Assembly (NCBI RefSeq): GCF_005889735.1
Contig: NZ_VCKY01000015.1
Span: 1 to 64,000 of the forward strand
Reading direction: 5' to 3'
DNA length: 64,000 nucleotides
Origin: Nonomuraea turkmeniaca
GTDB lineage: Bacteria > Actinomycetota > Actinomycetes > Streptosporangiales > Streptosporangiaceae
Shown piece by piece: positions 1 to 64,000 of the stretch. Below the pieces are notes generated by a model. It saw only the letters and a program-made list of their open reading frames with translations, made no database searches and was not told where the DNA came from. How positions within the stretch are numbered: the stretch's first letter is position 1; each line of letters begins with the position of its first letter. The position numbers and the translations under genes were made by a program.

Positions 1-9
1 GAGGGCGGT

Positions 10-2985
10 ATGGCACAGCGTGGTGCGACGTTCGTGGGGCGGGACGACGAGCTGCGATGCCTCGGCGAGGAGTTCGCGCGCGCCTGCGCCGGTCTGCCCC
101 GGCTGGTGGTGGTCGAGGGGCCGGCGGGGATCGGGAAGACGACGCTGATCCACCGCTTCCTGGCGACCTGCGGCGCAGCCCGCGTCCTGTACGCCGACGG
201 CGACGAAGGCGAGGCGCTGATCCCGTACGGCACGCTGATCAGGTTGTTCGGCGACGCCCTCCCGGCGCGGCTCGCCGCGCTCGACCAGGCCGATCCGCTC
301 GCGGCCGGGGCGGCGCTGCTGGACGTGGTGAGCGAGCGGCAGCAGAGCGAGCCGCCGCTCTGCCTGATCGCGGACGACGTGCACTGGGCGGACGCGCCGA
401 CGTTGCGCGCGCTGACGTTCTGCCTGCGCAGGCTCCGCGTGGACCGGGTGCTGGCGGTGCTCGTCCTGCGCGAGGCCGCCCTGCTGCCGGGGCCCGAGGG
501 GCTGCTGCGGCTCATCGCGGCCGACTCGACGCGCCGGCTGCGGCTGACCGGGCTGGGCGCGCGCGAGGTGGCGGCCATGGTCGACGGGCTGGTCGGCCGT
601 CCCGGCGGCCGCACGGGAGGCGGCGGTTCCGGCGGCCGCACGGGAGGCGGCGGTCCCGGCGGCCGCACGGGAGGCGGCACGGTGTCGCCGGGGGCGGTGG
701 CACGGCTGGTCGCGCACACCGAGGGCGTGCCGCTGCACCTGCGCGCGCTGCTGGAGGAGGTGCCGGTCGAGGCGCTCGACGACGTGACCCAGCCGCTGCC
801 GGCGCCGCGCTCGTACACGATGCTGGTGCTGGCCAGGGTGGCCAGGTGCGCGCCGCCGGTGCGTGAGCTGGTGCGCGCGATGAGCGCGCTGGGCCAGTCG
901 TGCCCGCTGCACCTGGCCGCGCGGGTGGCCGGGATCGACGAGCCGCTGCAGGCTCTGGAGGAGGCCGTACGCGAGGGCGTCCTGCTGGAACGGTCCTCGG
1001 CGCGCGGTCCCGTGGCGGCGTTCGCGCATCCGCTGATCAGGGCCGCCGTCTACCGCGACCTGGGGCCGGCGCAGCGCTCGGCGCTGCATGCCCGGGCGGC
1101 GGTGGTCGCCGACGGCGAGCAGGCGCGGCTGCGCCACCGCGTCGAGGCGGTGGCGGGCCCCAGCCCGGCGCTGGCCGCCGAGCTGGCGGAGCTGGGACGG
1201 GCGCAGGTACGGCTCGGCGCGTTCGGCAGCGCGGCCGAGCACCTGAAGGCGGCCGCGGAGCTGTCGGGCGACCCGGCTGAGATGGATCCGCGGCGGAGCG
1301 AGGGCATCCCGCTCAGCCCCCCGGGCGAAGCCCGGCCGGCAGGAGCGCCGCCATCAGGGACGCCGCCATCAGAAGCGCCGCCATCAGAAGCGCCGCCGTC
1401 AGGAGCGCCGCCGTCAGGAGCGCCGCCGAGTGGGGCGCTGCTCGCCGCCGAGGCCGTGGAGGCGTTGTTGCTGGACGGGCGGGTCGAGGAGGCCACCGCG
1501 CTGGCCGCGAACCTGCCCGAGCAGGCGCACCCGGCGGTACGCGGCTACGCGCTGGGCCACCTGGCCATGGTGCGCGGCGACGTCGATGCGGCCCGCGCCC
1601 ACCTGACCACCGCCTGGGAGTGCGCTGGGCCTGCGGAGTCCGGTCTGGCGGCGCGGGCGGCGCAGCAGCTGGCCATGCTCTGCCTGGTCAAGGCGGAGGG
1701 CGGCCAGGCGGCCCGGTGGGCGGAGCGGGCCAGGAGCTCGCCCGGCTACCGCTTCAGCATCGACTACAACCGCTACACGTACCTCACGGGGCTGGGCATC
1801 TCCGGCGACATCGACGCCGCGCTGGAGTCGGCCAGGGATCTGCCGCCGCCGGCGTCGGCGTCGATCGCCGAGCTGGACGCGCTGCTCGGCCGCGGCCTGC
1901 TGCGTACCTGCAGCGACGACCTGGTGGGTGGCCTGTCCGACCTGTCGGGCACGGTGGCGGCCTGCGGGGCGCGCTCGGTGCCGTTCCGCATGCTGGCCAT
2001 GGCCATGCTGGGGCAGGCGGAGTACCGGGCCGGCCGCTGGGACGACGCGTGCCTGCACACCGAGACGGCCGCGTCGGTGGCCGACGACGCCGACCAGCGG
2101 TGGTTGTCGCCCATCTGCCATGGGCTGGCGGCGCTGGTGCCGGCGGCGCGGGGCGACTGGGCGGCGGCCGAGGCGCACGTGGCGGCGGCCCTGGCGGGGA
2201 GGGTCTCGGTGGCGGCGCTCGCGCAGTCGTGCAGCGCCGCCGCGCACCTGGCCGCCGCCAGGGGCGATCACGCCGGCACGGTCGAGGCGGTGGAGCCGCT
2301 GCTGGCGGTGAAGACGCACGACATCGTGTACGAGCCGGGCATCGTCCAGTGGCTCGACCTGCTCGTCGACGCCCTGGTGGCGCTGGGCGAGCCGGACCGG
2401 GCCGAAGCCCATCTCGCGGACGCGGAGGCGCTGGCCGGGCGGCGCGGCCGGCGTTCGGCGCTGGCCGCCGCGGCGCGCTGCAGGGGCGGCCTGCACGCCG
2501 CGCGCCACGAGGCCGACCTGGCCGACGCCGCGTTCTCCGCCGGTCTCGAGCACGCGGCGGTGGCGGGGCTACCGTTCGACGAGGCGCGGCTGCGGCTGGC
2601 GTACGGGCGATTCCTGCGCAGGGTGGGGCGGCGCAGGCAGGCCCAGCGGCAGCTGGAGCGGGCGCTGGAGCTGTTCACGCGGCTGGGCGCGGCGCCGTAC
2701 GCGGAGCGGTGCGAGCGGGAGCTGAGCGGGCTCGGCTGGGTCCGCGTCGAAGCCGCCGCCCAGGCGGAGCCCCGTCACGAGGAGCCGGGGAGCTCGCCGC
2801 TGCTGCTGCGGCTGACGCCGCAGGAGCTGGCGGTGGCGCGGCTGGTGGCGACCGGGATGACGAACCGGCAGGTGGCGAGGGAGCTGGTGCTGAGCGTGAA
2901 GACCATCGAGTACCACCTGGGCAACGCCTATGCCAAGCTCGGGGTGAGCTCGCGGGTGGCGCTGACCACCAAGATCATGAACTGA
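10..2985 (+). CDS. LAL-type LuxR family transcriptional regulator (AAA ATPase, TPR-like, LuxR HTH)
   Basis: A 991-residue regulator with the architecture of large ATP-binding LuxR (MalT/LAL) activators. The N-terminus carries a Walker A motif GPAGIGKTT at residues 37-45 and a Walker B-like LIADDVHWAD near 120. The middle is Ala/Leu-rich and probably helical (TPR-like). The C-terminus, about 935-988, is a LuxR HTH (LTPQELAVARLVATGMTN through TIEYHLGNAYAKLG). Two low-complexity insertions, near residues 199-224 and 445-474, are listed separately. The start lies behind the purine-rich GAGGGCGG. Proteins of this class often activate secondary-metabolite or sugar genes. Its target is not evident, because the next genes are small and unrelated. 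Confidence 0.93.
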   Translation: MAQRGATFVGRDDELRCLGEEFARACAGLPRLVVVEGPAGIGKTTLIHRFLATCGAARVLYADGDEGEALIPYGTLIRLFGDALPARLAALDQADPLAAGAALLDVVSERQQSEPPLCLIADDVHWADAPTLRALTFCLRRLRVDRVLAVLVLREAALLPGPEGLLRLIAADSTRRLRLTGLGAREVAAMVDGLVGRPGGRTGGGGSGGRTGGGGPGGRTGGGTVSPGAVARLVAHTEGVPLHLRALLEEVPVEALDDVTQPLPAPRSYTMLVLARVARCAPPVRELVRAMSALGQSCPLHLAARVAGIDEPLQALEEAVREGVLLERSSARGPVAAFAHPLIRAAVYRDLGPAQRSALHARAAVVADGEQARLRHRVEAVAGPSPALAAELAELGRAQVRLGAFGSAAEHLKAAAELSGDPAEMDPRRSEGIPLSPPGEARPAGAPPSGTPPSEAPPSEAPPSGAPPSGAPPSGALLAAEAVEALLLDGRVEEATALAANLPEQAHPAVRGYALGHLAMVRGDVDAARAHLTTAWECAGPAESGLAARAAQQLAMLCLVKAEGGQAARWAERARSSPGYRFSIDYNRYTYLTGLGISGDIDAALESARDLPPPASASIAELDALLGRGLLRTCSDDLVGGLSDLSGTVAACGARSVPFRMLAMAMLGQAEYRAGRWDDACLHTETAASVADDADQRWLSPICHGLAALVPAARGDWAAAEAHVAAALAGRVSVAALAQSCSAAAHLAAARGDHAGTVEAVEPLLAVKTHDIVYEPGIVQWLDLLVDALVALGEPDRAEAHLADAEALAGRRGRRSALAAAARCRGGLHAARHEADLADAAFSAGLEHAAVAGLPFDEARLRLAYGRFLRRVGRRRQAQRQLERALELFTRLGAAPYAERCERELSGLGWVRVEAAAQAEPRHEEPGSSPLLLRLTPQELAVARLVATGMTNRQVARELVLSVKTIEYHLGNAYAKLGVSSRVALTTKIMN
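604..681 (+). repeat. 27-nt tandem repeat, about 3 copies, inside the LAL regulator gene
   Basis: Nearly identical 27-nt units start at 604, 631 and 658 (the last shortened). They encode GGRTGGGGS, GGRTGGGGP and GGRTGGG: a Gly/Arg/Thr linker between the ATPase core and the following helical region. The period is a multiple of three, so the frame is kept. This is likely slippage-prone sequence that can vary between strains. Confidence 0.85.
1342..1431 (+). repeat. 15-nt tandem repeat, 6 copies, coding for (G/E)(A/T)PPS
   Basis: Six in-frame 15-nt units encode GAPPS, GTPPS, EAPPS, EAPPS, GAPPS and GAPPS. This proline-rich hinge sits between two helical parts of the LAL regulator. The units differ at only a few bases, which suggests recent expansion. 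Confidence 0.85.
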
Positions 2986-3070
2986 CGGGTTTGGACGGAT
3001 TGGCGGCCGTGACCTGCTGTTCTGACCATTCGTCCAGCCGTGCGGTGATGGGTGGGGGAATCCATGCACC

Positions 3071-3418
3071 ATGGGGGCCGTGAATCTCAACGGCCGCAAA
3101 TTCGTGATGGTGAGCTCGACGGCGAGCGTGGTGGACCCGGACACTCCCACGGAGTTCCTGTACTGGGAGGCCGACGGGGTGGTGTGGGGCAGCTACGCGG
3201 GTGACACCGTGACCCACGGGCGTTTCGTCGGCACCCGCGACGGCGACCAGGTGTCGATCGCCTACGCGCACGCGCTGAAGGCCGGCGGGACCGCGGGCGG
3301 CAAGAGCAGCAGCCGCGTCGAGGCGGGAGACGACGGGCTGCTGCGCCTGGTGGAGGAGTTCACGTTCGACGGCGACGACACACCGCACGTCAGCGTGTGC
3401 GCTGAGATCCCGGATTGA
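3071..3418 (+). CDS. small conserved protein of the family often labelled N-acetylglutamate synthase-like
   Basis: A 115-residue soluble protein predicted to be mostly beta strand, with a central pattern FLYWEADGVVWGSYAGDTV then GRFVGTRDGD. This resembles a widespread family of about 110 residues that databases often call N-acetylglutamate synthase. That label is doubtful, since no acetyltransferase motif is visible. The ATG at 3071 is used here. GTG 3080 (VNLNGRKF) is an equally possible start, as no clean Shine-Dalgarno decides between them. It follows the LAL regulator by 85 bp on the same strand and is convergent with the next gene. The biochemical role is unknown. Confidence 0.75.
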   Translation: MGAVNLNGRKFVMVSSTASVVDPDTPTEFLYWEADGVVWGSYAGDTVTHGRFVGTRDGDQVSIAYAHALKAGGTAGGKSSSRVEAGDDGLLRLVEEFTFDGDDTPHVSVCAEIPD

Positions 3419-3476
3419 CGGCTCCGTCGTGAAGGCGGAACGGCGACGCCTTTGCCGGCGGGCGGGAGCCGTGGGA

Positions 3477-4433
3477 TCATCTGGTGACCCTAGGCCCGCC
3501 GCGCACCCGCCGCACGAGGTCCTCGGCGGCCTCCGGCCACTGAGCGTGGTCGAAGGTGAAGCCCGCTTCGAGCAGGCGGCGGGGGACGACCCGGCGGCTC
3601 TTCAACAGGAGTTCGGTGTCCGAGCGCAGCACGAACGCGCCGAGCTCGGCCATCCACTTCGTTGCGGGCAGGCCCACCGGAACACCCCACGCGGCACGCA
3701 GCACGCGCATGAACGTGCGCTGCGGTAAAGGACCGGGGGCGGCGAGGTTCACCGGCCCGGCGAGGTCGTCCCGGCCGGCCAGGAACTCGACGGCGCGGAC
3801 GAAATCGCGGTCGTGGATCCAGGACACGTACTGCGCGCCGCCCGCGATCGGGCCGCCGAGGCCGAGCCGCGCCATCCGCAGCAAGGCGTCGAGGACGCCG
3901 CCGCGATCGGGACTCATCACCATGGCAGCGCGCAGGGCGACCTTGCGCGTGTTCGGGGTCTCGGCTCGCTCCTGCGCCCGCTCCCACGCTTGTGCGATCT
4001 CGACGCTGTAGGCCCAGTAGCCCGGCACGCCGGGCTCGGCGCCGCCGAGCACGCCGGTCGCCTCGTCGTTGGGCGCGTCGAAGCGGTGGGAGTAGACCGT
4101 GGCGGTGCTCATCTGCAACCAGACCCGGGGAGGCCGCGCGGCGGCTGCGATCGCCGCACCCACGACCTGGGTGGAGTGCACCCGCGAGTCCATCATGGCC
4201 CGCAGGTTGGCCGCGGTGTAGCGGCAGTTGACGCTGCGTCCGGCCAGGTTGATCACGATGTCGCTGCCGTCGATCTCCGCCGCCCATGGACCCAGCGTCG
4301 CGCCGTCCCAGCGGACTTCACGATCGCGCACCGGCCGTCTGGTCAGGACCACGACGTCATGGCCTGCGGCGGTCAGCGCGCGATCGAGGATCGTGCCAAC
4401 CTGCCCCGTGCCCCCGGGTATCACGATCTTCAT
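3477..4433 (-). CDS. TIGR01777 family NAD(P)-binding epimerase (SDR39U1-like)
   Basis: A 318-residue extended SDR. The N-terminal Rossmann motif is IPGGTGQVG near residues 4-12, followed by INLAGRSVNCRYT and the STATVYSHR segment. The C-terminus matches the DUF1731 tail of TIGR01777 proteins (VPRRLLEAGFTFDHAQWPEA). Family members bind NAD(P) and act on unidentified nucleotide-sugar-like substrates. The length fits the family (about 300). It stands alone on the minus strand, 83 bp downstream of the Lrp gene in the same direction. Substrate unknown. Confidence 0.9.
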   Translation of the reverse strand: MKIVIPGGTGQVGTILDRALTAAGHDVVVLTRRPVRDREVRWDGATLGPWAAEIDGSDIVINLAGRSVNCRYTAANLRAMMDSRVHSTQVVGAAIAAAARPPRVWLQMSTATVYSHRFDAPNDEATGVLGGAEPGVPGYWAYSVEIAQAWERAQERAETPNTRKVALRAAMVMSPDRGGVLDALLRMARLGLGGPIAGGAQYVSWIHDRDFVRAVEFLAGRDDLAGPVNLAAPGPLPQRTFMRVLRAAWGVPVGLPATKWMAELGAFVLRSDTELLLKSRRVVPRRLLEAGFTFDHAQWPEAAEDLVRRVRGGPRVTR

Positions 4434-4516
4434 CAGGCTCCCCCCAAGGTAGGCGGGACGAGCCTAACGCAGCGCGTTGAACACGTTCAAAGGAGGGTTG
4501 CTCAAGCCGTTCCCGC

Positions 4517-5164
4517 TCAGTCGTCCTTCTTGAGCGCGGCCCGGCCCTCGGCCGCGCCGACGAAGCGCATCTTGCCGAGCGGCACGTCGCCCTGCGCCTC
4601 CTGGGCCGGGCGCGAGCTCCGGCGGGCCTGGCCGGCCTGCCGGCCGTCGCTCGGCAGCACGTACGGCCGCTTGAGCACCTCGTCCAGGATGAAGACCGTC
4701 TCGGTGGCCTTGACCGCCGGGATGTTGGCCAGCCGGTCGGTGACCATGGAGTGCACCGCCGCCACGTCCGCCACCCGCACCTGGATCATCGCGTCGTGCT
4801 GCCCGGTGGTGATCGCGCAGTACTCCACCTCCGGCATCCTCGCGAGCTCGGCCCGGAACTGCTTCCACATCTGCTGGCGCACGGTCACGAAGATCAACGC
4901 GGTGATGCCGAGCCCGGCCCGCACGTGGTCGATCTCGGCGGTGAAGCCCTTGATCGCGCCATCCGCGCGCAGCGCCTCGAAGCGGGTGTAGGCGTTCGCC
5001 CGGGAGATGCCCACCCGTTCGGCGAGCGCGGCGACCGAGATCCGGCCGTTCTCGCGCAGGACCTCGAGGATCTTCATGTGGATGTCGTCCAGCTCGAGAC
5101 CGATGCCGATCCGTCCAGGTTGACCGGTGCTGCTGACGCCATTTCTGGAAATTTCACTCATCAT
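4517..5164 (-). CDS. Lrp/AsnC family transcriptional regulator
   Basis: A 215-residue regulator. The N-terminal AsnC-type HTH spans about residues 27-75 (LDDIHMKILEVLRENGRISV, then AERVGISRANAYTRFEAL). A RAM ligand-binding domain follows (ITTGQHDAMIQVRVADVAAV). It is longer than the usual 150-160 residues because of a charged tail of about 45 residues (SDGRQAGQARRSSRPAQEAQ onward). A GAGG Shine-Dalgarno lies 5 nt before tandem ATG codons at 5164 and 5161. It is divergent from the peptide ABC operon, with a long inverted repeat between them, so it probably senses an amino acid or peptide product and controls that operon and itself. Confidence 0.92.
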   Translation of the reverse strand: MMSEISRNGVSSTGQPGRIGIGLELDDIHMKILEVLRENGRISVAALAERVGISRANAYTRFEALRADGAIKGFTAEIDHVRAGLGITALIFVTVRQQMWKQFRAELARMPEVEYCAITTGQHDAMIQVRVADVAAVHSMVTDRLANIPAVKATETVFILDEVLKRPYVLPSDGRQAGQARRSSRPAQEAQGDVPLGKMRFVGAAEGRAALKKDD

Positions 5165-5208
5165 TACCTCACTGACCTTTATATACGTCTAGCCGACCGC
5201 ACGGTGCC

Positions 5209-5255
5209 TGGACGTTCTGCCGCACAATCCTCGACATCCTTCTGCCGAACGTCCA
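5209..5255. promoter_or_regulatory. inverted repeat in the Lrp / ABC operon divergent promoter
   Basis: Perfect 9-bp arms, TGGACGTTC (5209-5217) and GAACGTCCA (5247-5255), are separated by 29 bp. Just inside or beside the arms TTCTGCCG occurs twice as a direct repeat (5216-5223 and 5240-5247). The whole lies in the 109-bp gap between the divergent lrp-like and SBP genes. Lrp-family proteins bind phased palindromic sites, so this is a candidate operator. On the minus strand a TATATA sequence (5180-5185 region) could be the -10 box of the regulator gene. Confidence 0.55.
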
Positions 5256-5273
5256 AATCCTTGGAGGACCCCC

Positions 5274-6851
5274 ATGGCGACCCGCTCGCAGACGGCGGCT
5301 CTGCTGCTCGCCGCTGCGCTCACCCTCGCCGCCTGCGGAAGCGGCGGCGGAACCGCTCAGTCGCCCGCGGCCTCCGGCGGCAAGACCCTCGTCATCGACA
5401 CGTCCTTCGACCTCAAGACGGCCGACCCTGGCCGCACGTACGAGCCCACGGGCCTGATCGTCGGCAAGGCCGTCTACGAGACGCTGCTCACCTTCGACGG
5501 CGCCGACGTCACCAAGCCGGTGCCGGCCCTGGCCGAGTCGTACGAGCTGAGCGAGGACGGCAAGACGCTGACGCTGAAGCTCAAGCAGGGCGCGACGTTC
5601 GCCGACGGCGCGCCGGTGACCGCGGACGACGTGGTGTTCTCGCTGACCCGCGTGCGGGACATGAAGGGCACTCCGTCGTTCCTGCTGGACGGCGTCGAGG
5701 TGGCCAAGACCGACGACACGACGGTCACGCTGACGTCGAAGGCGGCGAACCCGGCGCTGCCGTACATCCTGCCGAACCCGGCGCTCGGCATCATCAACAG
5801 CAAGCTCGCCCAGCAGCACGGCGCGACCACGAACGAGCAGGACAAGGCCGAGCAGTGGCTGAACTCCGCCTCCGCGGGGTCCGGACCGTACACGATCGAG
5901 TCGTTCAACGTCAGCAGCCAGGTCACGCTCAAGGCGAACCCGAAGTACTACGGCGCCAAGCCGGCCTACGACAAGGTCGTGCTGCGTAACGTCGAGGCCG
6001 CCACCCAGAAGCTGAACGTGCAGCGCGGCGACAGCCAGGTGGCGCTGAACCTGTCCGGCGACCAGGTCGCCGGCATGCCCGCGACGCTGCAGGTCAAGAA
6101 GACCGCCTCGGCGAACGTCATCTTCCTGCTGGCCAACCAGGACTCCGCGATCAGCAAGACCACGCCGAACGCCAAGTTCGTCGAGGCGGTGCGCAAGGGC
6201 GTGGACTACGCGGGGCTGCTGGAGCTGGCCGGCGAGGGCTCGACCCAGGCGCCCGGCGTCATCCCGTCGCAGATCCTCGGCGCGCTGCCGCCCGACCAGG
6301 CCGCCCAGCGGGACGTCGAGGGCGCCAAGGCGGCTCTGGCCGCCAGCGGGCTGTCGAACCCGACCGTGAAGCTGGAGTACCCGAGCGAGCTGACCGTGAA
6401 CGGGCTGTCGTTCCAGCCGCTGGCCGAGCGGATCCAGGCCAACCTCAAGGAGGTCGGCATCACGGTGGACCTGCAGCCGGCGCCGGTCACCACGGCGCTG
6501 GACAACTACCGCAACGGCAAGGAGGAGATGGGCCTCTGGTACTGGGGTCCGGACTACCCCGACCCCAGCGACTACCTGGCCTTCCTCCCCGGGAAGCTGG
6601 TCGGGCTGCGGGCCGGCTGGAAGGCGGGAGCCGCCAAGGAGATCGAGGCCGCGGGCGACAAGGCCGCCACCACGATCGGCGACGACGCCCGCAAGACCGC
6701 CTACGCCGACGTGCAGACCAAGCTCAACGCCTCCGGACCGTTCATCCCGCTGATCCAGCCGAGCCAGAACATCGTGACGGCGGGGTCGGTGACCGGGCTG
6801 GAGTATCACCCGGTGTGGACGGTCGACGTCGCCGACCTCGGCGTGAAGTAA
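5274..6851 (+). CDS. ABC transporter substrate-binding lipoprotein, family 5 (peptide/nickel type)
   Basis: A 525-residue lipoprotein. The signal peptide ends in the lipobox LAAC with Cys21. The mature part is an SBP_bac_5 protein: LVIDTSFDLKTADPGRTYEP at the start, YELSEDGKTLTLKLKQGATF and GAPVTADDVVFSL in domain I, and a C-terminal LIQPSQNI. Family members capture di- or oligopeptides, or other solutes, outside the membrane and deliver them to DppBC-like permeases. The RBS GGAGG (5263-5267) is 6 nt before the ATG. It is the first gene of a run through 11516, with the Lrp regulator divergent upstream. Confidence 0.93.
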   Translation: MATRSQTAALLLAAALTLAACGSGGGTAQSPAASGGKTLVIDTSFDLKTADPGRTYEPTGLIVGKAVYETLLTFDGADVTKPVPALAESYELSEDGKTLTLKLKQGATFADGAPVTADDVVFSLTRVRDMKGTPSFLLDGVEVAKTDDTTVTLTSKAANPALPYILPNPALGIINSKLAQQHGATTNEQDKAEQWLNSASAGSGPYTIESFNVSSQVTLKANPKYYGAKPAYDKVVLRNVEAATQKLNVQRGDSQVALNLSGDQVAGMPATLQVKKTASANVIFLLANQDSAISKTTPNAKFVEAVRKGVDYAGLLELAGEGSTQAPGVIPSQILGALPPDQAAQRDVEGAKAALAASGLSNPTVKLEYPSELTVNGLSFQPLAERIQANLKEVGITVDLQPAPVTTALDNYRNGKEEMGLWYWGPDYPDPSDYLAFLPGKLVGLRAGWKAGAAKEIEAAGDKAATTIGDDARKTAYADVQTKLNASGPFIPLIQPSQNIVTAGSVTGLEYHPVWTVDVADLGVK

Positions 6852-6864
6852 GGGGTTCCCGCAC

Positions 6865-7953
6865 GTGTCCGACACCCCGGACGCCGTCAAGGCGACGCGG
6901 CCCGAGGGGCTGAGGCCGGGGCGGCGGCAGGCGCATCCGCTGGCGCGGTTCCTCGTCCGCCGCATCCTGCTCGCCGTCCTCATGGCCTGGGGCATCACGC
7001 TCGTCACGTTCGTCCTGACGAACCTCGTCCCCGGCGACCCGGTGGCCGCCAACCTGGGCCAGCGGGCGCTGGGCGACCCGGCGATCGTGGCCCAGTGGCG
7101 GGCGGAGCACGGCCTGGACAAGCCGCTCTGGCAGCAGTACCTCCTCCACCTCCAAGGGCTGCTCCAGGGCGACCTGGGCACCAGTCAGCAGAGCCACCGC
7201 CCGGTGAGCCAGGACCTGGCCGAGTTCGTGCCGGCGACGCTGGAGCTGGCCGGGGCGGCGATCCTGGTGTCGCTGGTGCTGGGCGTGGCGTTCGGCGTGA
7301 TCGCCGCCCTGCGCAGGGACCGGCTGCCCGACCACGCGCTGCGGCTGCTGAGCCTGGTCGGCATCTCCGTGCCGACGTTCTGGCTGGCGCTGATCGCGTT
7401 CTACGTGTTCTTCTACCGGCTGCAGCTCACCCCGGGCAGCGGCCGGGTGGACGCGGCGCTCGGCTCGGCGCCCGCCGTGACCGGGCTGCAGACGGTGGAC
7501 GCGCTGCTGGCGGGCCGGTGGGACATCTTCACCTCCGCCGTCGGCCACCTGATCACCCCCGCGCTCGTCCTGGCGCTCTACACGATCGGGCTGCTCACCC
7601 GCTTCACCCGGTCGGCGGTGCTGGAGGTGCTCGGCCAGGACTACGTCCGCGCCGCCCGCGCCAAGGGCCTGCCCGGCAGAGTGATCCTCTTCCGGTACGT
7701 GCTGCGCTCGGCGCTGGTCCCGATCATCACGGTGGCGGGCCTGGCCTTCGGCAGCCTCCTGTCGGGGACGGTGCTGGTCGAGGCCATCTTCGCCTGGCCG
7801 GGCGTCGGCCAGTACGCCTACAAGAGCGCCACCACCCTCGACCTGCCCGCCATCATGGGCGTCGGCCTGGTCGTGGGCGTCGTCTACCTGGTCATCAACC
7901 TGATCGTGGACGTCCTGTACGGCGTGATCGACCCCCGAGTGAGGCTCCAATGA
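6865..7953 (+). CDS. ABC transporter permease, DppB/OppB type
   Basis: A 362-residue inner-membrane permease starting with GTG at 6865, 13 nt after the SBP gene. After a cytoplasmic arm of about 30 residues, the first TM segment (RRILLAVLMAWGITLVTFVL) is followed by the OppB-type N-terminal region NLVPGDPVAANLG. Several TM helices follow, then the EAA loop (DYVRAARAKGLPGRVILFRY), which contacts the ATPases. It forms the translocation pore with the next gene product. It overlaps that gene by 4 nt (ATGA). Confidence 0.93.
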   Translation: MSDTPDAVKATRPEGLRPGRRQAHPLARFLVRRILLAVLMAWGITLVTFVLTNLVPGDPVAANLGQRALGDPAIVAQWRAEHGLDKPLWQQYLLHLQGLLQGDLGTSQQSHRPVSQDLAEFVPATLELAGAAILVSLVLGVAFGVIAALRRDRLPDHALRLLSLVGISVPTFWLALIAFYVFFYRLQLTPGSGRVDAALGSAPAVTGLQTVDALLAGRWDIFTSAVGHLITPALVLALYTIGLLTRFTRSAVLEVLGQDYVRAARAKGLPGRVILFRYVLRSALVPIITVAGLAFGSLLSGTVLVEAIFAWPGVGQYAYKSATTLDLPAIMGVGLVVGVVYLVINLIVDVLYGVIDPRVRLQ

Positions 7954-8807
7954 GACGCCCCTTGTCGAGCCGGCTCCCGGAGGCGTGGCGGCAGCCGCTG
8001 GCCGTCGCCGGCGGCGTGCTGGCGGTGGCCTGGCTGGTGATCGCGCTGGCCGCGCCGGTACTGGCGCCGCACGACCCGCTCGCGCAGGACCTGCCGCGGC
8101 TGGCCGCGCCCGGGCCTGGGCACTGGTTCGGCACCGACCAGCTCGGGCGCGACATCCTGAGCCGCGTCATGTACGGGGCGCGGGTGTCGATCCCGCTGAC
8201 GTTGCTGCTGGTGGCGCTCTCGGTGCTGATCGGCGGCCTGCTCGGCGCGTGCGCCGGCTACTTCGGCAGGTGGGTGGACGAGACGATCATGCGGGTGGCG
8301 GACCTGGTGTTCGCGTTCCCGACCGTGATCCTGGCCATGGTGGTCGCCGCGGCGCTGGGCGCGAGCCTGGCGAACGCGGTGCTGGCCGTCCTGGTCGTGG
8401 CCTGGCCCGCCTACGCGCGCGTCACGCGGGGGCTGGTGCTGGGGGTGCGGGAGCGGGAGTTCGTGCTGAGCGGGCGGCTGCTGGGCTTCTCGGTCTGGCG
8501 GTCGTTGCGGGTGGACGTGCTGCCGAACGTGACAGGCCCCGTGCTGGTGCTGGCGACGCTGGACATCGGCACGGCCCTGCTGTTGTTGTCCGGGCTGTCG
8601 TTCCTGGGCCTGGGGGCCAAGCCGCCGTCTCCCGAGTGGGGGGCGATGGTGGCCTCGGGGGTGGAGGTGTTCGACAGCTGGTGGGTGGCGACGTTCCCGG
8701 GGCTGGCGATCCTGACGGTGGTGCTGGCGTTCAACTTCCTCGGCGACACGCTGCGGGACGCGCTCGACCCCCGTACCGCCCGCGCGATCAAGGAGCGTGC
8801 GCTGTGA
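7950..8807 (+). CDS. ABC transporter permease, DppC/OppC type
   Basis: A 285-residue permease. The ATG at 7950 overlaps the stop of the previous permease (ATGA), so the two are translationally coupled. It shows the OppC-type N-terminal segment (LAPHDPLAQDLP, then HWFGTDQLGRDILSRVMYGA) and an EAA-type loop (REREFVLSGRLLGFSVWRSL). It is the second half of the pore. Translation of the next gene again starts on the stop codon. Confidence 0.93.
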   Translation: MRRPLSSRLPEAWRQPLAVAGGVLAVAWLVIALAAPVLAPHDPLAQDLPRLAAPGPGHWFGTDQLGRDILSRVMYGARVSIPLTLLLVALSVLIGGLLGACAGYFGRWVDETIMRVADLVFAFPTVILAMVVAAALGASLANAVLAVLVVAWPAYARVTRGLVLGVREREFVLSGRLLGFSVWRSLRVDVLPNVTGPVLVLATLDIGTALLLLSGLSFLGLGAKPPSPEWGAMVASGVEVFDSWWVATFPGLAILTVVLAFNFLGDTLRDALDPRTARAIKERAL

Positions 8808-9580
8808 TGGCGCTGGACATCGCCGGTCTGACGGTGACGATCGGCGGCAAGGAGATCCTGCGCGGCGTCGACCTGCGGCTGGAGCCCGGACGGGTGCACG
8901 GTCTCGCCGGCGAGAGCGGGTCGGGCAAGACCATGACCGGGCTGGCCGTCCTGGGGCTGCTGCCGCACGGCGCGCGCACCTCGGGCACGATCCGGCTCGG
9001 CGAGCGGGACCTGCTCACGCTGCCGCCCAAGGAGCTGAACCGGGTCCGCGGCGGCGAGGTCGCCATGGTCTTCCAGGACCCGGCCACCAGCCTGCACCCG
9101 ATGCTGACGATCGGGAAGCAGCTGACCGAGCACATGCGGCACCACCTGGGACTGGGCAAGGCCGAGGCCAGGGCACAGGCGGTGGAGCTGCTGACGAAGG
9201 TCCGCATCCCCGGGGCGGAGGAGGCGTACCGGCGTTTCCCGCACCAGTTCTCTGGTGGGATGCGGCAGCGGATCGCGATCGCCATCGCGCTGGCCTGCTC
9301 GCCCAAGGTGCTGATCGCCGACGAGCCGACGACCGCGCTGGACGTGACCGTGCAGGCGGGCGTGCTGCGGCTGCTGCGCGGGCTCTGCGACGAGCTGGGG
9401 CTGGCGGTGCTGCTGGTCACCCACGACCTGGGGGTGATGTCGGCGGTCGCGGACGAGGTGAGCGTGATGAAGGACGGTCTGGTCGTCGAGTCGGGGCCGC
9501 GGGGCCGGGTGCTGCGCGAGCCCGCGCACGCCTACACCCGTTCGCTGCTGGAATCCCTGCCCGAGGCGGAGGCCCGATGA
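8807..9580 (+). CDS. ABC transporter ATP-binding protein, DppD/OppD type
   Basis: A 257-residue ATPase. Walker A is GESGSGKTM, the signature is FSGGMRQRIAIAIALA, and Walker B is VLIADEPTTALDV; the Q-loop is MVFQDPATSLHPM. The ATG at 8807 shares its A with the TGA stop of the permease. It lacks the long C-terminal oligopeptide-transporter tail seen in many DppD proteins, which its partner ATPase does have. It powers import together with the next gene product and overlaps it by 4 nt. Confidence 0.92.
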   Translation: MALDIAGLTVTIGGKEILRGVDLRLEPGRVHGLAGESGSGKTMTGLAVLGLLPHGARTSGTIRLGERDLLTLPPKELNRVRGGEVAMVFQDPATSLHPMLTIGKQLTEHMRHHLGLGKAEARAQAVELLTKVRIPGAEEAYRRFPHQFSGGMRQRIAIAIALACSPKVLIADEPTTALDVTVQAGVLRLLRGLCDELGLAVLLVTHDLGVMSAVADEVSVMKDGLVVESGPRGRVLREPAHAYTRSLLESLPEAEAR

Positions 9581-10518
9581 GCGAGCGCGGCGAGCGAACA
9601 AGGGACCACGTGACGCTGCTGAGCATCGACGACCTGGTCGTCGAGCACCGCTCCCCCGGACGTCCGGCCGTGCGGGCCGTGGCCGGGGCCAGCTTGGAGG
9701 TCGCTCCCGGCGAGGTCGTCGGGCTGGTCGGGGAGTCCGGGTGCGGCAAGTCGACGCTGGCCCGCGCGGTCTGCGGGCTGAACCCGATCACCGAGGGCTC
9801 GATCACGTTCGAGGGGCGGCCGGTCACGCCGCTGGGCCTGCGGCGCAGGAAGCTGACCGGCATCCAGATGGTGTTCCAGGATCCGTACACGTCGCTGAAC
9901 CCGCGGCGGCGGGCGGGCGACCAGATCGCCGACGGGCTGCGGACGGCGCGCGACACCAGCACCACGCCCGCCGACCTGCTGGAGCGGGTGGGGTTGCCGC
10001 GTGACTTCGCGGGGCGGCACCCGCACGAGTTCTCCGGCGGGCAGCGGCAGCGGGTCGCGATCGCCAGGGCCCTGGCCGCCCGGCCGCGGCTGCTGATCGG
10101 CGACGAGCCGATCTCGGCGCTGGACGCCTCGGCGCAGTCGCAGGTGGCCAGGCTCATGCGGGACCTGGCCGTGGACTCGGGGGCGGGGCTGCTGTTCATC
10201 AGCCACGACCTGTCCGTGGTGCGGGTGATCGCGGACCGGATCGCCGTCATGTACCTGGGCAAGATCGTCGAGGTGGGGCGCACGGAGGAGGTGTGGGCCG
10301 AGCCGCGGCATCCGTACACGCAGGCGCTGCTGAAGGCCATTCCCCGGCCGGACGGCATGGGCGTGCTGCCGGCGGAGTTGCCCGGGGACGTGCCGGATCC
10401 GGCGAATCCGCCAGAGGGGTGCAGGTTCCACCCCCGGTGCCCGTTCGTGATGGACGTGTGCCGGGTGAAGGAGCCGGACTTCGGGCCGGTGGCCTGCTGG
10501 CTGCACGAACCGAAGTGA
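9577..10518 (+). CDS. ABC transporter ATP-binding protein, DppF/OppF type
   Basis: A 313-residue ATPase with Walker A GESGCGKSTL, Q-loop MVFQDPYTSLNPR, signature FSGGQRQRVAIARALA and Walker B LLIGDEPISALDAS. The C-terminal oligopeptide/dipeptide extension (GCRFHPRCPFVMDVC) has the Cys cluster usual in this subfamily. The ATG at 9577 overlaps the previous stop (ATGA). The ORF ends in GTGA, whose GTG is the likely start of the M24 gene, so uptake and the downstream enzyme are made together. Confidence 0.93.
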   Translation: MSERGERTRDHVTLLSIDDLVVEHRSPGRPAVRAVAGASLEVAPGEVVGLVGESGCGKSTLARAVCGLNPITEGSITFEGRPVTPLGLRRRKLTGIQMVFQDPYTSLNPRRRAGDQIADGLRTARDTSTTPADLLERVGLPRDFAGRHPHEFSGGQRQRVAIARALAARPRLLIGDEPISALDASAQSQVARLMRDLAVDSGAGLLFISHDLSVVRVIADRIAVMYLGKIVEVGRTEEVWAEPRHPYTQALLKAIPRPDGMGVLPAELPGDVPDPANPPEGCRFHPRCPFVMDVCRVKEPDFGPVACWLHEPK

Positions 10519-11516
10519 CGCCGGGGCGGGCCGAGGCGCGGCTGCGGGCCGTGCGGGCGGCGATGGACGAGGAAGGACTCGACGCCCTGGTGTTGCGGCC
10601 GTCGCCGGACTTCCGCTTCCTCGGCGGCGAGGAGTCTCGCGGCACGCCCGACGGTGCCGCCTTTCTCGTGGTGACGCGGGACACGATCGCCGCGACCGCC
10701 GACCCGGCGGTGCTGGTGCCGGAGGGGGCGCGGCGGGTCGGGGTGGACGCGGAGATGCGGGTGCGGGAGCTGTTCGGGCTGGCGATCGAGGCCGAACTGG
10801 TGCCCGCGTCCGCCGTGCTGGCCCCGCTGCGGCTGCGTAAGGAGCCGCACGAGATCGCCGCCATCGGGCGGGCGGCCCTGCGGGCCGAGGAGGTGCTGCG
10901 GCAGGCGCGGGAGCTGGCCTGGTTCGGCGCGACCGAGCGGGCGATGGCGGCCACGCTGCGGATGCTGGCGCTGGAGTCCGGCTGCGAGGAGGTGCTGTCG
11001 CTGCGGGTGGCGGCCGGCGAGCACACGGCTCGGCCCGCGCACCTGCCCGGCGCACGTGTGATCAACCCCGGGGACGCGCTGCTGGTGTCGTTGTGCGGGC
11101 GGTGGGACGGCTACTGCGCGGAGGTGGCGCGGGTCTTCGCGGTGGCGGAGCCGCCCGAGGACTTCGAGGCCATGTACTCGGTGGTGCTCGCCGCCCACGG
11201 CGCGGCCCTCGCGGCGGCCCGGCCGCCCGCCCCGGCCGCGGACGTCGCGCGGGCGGTGGGCGAGGTGATCGACGGCAGCGGGTACGGCCGCTTCGCCGCC
11301 GCGCGCACCGGCCGGGGCGTCGGCCTGGGCCCGGACGAGGGACCGCGGCTGAGCGAGGGCACGCCGCTCGCGCCCGGCATGACGTTCTGCCTGGAGCCGG
11401 CGATCTACGTGCCCGAGCTGTTCGGGGCGCGGGTCGCGGACGTGGTGGCCTGCACGGACACCGGCCCTGTGGTACTGACGTCGGGACCGCCCGCCCTGCA
11501 CGTGCTGGAGCGCTAG
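10515..11516 (+). CDS. M24 family (aminopeptidase P / prolidase-like) protein with degraded metal site
   Basis: A 333-residue protein with an N-terminal creatinase-like domain (about 1-120) and a C-terminal pita-bread domain. The GTG at 10515 overlaps the stop of the ATPase gene (GTGA). Compared with aminopeptidase P motifs, the five metal ligands are mostly changed: the first Asp is Ser192 (LLVSLCG), the second is Glu203 (CAEVARVF), the His is Arg267 (RTGRGVGL), one Glu is kept (Glu294, CLEPAIYVP) and the last is Ala308 (ARVADVV). A normal two-metal peptidase therefore looks unlikely. It may be a metal-independent hydrolase like creatinase, or a non-catalytic protein. Its place in the uptake operon suggests it acts on the imported compound. 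Confidence 0.82.
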   Translation: MTPGRAEARLRAVRAAMDEEGLDALVLRPSPDFRFLGGEESRGTPDGAAFLVVTRDTIAATADPAVLVPEGARRVGVDAEMRVRELFGLAIEAELVPASAVLAPLRLRKEPHEIAAIGRAALRAEEVLRQARELAWFGATERAMAATLRMLALESGCEEVLSLRVAAGEHTARPAHLPGARVINPGDALLVSLCGRWDGYCAEVARVFAVAEPPEDFEAMYSVVLAAHGAALAAARPPAPAADVARAVGEVIDGSGYGRFAAARTGRGVGLGPDEGPRLSEGTPLAPGMTFCLEPAIYVPELFGARVADVVACTDTGPVVLTSGPPALHVLER

Positions 11517-11628
11517 CGAGGACACGGCGGCCCCGGCCATGGCATAACGTCGCTGTTGACCGGGGTTGCGCGGTGCGGACCCGGGAACGGCCTAGGCGTG
11601 GGCACGACCTACAAGTTGTGGAGAGCAT

Positions 11629-12729
11629 GTGAAGATCAGTGGAGTTGAGCTGCGGCGGATCGCGATGCCGCTGGTGGCGCCGTTCCGCACCTCATTCGGC
11701 ACCGAGACCGCCCGCGACGTCCTGCTGGTGAAGGTCGTGACGCCGGACGCCGAGGGGTGGGCCGAATGCGTGGCCATGTCGGAGCCGCTCTACTCCTCCG
11801 AGTACGTCGACGGCGCCGCCGAGGTGATCCGCCGCTTCCTGCTGCCCGCCCTGCCCAAGAACCTGGACGTGCACGACGTCGGCCGCGCGCTGGAGCCGAT
11901 CAAAGGCCACCGCATGGCCAAGGCGGCGCTGGAGACGGCCATCCTGGACGCGCAGCTGCGCGCGGCGGGTGAGTCGTTCGCCCGCTTCCTCGGCGCGGCC
12001 CGCAGCCGGGTGCCGTGCGGGGTGTCGGTCGGCATCATGGACTCGATCCCGCAGCTGCTCGACGCCGTCGCAGGCTACCTGGACGAGGGGTACGTCCGGA
12101 TCAAGCTGAAGATCGAGCCCGGCTGGGACGTCGAGCCGGTCCGGGCCGTGCGCGAGCGGTTCGGCGACGACGTGCTGCTCCAGGTGGACGCCAACGCCGC
12201 CTACACCCTGGTCGACGCCCCGCGCCTGGCCAAGCTGGACGCGTTCGACCTGCTGCTGATCGAGCAGCCGCTGGCCAACGACGACCTGGTCCAGCACGCG
12301 AAGCTGGCGCAGCTCCTCAAGACGCCCATCTGCCTGGACGAGTCGATCGAGTCGGCCGAGCACGCCGCCGCCGCGATCGCGCTCGGCTCCTGCTCGATCG
12401 TCAACATCAAGCCGGGCCGTATCGGCGGCTACCTGGAGGCGCGGCGCATCCACGACCTGTGCCGGGCGAACGGGATCGCCGTGTGGTGCGGCGGCATGCT
12501 GGAGACCGGCCTCGGCCGGGCCGCGAACGTGGCGCTGGCGGCACTGCCGGGGTTCACGTTGCCGGGCGACACGTCGGCGTCGCGGCGCTACTACGCGACC
12601 GACATCACGGAGCCGTTCGAGCTGGCGGACGGGCACCTGGACGTGCCGGCCAGGCCCGGGATCGGCGTCGAGCCGCTCCCGGACGTGCTCGACGAGGTGA
12701 CCACGGCCACGGAGTGGATCAGTCTCTGA
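11629..12729 (+). CDS. N-acylamino acid racemase / o-succinylbenzoate synthase-type enolase superfamily enzyme
   Basis: A 366-residue enolase-superfamily enzyme of the MLE subgroup. Catalytic KxK is in VRIKLKIEPGWD. Metal ligands are Asp in LQVDANAAY, Glu in LLLIEQPL and Asp in ICLDES. The second Lys is in IVNIKPGRIGG, and WCGGMLETGLGRAANVALA is the signature of the NSAR/MenC lineage. A GGAGAG sequence precedes the GTG start at 11629. It lies 112 bp after the M24 gene on the same strand. No other men genes are in the window, and the peptide-transporter context favours racemization of an N-acylated amino acid over menaquinone synthesis. The two activities cannot be separated by sequence alone. 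Confidence 0.88.
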   Translation: MKISGVELRRIAMPLVAPFRTSFGTETARDVLLVKVVTPDAEGWAECVAMSEPLYSSEYVDGAAEVIRRFLLPALPKNLDVHDVGRALEPIKGHRMAKAALETAILDAQLRAAGESFARFLGAARSRVPCGVSVGIMDSIPQLLDAVAGYLDEGYVRIKLKIEPGWDVEPVRAVRERFGDDVLLQVDANAAYTLVDAPRLAKLDAFDLLLIEQPLANDDLVQHAKLAQLLKTPICLDESIESAEHAAAAIALGSCSIVNIKPGRIGGYLEARRIHDLCRANGIAVWCGGMLETGLGRAANVALAALPGFTLPGDTSASRRYYATDITEPFELADGHLDVPARPGIGVEPLPDVLDEVTTATEWISL

Positions 12730-13646
12730 GCTTCGGCGTCGCCCGGGCGCCCAGGTGGACGTACGGGGAGCCGTCGGGCAGCTCGTAGAACACGGCGGCC
12801 GTCCAGTCGGGCGAGCCGCCCATCCTGCACAGGAACGTGACGTCGTCGACGGAAACCAGCCGGCTCTCCTGGGGTTCCTGCTGGAGAAGGGCGGCGACGG
12901 GGCCCGTGGCCTCGTACCGCAGCCAGGGCTCCCCGTCGCGGATCGACACCGTGAGCCGGACGCCGGCCCGCTCGTAGACGCCCGCGTAGCGCCCGGCGTC
13001 CACGTCGGCGGGCTGAGCGGAGGGGGCACGGTCAGGCCGTCGAGCTCGGCGAACAGCTCCCTGGCCAGGGCGCGGGCGAAGGCGTTCGCCTGTCCGCCGT
13101 TCGCGGTCGCGCAGACGACGGTGCCGGTGTCGGGGACGGCCCAGAGCATGGCGTGCTGGCCGATGGTGTTGCCGCCGTGGGACAGGACGCGGTGGCCGTC
13201 CCACTCGTCGCGGATCCAGCCGATCCCCCACTGCTTCCACGTCGGCGGGGCGGGCGCAGATCAGCCCGGCCGGGCCCGTGGCCCGCATGAGCCCCCACTG
13301 CGGGGCGGGCTCGCCGCCCTCCCGGTGGCCCATGGCGGCCCGGAAACGCAGCACGTCCTCGGGCAGCGTCCACGTGTGGGTCAGGCCGAGCGGCTCGGCG
13401 ATGCCGTCCCTGAGCACGTCGTCCCATCGTTTGCCGGTCAGCCGCTCCAGGACGCGGCCGGCGATCACGAACCCGGAGTTGCAGTACGACTGGGTGGCGC
13501 CGAGTGGATGGTTCTGGGTCAGGCCGGCGCAGGCCTCGACATACTTCGCCACGCAGTCGTCGCCGCGTCCGGTGTCGAGGAAGAGGTCGCCGTCGATGCC
13601 GCTGGTGTGGGAGAGCAGGTGCCGGATCGTGACCGTCTTGGTGAGC
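12719..13646 (-). pseudogene. broken beta-lactamase-family (class C / DD-peptidase-like) serine hydrolase
   Basis: A remnant of a serine beta-lactamase-like gene reading leftward. Recognisable blocks are TVTIRHLLSHTSGIDGDLF (about 13580-13640), the Tyr-x-Asn motif YCNSGF, the HGGN motif in SHGGNTIGQHA (about 13150-13185, in a different frame) and a C-terminal domain ending at 12719. The frame changes near 13255, where about 40 family residues also appear to be missing, and changes back near 13015. The N-terminus with the catalytic SxxK is absent: homology stops at about 13646, where an inverted fragment of another gene begins. Its 3' end overlaps the tail of the racemase gene by 11 bp. It is almost certainly non-functional. 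Confidence 0.8.
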
Positions 13647-13945
13647 CGGGCGAGTACGTGCTGGTGGTGCACTACGCCAACGCCGACCGCAACACCGGGC
13701 ACGCCTACAACACCGACGTGATCAGCCGGTTCCTCGACATCACCGAGACCGGCGGGGCGACCACCCGCGGCGTGTTCCGGCACAACTACGCCTGGGACAC
13801 CTTCTGGCCCCAGGCCACCCCGCTCACCCTGACCACCGCGAACGGCCCGCTCGTCCTCGGCAACGCCACGGCGTACGGGCCGGACGTCGACCGGCTCGAG
13901 CTCGCCCGGCTCGTCCTCAAGGTCGACAACAGGTCGCGGAGCTGA
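13647..13945 (+). pseudogene. C-terminal fragment of a secreted carbohydrate-binding (galactose-binding-like) domain protein
   Basis: About 98 codons remain, from GEYVLVVHYANADRNTGHAY to a TGA at 13943-13945, including NTDVISRFLDITETGGATTR and PLVLGNATAYGPDVDRLELA. This looks like the end of a jelly-roll binding domain found at the C-terminus of actinobacterial glycoside hydrolases. It has no start or upstream part: the sequence switches at about 13647 into an inverted beta-lactamase remnant. It is a rearrangement scar, not a functional gene. The exact CBM family is not certain. Confidence 0.65.
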
Positions 13946-13950
13946 CCCTC

Positions 13951-13984
13951 GCCGCGCCCGCCGCCCACCGGCGGCGGGCGCGGC
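13951..13984. terminator. perfect 15-bp hairpin, bidirectional terminator
   Basis: Arms 13951-13965 and 13970-13984 are perfectly complementary and entirely G+C, with loop CACC. It sits 6 bp after the stop of the rightward fragment and 70 bp past the end of the leftward dehydratase gene. There is no T tract, as is common for actinobacterial terminators. Confidence 0.75.
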
Positions 13985-14053
13985 CCGGACTCTGCTCAGG
14001 GCGTTCCCGGGCGGCCGGCACCTGTAGCCCGCCGAAGAGCGCACACGGCCTGC

Positions 14054-15190
14054 TCACCAATTGGTGAAGGCGCCGTCGCGGGCACGCAGGTGGGGGCGTT
14101 CAGCGGCGACGGCCTGATATTTCCGGGCTTCGACCCGGTCGATGTCGACGCCGAGGCCGGGGAGGTCGGGGACGTCGAAGCGACCTCCCCGAACCTCGGG
14201 CCGCGCGGTGAACACGTCCGGCAGCTCGGGCGGGGCTTGGTGTTCCTGCACTCCGATGTACGGCGAGGCCAGGTTCAGCTGGAGCGACGAGGCCGCCGTC
14301 ACCGGGCCGAGCGGGTTGTGGGTGGCCAGTTTGACGTAGTGCGTCTCGCACAGGGCGGCGATCTTCCTGGCCTCGGTGAGCCCGGCGGCCACCGCGACGT
14401 CCACCCTGGCGTAGTCGATGAGATCCTGCTCGATGAGCCGCTGGAACTCCCATTTCGACCCGAACTGCTCGCCCGCCGCCAGCGGCACCGCCGTGCGGGA
14501 TCTCAACGACCGGTACACCTCCAGGCTTTCGCACCGCAACGGGTCCTCCACGAAGTACGGCTTGGCCGGCTCGATCTCGCGGCACAACGTCACGGCCTCG
14601 GGCAGGTCGAGCCGCGTGTGCACGTCGAGGATCAGCTCCACCTCATCGCCCACGGCCTGCCGTACGGCGTGGAACAGCTCGATGCCCCACCGCATCGACG
14701 CTCGCTGGTCCAGAGTGCCGTCCCGGTCATGGGGCACGGCGAAGCGCAGGTGCCGCCAGCCGTCCGCGACCAGCGACCGGGCCCGGTCCAGGAACGCGTC
14801 GAGGTCGTAGTAGTCGTCCCCCAGATGCGCATAGGCGGGGACGTGATCACGCACCCGCCCCCCGAACAGGTCGTAGACCGGCACTCCCAGCGTCTTTCCA
14901 CGAATGTCCCATAGCGCCACATCGATGGCGGCGATCGCGGACGACAGGATGCGATCGGCGGGGAAGAAGCCCCGGCGGAACATCACCTGCCAGAGGTGCT
15001 CGATCCTGGCGGGATCCTCGCCCAGCAGCAGCTCCCCAAGGTGCTCGATCGCCCCTGAGACCGCCTTCTGCCGCGAGCGGATGCCCACCTCGCCGATGCC
15101 GTGCACCCCCTCGTCGGTGTCGACGACGACCAGCATCATGCTGTCGCCGTGCTCGGGCAGGGTGAGCACTTCCCAACCAGTGATCTTCAC
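14054..15190 (-). CDS. mandelate racemase/muconate lactonizing enzyme family protein, D-galactonate dehydratase-like
   Basis: A 378-residue enolase-superfamily enzyme. The metal ligands are Asp in LILDVHTRLD, Glu in KPYFVEDPLRC and Glu in LAAGEQFGSKWEFQ. KLATHNPLGPVTAASSLQLN supplies the catalytic His of the DgoD/ManD-type subgroup. Such enzymes dehydrate sugar acids (galactonate, mannonate and relatives) to 2-keto-3-deoxy acids. The start is GTG at 15190 with GGAG 8 nt upstream. It is divergent from a LacI regulator, and a candidate LacI-type operator lies about 15 bp upstream of the start. It likely handles the acid formed from the sugar imported by the neighbouring ABC system. The exact substrate is not deducible. 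Confidence 0.88.
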   Translation of the reverse strand: MKITGWEVLTLPEHGDSMMLVVVDTDEGVHGIGEVGIRSRQKAVSGAIEHLGELLLGEDPARIEHLWQVMFRRGFFPADRILSSAIAAIDVALWDIRGKTLGVPVYDLFGGRVRDHVPAYAHLGDDYYDLDAFLDRARSLVADGWRHLRFAVPHDRDGTLDQRASMRWGIELFHAVRQAVGDEVELILDVHTRLDLPEAVTLCREIEPAKPYFVEDPLRCESLEVYRSLRSRTAVPLAAGEQFGSKWEFQRLIEQDLIDYARVDVAVAAGLTEARKIAALCETHYVKLATHNPLGPVTAASSLQLNLASPYIGVQEHQAPPELPDVFTARPEVRGGRFDVPDLPGLGVDIDRVEARKYQAVAAERPHLRARDGAFTNW

Positions 15191-15204
15191 AGATGAACTC
15201 CAAT

Positions 15205-15332
15205 GAGAACGTTACCGGGATTCTCAGGAACTCAATCATGCACGGTCTCGGCGAGGATGGCCAGATGCCGATTTAACACTCTGGTGACTGCGAAGAAATG
15301 CCCTTGACGCTTCCGGGAACGTTTGCAACCAT
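15205..15332. promoter_or_regulatory. two matching candidate LacI operators and the lacI-like promoter
   Basis: GAGAACGTTACC (15205-15216) and GGGAACGTTTGC (15315-15326) share 9 of 12 positions, including the core GAACGTT with the central CG that LacI/PurR-type proteins favour. The first abuts the dehydratase start. The second lies in the spacer of a candidate promoter for the regulator gene: -35 TTGACG (15304-15309), 17 bp, -10 AACCAT (15327-15332). The arrangement suggests the regulator represses both itself and the divergent dehydratase. Confidence 0.5.
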
Positions 15333-15360
15333 CCTCCCTATCGACGACCAGGAGGGCAGC

Positions 15361-16332
15361 GTGGCAGTGACGATCCGGCAGGTGGCGCAGGCGGCCGGGG
15401 TGTCGGTCTCGACCGTCTCCCGCGCGTTCACCGCCCCTGATCAGGTGCAGCCGCAGACCCTGCAGCGCATCAGGGACGCGGCCGCGAAGCTGGGCTACAC
15501 GCCCAATCCGGCGGCCCGCTCGCTGCGGGGCGGGAAGACCGAGTCGCTCGGACTGATCATCCCGGACATCACCAACCCGTTCTTCCCACCGATCTTCAAG
15601 GCGATGCAGGCCCGTGCCCGCAGGCTCGGCTACACCGTGCTGGCCGCCGACACCGACGAGCGGGAGTCCGACGAGCTGGAGACCATCACCGCGGTCTCCA
15701 AGCGGGTCGACGGCATGATCCTGTGGGCCTCCACCCTCTCGGAGGACAGACTCGCCGAGCTGGCGGAGACCATGCCGGTGGTGCTCGTGAACCGGCACGT
15801 GCCCGGCATCCCCGAGATCCAGATCTCCCTGACCGCCGGCATCTCCCAGGCGGCGGAGCACCTCAAGGCGTACGGCCACACCAGGTGCGTCTTCGTCAAC
15901 GGGTCACGGCCCGAGCTCAGCCGTGGCAAGTCGATAAGAGAGGCGTTCGAGGCGCACGACCTGTCCCTCGTCGAGTTCGGTCCCTACGAGCCGCGCTTCG
16001 AGACCGGCGTGCACGCCGCCACCTTGGTCACCTCCTCCGACGCCACCGCGGTGCTCGCCCACAACGACCTGGTCGCGCTCGGCGTGCTGCACCAGCTCGC
16101 CAAGCTCGGCGTCGACGTGCCGCGCGACGTCAGTGTGATCGGCATAGACGACACGCTGCTCGCCGAGACCTCCACCCCGTCGCTGACCACCATCCGCATC
16201 TCGGCCCAAGAGCTCGCCACCCACGCCGCCGACCTCCTGCTCGACACCATCGGCGGGCGAGCCGGCGGCCGCGTCGTGGAGATCGGCTCCCGGCTCATCC
16301 CCAGATCCTCGACCGGTCCCGCCGGCCGCTGA
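15361..16332 (+). CDS. LacI family transcriptional regulator
   Basis: A 323-residue repressor. The N-terminal HTH is TIRQVAQAAGVSVSTVSRAF with hinge NPAARSLRGGKTESLGLIIP. The C-terminal periplasmic-binding-like effector domain ends at RLIPRSSTGPAGR. The GTG at 15361 is chosen because AGGAGGG lies 5-11 nt upstream and gives the standard HTH N-terminus; a longer form from 15298 would add non-conserved residues. It is divergent from the dehydratase and upstream of the sugar ABC operon, which it probably represses until a sugar effector binds. Confidence 0.93.
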   Translation: MAVTIRQVAQAAGVSVSTVSRAFTAPDQVQPQTLQRIRDAAAKLGYTPNPAARSLRGGKTESLGLIIPDITNPFFPPIFKAMQARARRLGYTVLAADTDERESDELETITAVSKRVDGMILWASTLSEDRLAELAETMPVVLVNRHVPGIPEIQISLTAGISQAAEHLKAYGHTRCVFVNGSRPELSRGKSIREAFEAHDLSLVEFGPYEPRFETGVHAATLVTSSDATAVLAHNDLVALGVLHQLAKLGVDVPRDVSVIGIDDTLLAETSTPSLTTIRISAQELATHAADLLLDTIGGRAGGRVVEIGSRLIPRSSTGPAGR

Positions 16333-16349
16333 CCGAAGGTCCGGCCCCC

Positions 16350-16369
16350 CGGTACGGCACGCCGTACCG
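16350..16369. promoter_or_regulatory. 20-bp perfect inverted repeat between lacI-like gene and sugar ABC operon
   Basis: Arms CGGTACGGC (16350-16358) and GCCGTACCG (16361-16369) flank AC. A 2-nt loop is too small for a good hairpin, so a protein-binding site is as likely as a terminator for the preceding gene. It lies 62 bp before the SBP start. Its sequence differs from the GAACGTT elements upstream, so if it is an operator it may bind a different regulator. Confidence 0.45.
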
Positions 16370-16430
16370 CCATCCGTCATGCCGTCATTAGCACCATTTT
16401 TCCTGCTATGACCTGAACGCGGGAGTTCAG

Positions 16431-17798
16431 ATGAAGAAGATCACCGCCTCCCTCGGCGTGGCCATCCTGGCCACCGCCGTCGCCGCGTGCGGATCGTCCG
16501 CCGGTTCCGGGCAAGAGTCCGGCACCGTCACCCTCAGAGTCCAGGGCATGCCCCCGGCGACCGACAAGCCAGGCCTGGCCGCGTTCGAGAAGATGGTCGC
16601 CGACTTCGAGAAGCAGAACCCCGGCATCGCCGTCGAAGGCTCCTCGGCCGCCTACGACCCGCTGACGTTCTCCGCCAAGCTGGCCGGCGGCAAGGTCGAA
16701 GACGTGATCAAGGTGCCGCTCACCGAGCCCCAGGGACTCATCGCCCGCAAGCAGGTCAAGCCGCTGACCGCGGAGCTGGCCAAGTGGCCGCACTACAAGG
16801 AGTTCAACCCGCAGGTGCTGCGGCCGCTGAGCGACTCCGGGGGCGAGGTGTACGGCGTGCCCCAGTCTCCCTTCGCGATGGGGCTCGTCTACAACCGTGA
16901 GCTGTTCGAGAAGGCCGGCCTCGACCCTGGCAAGCCTCCGGCGACCTGGGAGGAGGTCCGGGCCCACGCCAAGCGGATCGCCGAGAAGACCGGCAAGGCC
17001 GGGTTCGTGCACGAGTCCAAGAACAACCAGGGCGGCTGGCAGCTCACGAAGCTGACCTACGCCTTCGGCGGCGAGATGGAGAAGCAGTCCGGCGACACCT
17101 GGGTGGCGGCCTTCAACGCCGAGCCGACCCGGCAGGCGCTCACCCTGCTCAAGGAGATGCGCTGGACCGACGACTCCATGGGAGACAACCAGCTCAACGA
17201 CCAGAACGATGTGATCAAGCGGTTCGCCGCCGGCGAGATCGGGATGTATCTGGGCACGCCCGGCACCTACCGGCTGGCCAAGATGACCTACGGCATGCCG
17301 AACATCGACGCGTTCGGCATCGGGCCGCTCCCCCAGGCGGGCGGGAACGCCACGCTGACCGGCGGTGACGTCTACATGGTGCCCAAGTCGGCCTCCGCCG
17401 AGAAGACGGCCGCGGCCGTGAAGTGGCTGCTGTTCGCCTACGCCCAGCCGCAGTACGACACCGGCGCCGCCGCCGAACGGGCCAAAGCGCTGGCGGCCGA
17501 CCCGAACGCCGCCGTGGGCGTGCCGACGCTGCCGATGTTCAACGAGGTCCGGCAGGCCCAGATCGACGAAGCCGTCAAGCCCTACGTGAACGTCAAGCTC
17601 GAGCACTTCCAGCCCTGGATCGAGGGCACCCCCAAGCTCCAGCTCCGCGCCGAACCCCCCGTGCGGGCACAGGCCGTCTACGCCGTGCTCGACAGCGTGG
17701 TGCAGGCCGTGCTGACGGACCGGGACGCCGACGTCAACACCCTCCTCGGCAAGGCCGAAGCCGACGTGAACGCCAAGCTCGCCGCGAGCCGGCAGTGA
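16431..17798 (+). CDS. ABC transporter substrate-binding lipoprotein, family 1 (sugar, CUT1 type)
   Basis: A 455-residue lipoprotein with lipobox VAAC at Cys20. The mature chain has the SBP_bac_1 layout: FEKMVADFEKQNPGIAVEG near the start, DVIKVPLTEPQGLIARKQVK, then GVPQSPFAMGLVYNRELFEK and AGLDPGKPPATWEEVRAHAK. It binds a sugar or oligosaccharide outside the cell for the two permeases encoded next. No ATPase gene is nearby, as is usual for CUT1 systems that share MsiK. GGGAG lies about 7 nt upstream of the ATG. Its 3' end is part of a 32-bp duplication. Confidence 0.92.
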   Translation: MKKITASLGVAILATAVAACGSSAGSGQESGTVTLRVQGMPPATDKPGLAAFEKMVADFEKQNPGIAVEGSSAAYDPLTFSAKLAGGKVEDVIKVPLTEPQGLIARKQVKPLTAELAKWPHYKEFNPQVLRPLSDSGGEVYGVPQSPFAMGLVYNRELFEKAGLDPGKPPATWEEVRAHAKRIAEKTGKAGFVHESKNNQGGWQLTKLTYAFGGEMEKQSGDTWVAAFNAEPTRQALTLLKEMRWTDDSMGDNQLNDQNDVIKRFAAGEIGMYLGTPGTYRLAKMTYGMPNIDAFGIGPLPQAGGNATLTGGDVYMVPKSASAEKTAAAVKWLLFAYAQPQYDTGAAAERAKALAADPNAAVGVPTLPMFNEVRQAQIDEAVKPYVNVKLEHFQPWIEGTPKLQLRAEPPVRAQAVYAVLDSVVQAVLTDRDADVNTLLGKAEADVNAKLAASRQ

Positions 17799-17847
17799 CC
17801 GTCGCCCCACACCTCGCTCGCCGCGAGCCGGCGGTGACCGCCGCCCC
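17777..17847 (+). repeat. 32-nt near-tandem duplication across the SBP stop / permease start
   Basis: 17777-17808 and 17816-17847 are identical at 30 of 32 positions, offset by 39 nt (13 codons). The first copy contains the SBP stop and the overlapping GTG of the permease. The second lies in frame within the permease N-terminus, so the protein starts with two similar blocks, VTVAPHLARREPA and VTAAPGRHGPGRR. Confidence 0.85.
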
Positions 17848-18733
17848 GGGCCGCCACGGGCCCGGGAGAAGGCGGGGGACGCCCGTCATGGCGTTCCTCT
17901 TCCTCGTGCCGGCCTTCGTCGCCTTCGGGGTGTTCTCCTACTGGCCGATGATCCGGGGGTTGCTGATCTCCTTCCAGGAGACGAACCTGGTCGACCCGGC
18001 GACGTGGGTGGGGCTCGACAACTTCACCGCGCTCGTCCGGGATCCGCTGCTGTACACGGCGATCGCGAACACCCTGCTGTTCGTCGGGCTCGGACTGCTC
18101 ATCGGCTTTCCCGCCCCGCTGATCCTGGCCACCGTCATGTCGACGGTGCGGAAGGGCGCAGGGGTCTACCGGTTCCTGGTCTACCTGCCGGTGGTGATCC
18201 CGCCGGTGGTGGCGATCCTGCTGTGGAAGTGGTTCTACGACCCGGGGCACGGCCTGTTCAACGAGCTGCTGGGCCTGATCGGCGCAGGTCCCCTCCCCTG
18301 GCTGGAGTCGCCCAGGACCGCGATGCTCAGCCTGGTCATCCAGTCGACCTGGGCCTGGATGGGCAGCACGGTCCTCATCTACCTCGCCGCCATGGTCACC
18401 ATCCCCGCCGAGCTCTACGAGGCGGCGCAGATGGACGGCGCGTCGATCGCGCGCAGGCTGTGGCACATCACTCTGCCCCAGCTCCGTCCCACCATCGGCC
18501 TGCTGCTCCTCCTCCAGTTGGTCAGCACCACCCAGGTGTTCACCGAGCCCTACGTGTTCACCGACGGCGGGCCTGAGAACAGCACCCTCACGATCCTCCT
18601 GCTGATCTTCAGGTACGCCTTCCGTGACGGCGCCTACGGCCAGGCCGCCGCGCTCGCCTTCCTCCTGGCGATCTTCCTCGGCCTGATGTCCGCGATCTAC
18701 CTGCGGGCCACCCGCACCTGGGGCTCCGCATGA
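17795..18733 (+). CDS. sugar ABC transporter permease, MalF/UgpA type
   Basis: A 312-residue permease with six predicted TM helices. The first is FLFLVPAFVAFGVFSYWPM, and the EAA loop is LYEAAQMDGASIARRLWHIT. The start taken is GTG 17795, which overlaps the SBP stop (GTGA). GTG 17834 or ATG 17889 are alternatives, because the first 31 residues are a duplicated, non-conserved tail. It pairs with the next permease and overlaps its start by 4 nt. Confidence 0.9.
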   Translation: MTVAPHLARREPAVTAAPGRHGPGRRRGTPVMAFLFLVPAFVAFGVFSYWPMIRGLLISFQETNLVDPATWVGLDNFTALVRDPLLYTAIANTLLFVGLGLLIGFPAPLILATVMSTVRKGAGVYRFLVYLPVVIPPVVAILLWKWFYDPGHGLFNELLGLIGAGPLPWLESPRTAMLSLVIQSTWAWMGSTVLIYLAAMVTIPAELYEAAQMDGASIARRLWHITLPQLRPTIGLLLLLQLVSTTQVFTEPYVFTDGGPENSTLTILLLIFRYAFRDGAYGQAAALAFLLAIFLGLMSAIYLRATRTWGSA

Positions 18734-19581
18734 GCCTGATCTCCCACGTCGAGGAGCGCCGGCCGGCGGTCAGGGCGGCCGTGCGCACGATCCAGTGGCT
18801 TACTTTGGCCGTGCTCCTGCTGATCGGCATCGGCCCGCTCTACATGACCGTCAAGGGCGCGGTCTCCCCGGCCACCGACCTGATCGCCAAACCCCTCGAG
18901 CTCTGGCCCGGCGACCCCCGGCCGGAGAACTTCGGCACGGCCTGGAACGACCTGGGCATCGGCCACTACCTGCTCAACACGGTCCAGGTCGTCGGCGGCT
19001 CCTGGGCCGTCCAGATCATCGTCGCGATCACCGCCGGCTACTCCCTGTCGGTCCTGAAACCCGCGCTCGGCAAGCTGATCTACGGCGCGATCCTGGCCAC
19101 GATGTTCGTCCCCTACACGGTCTCGATGACCAGCCTCTTCCTGACCATCATCGACCTGGGACTCGTCGACTCCTACTGGTCGATCTGGCTGCCCGCGGGA
19201 GCCAGCGCCTTCAACGTCCTGCTGGCCAAGCGCTTCTTCGACGCGCTGCCGCCGGAGCTCTTCGCCGCCGCCAGGGTGGACGGCGCCAACTCCTGGCAGC
19301 TCCTGACCAGGATCGTGCTGCCGATGAGCCGCCCGATCCTGGCCGTCATCAGCCTGATCGCGATCATGCACAGCTGGAAGGACTTCATCTGGCCGCTCGT
19401 GGCCATCACCGATCCGGACAAGCAGCCCATCAGCGTGGCCCTGGCCACGCTGGCCGACCAGGCGCCGCAGGACGTCCTGATCGCCAGCATGGCGCTGGCG
19501 CTGGCCCCGCCGGTCCTGCTGTTCCTGGTCTTCCAGAAGTACGTCGTCGCCGGGCTCGGTTTCACCGGCGTCAAAGGCTAA
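18730..19581 (+). CDS. sugar ABC transporter permease, MalG/UgpE type
   Basis: A 283-residue permease. The ATG at 18730 overlaps the previous stop (ATGA). It shows the MalG-type first periplasmic loop (SPATDLIAKPLELWPGDP, then NFGTAWNDLG) and the EAA motif region ELFAAARVDGANSWQLLTRI. The C-terminus GLGFTGVKG is typical of CUT1 permeases. It forms the sugar pore with the previous gene. A secreted glycosidase-like gene follows after 21 bp. Confidence 0.92.
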   Translation: MSLISHVEERRPAVRAAVRTIQWLTLAVLLLIGIGPLYMTVKGAVSPATDLIAKPLELWPGDPRPENFGTAWNDLGIGHYLLNTVQVVGGSWAVQIIVAITAGYSLSVLKPALGKLIYGAILATMFVPYTVSMTSLFLTIIDLGLVDSYWSIWLPAGASAFNVLLAKRFFDALPPELFAAARVDGANSWQLLTRIVLPMSRPILAVISLIAIMHSWKDFIWPLVAITDPDKQPISVALATLADQAPQDVLIASMALALAPPVLLFLVFQKYVVAGLGFTGVKG

Positions 19582-19602
19582 TCATGAAAGGCAGAACCCC
19601 CC

Positions 19603-21843
19603 ATGCCTGAGGTCTCCCGTCGCACCCTCATCCAGGCCGCCGCGCTCACGGGCGCAGCGTCCGCACTCACCGCCACCTCCGCCCAGGCTGACGCCCTTTC
19701 GATCTCGGCCGACGGCATCACGCTCGTCGCCGAGGCCGACGGCTCGATCGTGGTCCGCGACGGTGCGGGAGCCGATCGCCTCAGGATCGCGCACTTCATG
19801 ATCAAGGACAGCGTGCTCGGGCAGCAGCGCACGTTCGGGGGCACGCCGAGCTTGATCACCGTGGACGGGCGGCCCGCCCTCCAGGTGGTCTACAAGATGT
19901 CGGCGAGCGCCTCGGCGGTGACCGTACGCGGGACGTTCACCGTGGCCGCCCGCCGGGCGAGCCTGCGGTGGGAGGTGGGCGGCAGCGCCACGCTGACTCC
20001 CAGCGGCTACATGTTCTCCCGCACACTGATCGGCAACACGGCGCCGGAGACGTACGTGCCCGCCACGGTCTGGACGAAGGACGCCCGCGGCGGCGTCCCG
20101 TACGAGATCAACGCGGGCTCGCTCTACCGGGAGACGTGGGCCGGCACGAGCGCCTGCTTCCGGCTGGCGTCCTCCAATCCGGCGTTCACCAACGCAAGCT
20201 GGATCCACGCGCCGGCGGGCGCGGACGGCGCGACCCAGGTGGAGCTGGTCGTCGGCGACATGCGGCCGGGCGCGGCCAACGCCGTGGCGACCGCCGCGCC
20301 GCTGGGCGTGGACGTGTGGAGCGAGCAACCCTTCGGCCTCTACGACCCCGGCGCCACCATGTCGATCAACGCCCAGGTGGTCAACGGCGGCCCGGCCGCC
20401 AAGCCCGTCACCCTGACCTGGTGGGCGCGCGACTTCAACGGCACCGTGCTCGGCACCGGCCGGCTCGGCAAGACCCTCGGGCCCGGTGAGGCGTGGCAGG
20501 AGACGTTCGCCGTGCGAGGCTGCCCGCAGGGCATCGTGTTCACCGAGGTCAAGGCCACCTCGGGAGACGAGGAGGCGTTCGCGCGGACGAACCTGGCCAC
20601 GTTGCGGCCGTACGCCTACGACAGTGACGGCAAGTTCGGCATCGCGAACTACACCTGGCTGCTCGTCCCTGACAAAAAGCAGGTCGGCAAGCTGATGCAG
20701 AAGATCGGCGTCAAGTGGGTGCGCATCGCCTACGGCGGCGCGCCGGGCATCCCGCCTGCTGAACTGGACGCCCTGGGCATCCGGCACAACGTCCAGCTCG
20801 GCGGGGTGATCTTCAATGGCACCGCGGAGCAGATCGCCGCGTGGGCGGACGACCGCGCGCGGATCGTGCGTCAGTCCGGGGCGACCTATTTCGAGGTGGC
20901 GAACGAGCTGAACCAGCCGTGGATGTCGGGGCAGAAGGCGGCCGAGTACGTACGCGACGGCCTGAAGCCGATCCACGACAGGCTCAAGGGCTCCGGCATC
21001 AAGCTGATGAACTGCGGGCTCGGCGGCATGGACTACCGCTGGACGGCGAACTTCCACGCGGCCGGCGGCTGGGATCTGATCGACGTGTTCGCCTTTCATC
21101 CGGGCCGGGGCAACTTCACCGCCGACTACGCTCCGCCGCCGGAGGAGTGGGAGCAGGGCTCGAACGGCTCCTACTGGAACTTCCTGGGCGCGCTGCGCAA
21201 GGCCCGGCAGACCATCGACGAGTACGGCGGCGACAAGGAGCTCTGGCTGACGGAGGCGTACGCCTGCACCCGGCCCAACCACTGGTGGAACGACACCCAC
21301 CGCCAGGCCGCCGAGAACACGCTGCTCCAGCTCGCGCTCTGCCTGTCTGAAGGCGTCGACGGCGTCAACTGGTACCAGCCCCACGACAGCACGATCCATC
21401 ACCCGCAGGAAGCCGACCCCAAGAACCCCGAATACCACTTCGGGCTGCTGAATCGCGACACCAGCGCCAAGCCCGTGCTGCTGGCGCTCGCGACGGCCAC
21501 ACGTCACCTGGAGGGCGCGACCTTCAAGCGCTGGCTCACCTTCGCCGACCCCGAGCTGAAGGGCCTGCTGTTCGACACGCCGCGGGGCAAGCTGGCGATC
21601 CTGTGGAGCCGGAAGGACGGCTACATCCTCAACCGGGACCACGGTGCGGACCAGTGGTATCCGCACCCCGAAGCCTGGGTGGACCACTGGCCCACCAAGA
21701 CGTCCCTGTCGCTGAAGACCTCCGGGCCGGCGGTCCGGGAGATCGACTGCATCGGCCAGGAACGCACCATCACCGCCAGCGGCCGCCGCGTGGAGATCAC
21801 GTTGGACGGCGCCCCGCGTCTCTACTACGGGTTGGAGCTATGA
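19603..21843 (+). CDS. Tat-exported glycoside hydrolase-like protein, TIM-barrel clan A type, unassigned family
   Basis: A 746-residue protein with a twin-arginine signal (SRRTLIQAAALTGAAS) and likely cleavage after AQA near residue 29. Residues 30-340 are beta-rich. From about 345 a (beta/alpha)8-like part carries YFEVANELNQPW, with Glu435 after Asn in the place of a clan GH-A acid/base, and ELWLTEAYA with Glu551 in the place of the nucleophile. The C-terminus is again beta-rich. I cannot assign it to a named GH family. It lies between the sugar permease and an FAD oxidoreductase gene that it overlaps by 4 nt, so it probably acts on the same glycan outside the cell. Confidence 0.78.
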   Translation: MPEVSRRTLIQAAALTGAASALTATSAQADALSISADGITLVAEADGSIVVRDGAGADRLRIAHFMIKDSVLGQQRTFGGTPSLITVDGRPALQVVYKMSASASAVTVRGTFTVAARRASLRWEVGGSATLTPSGYMFSRTLIGNTAPETYVPATVWTKDARGGVPYEINAGSLYRETWAGTSACFRLASSNPAFTNASWIHAPAGADGATQVELVVGDMRPGAANAVATAAPLGVDVWSEQPFGLYDPGATMSINAQVVNGGPAAKPVTLTWWARDFNGTVLGTGRLGKTLGPGEAWQETFAVRGCPQGIVFTEVKATSGDEEAFARTNLATLRPYAYDSDGKFGIANYTWLLVPDKKQVGKLMQKIGVKWVRIAYGGAPGIPPAELDALGIRHNVQLGGVIFNGTAEQIAAWADDRARIVRQSGATYFEVANELNQPWMSGQKAAEYVRDGLKPIHDRLKGSGIKLMNCGLGGMDYRWTANFHAAGGWDLIDVFAFHPGRGNFTADYAPPPEEWEQGSNGSYWNFLGALRKARQTIDEYGGDKELWLTEAYACTRPNHWWNDTHRQAAENTLLQLALCLSEGVDGVNWYQPHDSTIHHPQEADPKNPEYHFGLLNRDTSAKPVLLALATATRHLEGATFKRWLTFADPELKGLLFDTPRGKLAILWSRKDGYILNRDHGADQWYPHPEAWVDHWPTKTSLSLKTSGPAVREIDCIGQERTITASGRRVEITLDGAPRLYYGLEL

Positions 21844-24032
21844 GATCGGAAACCCTTTCGCGCGATGTGACCGTGGTCGGCGGCGGCCTGGCCGGCGTCA
21901 ACGCCGCCGTCGCGGCGGCCCGGCTGGGCCGTACGGTCGCCCTGATCACCAACAGGCCCGTGCTCGGCGGCAACTCCAGCAGCGAGGTGCGGGTCTGGGT
22001 GGTCGGCGCGACCGGGCACGGCAAGAACCACAACGCCCGCGAGGGCGGGATCATGGGCGAGCTCTTCCTGGAGAACCAGTACCGCAACCCGCAGGGAAAT
22101 CCCTACTTCTGGGACACGACCGTTCTCGATCTCGTGAGGCAGGAGCCGAACATCGCGCTCCACCTCAACACGGACGTGCGGGAGGTGTCGTGCGCGGAGG
22201 GGCGGATCAGCTCCGTGACCGGCTGGATGATGGGCTCGGAACGACTGATCACCTTCGAGTCGCCGATCTTCCTGGACTGCACCGGCGACGGGCTGGTCGG
22301 CCACCTGGCCGGTGCGCGCCACCGGATAGGCCGTGAGGGCCGCGCGGAATACGGCGAGCCGTGGGCGCCCGAGCTACCGGACGACATCACACTCGGCAGC
22401 ACCCTGCTCTTCTACACCAAGGACGCGGGCGAGCCGGTCCGTTATGTCCCGCCGAGCTTCGCCAAGGACATCACCGGGACCTCGATCCCCGAGCGGCGCA
22501 TCATCAGGGCGGGCGACAACGGCTGCGCCTACTGGTGGATCGAGTTCGGCGGCGAGCTGGACACCGTGCACGACAACGACCGCATCCGCGACGAGCTGTG
22601 GTCGGTCATCTACGGCATCTGGGACTACATCAAGAACTCCGGGAGGTTCGACGCCGAGACGATGACCCTGGAGTGGGTGGGGGCGCTGCCCGGCAAGCGG
22701 GAGTACCGGCGTTTCCTCGGCGACTACGTGCTCACCCAGCATGACGTGCTGGGCCAGACGCCCTTCGAGGACCGGATCGCCTTCGGCGGGTGGTCGATCG
22801 ACCTGCACCCGCCGCAGGGCATGTACGCGAGGGAGGACGGCGCGAAGCAGCGTTACGCCGACGGGATCTATCACATCCCCTACCGGTCCATCTATTCGCA
22901 GAACGTGCCCAACCTGCTCATGGCCGGGCGGAACATCTCGGCGTCGCACGTGGCGTTCGGCTCGACCAGGGTAATGGCCACCTGCGCCACGATCGGCCAG
23001 GCGGCCGGCACAGCGGCCGGGTTGTGCGTGGCCGGCGGCGTCGCGCCTCGGGAGCTCGACGTGCACGACCTGCGGACGACCCTCCTGCGGGAGGACGCCT
23101 CCATCGTCGGCCTGCCGTACGAGGATCCGTCGGATCTCGCTCGTACGGCTACCGCCTCCGCGTCGAGCACGCTGTCCCGGTTCGAGGTGGAGACCTCGGC
23201 CGAGCCCTGGCCGCTGGAGGCCGACGCCGGGTTGATCCTGCCGGTCGACCCGGCTCTGGACGCGGTGGAGCTCCTGCTCGACGCGGCCGCCGGGACCGAA
23301 CTGGTCGTGGATCTCTACGATCCGGGGCTGGGCCAGAACTACGTGCCGAGGGAGCTGATCACCTCGCGTGCCGTTCGGGTGGAGCCGGGGAAGAATCAGT
23401 GGCTTCGCGTGGATCTGTCGTTCCAGCCGGATCAGGCGCAGAACGTGTTCCTGCTGATCCGCGCGAACCCCGACGTCTCCCTCCAGGTCGCCGACCGGCC
23501 CACGCCCGGTGTGCTCTGTCTGACCCGGGTTCCGCTCCGCCCTCAGGACGAGGCGCCCCAACCGCTGCGGGAGTGGTCCGACGCGGGTCTGCTGCGCCGG
23601 ACGTTCTGCTTCCGTAGCGGCCCGACAGGTGCCTTCGCGCCCTCGAGGGCGCTCGACGGCTTCCAGCGTCCTCATGCGGGACCCCATATGTGGGTGTCGG
23701 GCGAGTTGCCCGCCACCCTCGAATTGTCCTGGCCCGCGCCGGTGACGGTCGGCCGCGTCGACGTGCTCGCCGACGACGACGTGAACGAGGACCTGATCAA
23801 CCTGCACCACCATCGCACGCCGTTCGAGGTCATGCCGACGCTGGTCCGCGACTACCGGGTGGAGGCACGCCAGGGCGACGGCTGGCGTACGGTGTCCGAG
23901 GCGCGCGGCAACCGGCGGCGCCGCAACGTCCACGACGTCGAGCCGGTTACCACCGATGCGCTGAGAATCGTGGTGGACTCCAGCAATGGGACGCCGTACG
24001 CCCATGTCGTGGCGGTTCGCGTGTATGAGTAG
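21840..24032 (+). CDS. FAD-dependent oxidoreductase (FAD_oxidored family) with C-terminal binding domains
   Basis: A 730-residue protein. Residues 1-430 are an FAD_oxidored (PF12831-like) domain: TVVGGGLAGVNAAVAAARLG at the N-terminus, LGGNSSSEVRVW for pyrophosphate binding, IFLDCTGDGLVGHLAGA, and a C-terminal NLLMAGRNISASHVAFGSTR with ATIGQAAGTAAGL. Residues about 435-730 look like two beta-sandwich modules, the second discoidin-like. No signal peptide is visible. The ATG at 21840 overlaps the previous stop (ATGA). The family appears in many carbohydrate-use loci but its reactions are poorly known. Here it may oxidise a sugar hydroxyl before cleavage or dehydration. Confidence 0.85.
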   Translation: MRSETLSRDVTVVGGGLAGVNAAVAAARLGRTVALITNRPVLGGNSSSEVRVWVVGATGHGKNHNAREGGIMGELFLENQYRNPQGNPYFWDTTVLDLVRQEPNIALHLNTDVREVSCAEGRISSVTGWMMGSERLITFESPIFLDCTGDGLVGHLAGARHRIGREGRAEYGEPWAPELPDDITLGSTLLFYTKDAGEPVRYVPPSFAKDITGTSIPERRIIRAGDNGCAYWWIEFGGELDTVHDNDRIRDELWSVIYGIWDYIKNSGRFDAETMTLEWVGALPGKREYRRFLGDYVLTQHDVLGQTPFEDRIAFGGWSIDLHPPQGMYAREDGAKQRYADGIYHIPYRSIYSQNVPNLLMAGRNISASHVAFGSTRVMATCATIGQAAGTAAGLCVAGGVAPRELDVHDLRTTLLREDASIVGLPYEDPSDLARTATASASSTLSRFEVETSAEPWPLEADAGLILPVDPALDAVELLLDAAAGTELVVDLYDPGLGQNYVPRELITSRAVRVEPGKNQWLRVDLSFQPDQAQNVFLLIRANPDVSLQVADRPTPGVLCLTRVPLRPQDEAPQPLREWSDAGLLRRTFCFRSGPTGAFAPSRALDGFQRPHAGPHMWVSGELPATLELSWPAPVTVGRVDVLADDDVNEDLINLHHHRTPFEVMPTLVRDYRVEARQGDGWRTVSEARGNRRRRNVHDVEPVTTDALRIVVDSSNGTPYAHVVAVRVYE

Positions 24033-24036
24033 ACGC

Positions 24037-24867
24037 ATGAAGCGTGTCCTGGTCACCGGTGCTGCCGGCCGTATCGGCCGGGCCCTCCTCGACCTGCTCG
24101 AGCAGCAGGGGATCCCGGCCAACGTCCTCGTGCTGGAGAATCCCGGAGACCTGAAGGCCGACCTGGTCGTCGAGGGGACCGCGACGGACCCGCACGCCGT
24201 GCGAGCGGCCCTCGCGGGAGTGGAGGCGGTGATCCATCTCGCGGCCATCCCCAGTCCCGAGCGGCATCCGGCCGAGGAGGTCTTCGCCACCAACACGCAG
24301 GCCACCTACACCGTGCTGGAACAGGCGGGCCGGGCCGGGATCATGCGGGCGTGCACGGCCAGCAGCACGGCGATCTCCGGGCTGCCGTTCGCCGCGCGCG
24401 CCCTCCACCCGCCGTACGCGCCGGTGGATGAGGAGCAGCCGCCTCTGCCCGAGGATCCCTACGCGCTGTCCAAGCAGGTCGACGAGCTGACCGCCCACAT
24501 GATGACGCGACGCCACGGCATGTCGGTGGCCGCCCTGCGCCTGCCGTATGTCGGCGGCTTCGACGAGCGCCTCCTCGACTTCGCGGGCAGGTGCGAGCTG
24601 GACCCCGGCCTGCACGCGGCCGGCCTGTGGGCCTACCTGGAAACCCGGGACGCCGCCCGGGCATGCCTGCTCGGGCTCGGCCTCGACGGTTTTCACGTCA
24701 TCACCGTGGCCGCCCCGGAGACCCTGGTCTCCCACCCCACCGAGGACCTGCTCCGCCGTTTCCACCCCACGACCGACATCCGCCGTCCACTGCCCGGACG
24801 CACGGTCCCCCTGGATCTGACCAAGGCCACCGCCCTTCTCGGCTTCAGCGCGGAGTTCCGCGTCTGA
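24037..24867 (+). CDS. NAD-dependent epimerase/dehydratase family protein (uronate dehydrogenase-like)
   Basis: A 276-residue extended SDR. VLVTGAAGRIGRALLDLL gives the NAD site, AVIHLAAIPSP follows, and ASSTA plus YALSKQ supply the Ser and the Tyr-x-x-x-Lys. It resembles bacterial uronate or aldose dehydrogenases that turn a sugar into a lactone. That would feed the sugar-acid dehydratase at the other end of the locus. ATG 24037 gives the canonical MKRVLVTG start. ATG 24025, overlapping the previous stop, is an alternative with four more residues. It is the last gene of the sugar operon. Confidence 0.85.
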   Translation: MKRVLVTGAAGRIGRALLDLLEQQGIPANVLVLENPGDLKADLVVEGTATDPHAVRAALAGVEAVIHLAAIPSPERHPAEEVFATNTQATYTVLEQAGRAGIMRACTASSTAISGLPFAARALHPPYAPVDEEQPPLPEDPYALSKQVDELTAHMMTRRHGMSVAALRLPYVGGFDERLLDFAGRCELDPGLHAAGLWAYLETRDAARACLLGLGLDGFHVITVAAPETLVSHPTEDLLRRFHPTTDIRRPLPGRTVPLDLTKATALLGFSAEFRV

Positions 24868-25112
24868 AGCCACGGGTGGGTGAGCCCAGGGCGGAATAAT
24901 CGGTTGCCGTTCAGTGCTGATGATCGCACTATGTTCCTCATGTTCCTGCGCGCTCGCCTGACGACACCCGCCCTGGCGGTGGGTGTGCTCGAGCGTGTCC
25001 GCGACGGCCTGGAGCGTTGACCTCTTCCCGTGAGTCCTGAGGTGACCCGGCGGGGGGAGGTTGCCGGCCCCGAGCACGGGTCACACGGAAACCAGGTCTC
25101 AAGGAAGGAACC
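24868..25112. other. 245-bp leader region upstream of the lone tuf gene, with a 29-codon reading frame
   Basis: A non-coding gap with one short open frame, ATG 24931 to TGA 25020 (MFLMFLRARLTTPALAVGVL and nine more residues), about 90 bp before the tuf start. It has no convincing Shine-Dalgarno. It could be a leader peptide or chance. The AAGGAAGG sequence at about 25100 is the tuf ribosome-binding site. No clear sigma-70-type promoter could be fixed. Confidence 0.35.
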
Positions 25113-26291
25113 ATGGCCAAGCAGGCCTACGTACGGAACAAGCCGCATCTCAACATCGGCACGATGGGGCACGTCGACCACGGCAAGACCACGCTGACCG
25201 CCGCGATCACGAAGGTGCTGGCGGAGCGCGGGCAGGCGACGTACACGCCGTTCGAGCGGATCGACCGGACCCCGGAGGAGGCCTCCAGGGGGATTACGAT
25301 CAACATCTCGCACGTCGAGTACGAGACCGCCACGAGGCACTACGCCCACGTGGACATGCCGGGCCACGCCGACTACGTGAAGAACATGATCACGGGGGCG
25401 GCGCAGCTCGACGGCGCGATCCTCGTCGTGTCCGCGCATGACGGGATCATGCCGCAGACCAGAGAGCACGTGCTGCTGGCCAAGCGGGTCGGGGTGGAGC
25501 ACCTCGTCGTGGCCGTCAACAAGGCCGACGGCGCCGACCCGGAGCTGACCGACCTGGTCGAGCTGGAGCTGCAGGAGCTGCTGGCCGAGCACGGCTACGA
25601 CGGCGTCCCGATGGTACGGGTGTCCGGGCTGCGGGCGCTGGAGGGCGACCCGGTCTGGACGGCGTCGGTGGAGGCGCTGCTCCAGGCGGTGGACGAGCAC
25701 ATCCCGGTGCCGGTGCGGTACGTGGACGCGCCGTTCCTCATGCCGGTCGAGAACGTGCTGACGGTCACCGGCCGCGGCACGGTCGTCACCGGCGCCATCG
25801 AGCGGGGCACGGTGCGGGTCGGCGACACGGTGGAGGCGGTCGGGTTCGGCGACGGGTTCAGCGCCGTCGTCACCGGTGTCGAGACGTTCGGCAAGACGAT
25901 GGAGCGGGGCGAGGCCGGTGACAACGCCGCCGTGCTGCTGCGCGGGGTACGCCGCGAGCAGGTGCGGCGGGGCATGGTGCTGGCCGAGCCGGGCAGCCAG
26001 CGGGCCCGTACGTCGTTCACCGCCCGCGTCTACCTCCTGACTCCGGAGGAGGGCGGGCGGCGCAGGCCGATCGTGTCCGGGTACCGGCCGCAGTTCTACC
26101 TGCGGACGACGGACGTTCCCGGGGAGCTCCGGCTCGACGCGGACGCCCGGCCGGGTGACACGGTGGACGTGGTGGTCGAGCTGGGCAAGCCGGTCGCCGT
26201 CGAGCCGGGGCTCGGGTTCGCGATCCGCGAGGGCGGGCTGACGGTGGGCGCGGGCACGGTTCTCACCGTGTCCGGCTCGCCCACCGGTTGA
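25113..26291 (+). CDS. tuf: divergent elongation factor Tu (tuf3-like)
   Basis: A 392-residue EF-Tu. All GTPase motifs are present: GHVDHGKTT (P loop), RGITI (switch I), DMPGHADY (switch II, with Met where Cys is usual) and NKAD; the G5 motif is SGLRALEG, with Gly where Ala is usual. Domains 2 and 3 follow. It is far from the conserved housekeeping EF-Tu: NAAVLLRG replaces the usual NVG(V/L)LLRG and [10 protein letters not shown] replaces GL(R/K)FAIREGG. It stands alone, without rpsL, rpsG or fusA, like the extra tuf genes of Streptomyces and Planobispora. It may serve under stress or resist an EF-Tu antibiotic. The RBS is AAGGAAGG. Confidence 0.93.
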
Positions 26292-26296
26292 GCCGC

Positions 26297-26345
26297 CCGG
26301 GTCCCGCATCGGCTACGCCGGGTTCCGCGAAGGCGCGGGACCCGG
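26297..26345. terminator. inverted repeat downstream of tuf
   Basis: Perfect 11-bp arms CCGGGTCCCGC (26297-26307) and GCGGGACCCGG (26335-26345) with a 27-nt loop, between the convergent tuf and beta-galactosidase genes. It probably stops transcription from both sides. Confidence 0.6.
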
Positions 26346-26378
26346 CGTTCCGTCGTTCGGGACCGGCCGGACCTGGGT

Positions 26379-30370
<3,992 letters not shown>

Positions 30371-30418
30371 CTGGCCAGGATATGAGAGCGTCCCCGCCGT
30401 CCCGGAGAGCACGCGCCG

Positions 30419-30454
30419 CCCCCCGGCGATCTCGCTGAGCGCTCCGCCGGGGGG
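30419..30454. terminator. 10-bp stem inverted repeat, second hairpin after the phosphodiester glycosidase gene
   Basis: Arms CCCCCCGGCG (30419-30428) and CGCCGGGGGG (30445-30454) with a 16-nt loop, directly beside the hairpin at 30456-30484. Two hairpins in tandem would insulate the amidohydrolase/beta-galactosidase genes from the upstream minus-strand transcript. Confidence 0.55.
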
Positions 30455-30455
30455 T

Positions 30456-30484
30456 GGCCGTGGGGCGAGCGGTGCCCCACGGCC
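30456..30484. terminator. perfect 11-bp hairpin terminator
   Basis: Arms GGCCGTGGGGC (30456-30466) and GCCCCACGGCC (30474-30484) with loop GAGCGGT, starting 7 bp past the stop of the leftward phosphodiester-glycosidase gene. Confidence 0.75.
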
Positions 30485-30490
30485 GATTGC

Positions 30491-33400
30491 TCAGGCGGCG
30501 GCTCTGGCCGACAGGGCCACCGTCGCCTGGCGGGTGACGCCGCTGACCGTGACGGCGACCGTCACCTGCCCCTCGCGCAGCGCCGTCAGCGTGCCCGTGG
30601 CCGGGTCCAGGACGGCCACGTGCCGGGGCTTGGCCGTCTGCCGGGCGCCGATGTGCAGGTTCGGCGAGCCGGACCAGGCGGCCGAGACCGGATAGGCGGC
30701 GGGGACCGTACGGGGTCCCTGCTTGACCGCCGCCGTCACCTGGCCGGGCGCCCCGACGGCGACCGTCCCCGGGACCGTGAGCACCAGGTCGTCCACGTGC
30801 GGCCGGACCTGCGTGCCGATCCAGTCGGGCGCGTCGACGAACCAGTTGCGCCTGACGTGCTCGGCCTCACCCGGCGTCACCGGGTCCACGCCCCACAACG
30901 ACCAGCCGGTGAAGCCGCCGTCGCCGGGCGCGGTGGCGGGGTTCTTGCCGGAGTTGCCGTTGATGAAGTACGGCACCGCGTCCACCCGCGCCGCGTGGAA
31001 CGTCCCCACGTGCGCCCCGATGTAAGCGGCCCCCTTGCCGGTGGAGCGCTGGAAGTCGGCCAGCCAGCCCTCCACCAGCGCGGCCTCCTTGCGGTCCCCG
31101 AGCTGGCTGCCCTTGCCGGGCGTCGGGTCGCGCGGCGGCACGTGGAACAGCACCGCGACCGACCCGACGGAGGCGTCCTCAGCGGCCTCGTCCAGCTCTG
31201 ACCTGAGCATCGCCACCTGGTCGTAGCCGCCGCCCCGGAGGTTCAGCCGCGAGGTGTCCAGGGTGACGAAGCGGGTGCCCTTGTGGTCGAAGGTCCGGTA
31301 CGTGTCCCCGAAGACGGCCTTGAAGTTGTCGATCTTGCCGCCCATGACCTCATGGTTGCCGGGAATGTAGTGATATTTCACCGCGCCGCCCAGCTCTTCG
31401 TCGAGGATGCGCTTCGCCAGCGCGAAGTCCTCCGGCGACGCCTCGTCCACCAGGTCACCGTTGATCAGCAGGAAGTCCGGCTCGGCCGCCTTGATCTCAC
31501 GCAGCGTCCTGCGGGCGTTCTTGACGATGTCGCTGTCGGGGTCTCTGGCCACGAACTGCGCGTCCGACATCACCGCGAACCGCCACGGCATCTCCGCCAC
31601 GGAAGGCTTGACCACGGGGTCCGCGACCCTGGCCGGGACAGGCGCGGACACCGCCGGCGGCACCTTGGCGGCCAGCCCGTCGATGAGGATCTCGTTGGTG
31701 TACTTGGCGTCGGCCTTGGTCTCGGCCACGTAGAAGCGCCGCAGCTTCAGCGGGTAGTTGACGCCCGCCGGCACGGCGAACTCGACGTACCTCCACCCGG
31801 TCCACGTCATGTACGGCCCGCGCAGGATCTGCGACTGCCCGAGCGCGTCGTAGAACTCCAGGCTGGGCCACTCCCCCTTGCCGGTGGAGTGGATCCACAA
31901 CCCGAACGCCTGCGGCTGCCCGTCCACCACGATCTGCTGCGGCGGGCTGGCGTACGCGGCCCGGGTGGCGGTCGAGGTGGTGAAGTCGTACGACAGCTTC
32001 AGCCCGCCCCCGCTCTGCCCGGGCGCCGCCGACAGTGAGCCGGTGGCGCGGGCGGCGGCGAACGTCCACCTGGCGGCGTCCTCGAAGTCGGCGACCGGCT
32101 TGTCCTCGAACCCGACCGTCACCGGCACGGCGGCGCTGATCTTGCCGACGCGGGCGGTGATGAGCCCGGACCCGTTGGCCTGCTTGGCCTTGACCGTGAA
32201 GGAGCCGTGCTCGGCCGCGGTCACCTCGAACAGGTTCTTGTCGTAATCGAGCACGAGGTCGGCGGGCTCGATGGGCGCGGAGTTGCCGTTGCGGTCGTAG
32301 CCGACCACGCCGAACGTGGCCGTGCCGTCCTTGCCGGGCATGCCCAGCCGGTCGGCGGTGGCGCCGAGCCGCTGCAGCGGCTGGAGCACGGTCAGGCCGA
32401 TGGTGCCCTTGGCGTCGCCGCGCGAGGCGGTGACGGTTGTCTGGCCGGGCACCAAAGCATGAAATTTCCCGTCTCTGACCACGCCGTGGACCGCCGGGTT
32501 GGCGCGCCACGACGGGGTCCCGGCGGCGGGCCCGTACGTCTCGTCGTAACCGGCGGCGGTGAGCCGCCTGGTCAGGCCGGGGAAGACCCGGTCGGGGCGG
32601 CCGCCGGAGACAGGCCCCAGGCCGGGCGACTTCGCGGGGTCGCTCGCGGGCTCCAGCCAGAAACCCTTGAGCTTGCCGCTGCCCTGCGGCGCGTAGAGCG
32701 CCAGGCCGTTGGGGACGTGGCGCTCGCCGCCGTCGGAGGGACTGTTCTCGACCTGCACGTCGGCGGCGCCGGGCTCGCGGGCCAGCATGGTGGAGGAGCC
32801 GCCGCCGTCGAGGTTGAGCGCGTTCGCGGCGCCGAGGTCGACCATCATCGCGGCCAGCTCGTTGAGCGTGACGCCGCGGCTGTCGGCCTGGCGGCCGTCC
32901 ACGGTCAGCAGGTACATCTTCCTGCCGTCGGCGGAGAACCCGACGGCGGTACGGGGGTGCGCGGCCGGGTCGGTGGAGTTCTGCGCGACGCCGTCCTTGA
33001 CGAGCACCCAGTTGCCGCCCACGGCTGCCTTGACCGTGCTGCCGTCGGATGACTTCGGCTGATATTTCACGTCAACGCGGTCGCCGACCTTCAACCCGGA
33101 CAGCGCGGTCGCCCCCGCGTCGCGGCCCAGCAGGATCGTGGTCCCGGCCGGGATCGGACCGGAGCCGGCAGCGGTGCGCACCTCGGAGACGACCCCGTCG
33201 ACCAGGACGACCTCGGCGACGGACGCGGCGCCCGCGACGGCGCGAGCACGCGTGTAGGACCCCCACAGGGAGGTGAACAACCCTACGCCGCCGCCCTGCA
33301 CGATCTGGTTGAACTGGGTGAGGGTGATCGGCGATCCGCCGGCCGGTGTGGCGGTGCCCTCGAAGTACATCTTCAGCACCCGGCCGACGCCGTCGCCGGT

Positions 33401-33889
33401 GACCGCGACCGCGTTGTCATGGCCGGCGACGGGCGACTGGATCAGGTTGCCGTCCTGCACGCCGATGCCCTGGGCGGCGCCGGAGTTGTTGATGTCGAAG
33501 AAGTCGCCGTTGACGGCCGCGACGGCGCGCGAGCGTTTGGCGGGCCCGGACAGCGGCTCGGTCTTGGACACCTCGCCGGAGAACACGTAGTCGGCTTTCG
33601 CGCCGCCGAGGTCGGCGGTGATCGCGTCCGCGCGCAGCCAACCGAGGGCGTCGTAGGTGTCGAACGAGGTCAGCGAGATCCCCGGCGCGACAGGCCGGGT
33701 CTTCTTCGCCGTCTCAAGCCGCGGCTGCCCGGCGGCTGCCCGGGCCAGCAGCGTGGACGGCGGCGGATAGGACGACGCCTCGAGCGCGTCCTCAGCGGGA
33801 GGTACGGGGTCGGCCTGCGCGGGCGCGCCGGTGACGGCCAGAGGGCCTAACAGGAGCGCGGTGGCGGCCAGCAATCGGAGGGTCTGCAC
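30491..33889 (-). CDS. secreted phosphodiester glycosidase (NAGPA-like) fused to a calcineurin-like phosphoesterase
   Basis: A 1132-residue exported protein. The signal peptide is LRLLAATALLLGPLAVTGAP, with cleavage after AQA near residue 26. A phosphodiester-glycosidase domain (PF09992-like) covers about 90-400, with AVNGDFFDINNSGAAQGIGV and DLGAANALNLDGGGSSTMLA. Bacterial Ig-like and jelly-roll modules follow. The calcineurin-type phosphoesterase domain starts near residue 775 (FAVMSDAQF, INGDLVDEA, YIPGNHEVMGG, VLFHVPPRD, GAHVGTFHA). The first metal motif is D-x-Q rather than D-x-H. A final Ig-like repeat ends the chain. The GTG at 33889 is the only in-frame start before the signal peptide. 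It probably attacks sugar-phosphate polymers outside the cell, such as teichoic acid-like material. Confidence 0.87.
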   Translation of the reverse strand: MQTLRLLAATALLLGPLAVTGAPAQADPVPPAEDALEASSYPPPSTLLARAAAGQPRLETAKKTRPVAPGISLTSFDTYDALGWLRADAITADLGGAKADYVFSGEVSKTEPLSGPAKRSRAVAAVNGDFFDINNSGAAQGIGVQDGNLIQSPVAGHDNAVAVTGDGVGRVLKMYFEGTATPAGGSPITLTQFNQIVQGGGVGLFTSLWGSYTRARAVAGAASVAEVVLVDGVVSEVRTAAGSGPIPAGTTILLGRDAGATALSGLKVGDRVDVKYQPKSSDGSTVKAAVGGNWVLVKDGVAQNSTDPAAHPRTAVGFSADGRKMYLLTVDGRQADSRGVTLNELAAMMVDLGAANALNLDGGGSSTMLAREPGAADVQVENSPSDGGERHVPNGLALYAPQGSGKLKGFWLEPASDPAKSPGLGPVSGGRPDRVFPGLTRRLTAAGYDETYGPAAGTPSWRANPAVHGVVRDGKFHALVPGQTTVTASRGDAKGTIGLTVLQPLQRLGATADRLGMPGKDGTATFGVVGYDRNGNSAPIEPADLVLDYDKNLFEVTAAEHGSFTVKAKQANGSGLITARVGKISAAVPVTVGFEDKPVADFEDAARWTFAAARATGSLSAAPGQSGGGLKLSYDFTTSTATRAAYASPPQQIVVDGQPQAFGLWIHSTGKGEWPSLEFYDALGQSQILRGPYMTWTGWRYVEFAVPAGVNYPLKLRRFYVAETKADAKYTNEILIDGLAAKVPPAVSAPVPARVADPVVKPSVAEMPWRFAVMSDAQFVARDPDSDIVKNARRTLREIKAAEPDFLLINGDLVDEASPEDFALAKRILDEELGGAVKYHYIPGNHEVMGGKIDNFKAVFGDTYRTFDHKGTRFVTLDTSRLNLRGGGYDQVAMLRSELDEAAEDASVGSVAVLFHVPPRDPTPGKGSQLGDRKEAALVEGWLADFQRSTGKGAAYIGAHVGTFHAARVDAVPYFINGNSGKNPATAPGDGGFTGWSLWGVDPVTPGEAEHVRRNWFVDAPDWIGTQVRPHVDDLVLTVPGTVAVGAPGQVTAAVKQGPRTVPAAYPVSAAWSGSPNLHIGARQTAKPRHVAVLDPATGTLTALREGQVTVAVTVSGVTRQATVALSARAAA

Positions 33890-33951
33890 GACCGAACTAA
33901 ACCGGTCATGGATATAACTTTCAAGACCAAAGGGTGAACCAAAAGAAAATT

Positions 33952-36132
33952 TCAGCGCTTGACTTTGATCAGCCGGTCGAGCGCCTCTCCGTAGGGCGGG
34001 TCGAGCCAGTAGTCGCAGTGCCAGCGGGCCTCGGGCAACGGCTGTCCGGGCCGGGGCCGCGGCGGGTCCCAGCAGAACCGGTCCACGCCGTCGCCGCCGC
34101 CCGGCCCCTCGCCCAGGGGGTCGACGCGCCGGAACACGGGCCCGCCGATGGGGTCGCTCAGCCGGTAGAGGTTGTGCCAGGGCACCGCGTCGCGTACGGC
34201 GGCGAGCGCCGGGGTGCCGAAGTAGGCGGGGAAGAAGGCGGCGTAGAGGCGGCGCAGCGGCGACCCGTGGGTGAGCAGGCCGACACGTCGCCGCAGCGAG
34301 GGATCGAGCTGTAGCACGAGGGCGGCGGCGATGACGCTGCCCTGGCTGTGCCCGGAGAGTATCACCTGGTCCCGATCGGTCCTGGCCAGCCGGCCGACGC
34401 GAGTGATGAGCTCGGGGATGACGCGCTCGGTGTAACAGGGCGGGGCGAGCGGGTGGACGGCGCGGGGCCAGAACGTGCAGATGTCCCAGAGGATCCCGAT
34501 CGTCCTGCGCAGACGGGGGTCGGTGTAGGTCCGGCGGCCGAGCAGCACCAGGCCGGCGACGGCCGCGACCATGGCCCAGCTCCCGGTCACGGCCAGCAGT
34601 CCGGCCACTCCGCCGACCGGGGCGATCAGGTGGAACCGGTGGATCACGGTCACCGCGGCGAATCCGGCCAGCCCGATGCCGGTGAGCACCGCCAGCACCA
34701 GCCCGGCGCGGTCGGTGAGCGCGGCCAGCGCCCACTGGCCCGCGACCACGCCGCTGTGCCGCTGTCCGTAGTAGTGGGTCAGCCGTGGCGTGAGCCTGCG
34801 CGTCTCGGCCCGGTGAATCAGGCGGAGGACGGCCGCGAGGACGAGCACGCCCAGCAACAGGAGGGGAACCAGCGTCGCCGTCCACCAGACGGGGTCGTCG
34901 AGAAAGATCCCGTGGTCCGGTCCGCCGAGGTAGGTGGCGGTCCAGAACAGCAGGCCGAGCCCCATGACGTTCGCGGCGCCCGCGGCGATCATCAGCGCGA
35001 ACCAGCCGGCCAGGCCACCGAGCGCCGGCCGCTCCACCCCGCGGTCCATACGGGCGAGCACGCCGATCGTGAGCAGGATGAACAGTCCGACCCCGACCAT
35101 GAGCAGGAATTGGAACGCTCCAAACCCGACGCCGGGCAGTCCCCGTCCGGGTGCGCCCGGGCCCAGACCGGCCAGCGCCAGCACGATCGTGGCCGCGAAG
35201 ACCAGCGGCGCGGCCACGCCCAGGCCCCGGCACGCGTACGTGAGCCACCACGGTGCCCGCTCGCCGGGGCCCAGCCGCCTGGCGATCCACGGCAGCAGCA
35301 CCAGCACCACGGCCACGGCCAGGACGCCGGCGTTGGCCACGGTCAGCGCGAGCCCCCGCGGGGTGGCGGCGAACGGCACGGACACGGCCAGCCCGATCGA
35401 CGCGAACGCGAAGGCGACGTGCACGATCCGCAGCCGCCACACCGGCGCGCCGCCGTGCCACAACCGCGGCTGCGCCAGCGGCAGGTCGGCGTGCGGCGCG
35501 TCACCGGCCGGGATGGGGGTGCGCTCGTCACGCTCCCAGGTGCGCCGGGCGAGCCACCACAGCAGCACGACGACCAGCACCGGCGCCAGCGCGGCGATCG
35601 CCAGGCGTTTGGACGGCTCGTCGCCCCACCACGCGCCCAACCAGTGCAGCCAGCCGAGCCCCGGGTCCCTGACGCAGGCCCCGCCCGCGGCCGTGCACTG
35701 CCAGCCGACGAGGTCGACCGCGGCCCGGGTGACGGCCCCGACGAGCGTGCCGGTGAGCAGCAGGGCGAACAGCCGTTGAGCCGCCTCCGTGGCGCGCCGC
35801 AGCCGGGTGCCGCGTGGCGGCCTGGGCACCATGAAGAAGGACAGGTTGGCCAGCGAGAACGGCAGCAGCGGCAACCACAGCGCGATGGCCCGGCCACCGG
35901 AGGTGAGGCCGCCCCACGCGTACGCCTCACGGCGGCGCGCCTCCGGCACGTCCGCGTCGCCGCCCGACGGCCGCCCGCCCGGCCACCAGCGGCGGTGGAA
36001 TCCGGTGACGCCGTCACCCGTGACCCGCCGGGGATGCGGATGGTTGAGCGTGCCCTCCGGCGGCGTGCCGGCGACGCCGTGCACACGCAACTCGGTCACG
36101 CCGCCGCAGGTCTCATCGAGGAAGCCGTCCAC
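33952..36132 (-). CDS. polytopic membrane protein with C-terminal GHSQG serine-hydrolase domain
   Basis: A 726-residue protein. The first 60 residues are soluble (VTELRVHGVAGTPPEGTLNH). About ten to twelve hydrophobic segments follow between 80 and 540 (for example LAIAALAPVLVVVLLWWLA). The last 190 residues look like an alpha/beta-hydrolase: DRDQVILSGHSQGSVIAAAL carries the G-x-S-x-G nucleophile elbow, with LLTHGSPLRRLYAAFFPAYF after it. Actinobacterial homologues are annotated only as membrane proteins. The orientation suggests that the hydrolase domain faces the cytoplasm, but this is not certain. It lies 62 bp upstream of the phosphodiester-glycosidase gene on the same strand. Confidence 0.82.
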   Translation of the reverse strand: MDGFLDETCGGVTELRVHGVAGTPPEGTLNHPHPRRVTGDGVTGFHRRWWPGGRPSGGDADVPEARRREAYAWGGLTSGGRAIALWLPLLPFSLANLSFFMVPRPPRGTRLRRATEAAQRLFALLLTGTLVGAVTRAAVDLVGWQCTAAGGACVRDPGLGWLHWLGAWWGDEPSKRLAIAALAPVLVVVLLWWLARRTWERDERTPIPAGDAPHADLPLAQPRLWHGGAPVWRLRIVHVAFAFASIGLAVSVPFAATPRGLALTVANAGVLAVAVVLVLLPWIARRLGPGERAPWWLTYACRGLGVAAPLVFAATIVLALAGLGPGAPGRGLPGVGFGAFQFLLMVGVGLFILLTIGVLARMDRGVERPALGGLAGWFALMIAAGAANVMGLGLLFWTATYLGGPDHGIFLDDPVWWTATLVPLLLLGVLVLAAVLRLIHRAETRRLTPRLTHYYGQRHSGVVAGQWALAALTDRAGLVLAVLTGIGLAGFAAVTVIHRFHLIAPVGGVAGLLAVTGSWAMVAAVAGLVLLGRRTYTDPRLRRTIGILWDICTFWPRAVHPLAPPCYTERVIPELITRVGRLARTDRDQVILSGHSQGSVIAAALVLQLDPSLRRRVGLLTHGSPLRRLYAAFFPAYFGTPALAAVRDAVPWHNLYRLSDPIGGPVFRRVDPLGEGPGGGDGVDRFCWDPPRPRPGQPLPEARWHCDYWLDPPYGEALDRLIKVKR

Positions 36133-36367
36133 GCCAGCATGATCCCGCGCAAGGCGCCGTTACGCAAAGTAATTGTTCGAATACGAATTCGTGCTGCCGC
36201 CAAGCAGAAAATCCAGCAAGTATGGCAAGACTCAGCGGAAGGTTTCCGGGGGCGCATCTGGGGCAGCCGCAGGGAACGTTCATGACGAAGACGGCCCATC
36301 TCTGGCGTTGACACGCACAACGGCGCAGACTGGATAGACGGCGATCGCGTGGAGCAGTGGAGCATCC
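36133..36367. promoter_or_regulatory. divergent intergenic region with TTGACA promoter for the 36368 gene
   Basis: 235 bp without a convincing gene, and less GC-rich than its surroundings near 36165-36220. Rightward, TTGACA at 36308-36313 is followed after 17-18 bp by TGGATAG, a weak -10. A GGAG lies 6 nt before the GTG start at 36368. No clear promoter was found for the leftward membrane-protein gene. Confidence 0.45.
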
Positions 36368-37051
36368 GTGGACAATCACCTTGATCACCTGCCGGTCCTG
36401 TCCCGCGGCAGACATCGCAACCCGAAACGCGGTGCCTGTTTCATGGAGCTGGCCTCCTACCTGGCCGGCGAGCGGTGGAGCGACCATCCGGCCTGCACGC
36501 ATCCGTTGCTGGCCGCACTCGCCCGCCTCGTCAACGACAACGTCAGCGACGAGAGCCGCGCCAAGCTGGTCGGGCTCGTACCGTCGATCATCGGGCTGGC
36601 CAGCGACGACCTGCGCGTGGACGCGCGGATCGCGCTGCGCTGCGCCACGACGGCGCTGCCGGTGGCCGCGGCCGAGCGCCAGCTCGCGCTGGCCGTGTCG
36701 GTGCTCGCGGCCGAGGAGATGCTGGCCAGGCTCGACGGCGCCCCGTCCGGCCGGATGAGCGAACAGAGCCGCCGGGCGTTGGAGGAGGTGCCGCACGCGG
36801 CCGAGCAGGCCAGGCGCTTCAGCCGCGCGGCCCGGATCACGGAGAAGGGCTTCCGCAGGTACGCCGCGCCGAACGCGGTGCAGCTCTCCGTGGTGGGCAT
36901 CGTGCAGGCCTGCATGACCGACCCGGACGCGCTGCTGCGACGGCTGCTGGAAGAGACGATCGCGGACTGCGACGCCTTGATCCGCAGCTCCGAGACGGAC
37001 GCCTCCCAGGCGGAGACTCCGACGGCCGCCCCGACCCCGGCCCACGCCTGA
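36368..37051 (+). CDS. conserved actinobacterial hypothetical protein
   Basis: A 227-residue, mostly alpha-helical soluble protein. The N-terminus HLDHLPVLSRGRHRNPKRGA, then CFMELASYLAGERWSDHPAC and THPLLAALARLVND, is a pattern I recognise as conserved in actinomycete hypothetical proteins. It has no catalytic motif or membrane segment. The last 20 residues are a Thr/Ala/Pro tail. GTG 36368 follows GGAG. Function unknown; it is neither clearly linked to nor overlapping its neighbours. Confidence 0.8.
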   Translation: MDNHLDHLPVLSRGRHRNPKRGACFMELASYLAGERWSDHPACTHPLLAALARLVNDNVSDESRAKLVGLVPSIIGLASDDLRVDARIALRCATTALPVAAAERQLALAVSVLAAEEMLARLDGAPSGRMSEQSRRALEEVPHAAEQARRFSRAARITEKGFRRYAAPNAVQLSVVGIVQACMTDPDALLRRLLEETIADCDALIRSSETDASQAETPTAAPTPAHA

Positions 37052-37224
37052 CGGACGGAAACGCCCGCCGTCACCCCGGCCCAGGCCCTGGCCTGACGGT
37101 GTCCCCTGCGTCACCATCCTCGACGGATGGCGGCGCCGGTGGACACCCGCATCCTGTCGCTCACATCGAGTGATGAACGGTCACCGGGATGGCCTTTTCC
37201 CAGGCCAGGCAAGCCTCTCCTTCG

Positions 37225-37263
37225 TTGCGGATCTTGTCCATATATGCCTACATTTTGGACAAG
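37225..37263 (+). promoter_or_regulatory. promoter of the VIT1-like gene with an overlapping palindromic operator
   Basis: -35 TTGCGG (37225-37230), 18 bp, -10 TACATT (37249-37254). Perfect 8-bp arms CTTGTCCA (37233-37240) and TGGACAAG (37256-37263) enclose the -10 with 15 bp between them. A repressor bound here would block RNA polymerase. The gene codes for a metal transporter, so a metal-sensing repressor is a reasonable guess. The arms do not match a standard IdeR/DtxR box. Confidence 0.6.
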
Positions 37264-37286
37264 AGACCCGTAAGCGGAGGATTTGC

Positions 37287-38009
37287 ATGACCATCGAGCT
37301 CGCCCGGCCGCACTCTCCCGAGCAGCACCACAGCCACCGTGACGTCACGGGCGGCTGGCTGCGCCCGGCGGTGTTCGGCGCCATGGACGGGCTCGTGTCG
37401 AACTTCGCGTTGATCTCCGGGGTGGTGGGCGCGGCGGGCGCCGGGCGGGCCGCGGTGCTCGCCGGGTTCGCCGGGCTGGCCGCCGGGGCGTTCTCCATGG
37501 CGGCCGGCGAGTACACGTCGGTGAAGTCCCAGACGGAGCTGATGCGGGCGGAGATCGCCGTGGAGCGGCGCGAGCTGGCCCGCAACCCGGAGGCCGAGCA
37601 GGCCGAGCTCGCCGCGCTCTACCAGGCGCGCGGCCTCGATGCCGACCTGGCACGGCGGGTCGCCGAGGGGCTGTCGGCCGATCCCGAGCAGGCGCTGCGG
37701 GTGCACGTTCGGGAGGAATTGGGTGTCGACCCGGACGACCTGCCCTCGCCGTATGTGGCGGCCGCCTCGTCGTTCTGCGCGTTCTCGGCCGGGGCGTTGG
37801 TGCCGCTGGCGCCGTTCCTGTTCGGGGCGTCCGGCCTGGTGCTGGCTGTGGTGCTGAGCGTGCTGGGGTTGTTCGGATTCGGCGCGGCGGTGGCGGTGAT
37901 GACCGCACGGCCGTGGTGGCTGGGCGGCCTGCGACAGCTCGCGCTGGGGGTGGGCGCCGCCACGGTGACGTTCGGCCTGGGGCACCTGCTCGGCGTCACG
38001 GTGGCGTAG
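37287..38009 (+). CDS. VIT1/CCC1 family membrane transporter (iron/manganese)
   Basis: A 240-residue protein with five predicted TM segments in the VIT1/CCC1 pattern. The first two helices carry RPAVFGAMDGLVSNFALISG. FSMAAGEYTSVKSQTELMRA then leads into a Glu-rich cytoplasmic stretch (IAVERRELARNPEAEQAELA) that binds metal in plant VIT1. Two C-terminal hairpins end in GLGHLLGVTVA. Family members move Fe2+ or Mn2+ out of the cytoplasm. GCGGAGG (37274-37280) is 6 nt before ATG 37287. The 3' end of the gene is duplicated in tandem. Confidence 0.9.
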   Translation: MTIELARPHSPEQHHSHRDVTGGWLRPAVFGAMDGLVSNFALISGVVGAAGAGRAAVLAGFAGLAAGAFSMAAGEYTSVKSQTELMRAEIAVERRELARNPEAEQAELAALYQARGLDADLARRVAEGLSADPEQALRVHVREELGVDPDDLPSPYVAAASSFCAFSAGALVPLAPFLFGASGLVLAVVLSVLGLFGFGAAVAVMTARPWWLGGLRQLALGVGAATVTFGLGHLLGVTVA

Positions 38010-38046
38010 GCCTGGGGCACCTGCACGGCGTCACGGTGGCGTAGGC
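37974..38046 (+). repeat. 35-bp tandem duplication at the end of the VIT1-like gene
   Basis: 37974-38008 and 38009-38043 match at 34 of 35 positions, and identity runs 3 bp further. The duplicated segment encodes the last residues and almost the whole stop codon of the transporter. Since 35 is not a multiple of three, the second copy is non-coding spacer. A recent slippage event. Confidence 0.88.
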
Positions 38047-38088
38047 GCGTGGGGACGGCCAGAGCCACGAAGTGCCACCCGAGCGAGC

Positions 38089-38727
38089 CTACGGGCGGCT
38101 CGTGGTCGCCAGCTTGGCCCCGAGGCCGATGAGCGCGACCCCGGTCAGGCCGTCCACGGTCCTGCGTACGGCCGGCCTGGCGAACAACTTGCGCAGCGTG
38201 CCCACGATGGTGGCCACCACCAGGAACCACATGACCGTCCCGGCCAGGGCGATCAGCGAGAGCACCAGCGTGTCGGCCAGGGACGCACCCCCGCCGAGGA
38301 ACTGGGGCACGAGGGCCACGAAGAACAACGCCGCCTTGGGGTTGAGCACATTGGTGAGCAGCCCCTCGGCGAACGCCGCCCACGAGCTGCGCCGCCCGGG
38401 GTCGGGCACCGGGTCCGGCCCCGGCTCCCCGCTCCTGCGCAGAGCCGAGCGCAGCGCCTTGACCCCGAGATACAGCAGGTAGGCCGCGCCGACCACCTTG
38501 ACCACGGTGAACGCGGCGGCGGAGGCGGCCATCAGCGCCGCGACGCCGGTGGCCGCGGCCAGCACCCAGGCGAACACGCCCACGGAGATCCCGAGCGCCG
38601 CGGCCATGCCGTAACCGCGCCCGGAAACGGCGGAGCGTCGTACGACCACCGCGAAGTCCGGACCGGGCGACATGGCCCCGAGCAGCACAACACCACCGAA
38701 AGCCGCGATCTGCGTCAGAGAGGTCAT
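38089..38727 (-). CDS. LysE/RhtB family amino acid exporter
   Basis: A 212-residue inner-membrane protein with about six hydrophobic segments. The family signature LLGAMSPGPDFAVVVRRSAV is near the N-terminus, and FAEGLLTNVLNPKAALFFVA is the second conserved block. It exports amino acids or homoserine lactone-like solutes by proton exchange. ATG 38727 (MTSLTQIAAF) is preferred to an upstream GTG-type extension that would overlap the next gene. It stands alone. Confidence 0.92.
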   Translation of the reverse strand: MTSLTQIAAFGGVVLLGAMSPGPDFAVVVRRSAVSGRGYGMAAALGISVGVFAWVLAAATGVAALMAASAAAFTVVKVVGAAYLLYLGVKALRSALRRSGEPGPDPVPDPGRRSSWAAFAEGLLTNVLNPKAALFFVALVPQFLGGGASLADTLVLSLIALAGTVMWFLVVATIVGTLRKLFARPAVRRTVDGLTGVALIGLGAKLATTSRP

Positions 38728-38762
38728 GACGTTCACTCTATGAGCCGGATCGCCTCGAGCGA

Positions 38763-39116
38763 TCACCCTCTACGGCGCCGCTTCTTGAAGATGGCACGCA
38801 GGGTCAGCAGCAACACGATCCCGACGACCTGGCCACCCAGCACGATCCGGTTGACGTCCACAGCGGGCCGCCACACGGCGTCGCCGTCCTTCAGCACGAA
38901 CACGCCCGCCGGCGTGGCCCCGAACCCGAATCCCGCGCCGCTGCCCCCTCCCTCTTCGCCCTTGTCGCCTTTACCTTCGCCGCGCCCGCCACCGCCTCCT
39001 TGCGCGACCCTGGCGACGGGGATGACGACGACGTCGCCGTGTTGGATCGGCTCACCGAAGACGCGCTTGACGGTCGCGGCGTCCTGCGACCGCTCCACCA
39101 GTTCCATGATGTCCAT
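38763..39116 (-). CDS. GerW/YtfJ family protein
   Basis: A 117-residue protein. The N-terminal MDIMELVERSQDAATVKRVF, then EPIQHGDVVVIPVARVAQGG, a Gly-rich loop and DAVWRPAVDVNRIVLGGQVV are the pattern of the YtfJ/GerW family. A hydrophobic segment (VVGIVLLLTLRAIF) and a basic tail (KKRRRRG) end the chain. In Bacillus the relative acts in spore germination; the actinobacterial role is not known. ATG 39116 gives the conserved N-terminus. Confidence 0.88.
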   Translation of the reverse strand: MDIMELVERSQDAATVKRVFGEPIQHGDVVVIPVARVAQGGGGGRGEGKGDKGEEGGGSGAGFGFGATPAGVFVLKDGDAVWRPAVDVNRIVLGGQVVGIVLLLTLRAIFKKRRRRG

Positions 39117-39176
39117 GGCCCCATCGTCACCCCCGATCGGCCGGCGCACCACCCGCGCCGGCCGTCCGCCGGGCGA

Positions 39177-40808
<1,632 letters not shown>

Positions 40809-40909
40809 GCTGCTCCTCCTCGCATTGCCAAGCCGACCGATCCATGGTCCCGTAACCCCGTACCCCGGACGATCGATTCCGCGCACGGCGGAGCGCAGTC
40901 TTTAGGCGC

Positions 40910-42637
40910 TCAGTGGGATTCGCGGCCGACGGCGTCGCCGCTGGAACCGATGAGGAAGTCGAGGTCGGCTCCGCGGTCGGCCTGGGTGACGTGGTCGACG
41001 TAGAGGCGTTCCCAGCCGCGGGCGGGTGCGGCGTGGCCGATCGCGACCGGCGGCCTGGCGTTCAGCTCGGCGTCCGGGATGTCCACGTCCAGCCGGCGGG
41101 CGGCCACGTCGAGCACGATCGGGTCGCCGGTGCGCACCTTCGCCAGCGGGCCGCCGGCCGCCGCCTCGGGCGCGGTGTGCAGCACGACCGTGCCGTACGC
41201 GGTGCCGCTCATGCGGGCGTCGCTGATGCGCACCATGTCGCGTACGCCCTTGGCCAGGAGCTTCTGCGGCAGTGGCAGGTTGCCGACCTCCGGCATGCCC
41301 GGGTAGCCCTTGGGCCCGCAGCCGCGCAGCACCAGCACGGACGTCTCGTCCACGTCCAGGCCGGGTGAGTCGAGGCGGGCGTACACGTCCTCGACGCTGT
41401 CGAAGACGACGGCCCGGCCGCGGTGCCGCAGCAGCTCGGGCGAGGCCGCGGCGGGCTTGATCACGGCGCCGCCGGGCGCGAGGTTGCCGCGGAGGACGGC
41501 GATGCCGGCGTCGGGCAGGAGCGGGTCGCTGCGCCGCCTGATGACGGTCTCGTCCCAGATCTCGGCTCCGGCGAGGTGCTCGACCAGCGGCCGCCCGGTG
41601 ACGGTGATCGCGGCGGCGTCGAGCAGGTCCTCGACCTCCTTGAGCACGGCGGCCAGCCCGCCCGCCCTGAACAGGTCGTCCATGAGGTGCCGCCCGGCGG
41701 GCTGGAGGTCGACGAGCAGCGGCACCCCGGCGCCGGTGCGGTCGAAGTCGTCCAGGGTGAGGTCCACGCCGAGCCGCCCGGCGACGGCCAGCAGGTGAAC
41801 GACCGCGTTCGTCGAGCCGCCGACGGCGGCCAGCGTCACGATGGCGTTGCGGAACGAGCCCTTGGTCATGACCTGGCTCGGACGGCGGCCCTGCTTGACG
41901 AGGTCCACGGCGAGTCGGCCGGTCTCATGGGAGCGTTCGAGCAGGCGGCTGTCAGGGGCGGGCGTGCCGGCGGTGCCGGGCAGTGTCATGCCGAGCGCCT
42001 CGGCCAGGCAGGCCATCGTGGAGGCGGTGCCCATGGTGTTGCAGTGGCCGCGGCTGCGGATCATGGACGATTCGGACTGCAGGAACGCCTCGCGGGAGAG
42101 CGTCCCGGCGCGTACCTCCTCGCTGAGCCGCCACACGTCGGTGCCGCAGCCGAGCGGCGCGCCGCGGAAGTGCCCGGTCAGCATCGGCCCGCCGGGCATC
42201 ACGACGGCGGGGAGGTCCACGGAGGCGGCGGCCATGAGCAGCGACGGGATGGTCTTGTCGCAGCCGCCGAGCAGCACCACGCCGTCGATGGGGTTGGCGC
42301 GCAGCATCTCCTCGGTGGCCATGGCGGCCAGGTTGCGCCAGAGCATCGCGGTCGGGCGCACGTTCGACTCGCCGAGCGAGACGACGGGCAGGTTGAGCGG
42401 TACGCCGCCGGCCTCCCACACGCCGTTCATGACACTCTGCGCCACCTCGTCGAGGTGGGAGTTGCAGGGGGTGAGGTCGGAGGCGGTGTTCGCGATCGCG
42501 ATGTGCGGGCGGTCACCCTCGAACGCCTCGCGCGGCAGCCCGCGCCGCATCCAGGCCCGATGGATGTAGGAGTTCCGGTCGTTTCCCGAGTACCAGCGCG
42601 AACTCCTGAACTCCATATTTGGCACCTTATCGGTCAT
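40910..42637 (-). CDS. IlvD/Edd family dehydratase (sugar-acid dehydratase type)
   Basis: A 575-residue Fe-S dehydratase. Cluster cysteines sit in [26 protein letters not shown] and [14 protein letters not shown], and the active-site Ser in [18 protein letters not shown]. The sequence ([20 protein letters not shown] at the start) resembles arabonate/xylonate or gluconate dehydratases more than the isoleucine-pathway IlvD, but this is a judgement. It would convert an aldonate to a 2-keto-3-deoxy acid. It is divergent from phosphoketolase with only 41 bp between starts. Confidence 0.9.
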
Positions 42638-42678
42638 TTGGGGGATTCAGCGTGTTCTGTGGAGGAAGCAGCAGGGAC

Positions 42679-44982
42679 ATGGACCATATAGACGCGTACT
42701 GGCGGGCGGCCAACTACCTGTCCGTCGGGCAGATCTACCTGCTGGACAATCCGCTGCTCGCCGAGCCGCTGCGCCCGGAGCACATCAAGCCGCGCCTGCT
42801 CGGCCACTGGGGCACCACGCCGGGGCTGAACTTCTGCTTCGCCCATCTCAACCGGGTGATCAAGGAGCGGGACCAGGACATGATCTACATCGCCGGGCCC
42901 GGTCACGGCGGCCCGGCGGCCGTGGCGCACGCGTGGCTGGAGGGCTCGTACTCCGAGCGCTATCCGGACGTCTCGCAGGACGTCGAGGGCATGCGGCGGT
43001 TGTTCCGGCAGTTCTCCTTCCCCGGCGGCATCCCGAGCCACGTGGCGCCGGAGACGCCGGGCTCGATCCACGAGGGCGGCGAGCTGGGGTACGCGCTCGC
43101 CCACGCCCACGGCGCCGCGTTCGACAACCCGGACCTGGTGGTGGCGTGCGTCATCGGGGACGGCGAGGCCGAGACCGGCCCGCTGGCCGCGAGCTGGCAC
43201 TCCAACAAGTTCATGGATCGCCGCCGCGATGGCGTGGTGCTGCCGATCCTGCACCTCAACGGCTACAAGATCGCCAACCCGACCGTGCTCGCCCGCATTC
43301 CCGAGCAGGACCTCCTCAAGCTCATGGAGGGCTACGGCTACCTCCCGCACGTGGTCGGTCCCGACCACCAGGAGATGGCCGGCGCCCTGGACGCCGCGTT
43401 CGACCAGATGGCCGCCTACAAGAGCGGCGAGGCCGACCGGCTGCCGATGATCATCCTGCGGACGCCGAAGGGCTGGACCGGGCCGCGCGAGGTGGACGGC
43501 AAGCCGGTCGAGGGAACGTGGCGCGCCCACCAGGTGCCGCTGGCCAAGGTCCGCGACAACCCGGCCCACCTGGCCATGCTCGAGGAGTGGATGCGCTCGT
43601 ACCGCCCCGAGGAGCTGTTCGACGGCGGCGGCCGGCCGAACCAGGACATCCTCGGCATGGTGCCGCGGGGGACCCGCAGGATGAGCGCGAACCCGCACGC
43701 CAACGGCGGCGAGCTGATGGAGCCGCTGCGGCTGCCGGACTTCCGCAGGCACGCGATCGAGGTCAAGTCGCCCGCCGCACAGACGACCGAACCGACCCGC
43801 GTGCTCGGTGAGTTCCTGCGGGACGTGATCGCGGCGAACCCGCGCACGTTCCGGCTGATGGGGCCGGACGAGACCGCCTCCAACCGGCTGCAGGCCGTGT
43901 TCGAGACCACCGACCGGGCGTGGGACGCCGAGGTGCTGCCGACCGACGAGAACCTCGGCCCGGGCGGGCGCGTGATGGAGGTGCTGTCCGAGCACCTGTG
44001 CCAGGGCTGGCTGGAAGGTTATCTGCTGACCGGGCGGCACGGGCTGTTCAACTGCTACGAGGCGTTCATCCACATCGTGGACGCCATGTTCAACCAGCAC
44101 GCCAAGTGGCTGGAGTCGTCGCAGAAGATCTCGTGGCGGCGTCCGGTGGCGTCGCTGACGTACCTGCTCTCGTCGCACGTGTGGCGGCAGGACCACAACG
44201 GCTTCAGCCACCAGGACCCGGGCTTCCTGGACGTGGTCGCCAACAAGAAGGCGTCCGTGGTGCGGGTCTACCTGCCGCCGGACGCCAACACGCTGCTGTC
44301 CGTCGGCGACCACTGCCTGCGCTCCCGCGACTACGTCAACGTGATCGTCGCCGGGAAACAGCCGGTCCTGGACCTGTTCACCATGGACGAGGCGATCGCG
44401 CACAACACGCGCGGGCTCGGCATCCTGCCGTGGGCCTCCACCGACGAGGGCGTGGAGCCGGACGTGGTGCTGGCCTGCGCGGGGGACGTGCCGACCATGG
44501 AGACGCTGGCCGCCGCGGCGCTCATCCGCGAGCACCTGCCCGAGCTGCGGGTCCGGGTGATCAACGTGGTGGACCTGATGCGGCTGCAGCCGGCGACGGA
44601 GCATCCGCACGGCATGCCGGACGCCGAGTTCGACACGCTGTTCACGACGGACCGGCCGATCGTCTTCAACTTCCACGGCTACCCGTCGCTCATCCACCAG
44701 CTCACCTACCGCCGGCACGGGCACGGCAACCTGCACGTGCGCGGGTACAAGGAGGAGGGCACCACGACGACGCCGTTCGACATGGCGATGATGAACGACA
44801 TCGACCGCTACCACCTGGTCATGGACGTCATCGACCGCGTCCCCGGCCTCGGCTCCAAGGCGGCGCACCTGCGGCAGCGGATGAGCGACGCCCGGCTGCA
44901 CGCCCGCGCCTACACGCGCGAGTACGGCGAGGACCCCGTGGAGATCAGCTCGTGGACATGGCCTGTCGCAAACAGCCGGTAA
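42679..44982 (+). CDS. xfp: phosphoketolase (xylulose-5-phosphate/fructose-6-phosphate)
   Basis: A 767-residue ThDP enzyme that cleaves xylulose-5-P or fructose-6-P to acetyl-P plus a C3 or C4 phosphate. [20 protein letters not shown] is the standard N-terminus, [13 protein letters not shown] follows, and [20 protein letters not shown] is the ThDP/Mg motif. The C-terminal domain ends at [14 protein letters not shown] 42679 is chosen because GCAGGG and GGAGGAAG lie just upstream. It is divergent from the sugar-acid dehydratase gene. No acetate kinase gene is in the window. Confidence 0.96.
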
Positions 44983-45044
44983 GTCACCGACCGGCCGATT
45001 GGTAGGGTGGTCCGGAAACTGGTTGAACAGAACACAGGTGGGGC

Positions 45045-45530
45045 ATGGTGGAGGTCGAACAAACAGCACTGCCGGGCATCGGACTGCGACACGACTTCAC
45101 CACCCGGGCAGGCCAACGGGTAGGCGTCGTGTCCCACCGCACCGGCCGCCGGGACCTGGTGATCTACGACGAGGACGACCCCGACCGCGCCTGCCAGACG
45201 GTCAAACTGAACGACGAGGAGGCCGACGCCCTGGTGGAGCTGCTCGGTGCCCCGCGCATCGTGCAGCGGCTCAACCAGCTGCACCAGCAGGTGGAGGGCC
45301 TGGTCAGCGTGCAGCTGCCGATCCCGCCCGGCTCCCCGTACGCGGGCCGCCCCATGGGAGAGGCCCGCGTCCGCACCCGCACCGGCGCCTCCATCGTCGC
45401 CGTCGTGCGCGGCGGGCGGGTGTTCGCCAGTCCCGGCCCCGACTTCGTGTTCCACGAGGGCGACGTCGTGGTCGTCGTGGGCAGTGAGGACAGCACCGCC
45501 GAGGTGGCCGACATCCTGGCGAACGGGTAG
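45045..45530 (+). CDS. KhtT-like regulatory subunit of a K+/H+ antiporter (RCK_C/TrkA-C domain)
   Basis: A 161-residue cytoplasmic protein. The N-terminal part (GLRHDFTTRAGQRVGVVSHR) matches the KhtT-type lead domain. From about residue 95 an RCK_C/TrkA-C domain follows: ARVRTRTGASIVAVVRGGRV, then FHEGDVVVVVGSEDSTAEVA. It likely binds a nucleotide and gates the membrane subunit encoded 8 bp downstream. GGTGGGG lies just before ATG 45045. The pair resembles Bacillus KhtTU. Confidence 0.88.
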   Translation: MVEVEQTALPGIGLRHDFTTRAGQRVGVVSHRTGRRDLVIYDEDDPDRACQTVKLNDEEADALVELLGAPRIVQRLNQLHQQVEGLVSVQLPIPPGSPYAGRPMGEARVRTRTGASIVAVVRGGRVFASPGPDFVFHEGDVVVVVGSEDSTAEVADILANG

Positions 45531-45538
45531 GGCCGCGG

Positions 45539-46699
45539 GTGCACGAAACCGCGGTTCTCTTTCTGGAATTCGGTGCTGTCCTCCTGGGCCTTGGCGTGCT
45601 GGGCGCGCTGGCCCTGCGCATCGGCATCTCCCCCATCCCGCTCTACCTGATCGCCGGCCTGGCGTTCGGGACCGGCGGCGTGCTGCCGCTGGCGACCAGC
45701 GAGGAGTTCATCTCCGTCGGCGCCGAGCTCGGCGTGGTGTTGCTGCTGCTGACGCTGGGCCTGGAGTACAACGCCGACGAGCTGGTCACAAGCCTGACCA
45801 GCAACGCCCGCGCGGGCCTCGTCGACCTGGTGCTCAACGCCGCGCCCGGCGCCATCTGCGCGCTGCTGCTGGGCTGGGGGCCGGTCGCGGCCGTGGCCAT
45901 GGCGGGCGTCACCTATGCCACCTCCTCGGGGATCACCGCCAAGGTGCTGTCCGACCTGGGGTGGATAGGCAACAGGGAGACGCCGACGGTGCTGTCGCTG
46001 CTGGTGTTCGAGGACCTGACGATGGCGATCTACCTGCCGGTGCTGACGACCGTGCTGGCCGGGCTGAGCCTGGCGAGCGGGGCGATCTCGGTCGGCATCG
46101 CGCTGGTGACCGTGACCGTGGTGCTGGTCGTGGCATTACGGTTCGGCAGGTTCATCGAGGCGTTCGTGTCCAGCCCGAGCTCCGAGGTGCTGCTGCTCAA
46201 GGTGGTCGGGCTCGCCCTGCTGGTGGCCGGGCTGGCACAGCAGCTGCAGGTGTCGGCGGCGGTGGGCGCGTTCCTGGTGGGGATCGCGCTGTCCGGGGAG
46301 CTGGCCGAGGGCGCGCAGGCGCTGCTGGCGCCGCTGCGGGACCTGTTCGCGGCGGTGTTCTTCGTCTTCTTCGGACTCCAGACCGATCCGGCGAAGATCC
46401 TTCCTGTGGCCGGCCTGGCCGCGCTGCTGGCGCTGGTCAGCATGGTGACCAAGCTCCTCACCGGCGCGTACGCGGCCCGACGGGCCGGCATCGGCAGAGC
46501 CGGACGGGCGCGGGCGGGCATCGCGCTCATCCCGCGCGGCGAGTTCAACATCGTGATCGCCGGGCTGGCGGTCGGCGCGGGCGCGCACCCCGACCTGGGG
46601 GCGCTGGCGGCGGCGTACGTGCTCATCCTGGCGGCGTTCGGCCCGCTCGCCGCCAAGCTCGTGCAACCCTTCATCACGGCCATTGCGAAGCGGGCCTGA
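45539..46699 (+). CDS. CPA2 family cation:proton antiporter (KhtU/KefB-like)
   Basis: A 386-residue protein with about 11-12 TM helices of the Na+/H+ exchanger (PF00999) fold. LGVLGALALRIGISPIPLYL leads in, GVVLLLLTLGLEYNADEL is the conserved half-helix region, and VFEDLTMAIYLPVLT and IPRGEFNIVIAGLAVGAG carry the usual charged residues. GTG 45539 is 8 bp after the RCK_C subunit gene, so the two form an operon. It probably exports K+ (or NH4+) in exchange for H+. Confidence 0.93.
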   Translation: MHETAVLFLEFGAVLLGLGVLGALALRIGISPIPLYLIAGLAFGTGGVLPLATSEEFISVGAELGVVLLLLTLGLEYNADELVTSLTSNARAGLVDLVLNAAPGAICALLLGWGPVAAVAMAGVTYATSSGITAKVLSDLGWIGNRETPTVLSLLVFEDLTMAIYLPVLTTVLAGLSLASGAISVGIALVTVTVVLVVALRFGRFIEAFVSSPSSEVLLLKVVGLALLVAGLAQQLQVSAAVGAFLVGIALSGELAEGAQALLAPLRDLFAAVFFVFFGLQTDPAKILPVAGLAALLALVSMVTKLLTGAYAARRAGIGRAGRARAGIALIPRGEFNIVIAGLAVGAGAHPDLGALAAAYVLILAAFGPLAAKLVQPFITAIAKRA

Positions 46700-46716
46700 T
46701 CCGATAGCTTGTTCGT
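46683..46716 (+). promoter_or_regulatory. leaderless-type promoter of the pentapeptide-repeat gene
   Basis: -35 TTGCGA (46683-46688), 16 bp, -10 TAGCTT (46705-46710), then 6 nt to the GTG start at 46717. There is no Shine-Dalgarno. The -10 fits the actinobacterial TANNNT pattern and its distance places the transcript start on the start codon. The -35 lies inside the end of the antiporter gene. Confidence 0.6.
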
Positions 46717-47328
46717 GTGGCCAACAGGAGACCCACCTTTCCCATCGAGCGCACGATCGGCGCGGCCGACTGGGACGACCCTCTGGAGCTGACCGGCGAG
46801 AGCTACCGGAGGGTCCTGTTCCAGGATGTCGACATGACGGAGCTGCTCGACCGCGGCTCGTCGTTCGAGGAGTGCACGTTCGGCAACGTGCGGTTCAACG
46901 TGTCGGAGCACGATGACGCGCAGTTCCTCAACTGCACGTTCATCGGCTGCTCCTTCTTCGACGCGACGTTCAGGGGGTGCAAGATCACCGGGAGCGTGTT
47001 CGAGGGGTGCACGTACGGACTGCTGAAGGTGGAGGGCGGCGACTGGTCGTACGTCGCCCTGCCCGGCGCGGACCTGCGCGGCAGCTCCATCGACGGCGTC
47101 CGGCTGCGTGAGGCCGATCTGAGCGGAGCCCGGCTCGAAGGTGCCGAGCTGCGGCGGGCGGACCTGTCGGGGGCGTGGCTGCGCGGGGCCGATCTCACCA
47201 AGTGCGACCTGCGCGGCAGCGATCTGAGCACGCTGGACCTGCAGCAGATCACACTCAAGGACGCGATCATCGATCCGTTCCAGGCGACGGTCGTGGCCGC
47301 GGCGCTGGGCCTGGTCGTCCGCGAATAA
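46717..47328 (+). CDS. pentapeptide repeat protein (Qnr/MfpA-like)
   Basis: A 203-residue protein built of A(D/N)LXX-type pentapeptides in two blocks: CTFGNVRFNVSEHDDAQFLN with CTFIGCSFFDATFRGCKITG, and, after a short break (WSYVALPGADLRG), LREADLSGARLEGAELRRAD with LSGAWLRGADLTKCDLRGSD. It should fold as a right-handed quadrilateral beta-helix. Size and the two-block layout are like Qnr/MfpA proteins, which mimic DNA and protect gyrase from quinolones. That function is possible but not shown. The GTG start appears leaderless. Confidence 0.88.
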   Translation: MANRRPTFPIERTIGAADWDDPLELTGESYRRVLFQDVDMTELLDRGSSFEECTFGNVRFNVSEHDDAQFLNCTFIGCSFFDATFRGCKITGSVFEGCTYGLLKVEGGDWSYVALPGADLRGSSIDGVRLREADLSGARLEGAELRRADLSGAWLRGADLTKCDLRGSDLSTLDLQQITLKDAIIDPFQATVVAAALGLVVRE

Positions 47329-47335
47329 GCGGCCG

Positions 47336-48193
47336 TTACGCGGTGACGGCGCGCAGGGCGCCCGGGTGGCGGCCGGTGAGGCGGTCGAGCGCGGCCGACG
47401 TGGCCGCGTCCGCGGGCAGGTAGACGAGGAGCTGCTGCTCGCCGCCGTCGAGGTCGAGCACCTCGCGGGCCAGTCGCAGCTCGCCGGCGTCCGGGTGGGC
47501 GAGCCGTTCGACGGCCGCCATCCGCACCGGCTCGGGCGGCCCGGACAGCCGCTCGGCGAAGGCGTCGCCCGCGGCGAACGACAGCTCGGAGACGAGCTCG
47601 GCCGCGTACTCGTCACCATGGCCGATCTCCAGGCGCAGGACGGCGGCGTGCTCGTCGGCCACCTTGTCCCACTCCGGGTAGGCGGTCCTGGCCCGCACGT
47701 CGGCGAACACGTACTTGATCAGGCTGGGCGGGTCGCCGTCCAGCAGCCCGACGGGGCCGAAGATCCGCTCGTAGCCGCTGGTGCGGGCGACCACCTCGCC
47801 CAGCCGGTTGACCACGGCGGCGGGCGCGGGCTCCAGCCGGTCGAGCACCGCCAGCACGGTGGGCCGCACGGTACGGGCCGGCCCCTGGTAGGCCGAGGGG
47901 CACAGCCCGATGGCGCCGCTGGCGATCTTGTTGAGGTTGCGGAGGTGGATCCGCTCCTCCGGCGTCATGCGCAGCGCGTCGGCGAGCGCGGTGAGCACCT
48001 GCATGGACGGATTGCGGTCGCGGCCCTGCTCCAGCCTGGTCAGGTATTCGACGCTCACCCCGGCCACCGTGGCCAGCTCCGACCGGCGCAGCCCCGGCGT
48101 GCGCCGCCGGGGCCCGTCGGGCAGCCCGACGTCGGCCGGCTTGAGCGCCTCGCGGCGGGCCCGCAGGAACGCACCCAGCTCGTTATCGCTCAC
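47336..48193 (-). CDS. XRE family regulator with MmyB-like ligand-binding domain
   Basis: A 285-residue regulator. The N-terminal HTH spans about 30-80 (LRRSELATVAGVSVEYLTRL, then EQGRDRNPSMQVLTALADAL). The C-terminal MmyB-like domain carries GLVRxT-type features (VLAVLDRLEPAPAAVVNRLG, later GGEQQLLVYLPADAATSAAL). Actinobacterial relatives typically control an adjacent oxidoreductase gene. GTG 48193 follows GGAGGAGG by 5 nt. Its divergent partner here is an FMN reductase gene, and a 17-bp palindrome lies between them. Confidence 0.92.
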   Translation of the reverse strand: MSDNELGAFLRARREALKPADVGLPDGPRRRTPGLRRSELATVAGVSVEYLTRLEQGRDRNPSMQVLTALADALRMTPEERIHLRNLNKIASGAIGLCPSAYQGPARTVRPTVLAVLDRLEPAPAAVVNRLGEVVARTSGYERIFGPVGLLDGDPPSLIKYVFADVRARTAYPEWDKVADEHAAVLRLEIGHGDEYAAELVSELSFAAGDAFAERLSGPPEPVRMAAVERLAHPDAGELRLAREVLDLDGGEQQLLVYLPADAATSAALDRLTGRHPGALRAVTA

Positions 48194-48290
48194 CGGGCCT
48201 CCTCCGTCGGCCCGGTGAGCAGGCTGCTGTGTCTCATGGTCCGCTCCCTCCGGTCGCTCACGTGCCGAGTGTACGAGGGCCGCCCCGCCC

Positions 48291-48312
48291 TATCGTGGCC
48301 CTGCCAGGGCCA
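48291..48312 (+). promoter_or_regulatory. candidate promoter and palindrome between the MmyB-like regulator and the FMN reductase
   Basis: A -10-like TATCGT (48291-48296) is followed immediately by the palindrome TGGCCCTG-C-CAGGGCCA (48296-48312). It lies 51 bp before the FMN reductase start, in the 169-bp divergent gap. Placed at the likely transcription start, it is a good position for repression by the MmyB-type protein. Confidence 0.5.
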
Positions 48313-48362
48313 GTCTCCGCCCGGCCTTCCTCGGCTGCGCGACAGGCAGCAGGTTGGACGGC

Positions 48363-48956
48363 ATGACGAACATGAAACTCGCGGTGATCATCGGCAGCGT
48401 TCGCGAGGGCCGTTCCGGCCCCACGATCGCGAGGTGGTTCGCCGGACAAGCACAGCAGCACGGCCTGTTCGACGTGGACGTCCTCGACGTGGCGGACACG
48501 CCGCTGCCGGTCGAGCTGCCCGCCTCCGCCGAGGAGCTCTTCGACGCGGACGGCCGTCCCGAGGACCTCAGGCGGCTGGCCGCGCGGCTGGAAGGGGCGG
48601 ACGCGTACGTGGTGGTGACGCCCGAGTACAACCACAGCTTCCCCGCCTCGCTCAAGCACCTCATCGACTGGCACCCCGTCCAGTGGCAGGCCAAGCCCGT
48701 CGCGCTGGTGTCGTACGGCGGCTTCGGCGGCGGCCTGCGCGCGGCCGAGCACCTGCGGCAGGTCTTCTGCGAGATGCACGCCGTCACCATCCGCAACTGG
48801 ATCAGCTTCGACCAGCACTGGGCCCGGTTCGACGCCGAGGGGCGGCTGGTGGATCCTGAAGGGCCGGAGAGCGCGGCCAAGGCCATGATGGACCAGCTCG
48901 GCTGGTGGAGCAGGGTGTTGCGGGACGCCCGCCTGGCCACGCCGTACCAGGCCTGA
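48363..48956 (+). CDS. NADPH-dependent FMN reductase family protein
   Basis: A 197-residue flavodoxin-like enzyme. KLAVIIGSVREGRSGPTIAR is the phosphate-binding start, and ADAYVVVTPEYNHSFPASLK is the typical flavin and Tyr region. SYGGFGGGLRAAEHLRQVFC closes the fold. It reduces FMN or quinone-like substrates with NADPH. ATG 48363 (MTNMKLAVI) is used; a TTG at 48354 would add three residues. It is followed 23 bp later by an aldo-keto reductase gene, likely one operon under the divergent MmyB-type regulator. Confidence 0.92.
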   Translation: MTNMKLAVIIGSVREGRSGPTIARWFAGQAQQHGLFDVDVLDVADTPLPVELPASAEELFDADGRPEDLRRLAARLEGADAYVVVTPEYNHSFPASLKHLIDWHPVQWQAKPVALVSYGGFGGGLRAAEHLRQVFCEMHAVTIRNWISFDQHWARFDAEGRLVDPEGPESAAKAMMDQLGWWSRVLRDARLATPYQA

Positions 48957-48979
48957 CTGTCATCGGAGGAGTGGACGTG

Positions 48980-49966
48980 ATGCGATACCGGTTGCTCGGC
49001 CGCACCGGCCTGCGGGTCTCGGAGTTGTTCCTGGGGGCGATGACGTTCCGCTCGGCGACGCCGGAGGTGCGGAGCATCATCGACGCGTACGCCGACGCGG
49101 GTGGCAACGTGGTCGACACGGCCTCGATGTACGGCGACAGCGAGAGCGTCGTCGGCGAGCTGCTGGAGGGGCGGCGGGATCGTTTCGTGCTGGCCAGCAA
49201 GTACACCGGCACCCGTGACCGCGGCGATCTCAACGCGGCCGGCAACCACCGTAAGAATCTGGTGCTGACGCTGGAGCAGAGCCTGCGGCGGCTGCGTACC
49301 GACTACATCGATCTCTACTGGGTGCATGTATGGGACCGGCACACCCCGATCGAGGAGACGATGCGGGCGCTGGACGACGTGGTGCGGTCGGGGAAAGTGC
49401 TCTATGTCGGCATATCGGATGCTCCGGCGTGGCTGGTCAGCCGGGCCAACACGGTCGCCGAGTTCCGGGGGTGGACGCCGTTCGCGGGGTTGCAGGTGCC
49501 GTACAGCCTGCTTCGCAGGGATGTGGAGCGGGAGCTGCTGCCGATGGCGGAGGCGTACGGGATGAGCGTGGCGGCGTGGGGGTCGCTGGAGCGCGGGGTG
49601 TTGTCCGGCCGGTACAACGAGCCGGGGGCGCGGGCGTCTCGGGTGTCGCCGGGCTCGCTCGGCGAGCGTGACCTGGCGGCGGCGCGGGCGGTGGTCGAGG
49701 TGGCCGGGGAGCTGGGGGTCACGGCGTCGCAGGTGGCGCTGGCGTGGGTGATACGGCGGGGCGTCCACCCGATCGTGGGAACCAGCAGCGCCGAGCAGCT
49801 CAAGGACAACCTCGGGGCGTCGGGGCCGGCGCTGCCCGATGAGGCGGTGCGGCGGCTGGAGTCGGCGGTGGAGTTCGAGCTCGGCTTCCCCCGGGACTTC
49901 GTCGAGGCGTGCGACCGCAGCCCGGAGCTGTACGGCGACGCCGTCCACCGCCTCGACGGCCGCTGA
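48980..49966 (+). CDS. aldo/keto reductase
   Basis: A 328-residue AKR with the catalytic tetrad in its usual places: Asp and Tyr in VVDTASMYGDSES, Lys in FVLASKYTGT and His in DLYWVHVWDRHT. NADPH-binding residues lie in HPIVGTSSAEQLKDN. GGAGGA (48965-48970) is 9 nt before ATG 48980; GTG 48977 and GTG 48971 are in frame but fit less well. It probably reduces a reactive carbonyl, in line with the oxidoreductase upstream. Confidence 0.93.
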   Translation: MRYRLLGRTGLRVSELFLGAMTFRSATPEVRSIIDAYADAGGNVVDTASMYGDSESVVGELLEGRRDRFVLASKYTGTRDRGDLNAAGNHRKNLVLTLEQSLRRLRTDYIDLYWVHVWDRHTPIEETMRALDDVVRSGKVLYVGISDAPAWLVSRANTVAEFRGWTPFAGLQVPYSLLRRDVERELLPMAEAYGMSVAAWGSLERGVLSGRYNEPGARASRVSPGSLGERDLAAARAVVEVAGELGVTASQVALAWVIRRGVHPIVGTSSAEQLKDNLGASGPALPDEAVRRLESAVEFELGFPRDFVEACDRSPELYGDAVHRLDGR

Positions 49967-50009
49967 CCCGCCCACCCGCGAACAGCCCGCCGCGCCGGGC
50001 GTGGGCGGG
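49967..50009. terminator. bidirectional terminator between convergent genes
   Basis: Arms CCCGCCCAC (49967-49975) and GTGGGCGGG (50001-50009) with a GC-rich 25-nt loop. They fill the 44-bp gap between the aldo-keto reductase stop and the stop of the leftward nucleotidyltransferase-like gene. Confidence 0.65.
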
Positions 50010-50010
50010 G

Positions 50011-51000
50011 TCAGCAGAGTGTCAGGGCTGTTCGCCAGAGGCCGGGGAGGGCGGACAGGACACGGTCGCCTCGCCGGCGGCGGTCGGCGGTGGTCGCCGC
50101 GTCCAGGTCGCCCAGCAGTTCCATGAACCCGTCCTCGTACCCGGACAGCCCGGCCGCCGCCCGCTTGGTCAGGCAGCGCGCGTACGTCGCCACCATCCAG
50201 AAGACGGCCTCCCGGTGCAGTCCGCGCCGGATGAGCTCCCGGCTCCCGTCGATGGCCACCGGCCGGCTCACCTCGGTGATGTCCGAGGCGAACCGGTAGG
50301 ACGGCGCCCGCACGGGCGCGGCCGCGTCGAACGCCGTCTCCAGCGCAGTCAGGTGCCGCTCGACCCGCTCCGGGCTCAGCTCCGCGCACCCGAGCAGGTC
50401 CAGCAGCACCTCGTGGTAGTCCAGCCGCCCGTGCTCGGCCAGCAGCTCCCTGACGGCCGCGTACCGCTTGCGCACGGTGGGGTTACGCAGCCCCGCCACC
50501 AGCAGCACGTGCGTGGTCACCCCGGTGCCGAACAACCAGGAGGTGACCTGGCCGGGCAGCGGCGCGGCGGCGTCCACGCCGGTGATCCACCCGCGTACCC
50601 GGTCCATGGCGGCGGTGCACCGGGCCAGGACCCAGGGCCGGGCGGCGAAGTCGCGGGCGACGGCCCGCTGCAGCTCGGTGAGCCGCCCGGTGGGGTCGGC
50701 CAGCACGCACGGGAGGTGGAAGCTGCCCGCCAGGTGGTAGTCGCCGAGCACCTCGTCCGCGGACCCGATCCCGGGAAGGCTGGAGACCTCCAGCAGCACC
50801 CCTTCGTACATGAACTTCCCGATGCTGACGGGCGGGTCGGCGATCACCGTCACGTCCACGTCGGACGACGGGGGCAGCTCCGCGTCCCCGTCGGCCCACA
50901 GCGCGGACCCGGTCAGGAACGCGCCGCCGAACCCGGGCAGCCCGGCGCCTGCTTCGGCGACCCACCGGCGCGCGAGTTGTCTGGCCTGGTCAATCCGCAT
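50011..51000 (-). CDS. nucleotidyltransferase-fold protein
   Basis: A 329-residue protein. The N-terminal GGAFLTGSALWADGDAELPP followed by SSDVDVTVIAD has the GS...DxD pattern of the polymerase-beta-like nucleotidyltransferase fold found in aminoglycoside nucleotidyltransferases. The remaining 230 residues are mainly helical (FDAAAPVRAPSYRFASDITE and later blocks). It may transfer a nucleotide to a small molecule, but no substrate can be named. ATG 51000 overlaps the end of the copC-like gene by 11 nt, so the two are co-transcribed. Confidence 0.72.
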   Translation of the reverse strand: MRIDQARQLARRWVAEAGAGLPGFGGAFLTGSALWADGDAELPPSSDVDVTVIADPPVSIGKFMYEGVLLEVSSLPGIGSADEVLGDYHLAGSFHLPCVLADPTGRLTELQRAVARDFAARPWVLARCTAAMDRVRGWITGVDAAAPLPGQVTSWLFGTGVTTHVLLVAGLRNPTVRKRYAAVRELLAEHGRLDYHEVLLDLLGCAELSPERVERHLTALETAFDAAAPVRAPSYRFASDITEVSRPVAIDGSRELIRRGLHREAVFWMVATYARCLTKRAAAGLSGYEDGFMELLGDLDAATTADRRRRGDRVLSALPGLWRTALTLC

Positions 51001-51637
51001 TCACGTTCCCCCGCTCGGGCCCCCGGCGCGCGCCTCTGAGCAGCACGAACGCTCCCAGGACGACGAGCGCGGCCAGCCCGCCCCAGATCCAGCCGGGGAC
51101 GCCGGCCGACGCCGCCGGGGACGTGCCGCCGGCGGGCGGCGGCTCCGCCGCGGGGGCCGGCGACCCGGCCGCCCACGACGGCGGGGACGGGATCTGCGAC
51201 GCGGATATCGTGCTCTCGCCGGTCGTCGGCGCGGGCGAGGGTGATCCTTTCACGCGGAAGGGGATCTCGCCTTCGATGGGGTGGCCGTCCGACGAGACGA
51301 CCCGCCAGGCGATCACGTACGGGCCGGGCGCGAGCGGCTCGGTGACGTCGGCGATCACCTTCGGCCCGGCGAGCCGTGGCTTGCCGAGCGGCACCTGCGC
51401 CCCCTTGGCGTCGTGCAGCACGACGAACGGGAACTTGACGCTCGCGGTGTACTCGAGCTCGATCTCCTCGAGCGAGGCCGCGGAGACCTGCGCGTTCTTG
51501 GCGGGCGAGCTGCTCTTGAGCGCGTCGTGGGCGAGGGCCGGCGTAGGGGTCAGGGCCAGCGCACAGGCCAGCGCACCGCAGACCGTCGCGAACACGACGG
51601 CCCTCGACAGCCGCAGCGCTGATGACGCGGACGACAC
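50990..51637 (-). CDS. copC: copper resistance protein CopC family, membrane-anchored
   Basis: A 215-residue exported protein. The signal peptide ends in ALA, so the mature chain starts with His (HDALKSSSPAKNAQVSAASL), the N-terminal copper ligand of CopC. A second His is in WRVVSSDGHPIEGEIPFRVK. A Pro/Ser/Ala linker of about 50 residues leads to one TM helix (WIWGGLAALVVLGAFVLL) and a basic tail. GGGAGG (51647-51652) touches an ATG at 51646 but is 9 nt from GTG 51637, so GTG is the likelier start. It lies upstream of the nucleotidyltransferase-like gene and overlaps it. Confidence 0.88.
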   Translation of the reverse strand: MSSASSALRLSRAVVFATVCGALACALALTPTPALAHDALKSSSPAKNAQVSAASLEEIELEYTASVKFPFVVLHDAKGAQVPLGKPRLAGPKVIADVTEPLAPGPYVIAWRVVSSDGHPIEGEIPFRVKGSPSPAPTTGESTISASQIPSPPSWAAGSPAPAAEPPPAGGTSPAASAGVPGWIWGGLAALVVLGAFVLLRGARRGPERGNVNAD

Positions 51638-51664
51638 AACCGACATCCTCCCACGCCGGGCGTG

Positions 51665-52723
51665 CTACGAGCGACGTAGTGGCCGGCCGGCCTCGTGCAG
51701 GTGGCGCAGGGCCTGCCCCCATGAGGCGAACAGGCCGCACTCGGCGTAGTCGACGCCGATCGACCGGCAGTAGTCGCGGACGATGGGCTGCGCCCTGCGC
51801 AGGTTCGCGGTGGGCATGCTGGGGAACAGGTGGTGCTCGATCTGGTAGTTCAGCCCGCCGAGCGCGGTGGTGATCAGGTGCCCGCCACGCACGTTCCTGG
51901 AGGTCAGGACCTGGCGGCGGAGGAAGTCCAGCTCGTCCTCGGCGGTGAGCACGGGCATGCCCTTGTGGTTGGGCGCGAACGTGCACCCCAGGTAGACGCC
52001 GTAGCAGGCCTGGTGCACGGCGAGGAAGACCAGCGCCTTGCCGGGCGGCAGCACCAGGAACACCGCGCCCAGGTACGCCAGGACGTGCGCCCCCAGCAGC
52101 AGCCCCTCCGTCCTGCGGTTCTTGAGCGACGGGCGGCGCAACGCGCGGAAGCTGGAGACCTTGAGGTTCACCCCTTCGAGGGTGAGCAGCGGGAAGAACA
52201 GGAACGCCTGCCAGCGGCCGACGATCCTGGCCACGCCGCGGGCGGCCGCCGCCTGCCGTTCCGACCAGATGAGGACCTCCGGCGAGACGTCGGGGTCGTG
52301 GTCCTCGTGATTGGGGTTGGCGTGGTGCCGTGTGTGCTTGTCCATCCACCAGCCGTAGCTGAGCCCGACGGCCAGGTTGCCCACCAGCAGCCCGGCGATC
52401 CTGGACGTGCGCCGGGAGCGGGAGATCTGGCCGTGCGCCAGGTCGTGGGCCAGGAGCGTCACCTGGGCGAACGCGACGGCGAGCAGCACCGCGACCGGCA
52501 TCTGCCACCAGGTGTCACCCACGGCGGCGAACACCGCCCAGCCGCCCGCGAACAGGGCCGATACCAGGCCGATCCGGGCCGCGTAGTAGCCGGGCCGCTT
52601 GTCCAGCAGGCCCGCCTGCGCGATGCGGCGCGATAGCCTGGCGAAGTCGCTTCCCCGTTCGGCACGGGCGGTGTCCAGCACAGTCAAGGCTCTCTCCGAT
52701 GCTGCCGAGTCGTTTATGATCAC
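51665..52723 (-). CDS. membrane fatty acid desaturase
   Basis: A 352-residue membrane di-iron desaturase with three His boxes: HDLAHGQ, HTRHH and QIEHH. Four predicted TM helices surround them (MPVAVLLAVAFAQVTLLAHD, LLLGAHVLAYLGAVFLVLPP). The last box, with Gln, is like front-end/acyl-lipid desaturases. It would put a double bond into acyl chains. GTG 52723 lacks a Shine-Dalgarno; a TTG at about 52684 behind GGAGAG is an alternative. It follows the flavoenzyme operon on the same strand after a terminator-like repeat and a palindrome, so it may be separately controlled. Confidence 0.9.
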   Translation of the reverse strand: MIINDSAASERALTVLDTARAERGSDFARLSRRIAQAGLLDKRPGYYAARIGLVSALFAGGWAVFAAVGDTWWQMPVAVLLAVAFAQVTLLAHDLAHGQISRSRRTSRIAGLLVGNLAVGLSYGWWMDKHTRHHANPNHEDHDPDVSPEVLIWSERQAAAARGVARIVGRWQAFLFFPLLTLEGVNLKVSSFRALRRPSLKNRRTEGLLLGAHVLAYLGAVFLVLPPGKALVFLAVHQACYGVYLGCTFAPNHKGMPVLTAEDELDFLRRQVLTSRNVRGGHLITTALGGLNYQIEHHLFPSMPTANLRRAQPIVRDYCRSIGVDYAECGLFASWGQALRHLHEAGRPLRRS

Positions 52724-52776
52724 TCAACAGCATCGCGGGCGCCCGCACCATGCGAATCCCCGCTGACACCCTTGTT

Positions 52777-52800
52777 CGTGGTAGGGCTGGCCCTACCACG
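52777..52800. promoter_or_regulatory. 24-bp palindrome upstream of the desaturase
   Basis: Perfect 11-bp arms CGTGGTAGGGC (52777-52787) and GCCCTACCACG (52790-52800) around TG. A 2-nt centre argues for a protein-binding site rather than a hairpin. It lies 54 bp upstream of the desaturase start, a typical operator distance. Confidence 0.55.
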
Positions 52801-52810
52801 GGCGTGAAAC

Positions 52811-52907
52811 GGCGCCCCCGCCGCCTGGGGGATCGGACTGCCCACCGCACTCAGCGTGGCACTGGACGACCTCACCGGGTTCGGGAATGGCGGGCGGCGG
52901 GGGCGCC
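52811..52907. terminator. 15-bp inverted repeat just after the flavin monooxygenase gene
   Basis: Perfect 15-bp arms at 52811-52825 and 52893-52907, separated by 67 nt. The right arm begins 4 bp past the monooxygenase stop codon (52911-52913). It probably ends or attenuates the leftward operon. The long loop makes it less typical than the other hairpins in this window. Confidence 0.5.
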
Positions 52908-52910
52908 GGC

Positions 52911-54050
52911 TCAGGTGAGCTGCAGGGCCGGCATCTCGGCCGGCGCGGCCGCCACCCCGTGGATGTGCAGTTCCGGGCGGAAGGCGGCCAGGTACGCCTC
53001 GCGGTCGCGGAAGGTCGCGGCCAGGGCGTCGCCGTAGTCGATCAGCTGCCGGTGCGCGTGCCTGCGTGGCTCGTACCGGGCGTACAGCAGCCGGTCCAGC
53101 AGCTCGGCGTCGCCTCCTGCCGCGCTGATGACGTCGGCGAGGATCTCCGCGTCGTGCAGCGTGTAGCTCATGCCCATGCCCGTCATCGGGTGGCAGGCGA
53201 ACGCGGCCGAGCCGAGCAGGGCGGCGTTGCCCTTGTGGTACGCCGACACCCGCAGCGACGAGACCTTGATCCGCTGCCAGCTGGCGGGCTGGAGCACGTT
53301 GAAGGCGTCGGAGCTGTCGGTGACGAACTTCTTGAGCTCGTCGATCAGGGCCGGGATGCCGTCCTCGAAGATCTCCTTGTCGTCCTCGGGGGGCAGGCCG
53401 ACGAACACCCTGGCCTGGTCCCTGTTGAGCGGGTAGAGGTAGGCCAGCCAGCCGTCGGAGCTGAAGTACAGCCGGTTGAGCTGGGCGACGCTGGCCGTCA
53501 GCGGCACGGTGGCCACCCGCATCAGCAGCCGCTCGTACGGCATCGTGACCTGCTCGATGCCGAGCGCCTGGCGCACGGCGGACTTGGTGCCGTCGGCGCC
53601 GATGACGACGTCGGCCCGCAGCCGCCGTCCGTCGGAGAGGGTGAGCTCCTCGACCCGGTGGTCGTCGACCGCGATGTCGGCGATCTCGGCGTCGAACCAG
53701 AAGTCCACGCCCTCCATCGCGCAGGCCGCGTAGATGAGCTCGACGAGCTCCTTGTACGGGCGGATGAGGAAGCCGCCGTCGGGGAAGCGGCATTCCCTGA
53801 TCGGGTCGCCGTCGTGGTAATAGCGGATGATGTCGCGCCGCAGGCCATGGCGTTCGACGAGGTTCGCCAGCCCGTGACGAGCGAGCACCCGCAGCCCGGG
53901 GGGTTTGAGGAAGTCGGCGCCCGCGCTGGGGATGGACGGTCCCTGCTCGATGACGACGACGCGCCGGCCGCGCCGGCCCAGGAGTAAGGCCAGGAAGCAG
54001 CCGCCCAGCCCGGCGCCGACGATGGCTACGTCGCACGATGTGGTTGCCAT
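52911..54050 (-). CDS. FAD-dependent monooxygenase (group A, UbiH/PHBH-like) with altered GD motif
   Basis: A 379-residue flavoprotein. VAIVGAGLGGCFLALLLGRR binds the ADP part of FAD, and DVVIGADGTKSAVR is the DG motif. The third motif, normally GDAAH...P..GqG, here reads LLGSAAFACHPMTGMGMSYT: Asp is replaced by Ser and His by Phe. FAD may be held differently, or the enzyme may be a halogenase/reductase-like variant. It is the last gene of a five-gene leftward operon, 26 bp after the MFS exporter gene, so it likely hydroxylates the compound that is exported. Confidence 0.87.
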   Translation of the reverse strand: MATTSCDVAIVGAGLGGCFLALLLGRRGRRVVVIEQGPSIPSAGADFLKPPGLRVLARHGLANLVERHGLRRDIIRYYHDGDPIRECRFPDGGFLIRPYKELVELIYAACAMEGVDFWFDAEIADIAVDDHRVEELTLSDGRRLRADVVIGADGTKSAVRQALGIEQVTMPYERLLMRVATVPLTASVAQLNRLYFSSDGWLAYLYPLNRDQARVFVGLPPEDDKEIFEDGIPALIDELKKFVTDSSDAFNVLQPASWQRIKVSSLRVSAYHKGNAALLGSAAFACHPMTGMGMSYTLHDAEILADVISAAGGDAELLDRLLYARYEPRRHAHRQLIDYGDALAATFRDREAYLAAFRPELHIHGVAAAPAEMPALQLT

Positions 54051-54076
54051 GACGAGAGCCCTTTCGGTGGTACGAA

Positions 54077-55663
54077 CTAGTTCGAATTCCCGCGGGTCCC
54101 CGCGAGCGGTCCGGCCTCGGCCGCCCGCTGCCGCGGGATGTGGTCCATGGGGGGTGTGCGGGTCTCGACAGGCAGCAACGCGTCCGCCTCCGCCGCGACG
54201 GTGGCGAGGGTCATCCGCAACTCCAGCAACATCCGGCGCGGCACCTTGATCATGACGTCGCCGGGGTCGGGCCGCAGCCGGGTGATCTTCGTGAGGGCCA
54301 GCGCGCCCATGAGGACCGAGATCGCCACGCAGATCGCCAGCGCGCCGGCCAGGCCGGCGAACGGGCCCGCGAAGGGGCCGGCCACGAACGGGTGGTCGAT
54401 GACAACTGATACGACGGTGATGCCGACGGCACCTCCGACCATGCGGGCCATGGTGGCCGCGCCGACGGCTGAGGCGTACTGCTGCGGGCGGGCGGCCAGG
54501 GTGGTGGCCACGGAGGTGCCCGGCGCCAGCGCGCCGACGCCCATCCCCAGCACGACGCTGGCGACCAGCCCCCAGACGGTGGGCCCGACCTGCGTGAGCA
54601 CGAGCACGCAGGCGCCGCCGCAGAGCAGCGAGCCGGCGTAGATCAGGCCGTACGCGCCGATCCGCTTGACGAGCTTTCCGGCCAGGAAGCTCGTCACGAC
54701 GACGGCCACCGACGTGGGCGTCAGCCACATGGCCACCTCGAGCATGGGGTAGCCGAGGTGGAGCAGGTACAGCGGCTGCACGGTCAGCAGCCCGTACGAC
54801 AGCGCGCCGAACCCCCAGGTGGCCAGCCAGCCCCAGACGAACTTGGGCCGGCGCCACAACGCCAGGTCGATGGCGGGCAGGCGGTGGTGCCTGGCCTGCG
54901 CGAGCGCGCCGCCGAGCAGGAGGAGGGCGGCGAGCGCCAGCCACACCACGTCCATGCCCCAGGCCATGGCCTTGGAGATGGCCAGGACGACGACCGCGAT
55001 CCCGGCGGCGAGCAACCATGCGCCGAGCACGTCGGGGAGGCCTCTGGCGCCGGCGCGCCGGCCCGAGGGCAGCGCGAAGCACGCGATGAGGAGCGCGACG
55101 CCGATCACGACGTCCGGGACGAACAGGGCTCGCCAGCCGACGGTGGCGGCCAGCCAGCCGCCGCCCGCCTGCATGAGCAGGCAGCCGAGCCCAGAGGCGG
55201 AGCTCCACAGCGCGATCGCGCCGCGCCGCTGCGACTCCGGCAGCTCCCCGAGCAGCAGCCCGAGGCTGGCCGGGATCATCGCCGCGGCGCCCGCGCCCTG
55301 GACGGCCCGGGCGGCCAGCACGAGCGACCAGGACTCCACGGCGACGGTGGCGACGCCACCCAGCACGAACACCACCAGCCCGACGACCAGGACCCGCCGG
55401 CGGCCGAACAGATCGGCCCAGCGGCCGGCCGTCGCCAGCAGCGCCGCGATCGGGATGAACGCCGCGCTGGTCAGCCAGACCAGGTCGCCCAGGGGCATGG
55501 CGGCGCCTGCCGGCGTGTAGCGCAGCACCCCGACCGCCAGGGTGGTGGCCGTGGTGTCGGCCATCACCGTCAACATGACACCCGCGCCGACCAGCCGCAG
55601 CATCACCGCGTGGCGGCGGCTTACGCCTGTCGTGCTCGTCCCCCGCGCTGGTGACGAACGCAC
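54077..55663 (-). CDS. MFS drug exporter, DHA2 (14-TM, EmrB/QacA) type
   Basis: A 528-residue transporter with 14 predicted TM helices. It has the DHA2 motif A region GRWADLFGRRRVLVVGLVVF and motif C-like GSLLCGGACVLVLTQ; ASLGLLLGELPESQRRGAIA follows helix 4. The C-terminal 70 residues are cytoplasmic and hydrophilic (PVETRTPPMDHIPRQRAAEA). GTG 55663 is fixed by GGAGG 7 nt upstream. It sits between the two flavoenzyme genes. The likely role is export of, or self-protection from, the product of the operon. Confidence 0.93.
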   Translation of the reverse strand: MRSSPARGTSTTGVSRRHAVMLRLVGAGVMLTVMADTTATTLAVGVLRYTPAGAAMPLGDLVWLTSAAFIPIAALLATAGRWADLFGRRRVLVVGLVVFVLGGVATVAVESWSLVLAARAVQGAGAAAMIPASLGLLLGELPESQRRGAIALWSSASGLGCLLMQAGGGWLAATVGWRALFVPDVVIGVALLIACFALPSGRRAGARGLPDVLGAWLLAAGIAVVVLAISKAMAWGMDVVWLALAALLLLGGALAQARHHRLPAIDLALWRRPKFVWGWLATWGFGALSYGLLTVQPLYLLHLGYPMLEVAMWLTPTSVAVVVTSFLAGKLVKRIGAYGLIYAGSLLCGGACVLVLTQVGPTVWGLVASVVLGMGVGALAPGTSVATTLAARPQQYASAVGAATMARMVGGAVGITVVSVVIDHPFVAGPFAGPFAGLAGALAICVAISVLMGALALTKITRLRPDPGDVMIKVPRRMLLELRMTLATVAAEADALLPVETRTPPMDHIPRQRAAEAGPLAGTRGNSN

Positions 55664-55757
55664 GTGGTCACCTCCAAGCTATGAGTGGTCTCCGCCGGCC
55701 GGCACACTCCGGCTGTGCGACCGGCGAGATGGACATGTCGAGTTGTGCGCGAATGAA

Positions 55758-57158
55758 TCAGGCGCCGTAGCGGCCGGGCGAGAGCAGGCCGTCGGGGTCG
55801 AGCGCCGTCTTGAGCCGGTGGAGCATGCCGAGGCTGGCGGTGCTGGTCTCGGACCAGACGTCGGCCGCGGCGTGGTCGATGTCGGAGCGGTAGATCGCGC
55901 AGCCGTGGCCGCGCAGCACGCAGTTGCCGTCGTTGCGGAGCTGGTGCGCCCGGTAGGGGGCCTCCGGCGCGTGGCGGTCGAAGAAGATCTGGATGACGCC
56001 GTTGGCCATGTGCTTGCTGACGAGGTTCCACTCGACCATGAGGGCGGTGGTGTGCGCGTCCACGGCCGTCTGCAGGGCGGCCACGATGTCCTCGGTCCTG
56101 CGGGCGCTGGTCGGCATCAGCGGCATCAGCGCCAGGAAGCCCATCCGGCCCTCGTCGATCTGGTCGCAGGAGGTCACGCCGAGCGCGTTGCGCACGCCCA
56201 GGCACGTGGGGATGCCCTGCGCCATGAGCGCCCTGGCGTACAGCGGGTCGCCGGGCCGCACCTCGGCGGTGTCGAGCACGCGCAGCGCCTCGGCGCCCTC
56301 GACCTCGACCAGCGCCTTGCGGAGGAGCTCCTCGGCGAGCTCGACCGCGGCGTCGCTGCCGAACAGCGGCCCCATGATGCTGAACAGGCTGGGGTCGGCG
56401 CCCTTGGGCAACATCCAGTCGCCGTGGCTCGGGACCAGCGCCAGCTCGCGCACGCGCAGCATCCCGTCGGCGGGGTTGCCGCGGCGCAGGAAGCCGGCGA
56501 TCGCGTCGAGCGCGACGCCGACCTGGTCGCGCGGGATGCGGCCGTGCACCAGGCCGACGGTCTGGGGCCGCGGCACCAGCGCGACCGCCATGGCGGTGAC
56601 GATGCCCAGGTTGTGCTGGACGAACGCGGCCGTCAGGTCGGGCCCGGCGACCCGGCCGTGGTAGCGGCCGGTCGGGTCCAGCCCGCCGGTGGTGACCACG
56701 CTGCCGTCGGCCAGCACGGCCTCCAGCCCGGCCACGTCGTGGACGCGGGAGCGGAAGGTGCCGTCGCCCCGGTCGAGGGCGTTGCCGACGACGGAGGTGT
56801 CGGCACAGGAGTTGGTGACGTTCAGCATCCACGGGGTGTCCCGCAGCACCGCGGAGAGCTGCGCCTGCGTGACTCCGGGCTCGATGACGGCGAACCCGGA
56901 TTCCAGGTCGACGCTGCGGATGCGGTTCATGCCGCTGAGGTCGACGACGACGTTGTCGTCGGTGACCGGCATGGCCGAGCCCATTCCCCAGTTCTTGCCG
57001 GTGCTGATCGGGTAGAGGTGGTGCCTGGTCGTCATGGCCTTCCTGACGAGGGCGCGTACCTCGTCGAGGGTGCGCGGCGTCTCGGTGCCCACCACGGAGC
57101 GTGGCTGGTGACCGCCGACGTCACGCGGCACCAACTCCACTCGCGTTAGCTCCTGCAT
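55758..57158 (-). CDS. FAD-linked oxidase, vanillyl-alcohol-oxidase / p-cresol methylhydroxylase type
   Basis: A 466-residue PCMH-type flavoprotein. The FAD domain has YPISTGKNWGMGSAMPVTDD and VVVDLSGMNRIRSVDLESGF, then VIEPGVTQAQLSAVL and NSCADTSVVGNALDRGDG. The C-terminal cap resembles the 4-cresol dehydrogenase/VAO family and ends at LLSPGRYGA. Such enzymes oxidise phenolic side chains, alcohols or amines. GAGGAG lies 8 nt before ATG 57158, which is preferred to 57179. It starts 25 bp after the stop of an 85-residue protein gene. Neither a cytochrome subunit nor a CxxCH motif is nearby, so it may use O2. Confidence 0.88.
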   Translation of the reverse strand: MQELTRVELVPRDVGGHQPRSVVGTETPRTLDEVRALVRKAMTTRHHLYPISTGKNWGMGSAMPVTDDNVVVDLSGMNRIRSVDLESGFAVIEPGVTQAQLSAVLRDTPWMLNVTNSCADTSVVGNALDRGDGTFRSRVHDVAGLEAVLADGSVVTTGGLDPTGRYHGRVAGPDLTAAFVQHNLGIVTAMAVALVPRPQTVGLVHGRIPRDQVGVALDAIAGFLRRGNPADGMLRVRELALVPSHGDWMLPKGADPSLFSIMGPLFGSDAAVELAEELLRKALVEVEGAEALRVLDTAEVRPGDPLYARALMAQGIPTCLGVRNALGVTSCDQIDEGRMGFLALMPLMPTSARRTEDIVAALQTAVDAHTTALMVEWNLVSKHMANGVIQIFFDRHAPEAPYRAHQLRNDGNCVLRGHGCAIYRSDIDHAAADVWSETSTASLGMLHRLKTALDPDGLLSPGRYGA

Positions 57159-57182
57159 GTCTCTCCTCAGGTCTTCCACGTG

Positions 57183-57440
57183 CTAGGCGGTGTGCTGGAG
57201 CAGGTCGTCGATGGAGCCGATGGCCTGGTTGGACATCTCCCTGATGCCGAGCAGGCGCTGCTCGACGAACGGGTCGGTCTCGGGGAGGGCGTCGGGCAGG
57301 TCGAGAGTGCCGGAGCTCGCGCGCGGCGGGGACTGCACGGGGACCTCGTGCAGGGCGTACGGGTGACGCCGCGGGCGGACGGTGTCGGTGTCACGGGACT
57401 CGTGCCTGGTGCGACCGGGCAGGTGCGGGGGGGTTCGCAT
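57183..57440 (-). CDS. 85-residue protein of unknown function, possible peptide substrate or small subunit
   Basis: An 85-residue protein with a clear RBS (GGAGAG 9 nt before ATG 57440). The first 45 residues are basic and rich in Pro, Arg and His (LPGRTRHESRDTDTVRPRRH). The last 40 are acidic and probably helical (DALPETDPFVEQRLLGIREM, then NQAIGSIDDLLQHTA). It has no Cys, no signal peptide and no TM segment. Position just before the FAD oxidase suggests either a partner subunit or a precursor peptide. The lack of Cys and the few Ser/Thr in its C-terminus argue against common RiPP classes. I do not recognise a family. Confidence 0.7.
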   Translation of the reverse strand: MRTPPHLPGRTRHESRDTDTVRPRRHPYALHEVPVQSPPRASSGTLDLPDALPETDPFVEQRLLGIREMSNQAIGSIDDLLQHTA

Positions 57441-57510
57441 GACGGGAGCTCTCCTACCGGATGTGAAGGGTGTTTTCCGGGTGGCCGCTCGCCGTTGAGC
57501 GGCGTCTGTG

Positions 57511-58413
57511 TCAGCGCGCCGGAGCTCGGCCTTCCTCGTGACCGGGGTGTCCGGCCCGTGGAGTGACCGCCGTGGGGATGACCCGCGGCGCGCCGTGGTT
57601 GATGACGCTCGCGGCGATGCGGCGTTCCGCGAGCCCCATGTGGGGGCGGCCGCCGCCGGTGGAGCCCGGCCGGGTGGCCGAGCCGCGGATCATGGAGCTG
57701 GCGTGCACCCATCGGTGTGACTCGGCCAGCACGTCTCGTTGTGCGCGGCGCAGGTCGGAGTGCCGCGCGTACTGTTCGCAGACGGCGCCCGCAAGCACCC
57801 GCGCCATGACGAGGTGCTCTTCGCAGGCCTTCGCCACCTTGGCCTCCAGGCCGATGACCTGGGCCAGCAGCAGCTGCAGGTGGGGCAGCTCCGAGCTGCG
57901 CTCGAACCCGTCGAGCTCGGCCAGCCGCGCGGGCCAGCGCAGCCGCCGCTCGATCGAAGCGCACGTGGCGGCCACGACCTCCGCGGCGGGTCCGTCGTCC
58001 GGGCTCTGCCCCTCGAGCTGAACGGCGCGTTGGGCGGTGTACGCGAAGTCGGACAGGCGGCGCAGACCGCTCTGCAGCAGGCGTACGCGGTTGTGCAGGC
58101 AGGCGGCGCTCCAGCCGAGCACCAGCAGCCGGTCCTGGTCGGCCTCGCAGTGCCAGCCGACGAGGGACACCTCGCGGGCCATGCGGTGGTAGAGCACCCA
58201 GCCCTCCTGGCGGGCGGGCGGCTCCGGGGTGTCGATCCACACCTGCAGGCCGCCCGGCGGCAGCTCGCCGACACCGACGTCCATGCCGTCGGGCGCGACC
58301 CTGGCGCAGATCCGCCGGACCACGCGCAGATGCGGCGGAGCCACCGACTCCGAGCCGTCCCAGACAGGCGGCACTCGCTCTGGGGCCACTTTCGCCCTTG
58401 GCTCGATGCTCAT
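57511..58413 (-). CDS. unrecognised 300-residue protein, first gene of the flavoenzyme operon
   Basis: A 300-residue soluble protein without a family I recognise. The N-terminal half is mixed (RICARVAPDGMDVGVGELPP, GWVLYHRMAREVSLVGWHCE). The middle is long amphipathic helix (RVRLLQSGLRRLSDFAYTAQ, LLLAQVIGLEAKVAKACEEH). The last 60 residues are Gly/Pro/Arg-rich and probably disordered. AGGAGG lies 7-12 nt before ATG 58413. It is 70 bp upstream of the 85-residue protein gene and is the first gene behind a promoter region with repeated sites. A scaffolding, binding or enzymatic role is equally open. Confidence 0.75.
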   Translation of the reverse strand: MSIEPRAKVAPERVPPVWDGSESVAPPHLRVVRRICARVAPDGMDVGVGELPPGGLQVWIDTPEPPARQEGWVLYHRMAREVSLVGWHCEADQDRLLVLGWSAACLHNRVRLLQSGLRRLSDFAYTAQRAVQLEGQSPDDGPAAEVVAATCASIERRLRWPARLAELDGFERSSELPHLQLLLAQVIGLEAKVAKACEEHLVMARVLAGAVCEQYARHSDLRRAQRDVLAESHRWVHASSMIRGSATRPGSTGGGRPHMGLAERRIAASVINHGAPRVIPTAVTPRAGHPGHEEGRAPAR

Positions 58414-58450
58414 CTGAGGCCACCTCCTGACCCGTGGGCCGTATTCGATC

Positions 58451-58526
58451 TCTGTAAATTCACACTTAATGTTGCCGCTCTGATCGTGAGCACCGGGCGG
58501 TTTTCTGTCAACTGGCACTTAACAGA
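58451..58526. promoter_or_regulatory. two related 19-bp sites and a 23-bp palindrome at the flavoenzyme operon promoter
   Basis: TCTGTAAATTCACACTTAA (58451-58469) and TCTGTCAACTGGCACTTAA (58504-58522) match at 14 of 19 positions and are 53 bp apart, about five helical turns. The second extends to a 23-bp palindrome (58504-58526) whose 11-bp arms match at 9 positions. On the minus strand this palindrome contains TTGACA, followed after 17 bp by CACGAT, a plausible promoter for the operon starting at 58413. The rest of the 253-bp gap to the sialidase-like gene shows TAGGGT and TAGAGT as weak rightward -10 candidates. Confidence 0.6.
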
Positions 58527-58666
58527 TAGGGTATGGATCCCTCGCCGAGAGGTCAGGCCGTGGCGTGAACGGGCGACTTCCCGCACGTGAATCCCGCGTT
58601 TCGGGCCGTGGATGATCTAGAGTCCGTACGGTTCGGCAAGCGTGAAGGACAGGCGAGGAGCAGCCC

Positions 58667-60364
58667 GTGCCGGTGCCTAGAGCCGTGGTCGCGGCCATGT
58701 CGCTCGCCTCCGTGCTGCCCGCGTCGCCCGGCGCTGCGCAGGCAAGAGGCGGTCACTGCGTGCTACCGGAGCACTCCCAGCAGTCCGCCTCTTACCTGAT
58801 CGATAGTGATTCGTCACTAGACTGGATTCATCCCAATCCGCCGCCTGCCGCGCGGGAGCCGACGGCCTCGGAGCGACTGGATTTCGCCGGGTTCCCGAAC
58901 GTGTCCGCCTTCGACGTGGTCCGCCCCGACGGCACGCCGGCACGGAAGGTGATCACGACGTTCACCACGAACGTGGACAGGGTCGTCACCCTCACCGGCG
59001 AGGCGGCGGTCTCGGACGACGGCGGGGCGACGTTCGGCCCGTCCGGGGCCACGCCGCTGCGGGAAGCGCCGGTCGAGCTGCTCGACGGCCGGTTCTTCGC
59101 CACGGAGTACTACCTGACCGGGACCGGGCCGCACACGGCCCGGCTGGGCGTGCTGACCTCCTCGTCCGACGACGCCGGCGAGAGCTGGGTCCGCGCCGAG
59201 TCGACGCTGTCCACGCCGGACGAGCGGCTGCCGGGCGGGGTCGTGCACGGCGCGCCGGTGCAACTCGCCGACGGCACGATCCTGATCACCGCGTACGTCC
59301 GCTACCGGGACACGGGGGCGCACCAGGCCGAGGTGTACGCCAGCGCGGACGGCGGCAGGACGTTCGCGCGGCGCGGCGTGATCGCCCGGCCCGCCGGCGG
59401 GTTCGCGTACAACGAGGCGACCGTCGCGCAGACGATGGACGGCACCTTGCTGGCGGTCGTGCGGCGCGAGGGCGGCCCGTACTCGACGCTGCACCACAGC
59501 CGCTCGGCCGACGGCGGCCGGACCTGGTCGCCGGTGAGCGAGGTGCGTTTCGCGGGCATGGACTGCGTGGTGCGCGGGGTGGCGCCGCGACTGCTGCTGA
59601 TGCCGGACGGAGTGCTGGTGCTCAGCGCGGGGCGGCCGGACAACTGGCTGGCCGTCTCGCCGGACGGGCTCGGGCACGAGTGGCGGGAGCCGCGGGTGAC
59701 GTACCACAACCGGGACGGGGTGTGGGACACGCACGGGTCGTCCGGTTACACCGGCGTGGCGGCGGTCGGGCCGCACCGGCTGATCCAGGTGTTCGACAAC
59801 TGCAAGCTGCCGGGCGTGGGTGCCGGCGGGCTGCTGAACGAGACGACGTGCCCGGCGCACGGGCGGTTCGAGCACGGTGGCTGGTACGCGATCAAGCGCC
59901 GTCTGTTCACCGTGGCCCCGCCCGGTCCGGGCCTGCTGGACCTCGCCGGCATGCACCGGCGCGGCGAGCTGTCGATCGACACCACGATGCGCTGGTCCAG
60001 CCGGGATCGGCCCAGGACGCGCCCGGAGGCCGCCTTCGACGGCAGCACCGGCTACTGGTCGAGCGCCATGGGCCGCCGCGGGCGCTACGTGCTGCATCTG
60101 GACCGGCAGTACCCGCTCACCCGCATCGGGCTCAGCCTGCGGCCGGGGCATCCGGCGAACGCGCGCGTGTACGTCTCCGCGGACGGGCGCTCGTGGGGCG
60201 ATCCGGTCCTCAGAATCATCGGCAGGACGGATTACGCGCTTCGGTACGACCCTATTTCCCGGACGGGCCGGCACGTCAAAATCGTCGTGTCACCGACCGC
60301 TGACTGCACTCCTGAAACTGGGCGGAGGTGCGCTGTGCTCAACGAGGTCGAGCTCTATTCCTGA
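58667..60364 (+). CDS. secreted sialidase-like BNR-repeat protein with discoidin domain
   Basis: A 565-residue exported protein. A short signal (VVAAMSLASVLPASPGAAQA) precedes a six-bladed-propeller-like region with Asp boxes: SDDGGATF, SSDDAGESW, SADGGRTF and SADGGRTW. The last 135 residues form an F5/8 type C (discoidin) domain (PEAAFDGSTGYWSSAMGRRG onward), a carbohydrate-binding module. I do not find the FRIP motif of GH33 sialidases, so the substrate may be another terminal sugar acid. GTG 58667 is preceded by GAGGAG. It is divergent from the flavoenzyme operon, with no visible functional link. Confidence 0.82.
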   Translation: MPVPRAVVAAMSLASVLPASPGAAQARGGHCVLPEHSQQSASYLIDSDSSLDWIHPNPPPAAREPTASERLDFAGFPNVSAFDVVRPDGTPARKVITTFTTNVDRVVTLTGEAAVSDDGGATFGPSGATPLREAPVELLDGRFFATEYYLTGTGPHTARLGVLTSSSDDAGESWVRAESTLSTPDERLPGGVVHGAPVQLADGTILITAYVRYRDTGAHQAEVYASADGGRTFARRGVIARPAGGFAYNEATVAQTMDGTLLAVVRREGGPYSTLHHSRSADGGRTWSPVSEVRFAGMDCVVRGVAPRLLLMPDGVLVLSAGRPDNWLAVSPDGLGHEWREPRVTYHNRDGVWDTHGSSGYTGVAAVGPHRLIQVFDNCKLPGVGAGGLLNETTCPAHGRFEHGGWYAIKRRLFTVAPPGPGLLDLAGMHRRGELSIDTTMRWSSRDRPRTRPEAAFDGSTGYWSSAMGRRGRYVLHLDRQYPLTRIGLSLRPGHPANARVYVSADGRSWGDPVLRIIGRTDYALRYDPISRTGRHVKIVVSPTADCTPETGRRCAVLNEVELYS

Positions 60365-60427
60365 CGGCCTGACTTCCCATATGTCCACCGCGTCAACGGA
60401 CGGTGACAGGCCAGGTCGAAGGCCTCT

Positions 60428-60784
60428 TTATAGGGAATTGTCGTGGTCACCGGCGCGCTGCGGCGGAATACTCGGGCCCAATCCGTAATGGCGGTAGAGC
60501 TCCATCTCCTCCGCCGCGGTCAGGTGCCCGTCGACGTCAATGTGCGGGGCTTCGTGAATCGTTTCCCGGTCGAAGGGAACGCGGATTTCGTGACCCGACC
60601 GGTGGGCGCCGGCCAGCGGCACGAAAGGCTGCCGCATCCCGAGGAACCCCATGCGCACGGTCACCCACTGGGGCTCCTCGGTGCGCTCGTCGAGGTAGAC
60701 CTGGCCGACCTCGCCGATCGGCTCCCCGTCCGGCCCGACGACATGGCATTCGAGCAGATTACGGATCTCGGTCTGCACGGTCAC
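60428..60784 (-). CDS. PRC-barrel domain protein
   Basis: A 118-residue protein with one PRC-barrel: IRNLLECHVVGPDGEPIGEV at the start, then QVYLDERTEEPQWVTVRMGF and FVPLAGAHRSGHEIRVPFDR. The C-terminal tail carries an ELYRHYGLGP block seen in actinobacterial homologues that end in Tyr-rich helices. Such small PRC proteins are often stress-induced; their partner is not known. It stands alone between convergent and tandem neighbours. It starts with ATG at 60784. Confidence 0.88.
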   Translation of the reverse strand: MTVQTEIRNLLECHVVGPDGEPIGEVGQVYLDERTEEPQWVTVRMGFLGMRQPFVPLAGAHRSGHEIRVPFDRETIHEAPHIDVDGHLTAAEEMELYRHYGLGPSIPPQRAGDHDNSL

Positions 60785-60851
60785 GACGACCCCCCGATGC
60801 GTTGACCCTGCCGTAAATGGGATTAATACCCCATATCGCCCATATGCACAC

Positions 60852-61382
60852 TTACTCGCCGTGGAAGCCGCGCAACTCGGCCAGGTGCTGCTCGAGCGTC
60901 GGAGCCGCCGCCTTGGCCAGGGCGACGACCGGCTGGGACGATCCCCCGGAGATCTCCTTCTTGGTGGCGGCGATCGCGGCCAGGTGCTCGTTGGTCATGG
61001 TCGCGATGAACTCCTGGTCGAAGTCCCTGCCCACCGCGTCCCGCAACTGGAGGATCTCCTCCCGCTGATGGGCGGAGATCGACCTGGGCAGCTGCACGCC
61101 CAGCTGCGTGGCCACCTGGGAGACCTTGACGTCGAACTTGGTGTGGTCCTGGACGAGCATCCTGCCGATCGCCTTGATCCGCTTGGTGGAGCCCTTGCCC
61201 TGCGCCAGCCGGCCCGCCTGGATCTCGGCGATGTCACCCTGGTGGATGGTCCGCAGCCAGGCGACGTCCTGCTCGGACGGCGGCGTGTCGGTCTTCGGCG
61301 CGAGGGCCGCGGTGTTGGTCGGGACCTCGGCGCATCCGGCCAGCGCGGCGACGGCGAGCAAGAGGGTCAGGCGTGTACGCAT
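60852..61382 (-). CDS. DUF4142 family lipoprotein
   Basis: A 176-residue lipoprotein: signal LTLLLAVAALAGC with lipobox Cys17. The mature part is a four-helix DUF4142 domain (SEQDVAWLRTIHQGDIAEIQ, MLVQDHTKFDVKVSQVATQL, FIATMTNEHLAAIAATKKEI). The conserved His residues in DHTKF and EHLAAI could bind metal, as in ferritin-like folds. AGGAA lies 5 nt before ATG 61382. The role is unknown. No operon partner. Confidence 0.9.
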   Translation of the reverse strand: MRTRLTLLLAVAALAGCAEVPTNTAALAPKTDTPPSEQDVAWLRTIHQGDIAEIQAGRLAQGKGSTKRIKAIGRMLVQDHTKFDVKVSQVATQLGVQLPRSISAHQREEILQLRDAVGRDFDQEFIATMTNEHLAAIAATKKEISGGSSQPVVALAKAAAPTLEQHLAELRGFHGE

Positions 61383-61490
61383 GGGCGTTCCTATGGCATG
61401 GTGACACTGATCCACTACGCAGGGTAACGGTCCCTTTGGCGCGGCCCCAGCATTCCGGTGGCCCGGGCGCGTCCCGGGATCGATGTGACG

Positions 61491-62654
61491 TCAGGAGCCT
61501 CGGGCCGGGGAGCGGAAGCTCAGCTCCAGGGTGGTGTGCTGCTTGCGGATGACGATCCCCTCGGCGTCCGCCTGCCCCGGGTAGGCCTTCACCCGCAGGT
61601 CGCCCGCCTGCGGGCGGCCCGCCTCGTCCCAGGCCGCGACGTGCCCGGCCAGATCGGCCGCCAGCCTGGCGCCGGCGCCGCCGTGGCCGCGGGCGACCAG
61701 GAAGCCCTCGGCCGCCAGCACGGCGATGCTGTCACCCTCGACGAGGCCGGCGCTGATCGCCGGCCCGGCGGCCGTCTGGCCGCTGAGCGCGCACCAGCGC
61801 GGCTCGTGCAGGGCCAGCCACAACGACATGCCCATGCCGATCACGGGCACGGGTGCGGGCTCCTCGACCTTGGTGGTGATCTCGGTGGGCGCGGCGTCGA
61901 GCGCGGCGGCCACGTCGCCGAGCTTGCGCGGCCCGGGAAGCGCCAGCATGAGCTCGGGATCCCGCCGCAGCACGATGACCACCTCGGGCCCGGCGAACGG
62001 CCCTCGCATCCGCATGAACCCGCACGGGGCCACCGACCGGCTCACCCAGTGCCCGTCATCGCGTTCCATGGCCACGGACACCTGCACGCCGCGCAGGTCG
62101 AGCGGCACCACCAGCCGCCCGTCCGGGCGCAGTTGGGCCAGCCAGGCGGGAGCCAGGTCCCACACGCCGACCGTGGCGATGAGCCGGTCGTACGGGGCCA
62201 GCTCGGGATGGCCGGCGGCCCCGTCCCCGCGCACCACCTCCACCCGGGACTCCCCCGCGGCCGCCAGGTGCTCCCTGGCCCCGGCGACCAGGTCCTCGTC
62301 GATGTCGACGCTCACGACGCGCCCCTCAGGGCCGACCAGGCGGGCGAGCAATGCGGCGTTGTAGCCGGTGCCCGCGCCGATCTCCAGCACCCGGTGCCCG
62401 AGCGCCACGTCGAGCTGGTCGAGCATGGTGGCCATGATGGCGGGCTGTGACGAGGAGCTGATGGGCCGGCCCTCGTCGTCGCGTTTGGTCACGATGGGCT
62501 CGTCGCGGTAGGCGTCCTGGGGTTCGACGCCGGGCACGAAAAGGTGGCGCGGCACGTCACGCATGGCCGCGGCCACGGGCTCGCTGACGTGCTGGCGCTC
62601 CCGCAGCAGCGCCACCATGGCTTCCCTCTGCGTCGCGCAGTCCATGACCCCCAT
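61491..62654 (-). CDS. protein-L-isoaspartate O-methyltransferase-like protein with C-terminal extension
   Basis: A 387-residue methyltransferase. Residues 1-200 are PIMT-like: AMRDVPRHLFVPG and AYRDEPIVTKRDDEGRPISS with SSQPAIMATMLDQLDV, then the SAM site HRVLEIGAGTGYNAALLARL. The remaining 190 residues are an extra domain shared with long actinobacterial PIMT homologues (PRKLGDVAAALDAAPTEITT and onward). PIMT repairs isoaspartyl residues; long forms also act in RiPP maturation, but no precursor or lanthionine enzyme is nearby. It is divergent from the HesB-like gene. Confidence 0.88.
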   Translation of the reverse strand: MGVMDCATQREAMVALLRERQHVSEPVAAAMRDVPRHLFVPGVEPQDAYRDEPIVTKRDDEGRPISSSSQPAIMATMLDQLDVALGHRVLEIGAGTGYNAALLARLVGPEGRVVSVDIDEDLVAGAREHLAAAGESRVEVVRGDGAAGHPELAPYDRLIATVGVWDLAPAWLAQLRPDGRLVVPLDLRGVQVSVAMERDDGHWVSRSVAPCGFMRMRGPFAGPEVVIVLRRDPELMLALPGPRKLGDVAAALDAAPTEITTKVEEPAPVPVIGMGMSLWLALHEPRWCALSGQTAAGPAISAGLVEGDSIAVLAAEGFLVARGHGGAGARLAADLAGHVAAWDEAGRPQAGDLRVKAYPGQADAEGIVIRKQHTTLELSFRSPARGS

Positions 62655-62814
62655 TGTCCACGCCCCCCGTCACGCCCCGCCCGCCTGCACGTCGGGAAAT
62701 CCCGTACAAGATCGCGTGAGAACAGTTGGTAAAGAACGAGCTAATAAGGGTTGAGGGCGGATAAGGGGGGAAGGGCAGCCAACTCCTGAACGTCGACCGT
62801 GAGGAGGAGCCGTA
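62655..62814. promoter_or_regulatory. divergent AT-richer promoter region upstream of the HesB-like gene
   Basis: A 160-bp gap that is less GC-rich than its surroundings around 62700-62760 (GTTGGTAAAG and CTAATAAGGG). TAATAA could serve as a -10, but no -35 at standard distance fits. GAGGAGGAG lies about 6 nt before the GTG start at 62815. No gene is seen. Confidence 0.35.
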
Positions 62815-63114
62815 GTGCTCACCCTGACAGCCAACGCAGCACAGGCGATTCGCGATTTGACCGCGTCCGCGCCGGATGCGGCCCAGAGCGGGATTCGCAT
62901 CTCGTCTCAGGGCGAGAACGCGACTTCGCTCACCCTTTCGCTGGCCACCGCGCCCGAACCGGCTGATGCGATCGTGGAGACCGAGGGGGCGCGGGTCTAC
63001 CTGGACCCTGTGGCCGCCACCGTGCTTGACGACAAGGCTCTCGATGCCGGAGCCGATGACCAGGGCAGCGTGTCGTTCCTGGTCACCGACCAGTCCGGCG
63101 GATACGACACCTGA
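62815..63114 (+). CDS. cysteine-free HesB/IscA-like protein
   Basis: A 99-residue protein with the A-type carrier fold pattern: MLTLTANAAQAIRDLTASAP at the start and TEGARVYLDPVAATVLDDKA, then QGSVSFLVTDQ, at the end. It contains no cysteine, while IscA/HesB proteins use three for Fe-S transfer, so it cannot carry a cluster in the usual way. Similar Cys-less forms occur in actinobacteria as HesB-like proteins of unknown role. The start is GTG 62815 behind GAGGAGGAG. Confidence 0.85.
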   Translation: MLTLTANAAQAIRDLTASAPDAAQSGIRISSQGENATSLTLSLATAPEPADAIVETEGARVYLDPVAATVLDDKALDAGADDQGSVSFLVTDQSGGYDT

Positions 63115-63126
63115 CACGACACGGGC

Positions 63127-63159
63127 GCCCCGCCGCGGCCTGCCAGGCCGCGGCGGGGC
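63127..63159. terminator. 14-bp hairpin terminator between convergent genes
   Basis: Perfect all-G+C arms at 63127-63140 and 63146-63159 with loop TGCCA. It lies 12 bp after the HesB-like stop and 6 bp before the end of the esterase gene; it can serve both strands. Confidence 0.8.
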
Positions 63160-63165
63160 CGCCGC

Positions 63166-64000
63166 TCAGCTGCCGGAGAGCAGCTTGTGCAGGTAGCGCA
63201 GCTGTTCCTCGGACTGGAAGCCGCCGCCGCCCTCGTGGTTGTTCCAGGGCCAGACGGTGATCTCCTTGGGGCCCTGCCAGTGGTTGTACGCGGCGAACAC
63301 CGTCGACGGCGGGCACACGTCGTCCATCAGCGCGACCGAGTACAACGCGGGCACCTGGCCGCGCGCGGCGAAGTTCATGCCGTCGAAGTACGCCAGCGTG
63401 CGGAACACCTGCTCGGCGCTGTCCCTGCGGGTGGCCAGGAACCGGACCAGCTCCTGGTACGGGTCGCGCCCGGTGATCTCGACCGCCCGCCGGAAGTGCG
63501 TCAGGAACGGCACGTCGATGAGCGCCGCCTGGACGGCCGGATGCAGCGCGGCCGTGGCCTGGGCGATGCCGCCGCCCTGGCTGCCGCCCGAGACCACGAT
63601 GCGGCCCCCGTCGACCGCCGGGTGCTCCAGCGCCGCGTCCACGGCTCGGACGGCGTCGGTGAAGACCCGCCGGTAGTAGTAGTCCTCGGGGTCGAGGATG
63701 CCGCGGGTCATCATGCCGGGCGCCTGCGGGTTGCCGCTGCCGTGCGGGTCGCCCGTGGTGCCCGGGCTGCCCACGTTGCCGCCGCCGTGGCCGCGGGTCT
63801 CCATCACGAACACCGCGTACCCGGCCGCGGGCCAGAACAGGTGGTCCTTGGGGAACCCGCGCCCGCCGCTGTAGCCGATGTAGTGCATCACGCACGGCAC
63901 CGGCCCGTCCGCCCCGCGCGGCAGCAGGAACCAGCCGTTGATCCGGTGCCCGCCCCAGCCGGCGAACGACACCTCGAACACGTCCACGGCGGCGAAGGGC
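63166..64000 (-). CDS. acetylxylan esterase / cephalosporin C deacetylase family (CE7), 5' end outside window
   Basis: The visible 278 codons lack the start, which lies beyond 64000; family members have about 320 residues. The catalytic triad is visible: Ser in [15 protein letters not shown], Asp in [13 protein letters not shown] and His in [31 protein letters not shown] contains the oxyanion Tyr region, and [17 protein letters not shown] follows. CE7 enzymes remove acetyl groups from xylo-oligosaccharides or related small acetyl esters in the cytoplasm. It is convergent with the HesB-like gene. Confidence 0.92.

Follow-up and report, generated by a model that had tools for sequence, protein, structure and literature searches.

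A conserved flavoenzyme and exporter operon of Nonomuraea that appears to be one arm of a two-locus regulon

Nonomuraea is a genus known for antibiotics. The operon described here can be compared with several regulatory and enzymatic systems. XRE/DUF5753 regulators pair with small DUF397 partners in WhiJ-like modules, and operators placed over a -35 element are typical of repressed, inducible efflux operons. Among flavoenzymes, the P-cluster residues Tyr91, Tyr471 and Arg472 (EUGO numbers) are described as conserved in all 4-phenol oxidoreductases (PMC11148156). According to the description of nsVAO, oxidases carry an acidic residue and Leu at the flavin N5, while nsVAO itself binds FAD non-covalently, so covalent FAD is not an absolute criterion (PMC7617285). 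For PqsL, an aromatic-amine hydroxylase of Pseudomonas aeruginosa, R41, I43, G45 and C105 are given as the positions of a quadruple mutant (PMC7248105).

We analysed a stretch of 64,000 nucleotides of Nonomuraea turkmeniaca, referred to here as the window. The five leftward open reading frames of the original prediction, A to E, were confirmed at the same coordinates on the minus strand (Table 1). A codon-usage script called the same five genes, with a later start for D. Because A, C, D and E formed part of its training set, the script provides independent evidence for B alone. The intergenic gaps are 70 bp (A-B), 24 bp (B-C), 94 bp (C-D) and 26 bp (D-E). Ribosome-binding sites read from the sequence were GGAGG for A, AGGAG for B, GAGGAG for C and GGAGG for D, in agreement with the strong sites predicted for four of the five genes; only E has a weaker site, AAAGG. 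Family matches of C, D and E likewise bore out the inventory of two flavoenzymes and an exporter. The order B-C-D-E was kept in 27 of the 28 named loci fetched with E (B is cut by a contig end in three of the 27, and the 28th, L023, is cut inside D). All five genes were present in 19 of the 28 loci, and A was absent from five (L024-L028) that keep B, C, D and E. Contig ends cut L008, L016, L017 and L023, and the search for gene E covered this named collection only. In the window, the gene adjoining A is BNR/sialidase-like. The open reading frames, gene order and promoter conservation agree with the predicted single operon and its dedicated promoter, and we infer from them that A to E are co-transcribed. 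No scaffold-forming enzyme is encoded in the operon, so the substrate must come from elsewhere.

Table 1. Features of the operon and its promoter region, with positions in the window
Feature	Position	Strand	Description and basis
Operator site 1 (putative), GTTAAGTGCCAGTTGAC	58507..58523	-	Imperfect palindrome overlapping the -35
Proposed sigma-70-type promoter, TTGACA, 17 bp, CACGAT	58483..58511	-	By eye from alignment
Operator site 2 (putative), ATTAAGTGTGAATTTAC	58454..58470	-	53 bp downstream of site 1
Gene A	57511..58413	-	300 aa, first operon gene, unnamed family; ORF and alignments
Gene B	57183..57440	-	85 aa; invariant RHPY and conserved C-terminal stretch RLxxIRExSxxAIGSIDDLLxxT
Gene C	55758..57158	-	VAO/PCMH-superfamily FAD protein, altered active site; PF01565, PDB search, orthologue alignment
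Gene D	54077..55663	-	DHA2-like major facilitator exporter, GTG start; PF07690, TIGR00711, alignment
Gene E	52911..54050	-	FAD_binding_3 (pHBH-like) flavin monooxygenase; PF01494, phmmer, alignment
TTA codon 22 of gene E	53985..53987	-	TTA in E of 14/28 named loci

All 20 aligned A promoters conserve both putative operator sites. Site 1 was also found upstream of B in all five loci lacking A, where site 2, recognised as a direct repeat, was degenerate. A stricter consensus scan of this region detected no promoter. Paralogues of A and B form a second locus on another contig, where separate profile searches recovered the A-like and the B-like genes. At each of the two loci the A promoter contains 17-bp operator sites, in most cases as pairs spaced 52-55 bp apart. 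The operator pattern gave 75 exact matches in 57 genomes, compared with four for the reversed control pattern. Of the 75, 72 precede A or B at one of the two loci, and three lie elsewhere (G151 C4, G284 C75 and G258 C110). Since some of these genomes also served to build the pattern, its rarity elsewhere is the sole independent finding: one match was found in 23 genomes of other genera, and none in three Nonomuraea genomes that yielded neither locus. The own genome contains exactly three matches, none of them outside the two loci, against zero for the control; site 2 of the window operon deviates from the joint pattern at two positions and is therefore not matched. No further regulon members were seen in the own genome, where allowing one mismatch gave eight matches versus 16 for the control. 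Judged from these sequences, the operon appears to be one arm of a private two-locus regulon. The operon originally proposed holds as a single operon, but it is only half of a regulon whose other half lies on another contig.

The second locus also encodes a flavin monooxygenase, an arylmalonate-decarboxylase-like enzyme and, beside A, an XRE/DUF5753 protein (the DUF5753 assignment comes from one copy). All 29 second loci that carry operators also contain a match to the XRE gene, and no such match was seen around 11 A clusters that lack operators. These 11 clusters, of other genera or type (L101-L109, L113 and L114), had no such operator within one mismatch, an absence that favours the XRE protein as the binder, with an A of other specificity as a remaining candidate. 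The XRE/DUF5753 gene beside A recalls the WhiJ-like modules; unlike these, the operon has a B with no match to DUF397 (Pfam) and an A that adjoins, in the window, the BNR/sialidase-like gene. At L132 and L136-L138, second-locus A persists, but neither the B nor the monooxygenase of that locus was found. Second loci were examined in 22 of the 24 genomes with C (G169 C249 and G261 C713 were left out), and none of the 22 had an intact exporter at this locus. Second-locus B was found in 15 of them, and HPY was lost in all 15, the exporter being decayed, shortened or absent. In seven of ten genomes without C, the second locus keeps both an intact exporter and HPY; accordingly, B was of the HPY type in 7/7 second loci with an intact exporter. 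As the genomes are related, one or two events may account for this division of 7 versus 15.

We propose that the five genes form one transcription unit, an arm of a dedicated two-locus Nonomuraea regulon that oxidises and exports a small metabolite, and we give this explanation as a whole an even chance. A repressor or activator would bind the paired 17-bp operators around TTGACA-N17-CACGAT and switch both loci together; the binder would most likely be the XRE/DUF5753 protein beside second-locus A, or else A itself. When switched on, the PqsL-like E and the VAO/PCMH-type C would oxidise a small, probably aromatic, metabolite, possibly joined by the flavin monooxygenase and the arylmalonate-decarboxylase-like enzyme of the second locus, and D would export the oxidised product. 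A, whose fold is unrecognised, may be a pathway-associated sensor or adaptor, which is a guess, and B may be a small partner protein in which a variable, probably disordered HPY stretch is joined to a conserved C-terminal segment. The product is most likely a small, oxidised, exported and probably aromatic metabolite. The original prediction left the choice between a small molecule and a peptide-derived product; the former is the most likely, while the latter is possible but not favoured, because relatives of B accompany quite different enzymes and because B can persist after HPY is lost.

C contains the FAD-binding VAO/PCMH domain (PF01565, FAD_binding_4, 2.1e-24), and its nearest solved relatives in a PDB search were nsVAO (9ffk/9fge), PCMH (1wve) and VAD (8s7r), with EUGO (5fxd) also matched; that 9ffk and 9fge are nsVAO we infer from the deposit list of PMC7617285 and the Thr/Asp difference between the two sequences. 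C resembles the 4-phenol oxidases and dehydrogenases in this domain, in its nearly full-length alignment to 8s7r and in retaining Tyr423-Arg424. However, one of the three phenolate-binding residues is missing, since Met59 replaces the Tyr (STGKNWGMG aligned with STGKNMGYG) and is invariant in 11/11 aligned orthologues. Arg338 aligns with the flavin-linking His387 of 8s7r, at a position that is variable and never His or Tyr in the orthologues. At the N5 contact, alignment to 9fge and 9ffk places Asn116 instead of the acidic residue, followed by an invariant Ser117; position 116 is Asn in two, Ala in eight and Ser in one of the 11 orthologues. C would be an FAD dehydrogenase or oxidase, probably with non-covalent flavin. 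For the predicted VAO-type FAD oxidase, the superfamily was correct, but key residues of 4-phenol oxidases are missing (Met59, no flavin-linking residue).

The closest solved relative of E was, by a wide margin, PqsL (2x3n; phmmer 1.3e-58, residues 4-361), with nearly full-length similarity and GAD(F/L)LKP in both proteins. Of the four PqsL positions mutated together, E keeps only the Gly, with no Arg aligned to R41, Ser42 in place of I43 and Tyr99 in place of C105; since R41, I43 and C105 are not kept, the substrate of E is not inferable from PqsL. D matches PF07690 (MFS_1) at 131 bits and TIGR00711 at 108 bits, and is thus similar to DHA2 drug-efflux exporters of the EmrB type, but the latter score is below the curated subfamily cut-off of 230. 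D is only 44-46% identical to the exporter of class I second loci. The same set of proteins could serve inducible degradation and efflux, in which an external aromatic frees a repressor from the operator, E and C oxidise the compound and D pumps it out. Such a role, which we consider unlikely, is consistent with the putative operator overlapping the -35, the resemblance of D to drug exporters, the lack of a scaffold enzyme and the lignin-derived phenolic compounds on which the nearest solved relatives of C are described to act (PMC7617285). It fits poorly with a regulon split over two loci, with the lineage-specific A and B, with an operon that encodes no ring-cleavage or CoA enzyme, and with relatives of A and of the exporter that elsewhere sit among biosynthetic-looking genes.

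Neither A nor B had a Pfam or NCBIfam match at an E-value of 1, and A had no sequence match in the PDB. The AF2 model of A had a mean pLDDT of 73.6, with blocks of residues 31-230 at 78-94 (60 for the N-terminal domain modelled alone), and gave no convincing match to a known fold, DNA-binding and RRE folds included (Foldseek best E 0.043; VIA best Z 8.0). In B, RHPY was invariant in 25/25 sequences while its codons vary (four for R and three for P), indicating that B is under protein-level selection. The most conserved part of B is the C-terminal tail, which is also retained at loci without HPY, whereas the middle motif varies by cluster type; the B homologues of L108 and L109 share the tail and differ in this motif. 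B profile matches lay beside A at the second locus in 10 genomes, and B tails accompany quite different enzymes in other stretches. The tails of B and of the exporters look alike by eye, but a shared docking helix was rejected, as an HMM of 13 B tails, run on 934 predicted proteins, did not recover the exporter tails (B proteins scored 23 to 60 bits, all others at most 5.9).

These properties bear on the peptide question. B could be a ribosomal peptide precursor with a C-terminal recognition segment and a core in the RHPY region, of which C and E oxidise Tyr/His and which D exports. The operon is like RiPP gene clusters in that a short conserved ORF immediately precedes the gene of an oxidising enzyme, C, and an exporter is encoded too. 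The invariant RHPY with its varying codons, the restriction of HPY, among second loci, to those with an intact exporter, and the differing middle motif of L108 and L109 all point the same way. This reading is nevertheless improbable: B matches no known precursor family, the operon has no protease gene, B persists without the proposed core at 15 second loci, its tails occur beside quite different enzymes, and the tail rather than the RHPY region is most conserved. Quite improbable, too, is that B founds a new class of ribosomal peptides, with a fixed C-terminal follower and an exchangeable HPY core that C and E would oxidise outside their known substrate ranges and the DHA2 protein would export; the exporter would then be required, so that HPY would be lost in parallel with exporter decay. 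Literature searches found no paper joining Nonomuraea, FAD-dependent and precursor peptide, none joining RiPP, vanillyl alcohol oxidase and precursor peptide, and none joining biosynthetic gene cluster, porphobilinogen synthase and self-resistance. It is very improbable that A and B make up a local regulatory pair with no link to the chemistry, the flavoenzymes and exporter being just genes that came under their control: apart from the A-less clade, nearly every B found has an A gene nearby, and A occurs with many different enzyme sets, but the five named loci without A retain the other four genes and the operator is missing from the 11 other A clusters.

The operon is common to most sampled Nonomuraea: B and C were found in 24 of 34 genomes, five of which lack A at the locus. 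Among 249 genomes of the order, C at 66% identity or more was confined to these 24; outside the genus, the top-scoring match showed 35% identity across almost the full length, and a partial match of 172 residues reached 49%. Within Streptosporangiales the operon appears to be a trait of Nonomuraea and not of the whole order. Scattered homologues, proposed as a refutation, were found in part, namely A homologues in stretches that contain DHA2-like exporters but lack C, and the B homologue of L109 without an E-like monooxygenase in its stretch. The A family occurred in 39 of the 249 genomes of the order; in a phylum sample of 396 genomes, not broken down by family, the only one to contain it was the own genome. 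All members found in these searches belong to Streptosporangiaceae.

The second paralogous A/B locus, the shared putative operators and the two-locus regulon are new here. A conserved oxidation and export operon without a scaffold gene includes two families, A and B, outside Pfam and NCBIfam, and the operator link to the second locus makes the rest of the pathway and its switch nameable and testable. In the genomes examined, an intact exporter and an HPY-type B co-occur at one of the two loci, a pairing that offers a direct way to probe the role of B. A 69%-identical B was also detected in an N. gerenzanensis record. Finally, bldA-type control through the TTA codon of gene E is possible.

The five leftward open reading frames that the original prediction had placed at 52911-58413 were confirmed in the window sequence. 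They encode A (300 residues), B (85 residues, with an RHPY motif), C (a VAO/PCMH-type flavoprotein), D (an exporter) and E (a flavin monooxygenase). The intergenic gaps are 70, 24, 94 and 26 bp, and we infer co-transcription. Judged by gene E, the window is from a Nonomuraea-type genome. The closest named relative of E, 95% identical, is from Nonomuraea sp. G32, and each of the 28 named loci carrying E is from Nonomuraea or a misnamed [Actinomadura] species. The order A-B-C-D-E was seen in 19 of these 28 loci; five (L024-L028) carry B-C-D-E without A, though the contig extends further upstream, and four (L008, L016, L017 and L023) are ended by a contig edge.

Among the 249 Streptosporangiales genomes sampled, gene C was present in 24 of the 34 Nonomuraea genomes. 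This count includes G280, in which the split C reflects either a frameshift or a sequencing error. Profile searches detected main-type B, that is, B of the window operon, in all 24 genomes with C and main-type A in 19 of them; in G188 and G195, main-type A and C lie on different contigs. Outside Nonomuraea, the top-scoring C match in this sample was 35% identical over nearly its full length, and a partial match was 49% identical across 172 residues. The desaturase gene after E may be part of the transcription unit or represent stable synteny; it was found in 23 named loci, and in 21 of these it lies 160-410 bp from E. The reductase genes near the operon could be a source of reduced flavin. E contains a TTA codon in 14 of the 28 named loci; in 13 of these it is codon 22 or 23.

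Coordinates of features in the window, in sampled genomes and in stretches fetched around A-like genes (L numbers below)
Stretch	Positions	Feature
Window	53985-53987	TTA codon early in E
Window	51665-52684	Fatty-acid desaturase after E, same strand
Window	48363-49966	NADPH-dependent FMN reductase and aldo/keto reductase, 3-4 kb off the operon end, outside the operon
G280, contig C1	4611407-4612805	Gene C broken across two frames
G225, contig C4	837489-838127	Extra, shorter C match (45% over 211 residues); this Nonomuraea genome also has the operon
L097	3250-7406	Second-type cluster: extra porphobilinogen synthase, stand-alone glutamyl-tRNA-reductase dimerisation domain; same genes in L098, L099, L100, L112, L108
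L106	2744-6301	Second-type cluster with porphobilinogen deaminase fragment
L107	726-1895, 7179-8042	A-family gene stretch
L109	12127-17834	A-family gene stretch
L113	3459-8767	A-family gene stretch
L114	4359-6225	A-family gene stretch

Run separately, the A and B profiles each pointed to a second locus in many of the same genomes; in the window's own genome, it is on contig C88. Second-place B matches were found in 10 genomes, every time beside an A match. We fetched 40 stretches around A-like genes and compared 30 for XRE, exporter and B content. An XRE regulator match accompanied the A gene at 29 of the 30, the thirtieth (L113) being of a different type. The XRE gene was divergent to A at every second locus whose genes were listed, and the one copy scanned contained a DUF5753 domain. 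Seven second loci (class I) have an intact exporter and B with RRPYQHPY or RRPYPHPY, together with an arylmalonate-decarboxylase-like protein, a flavin monooxygenase, an Asp/Glu-racemase-like protein, a porphobilinogen synthase and a stand-alone glutamyl-tRNA-reductase dimerisation domain. Fifteen (class II) retain the monooxygenase and the decarboxylase-like gene; their exporter is fragmentary or absent (in L142, a shortened frame of 411 codons, 39% identical), and B has PHE(V/F) instead of HPY. At seven further second loci, no B was detected with a tail HMM and no exporter was intact. Gene C was absent from all seven class I genomes and present in all 22 other second-locus genomes; the other three of the 10 genomes without C have no second locus. 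The gene contents compared show that HPY-type B goes together with an intact exporter, at either of the two loci. Since the compared genomes are related, the split into classes may represent few independent events.

Two similar sites of 17-18 bp were found upstream of A in all 20 aligned promoters, with a spacing of 53 bp in the window. Site 1 overlaps TTGACA, followed in the window by CACGAT after 17 bp. At the five loci lacking A, site 1 precedes B, and site 2 is degenerate. At 25 of the 29 second loci, the A promoter has a similar pair, spaced 52-55 bp, with some of the sites one mismatch off; at the other four it has a single site. The joint pattern of this putative operator, GNWAASTGNSRSTTDAC, which window site 2 does not fit, gave exactly three matches in the 11.35-Mb own genome, all at the two loci (reversed control, 0). 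Across 57 genomes, 72 of 75 matches (control, 4) preceded A or B at the two loci, judging by the coordinates of A and B profile matches; some of the genomes searched were also used to build the pattern, so finding it at the loci is expected by construction, and the informative result is its near-absence elsewhere. There was no match in three Nonomuraea genomes where neither locus was found, and a single one among 23 genomes from other genera. In the A clusters L101-L109, L113 and L114 we found neither this operator, even allowing one mismatch, nor, in the stretch read, an XRE gene, which favours the XRE protein as the putative operator binder.

A had no match in Pfam, NCBIfam or PDB sequences. 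Its family was detected in 39 of the 249 order genomes (seven genera, all of one family; two matches weak) and, among 396 genomes of the phylum, only in the window's own. The AF2 model predicts a confident alpha-beta-beta-alpha-beta-beta-alpha core followed by helices, and structure searches with it gave no convincing relative. The alignment of 25 B sequences has 20 invariant columns, including RHPY, whose codons vary, and most of the C-terminal segment; the stretch between them varies in length, with short repeats in some species. By its Pfam and NCBIfam matches, D is a DHA2-like exporter.

We take the top solved matches of C, 9fge and 9ffk, to be nsVAO and its T181D variant, on the basis of the sequences and the deposit list of PMC7617285, which describes non-covalent FAD binding by nsVAO. 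A Tyr-Tyr-Arg cluster is reported as conserved in all 4-phenol oxidoreductases (PMC11148156), its three residues strictly so in fungal VAO (PMC12909556). C retains the C-terminal-region Tyr-Arg pair; Met59, invariant in 11 of 11 aligned orthologues, replaces the Tyr of solved relatives. An Arg aligns with the FAD-linking His387 of 8s7r, and orthologues have Asn, Ala or Ser at the position of the oxidase Asp/Glu. C is therefore a VAO-type flavoprotein and at most a candidate phenol oxidase. The closest solved relative of E is PqsL, described as hydroxylating an aromatic amine and as having no intrinsic NAD(P)H activity (PMC7248105); of the four PqsL residues altered in the quadruple mutant of that study, E lacks three.

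Flavoenzyme-plus-exporter operons are of a known kind. A two-locus regulon and its conservation are evident here from the sequence, and in our best reading it would make or finish, and then export, a small oxidised metabolite. E and C would perform oxidising steps, D would be the exit for the product, and A and B would act as lineage-specific accessory proteins. The main rival is that the operon is catabolic or detoxifying; a peptide product is also possible. What may be new are the two unnamed families, A and B, a private regulon split over two loci, and the loss of HPY together with the exporter; this claim is weak because it relies on a limited search of open-access full texts, in which no published account of the system was found. 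PMC9299179 mentions Nonomuraea in connection with the hexose oxidase Dbv29.

Each of the seven class I genomes has two ALAD (porphobilinogen synthase) genes, as does G282; G260 has a partial second one, and G000, G100 and G141 have a single gene. The second-type clusters may specify a haem-pathway-derived product or self-resistance to a haem-pathway inhibitor. Other A-family stretches (among L107, L109, L113 and L114) hold a chorismate-binding enzyme, an isochorismatase and a short-chain dehydrogenase; a type III polyketide synthase and a DAHP synthase; or a ThDP enzyme and polyamine-type genes. With A-family genes in stretches of such varied enzyme sets, searches with A may help to find clusters not yet listed.
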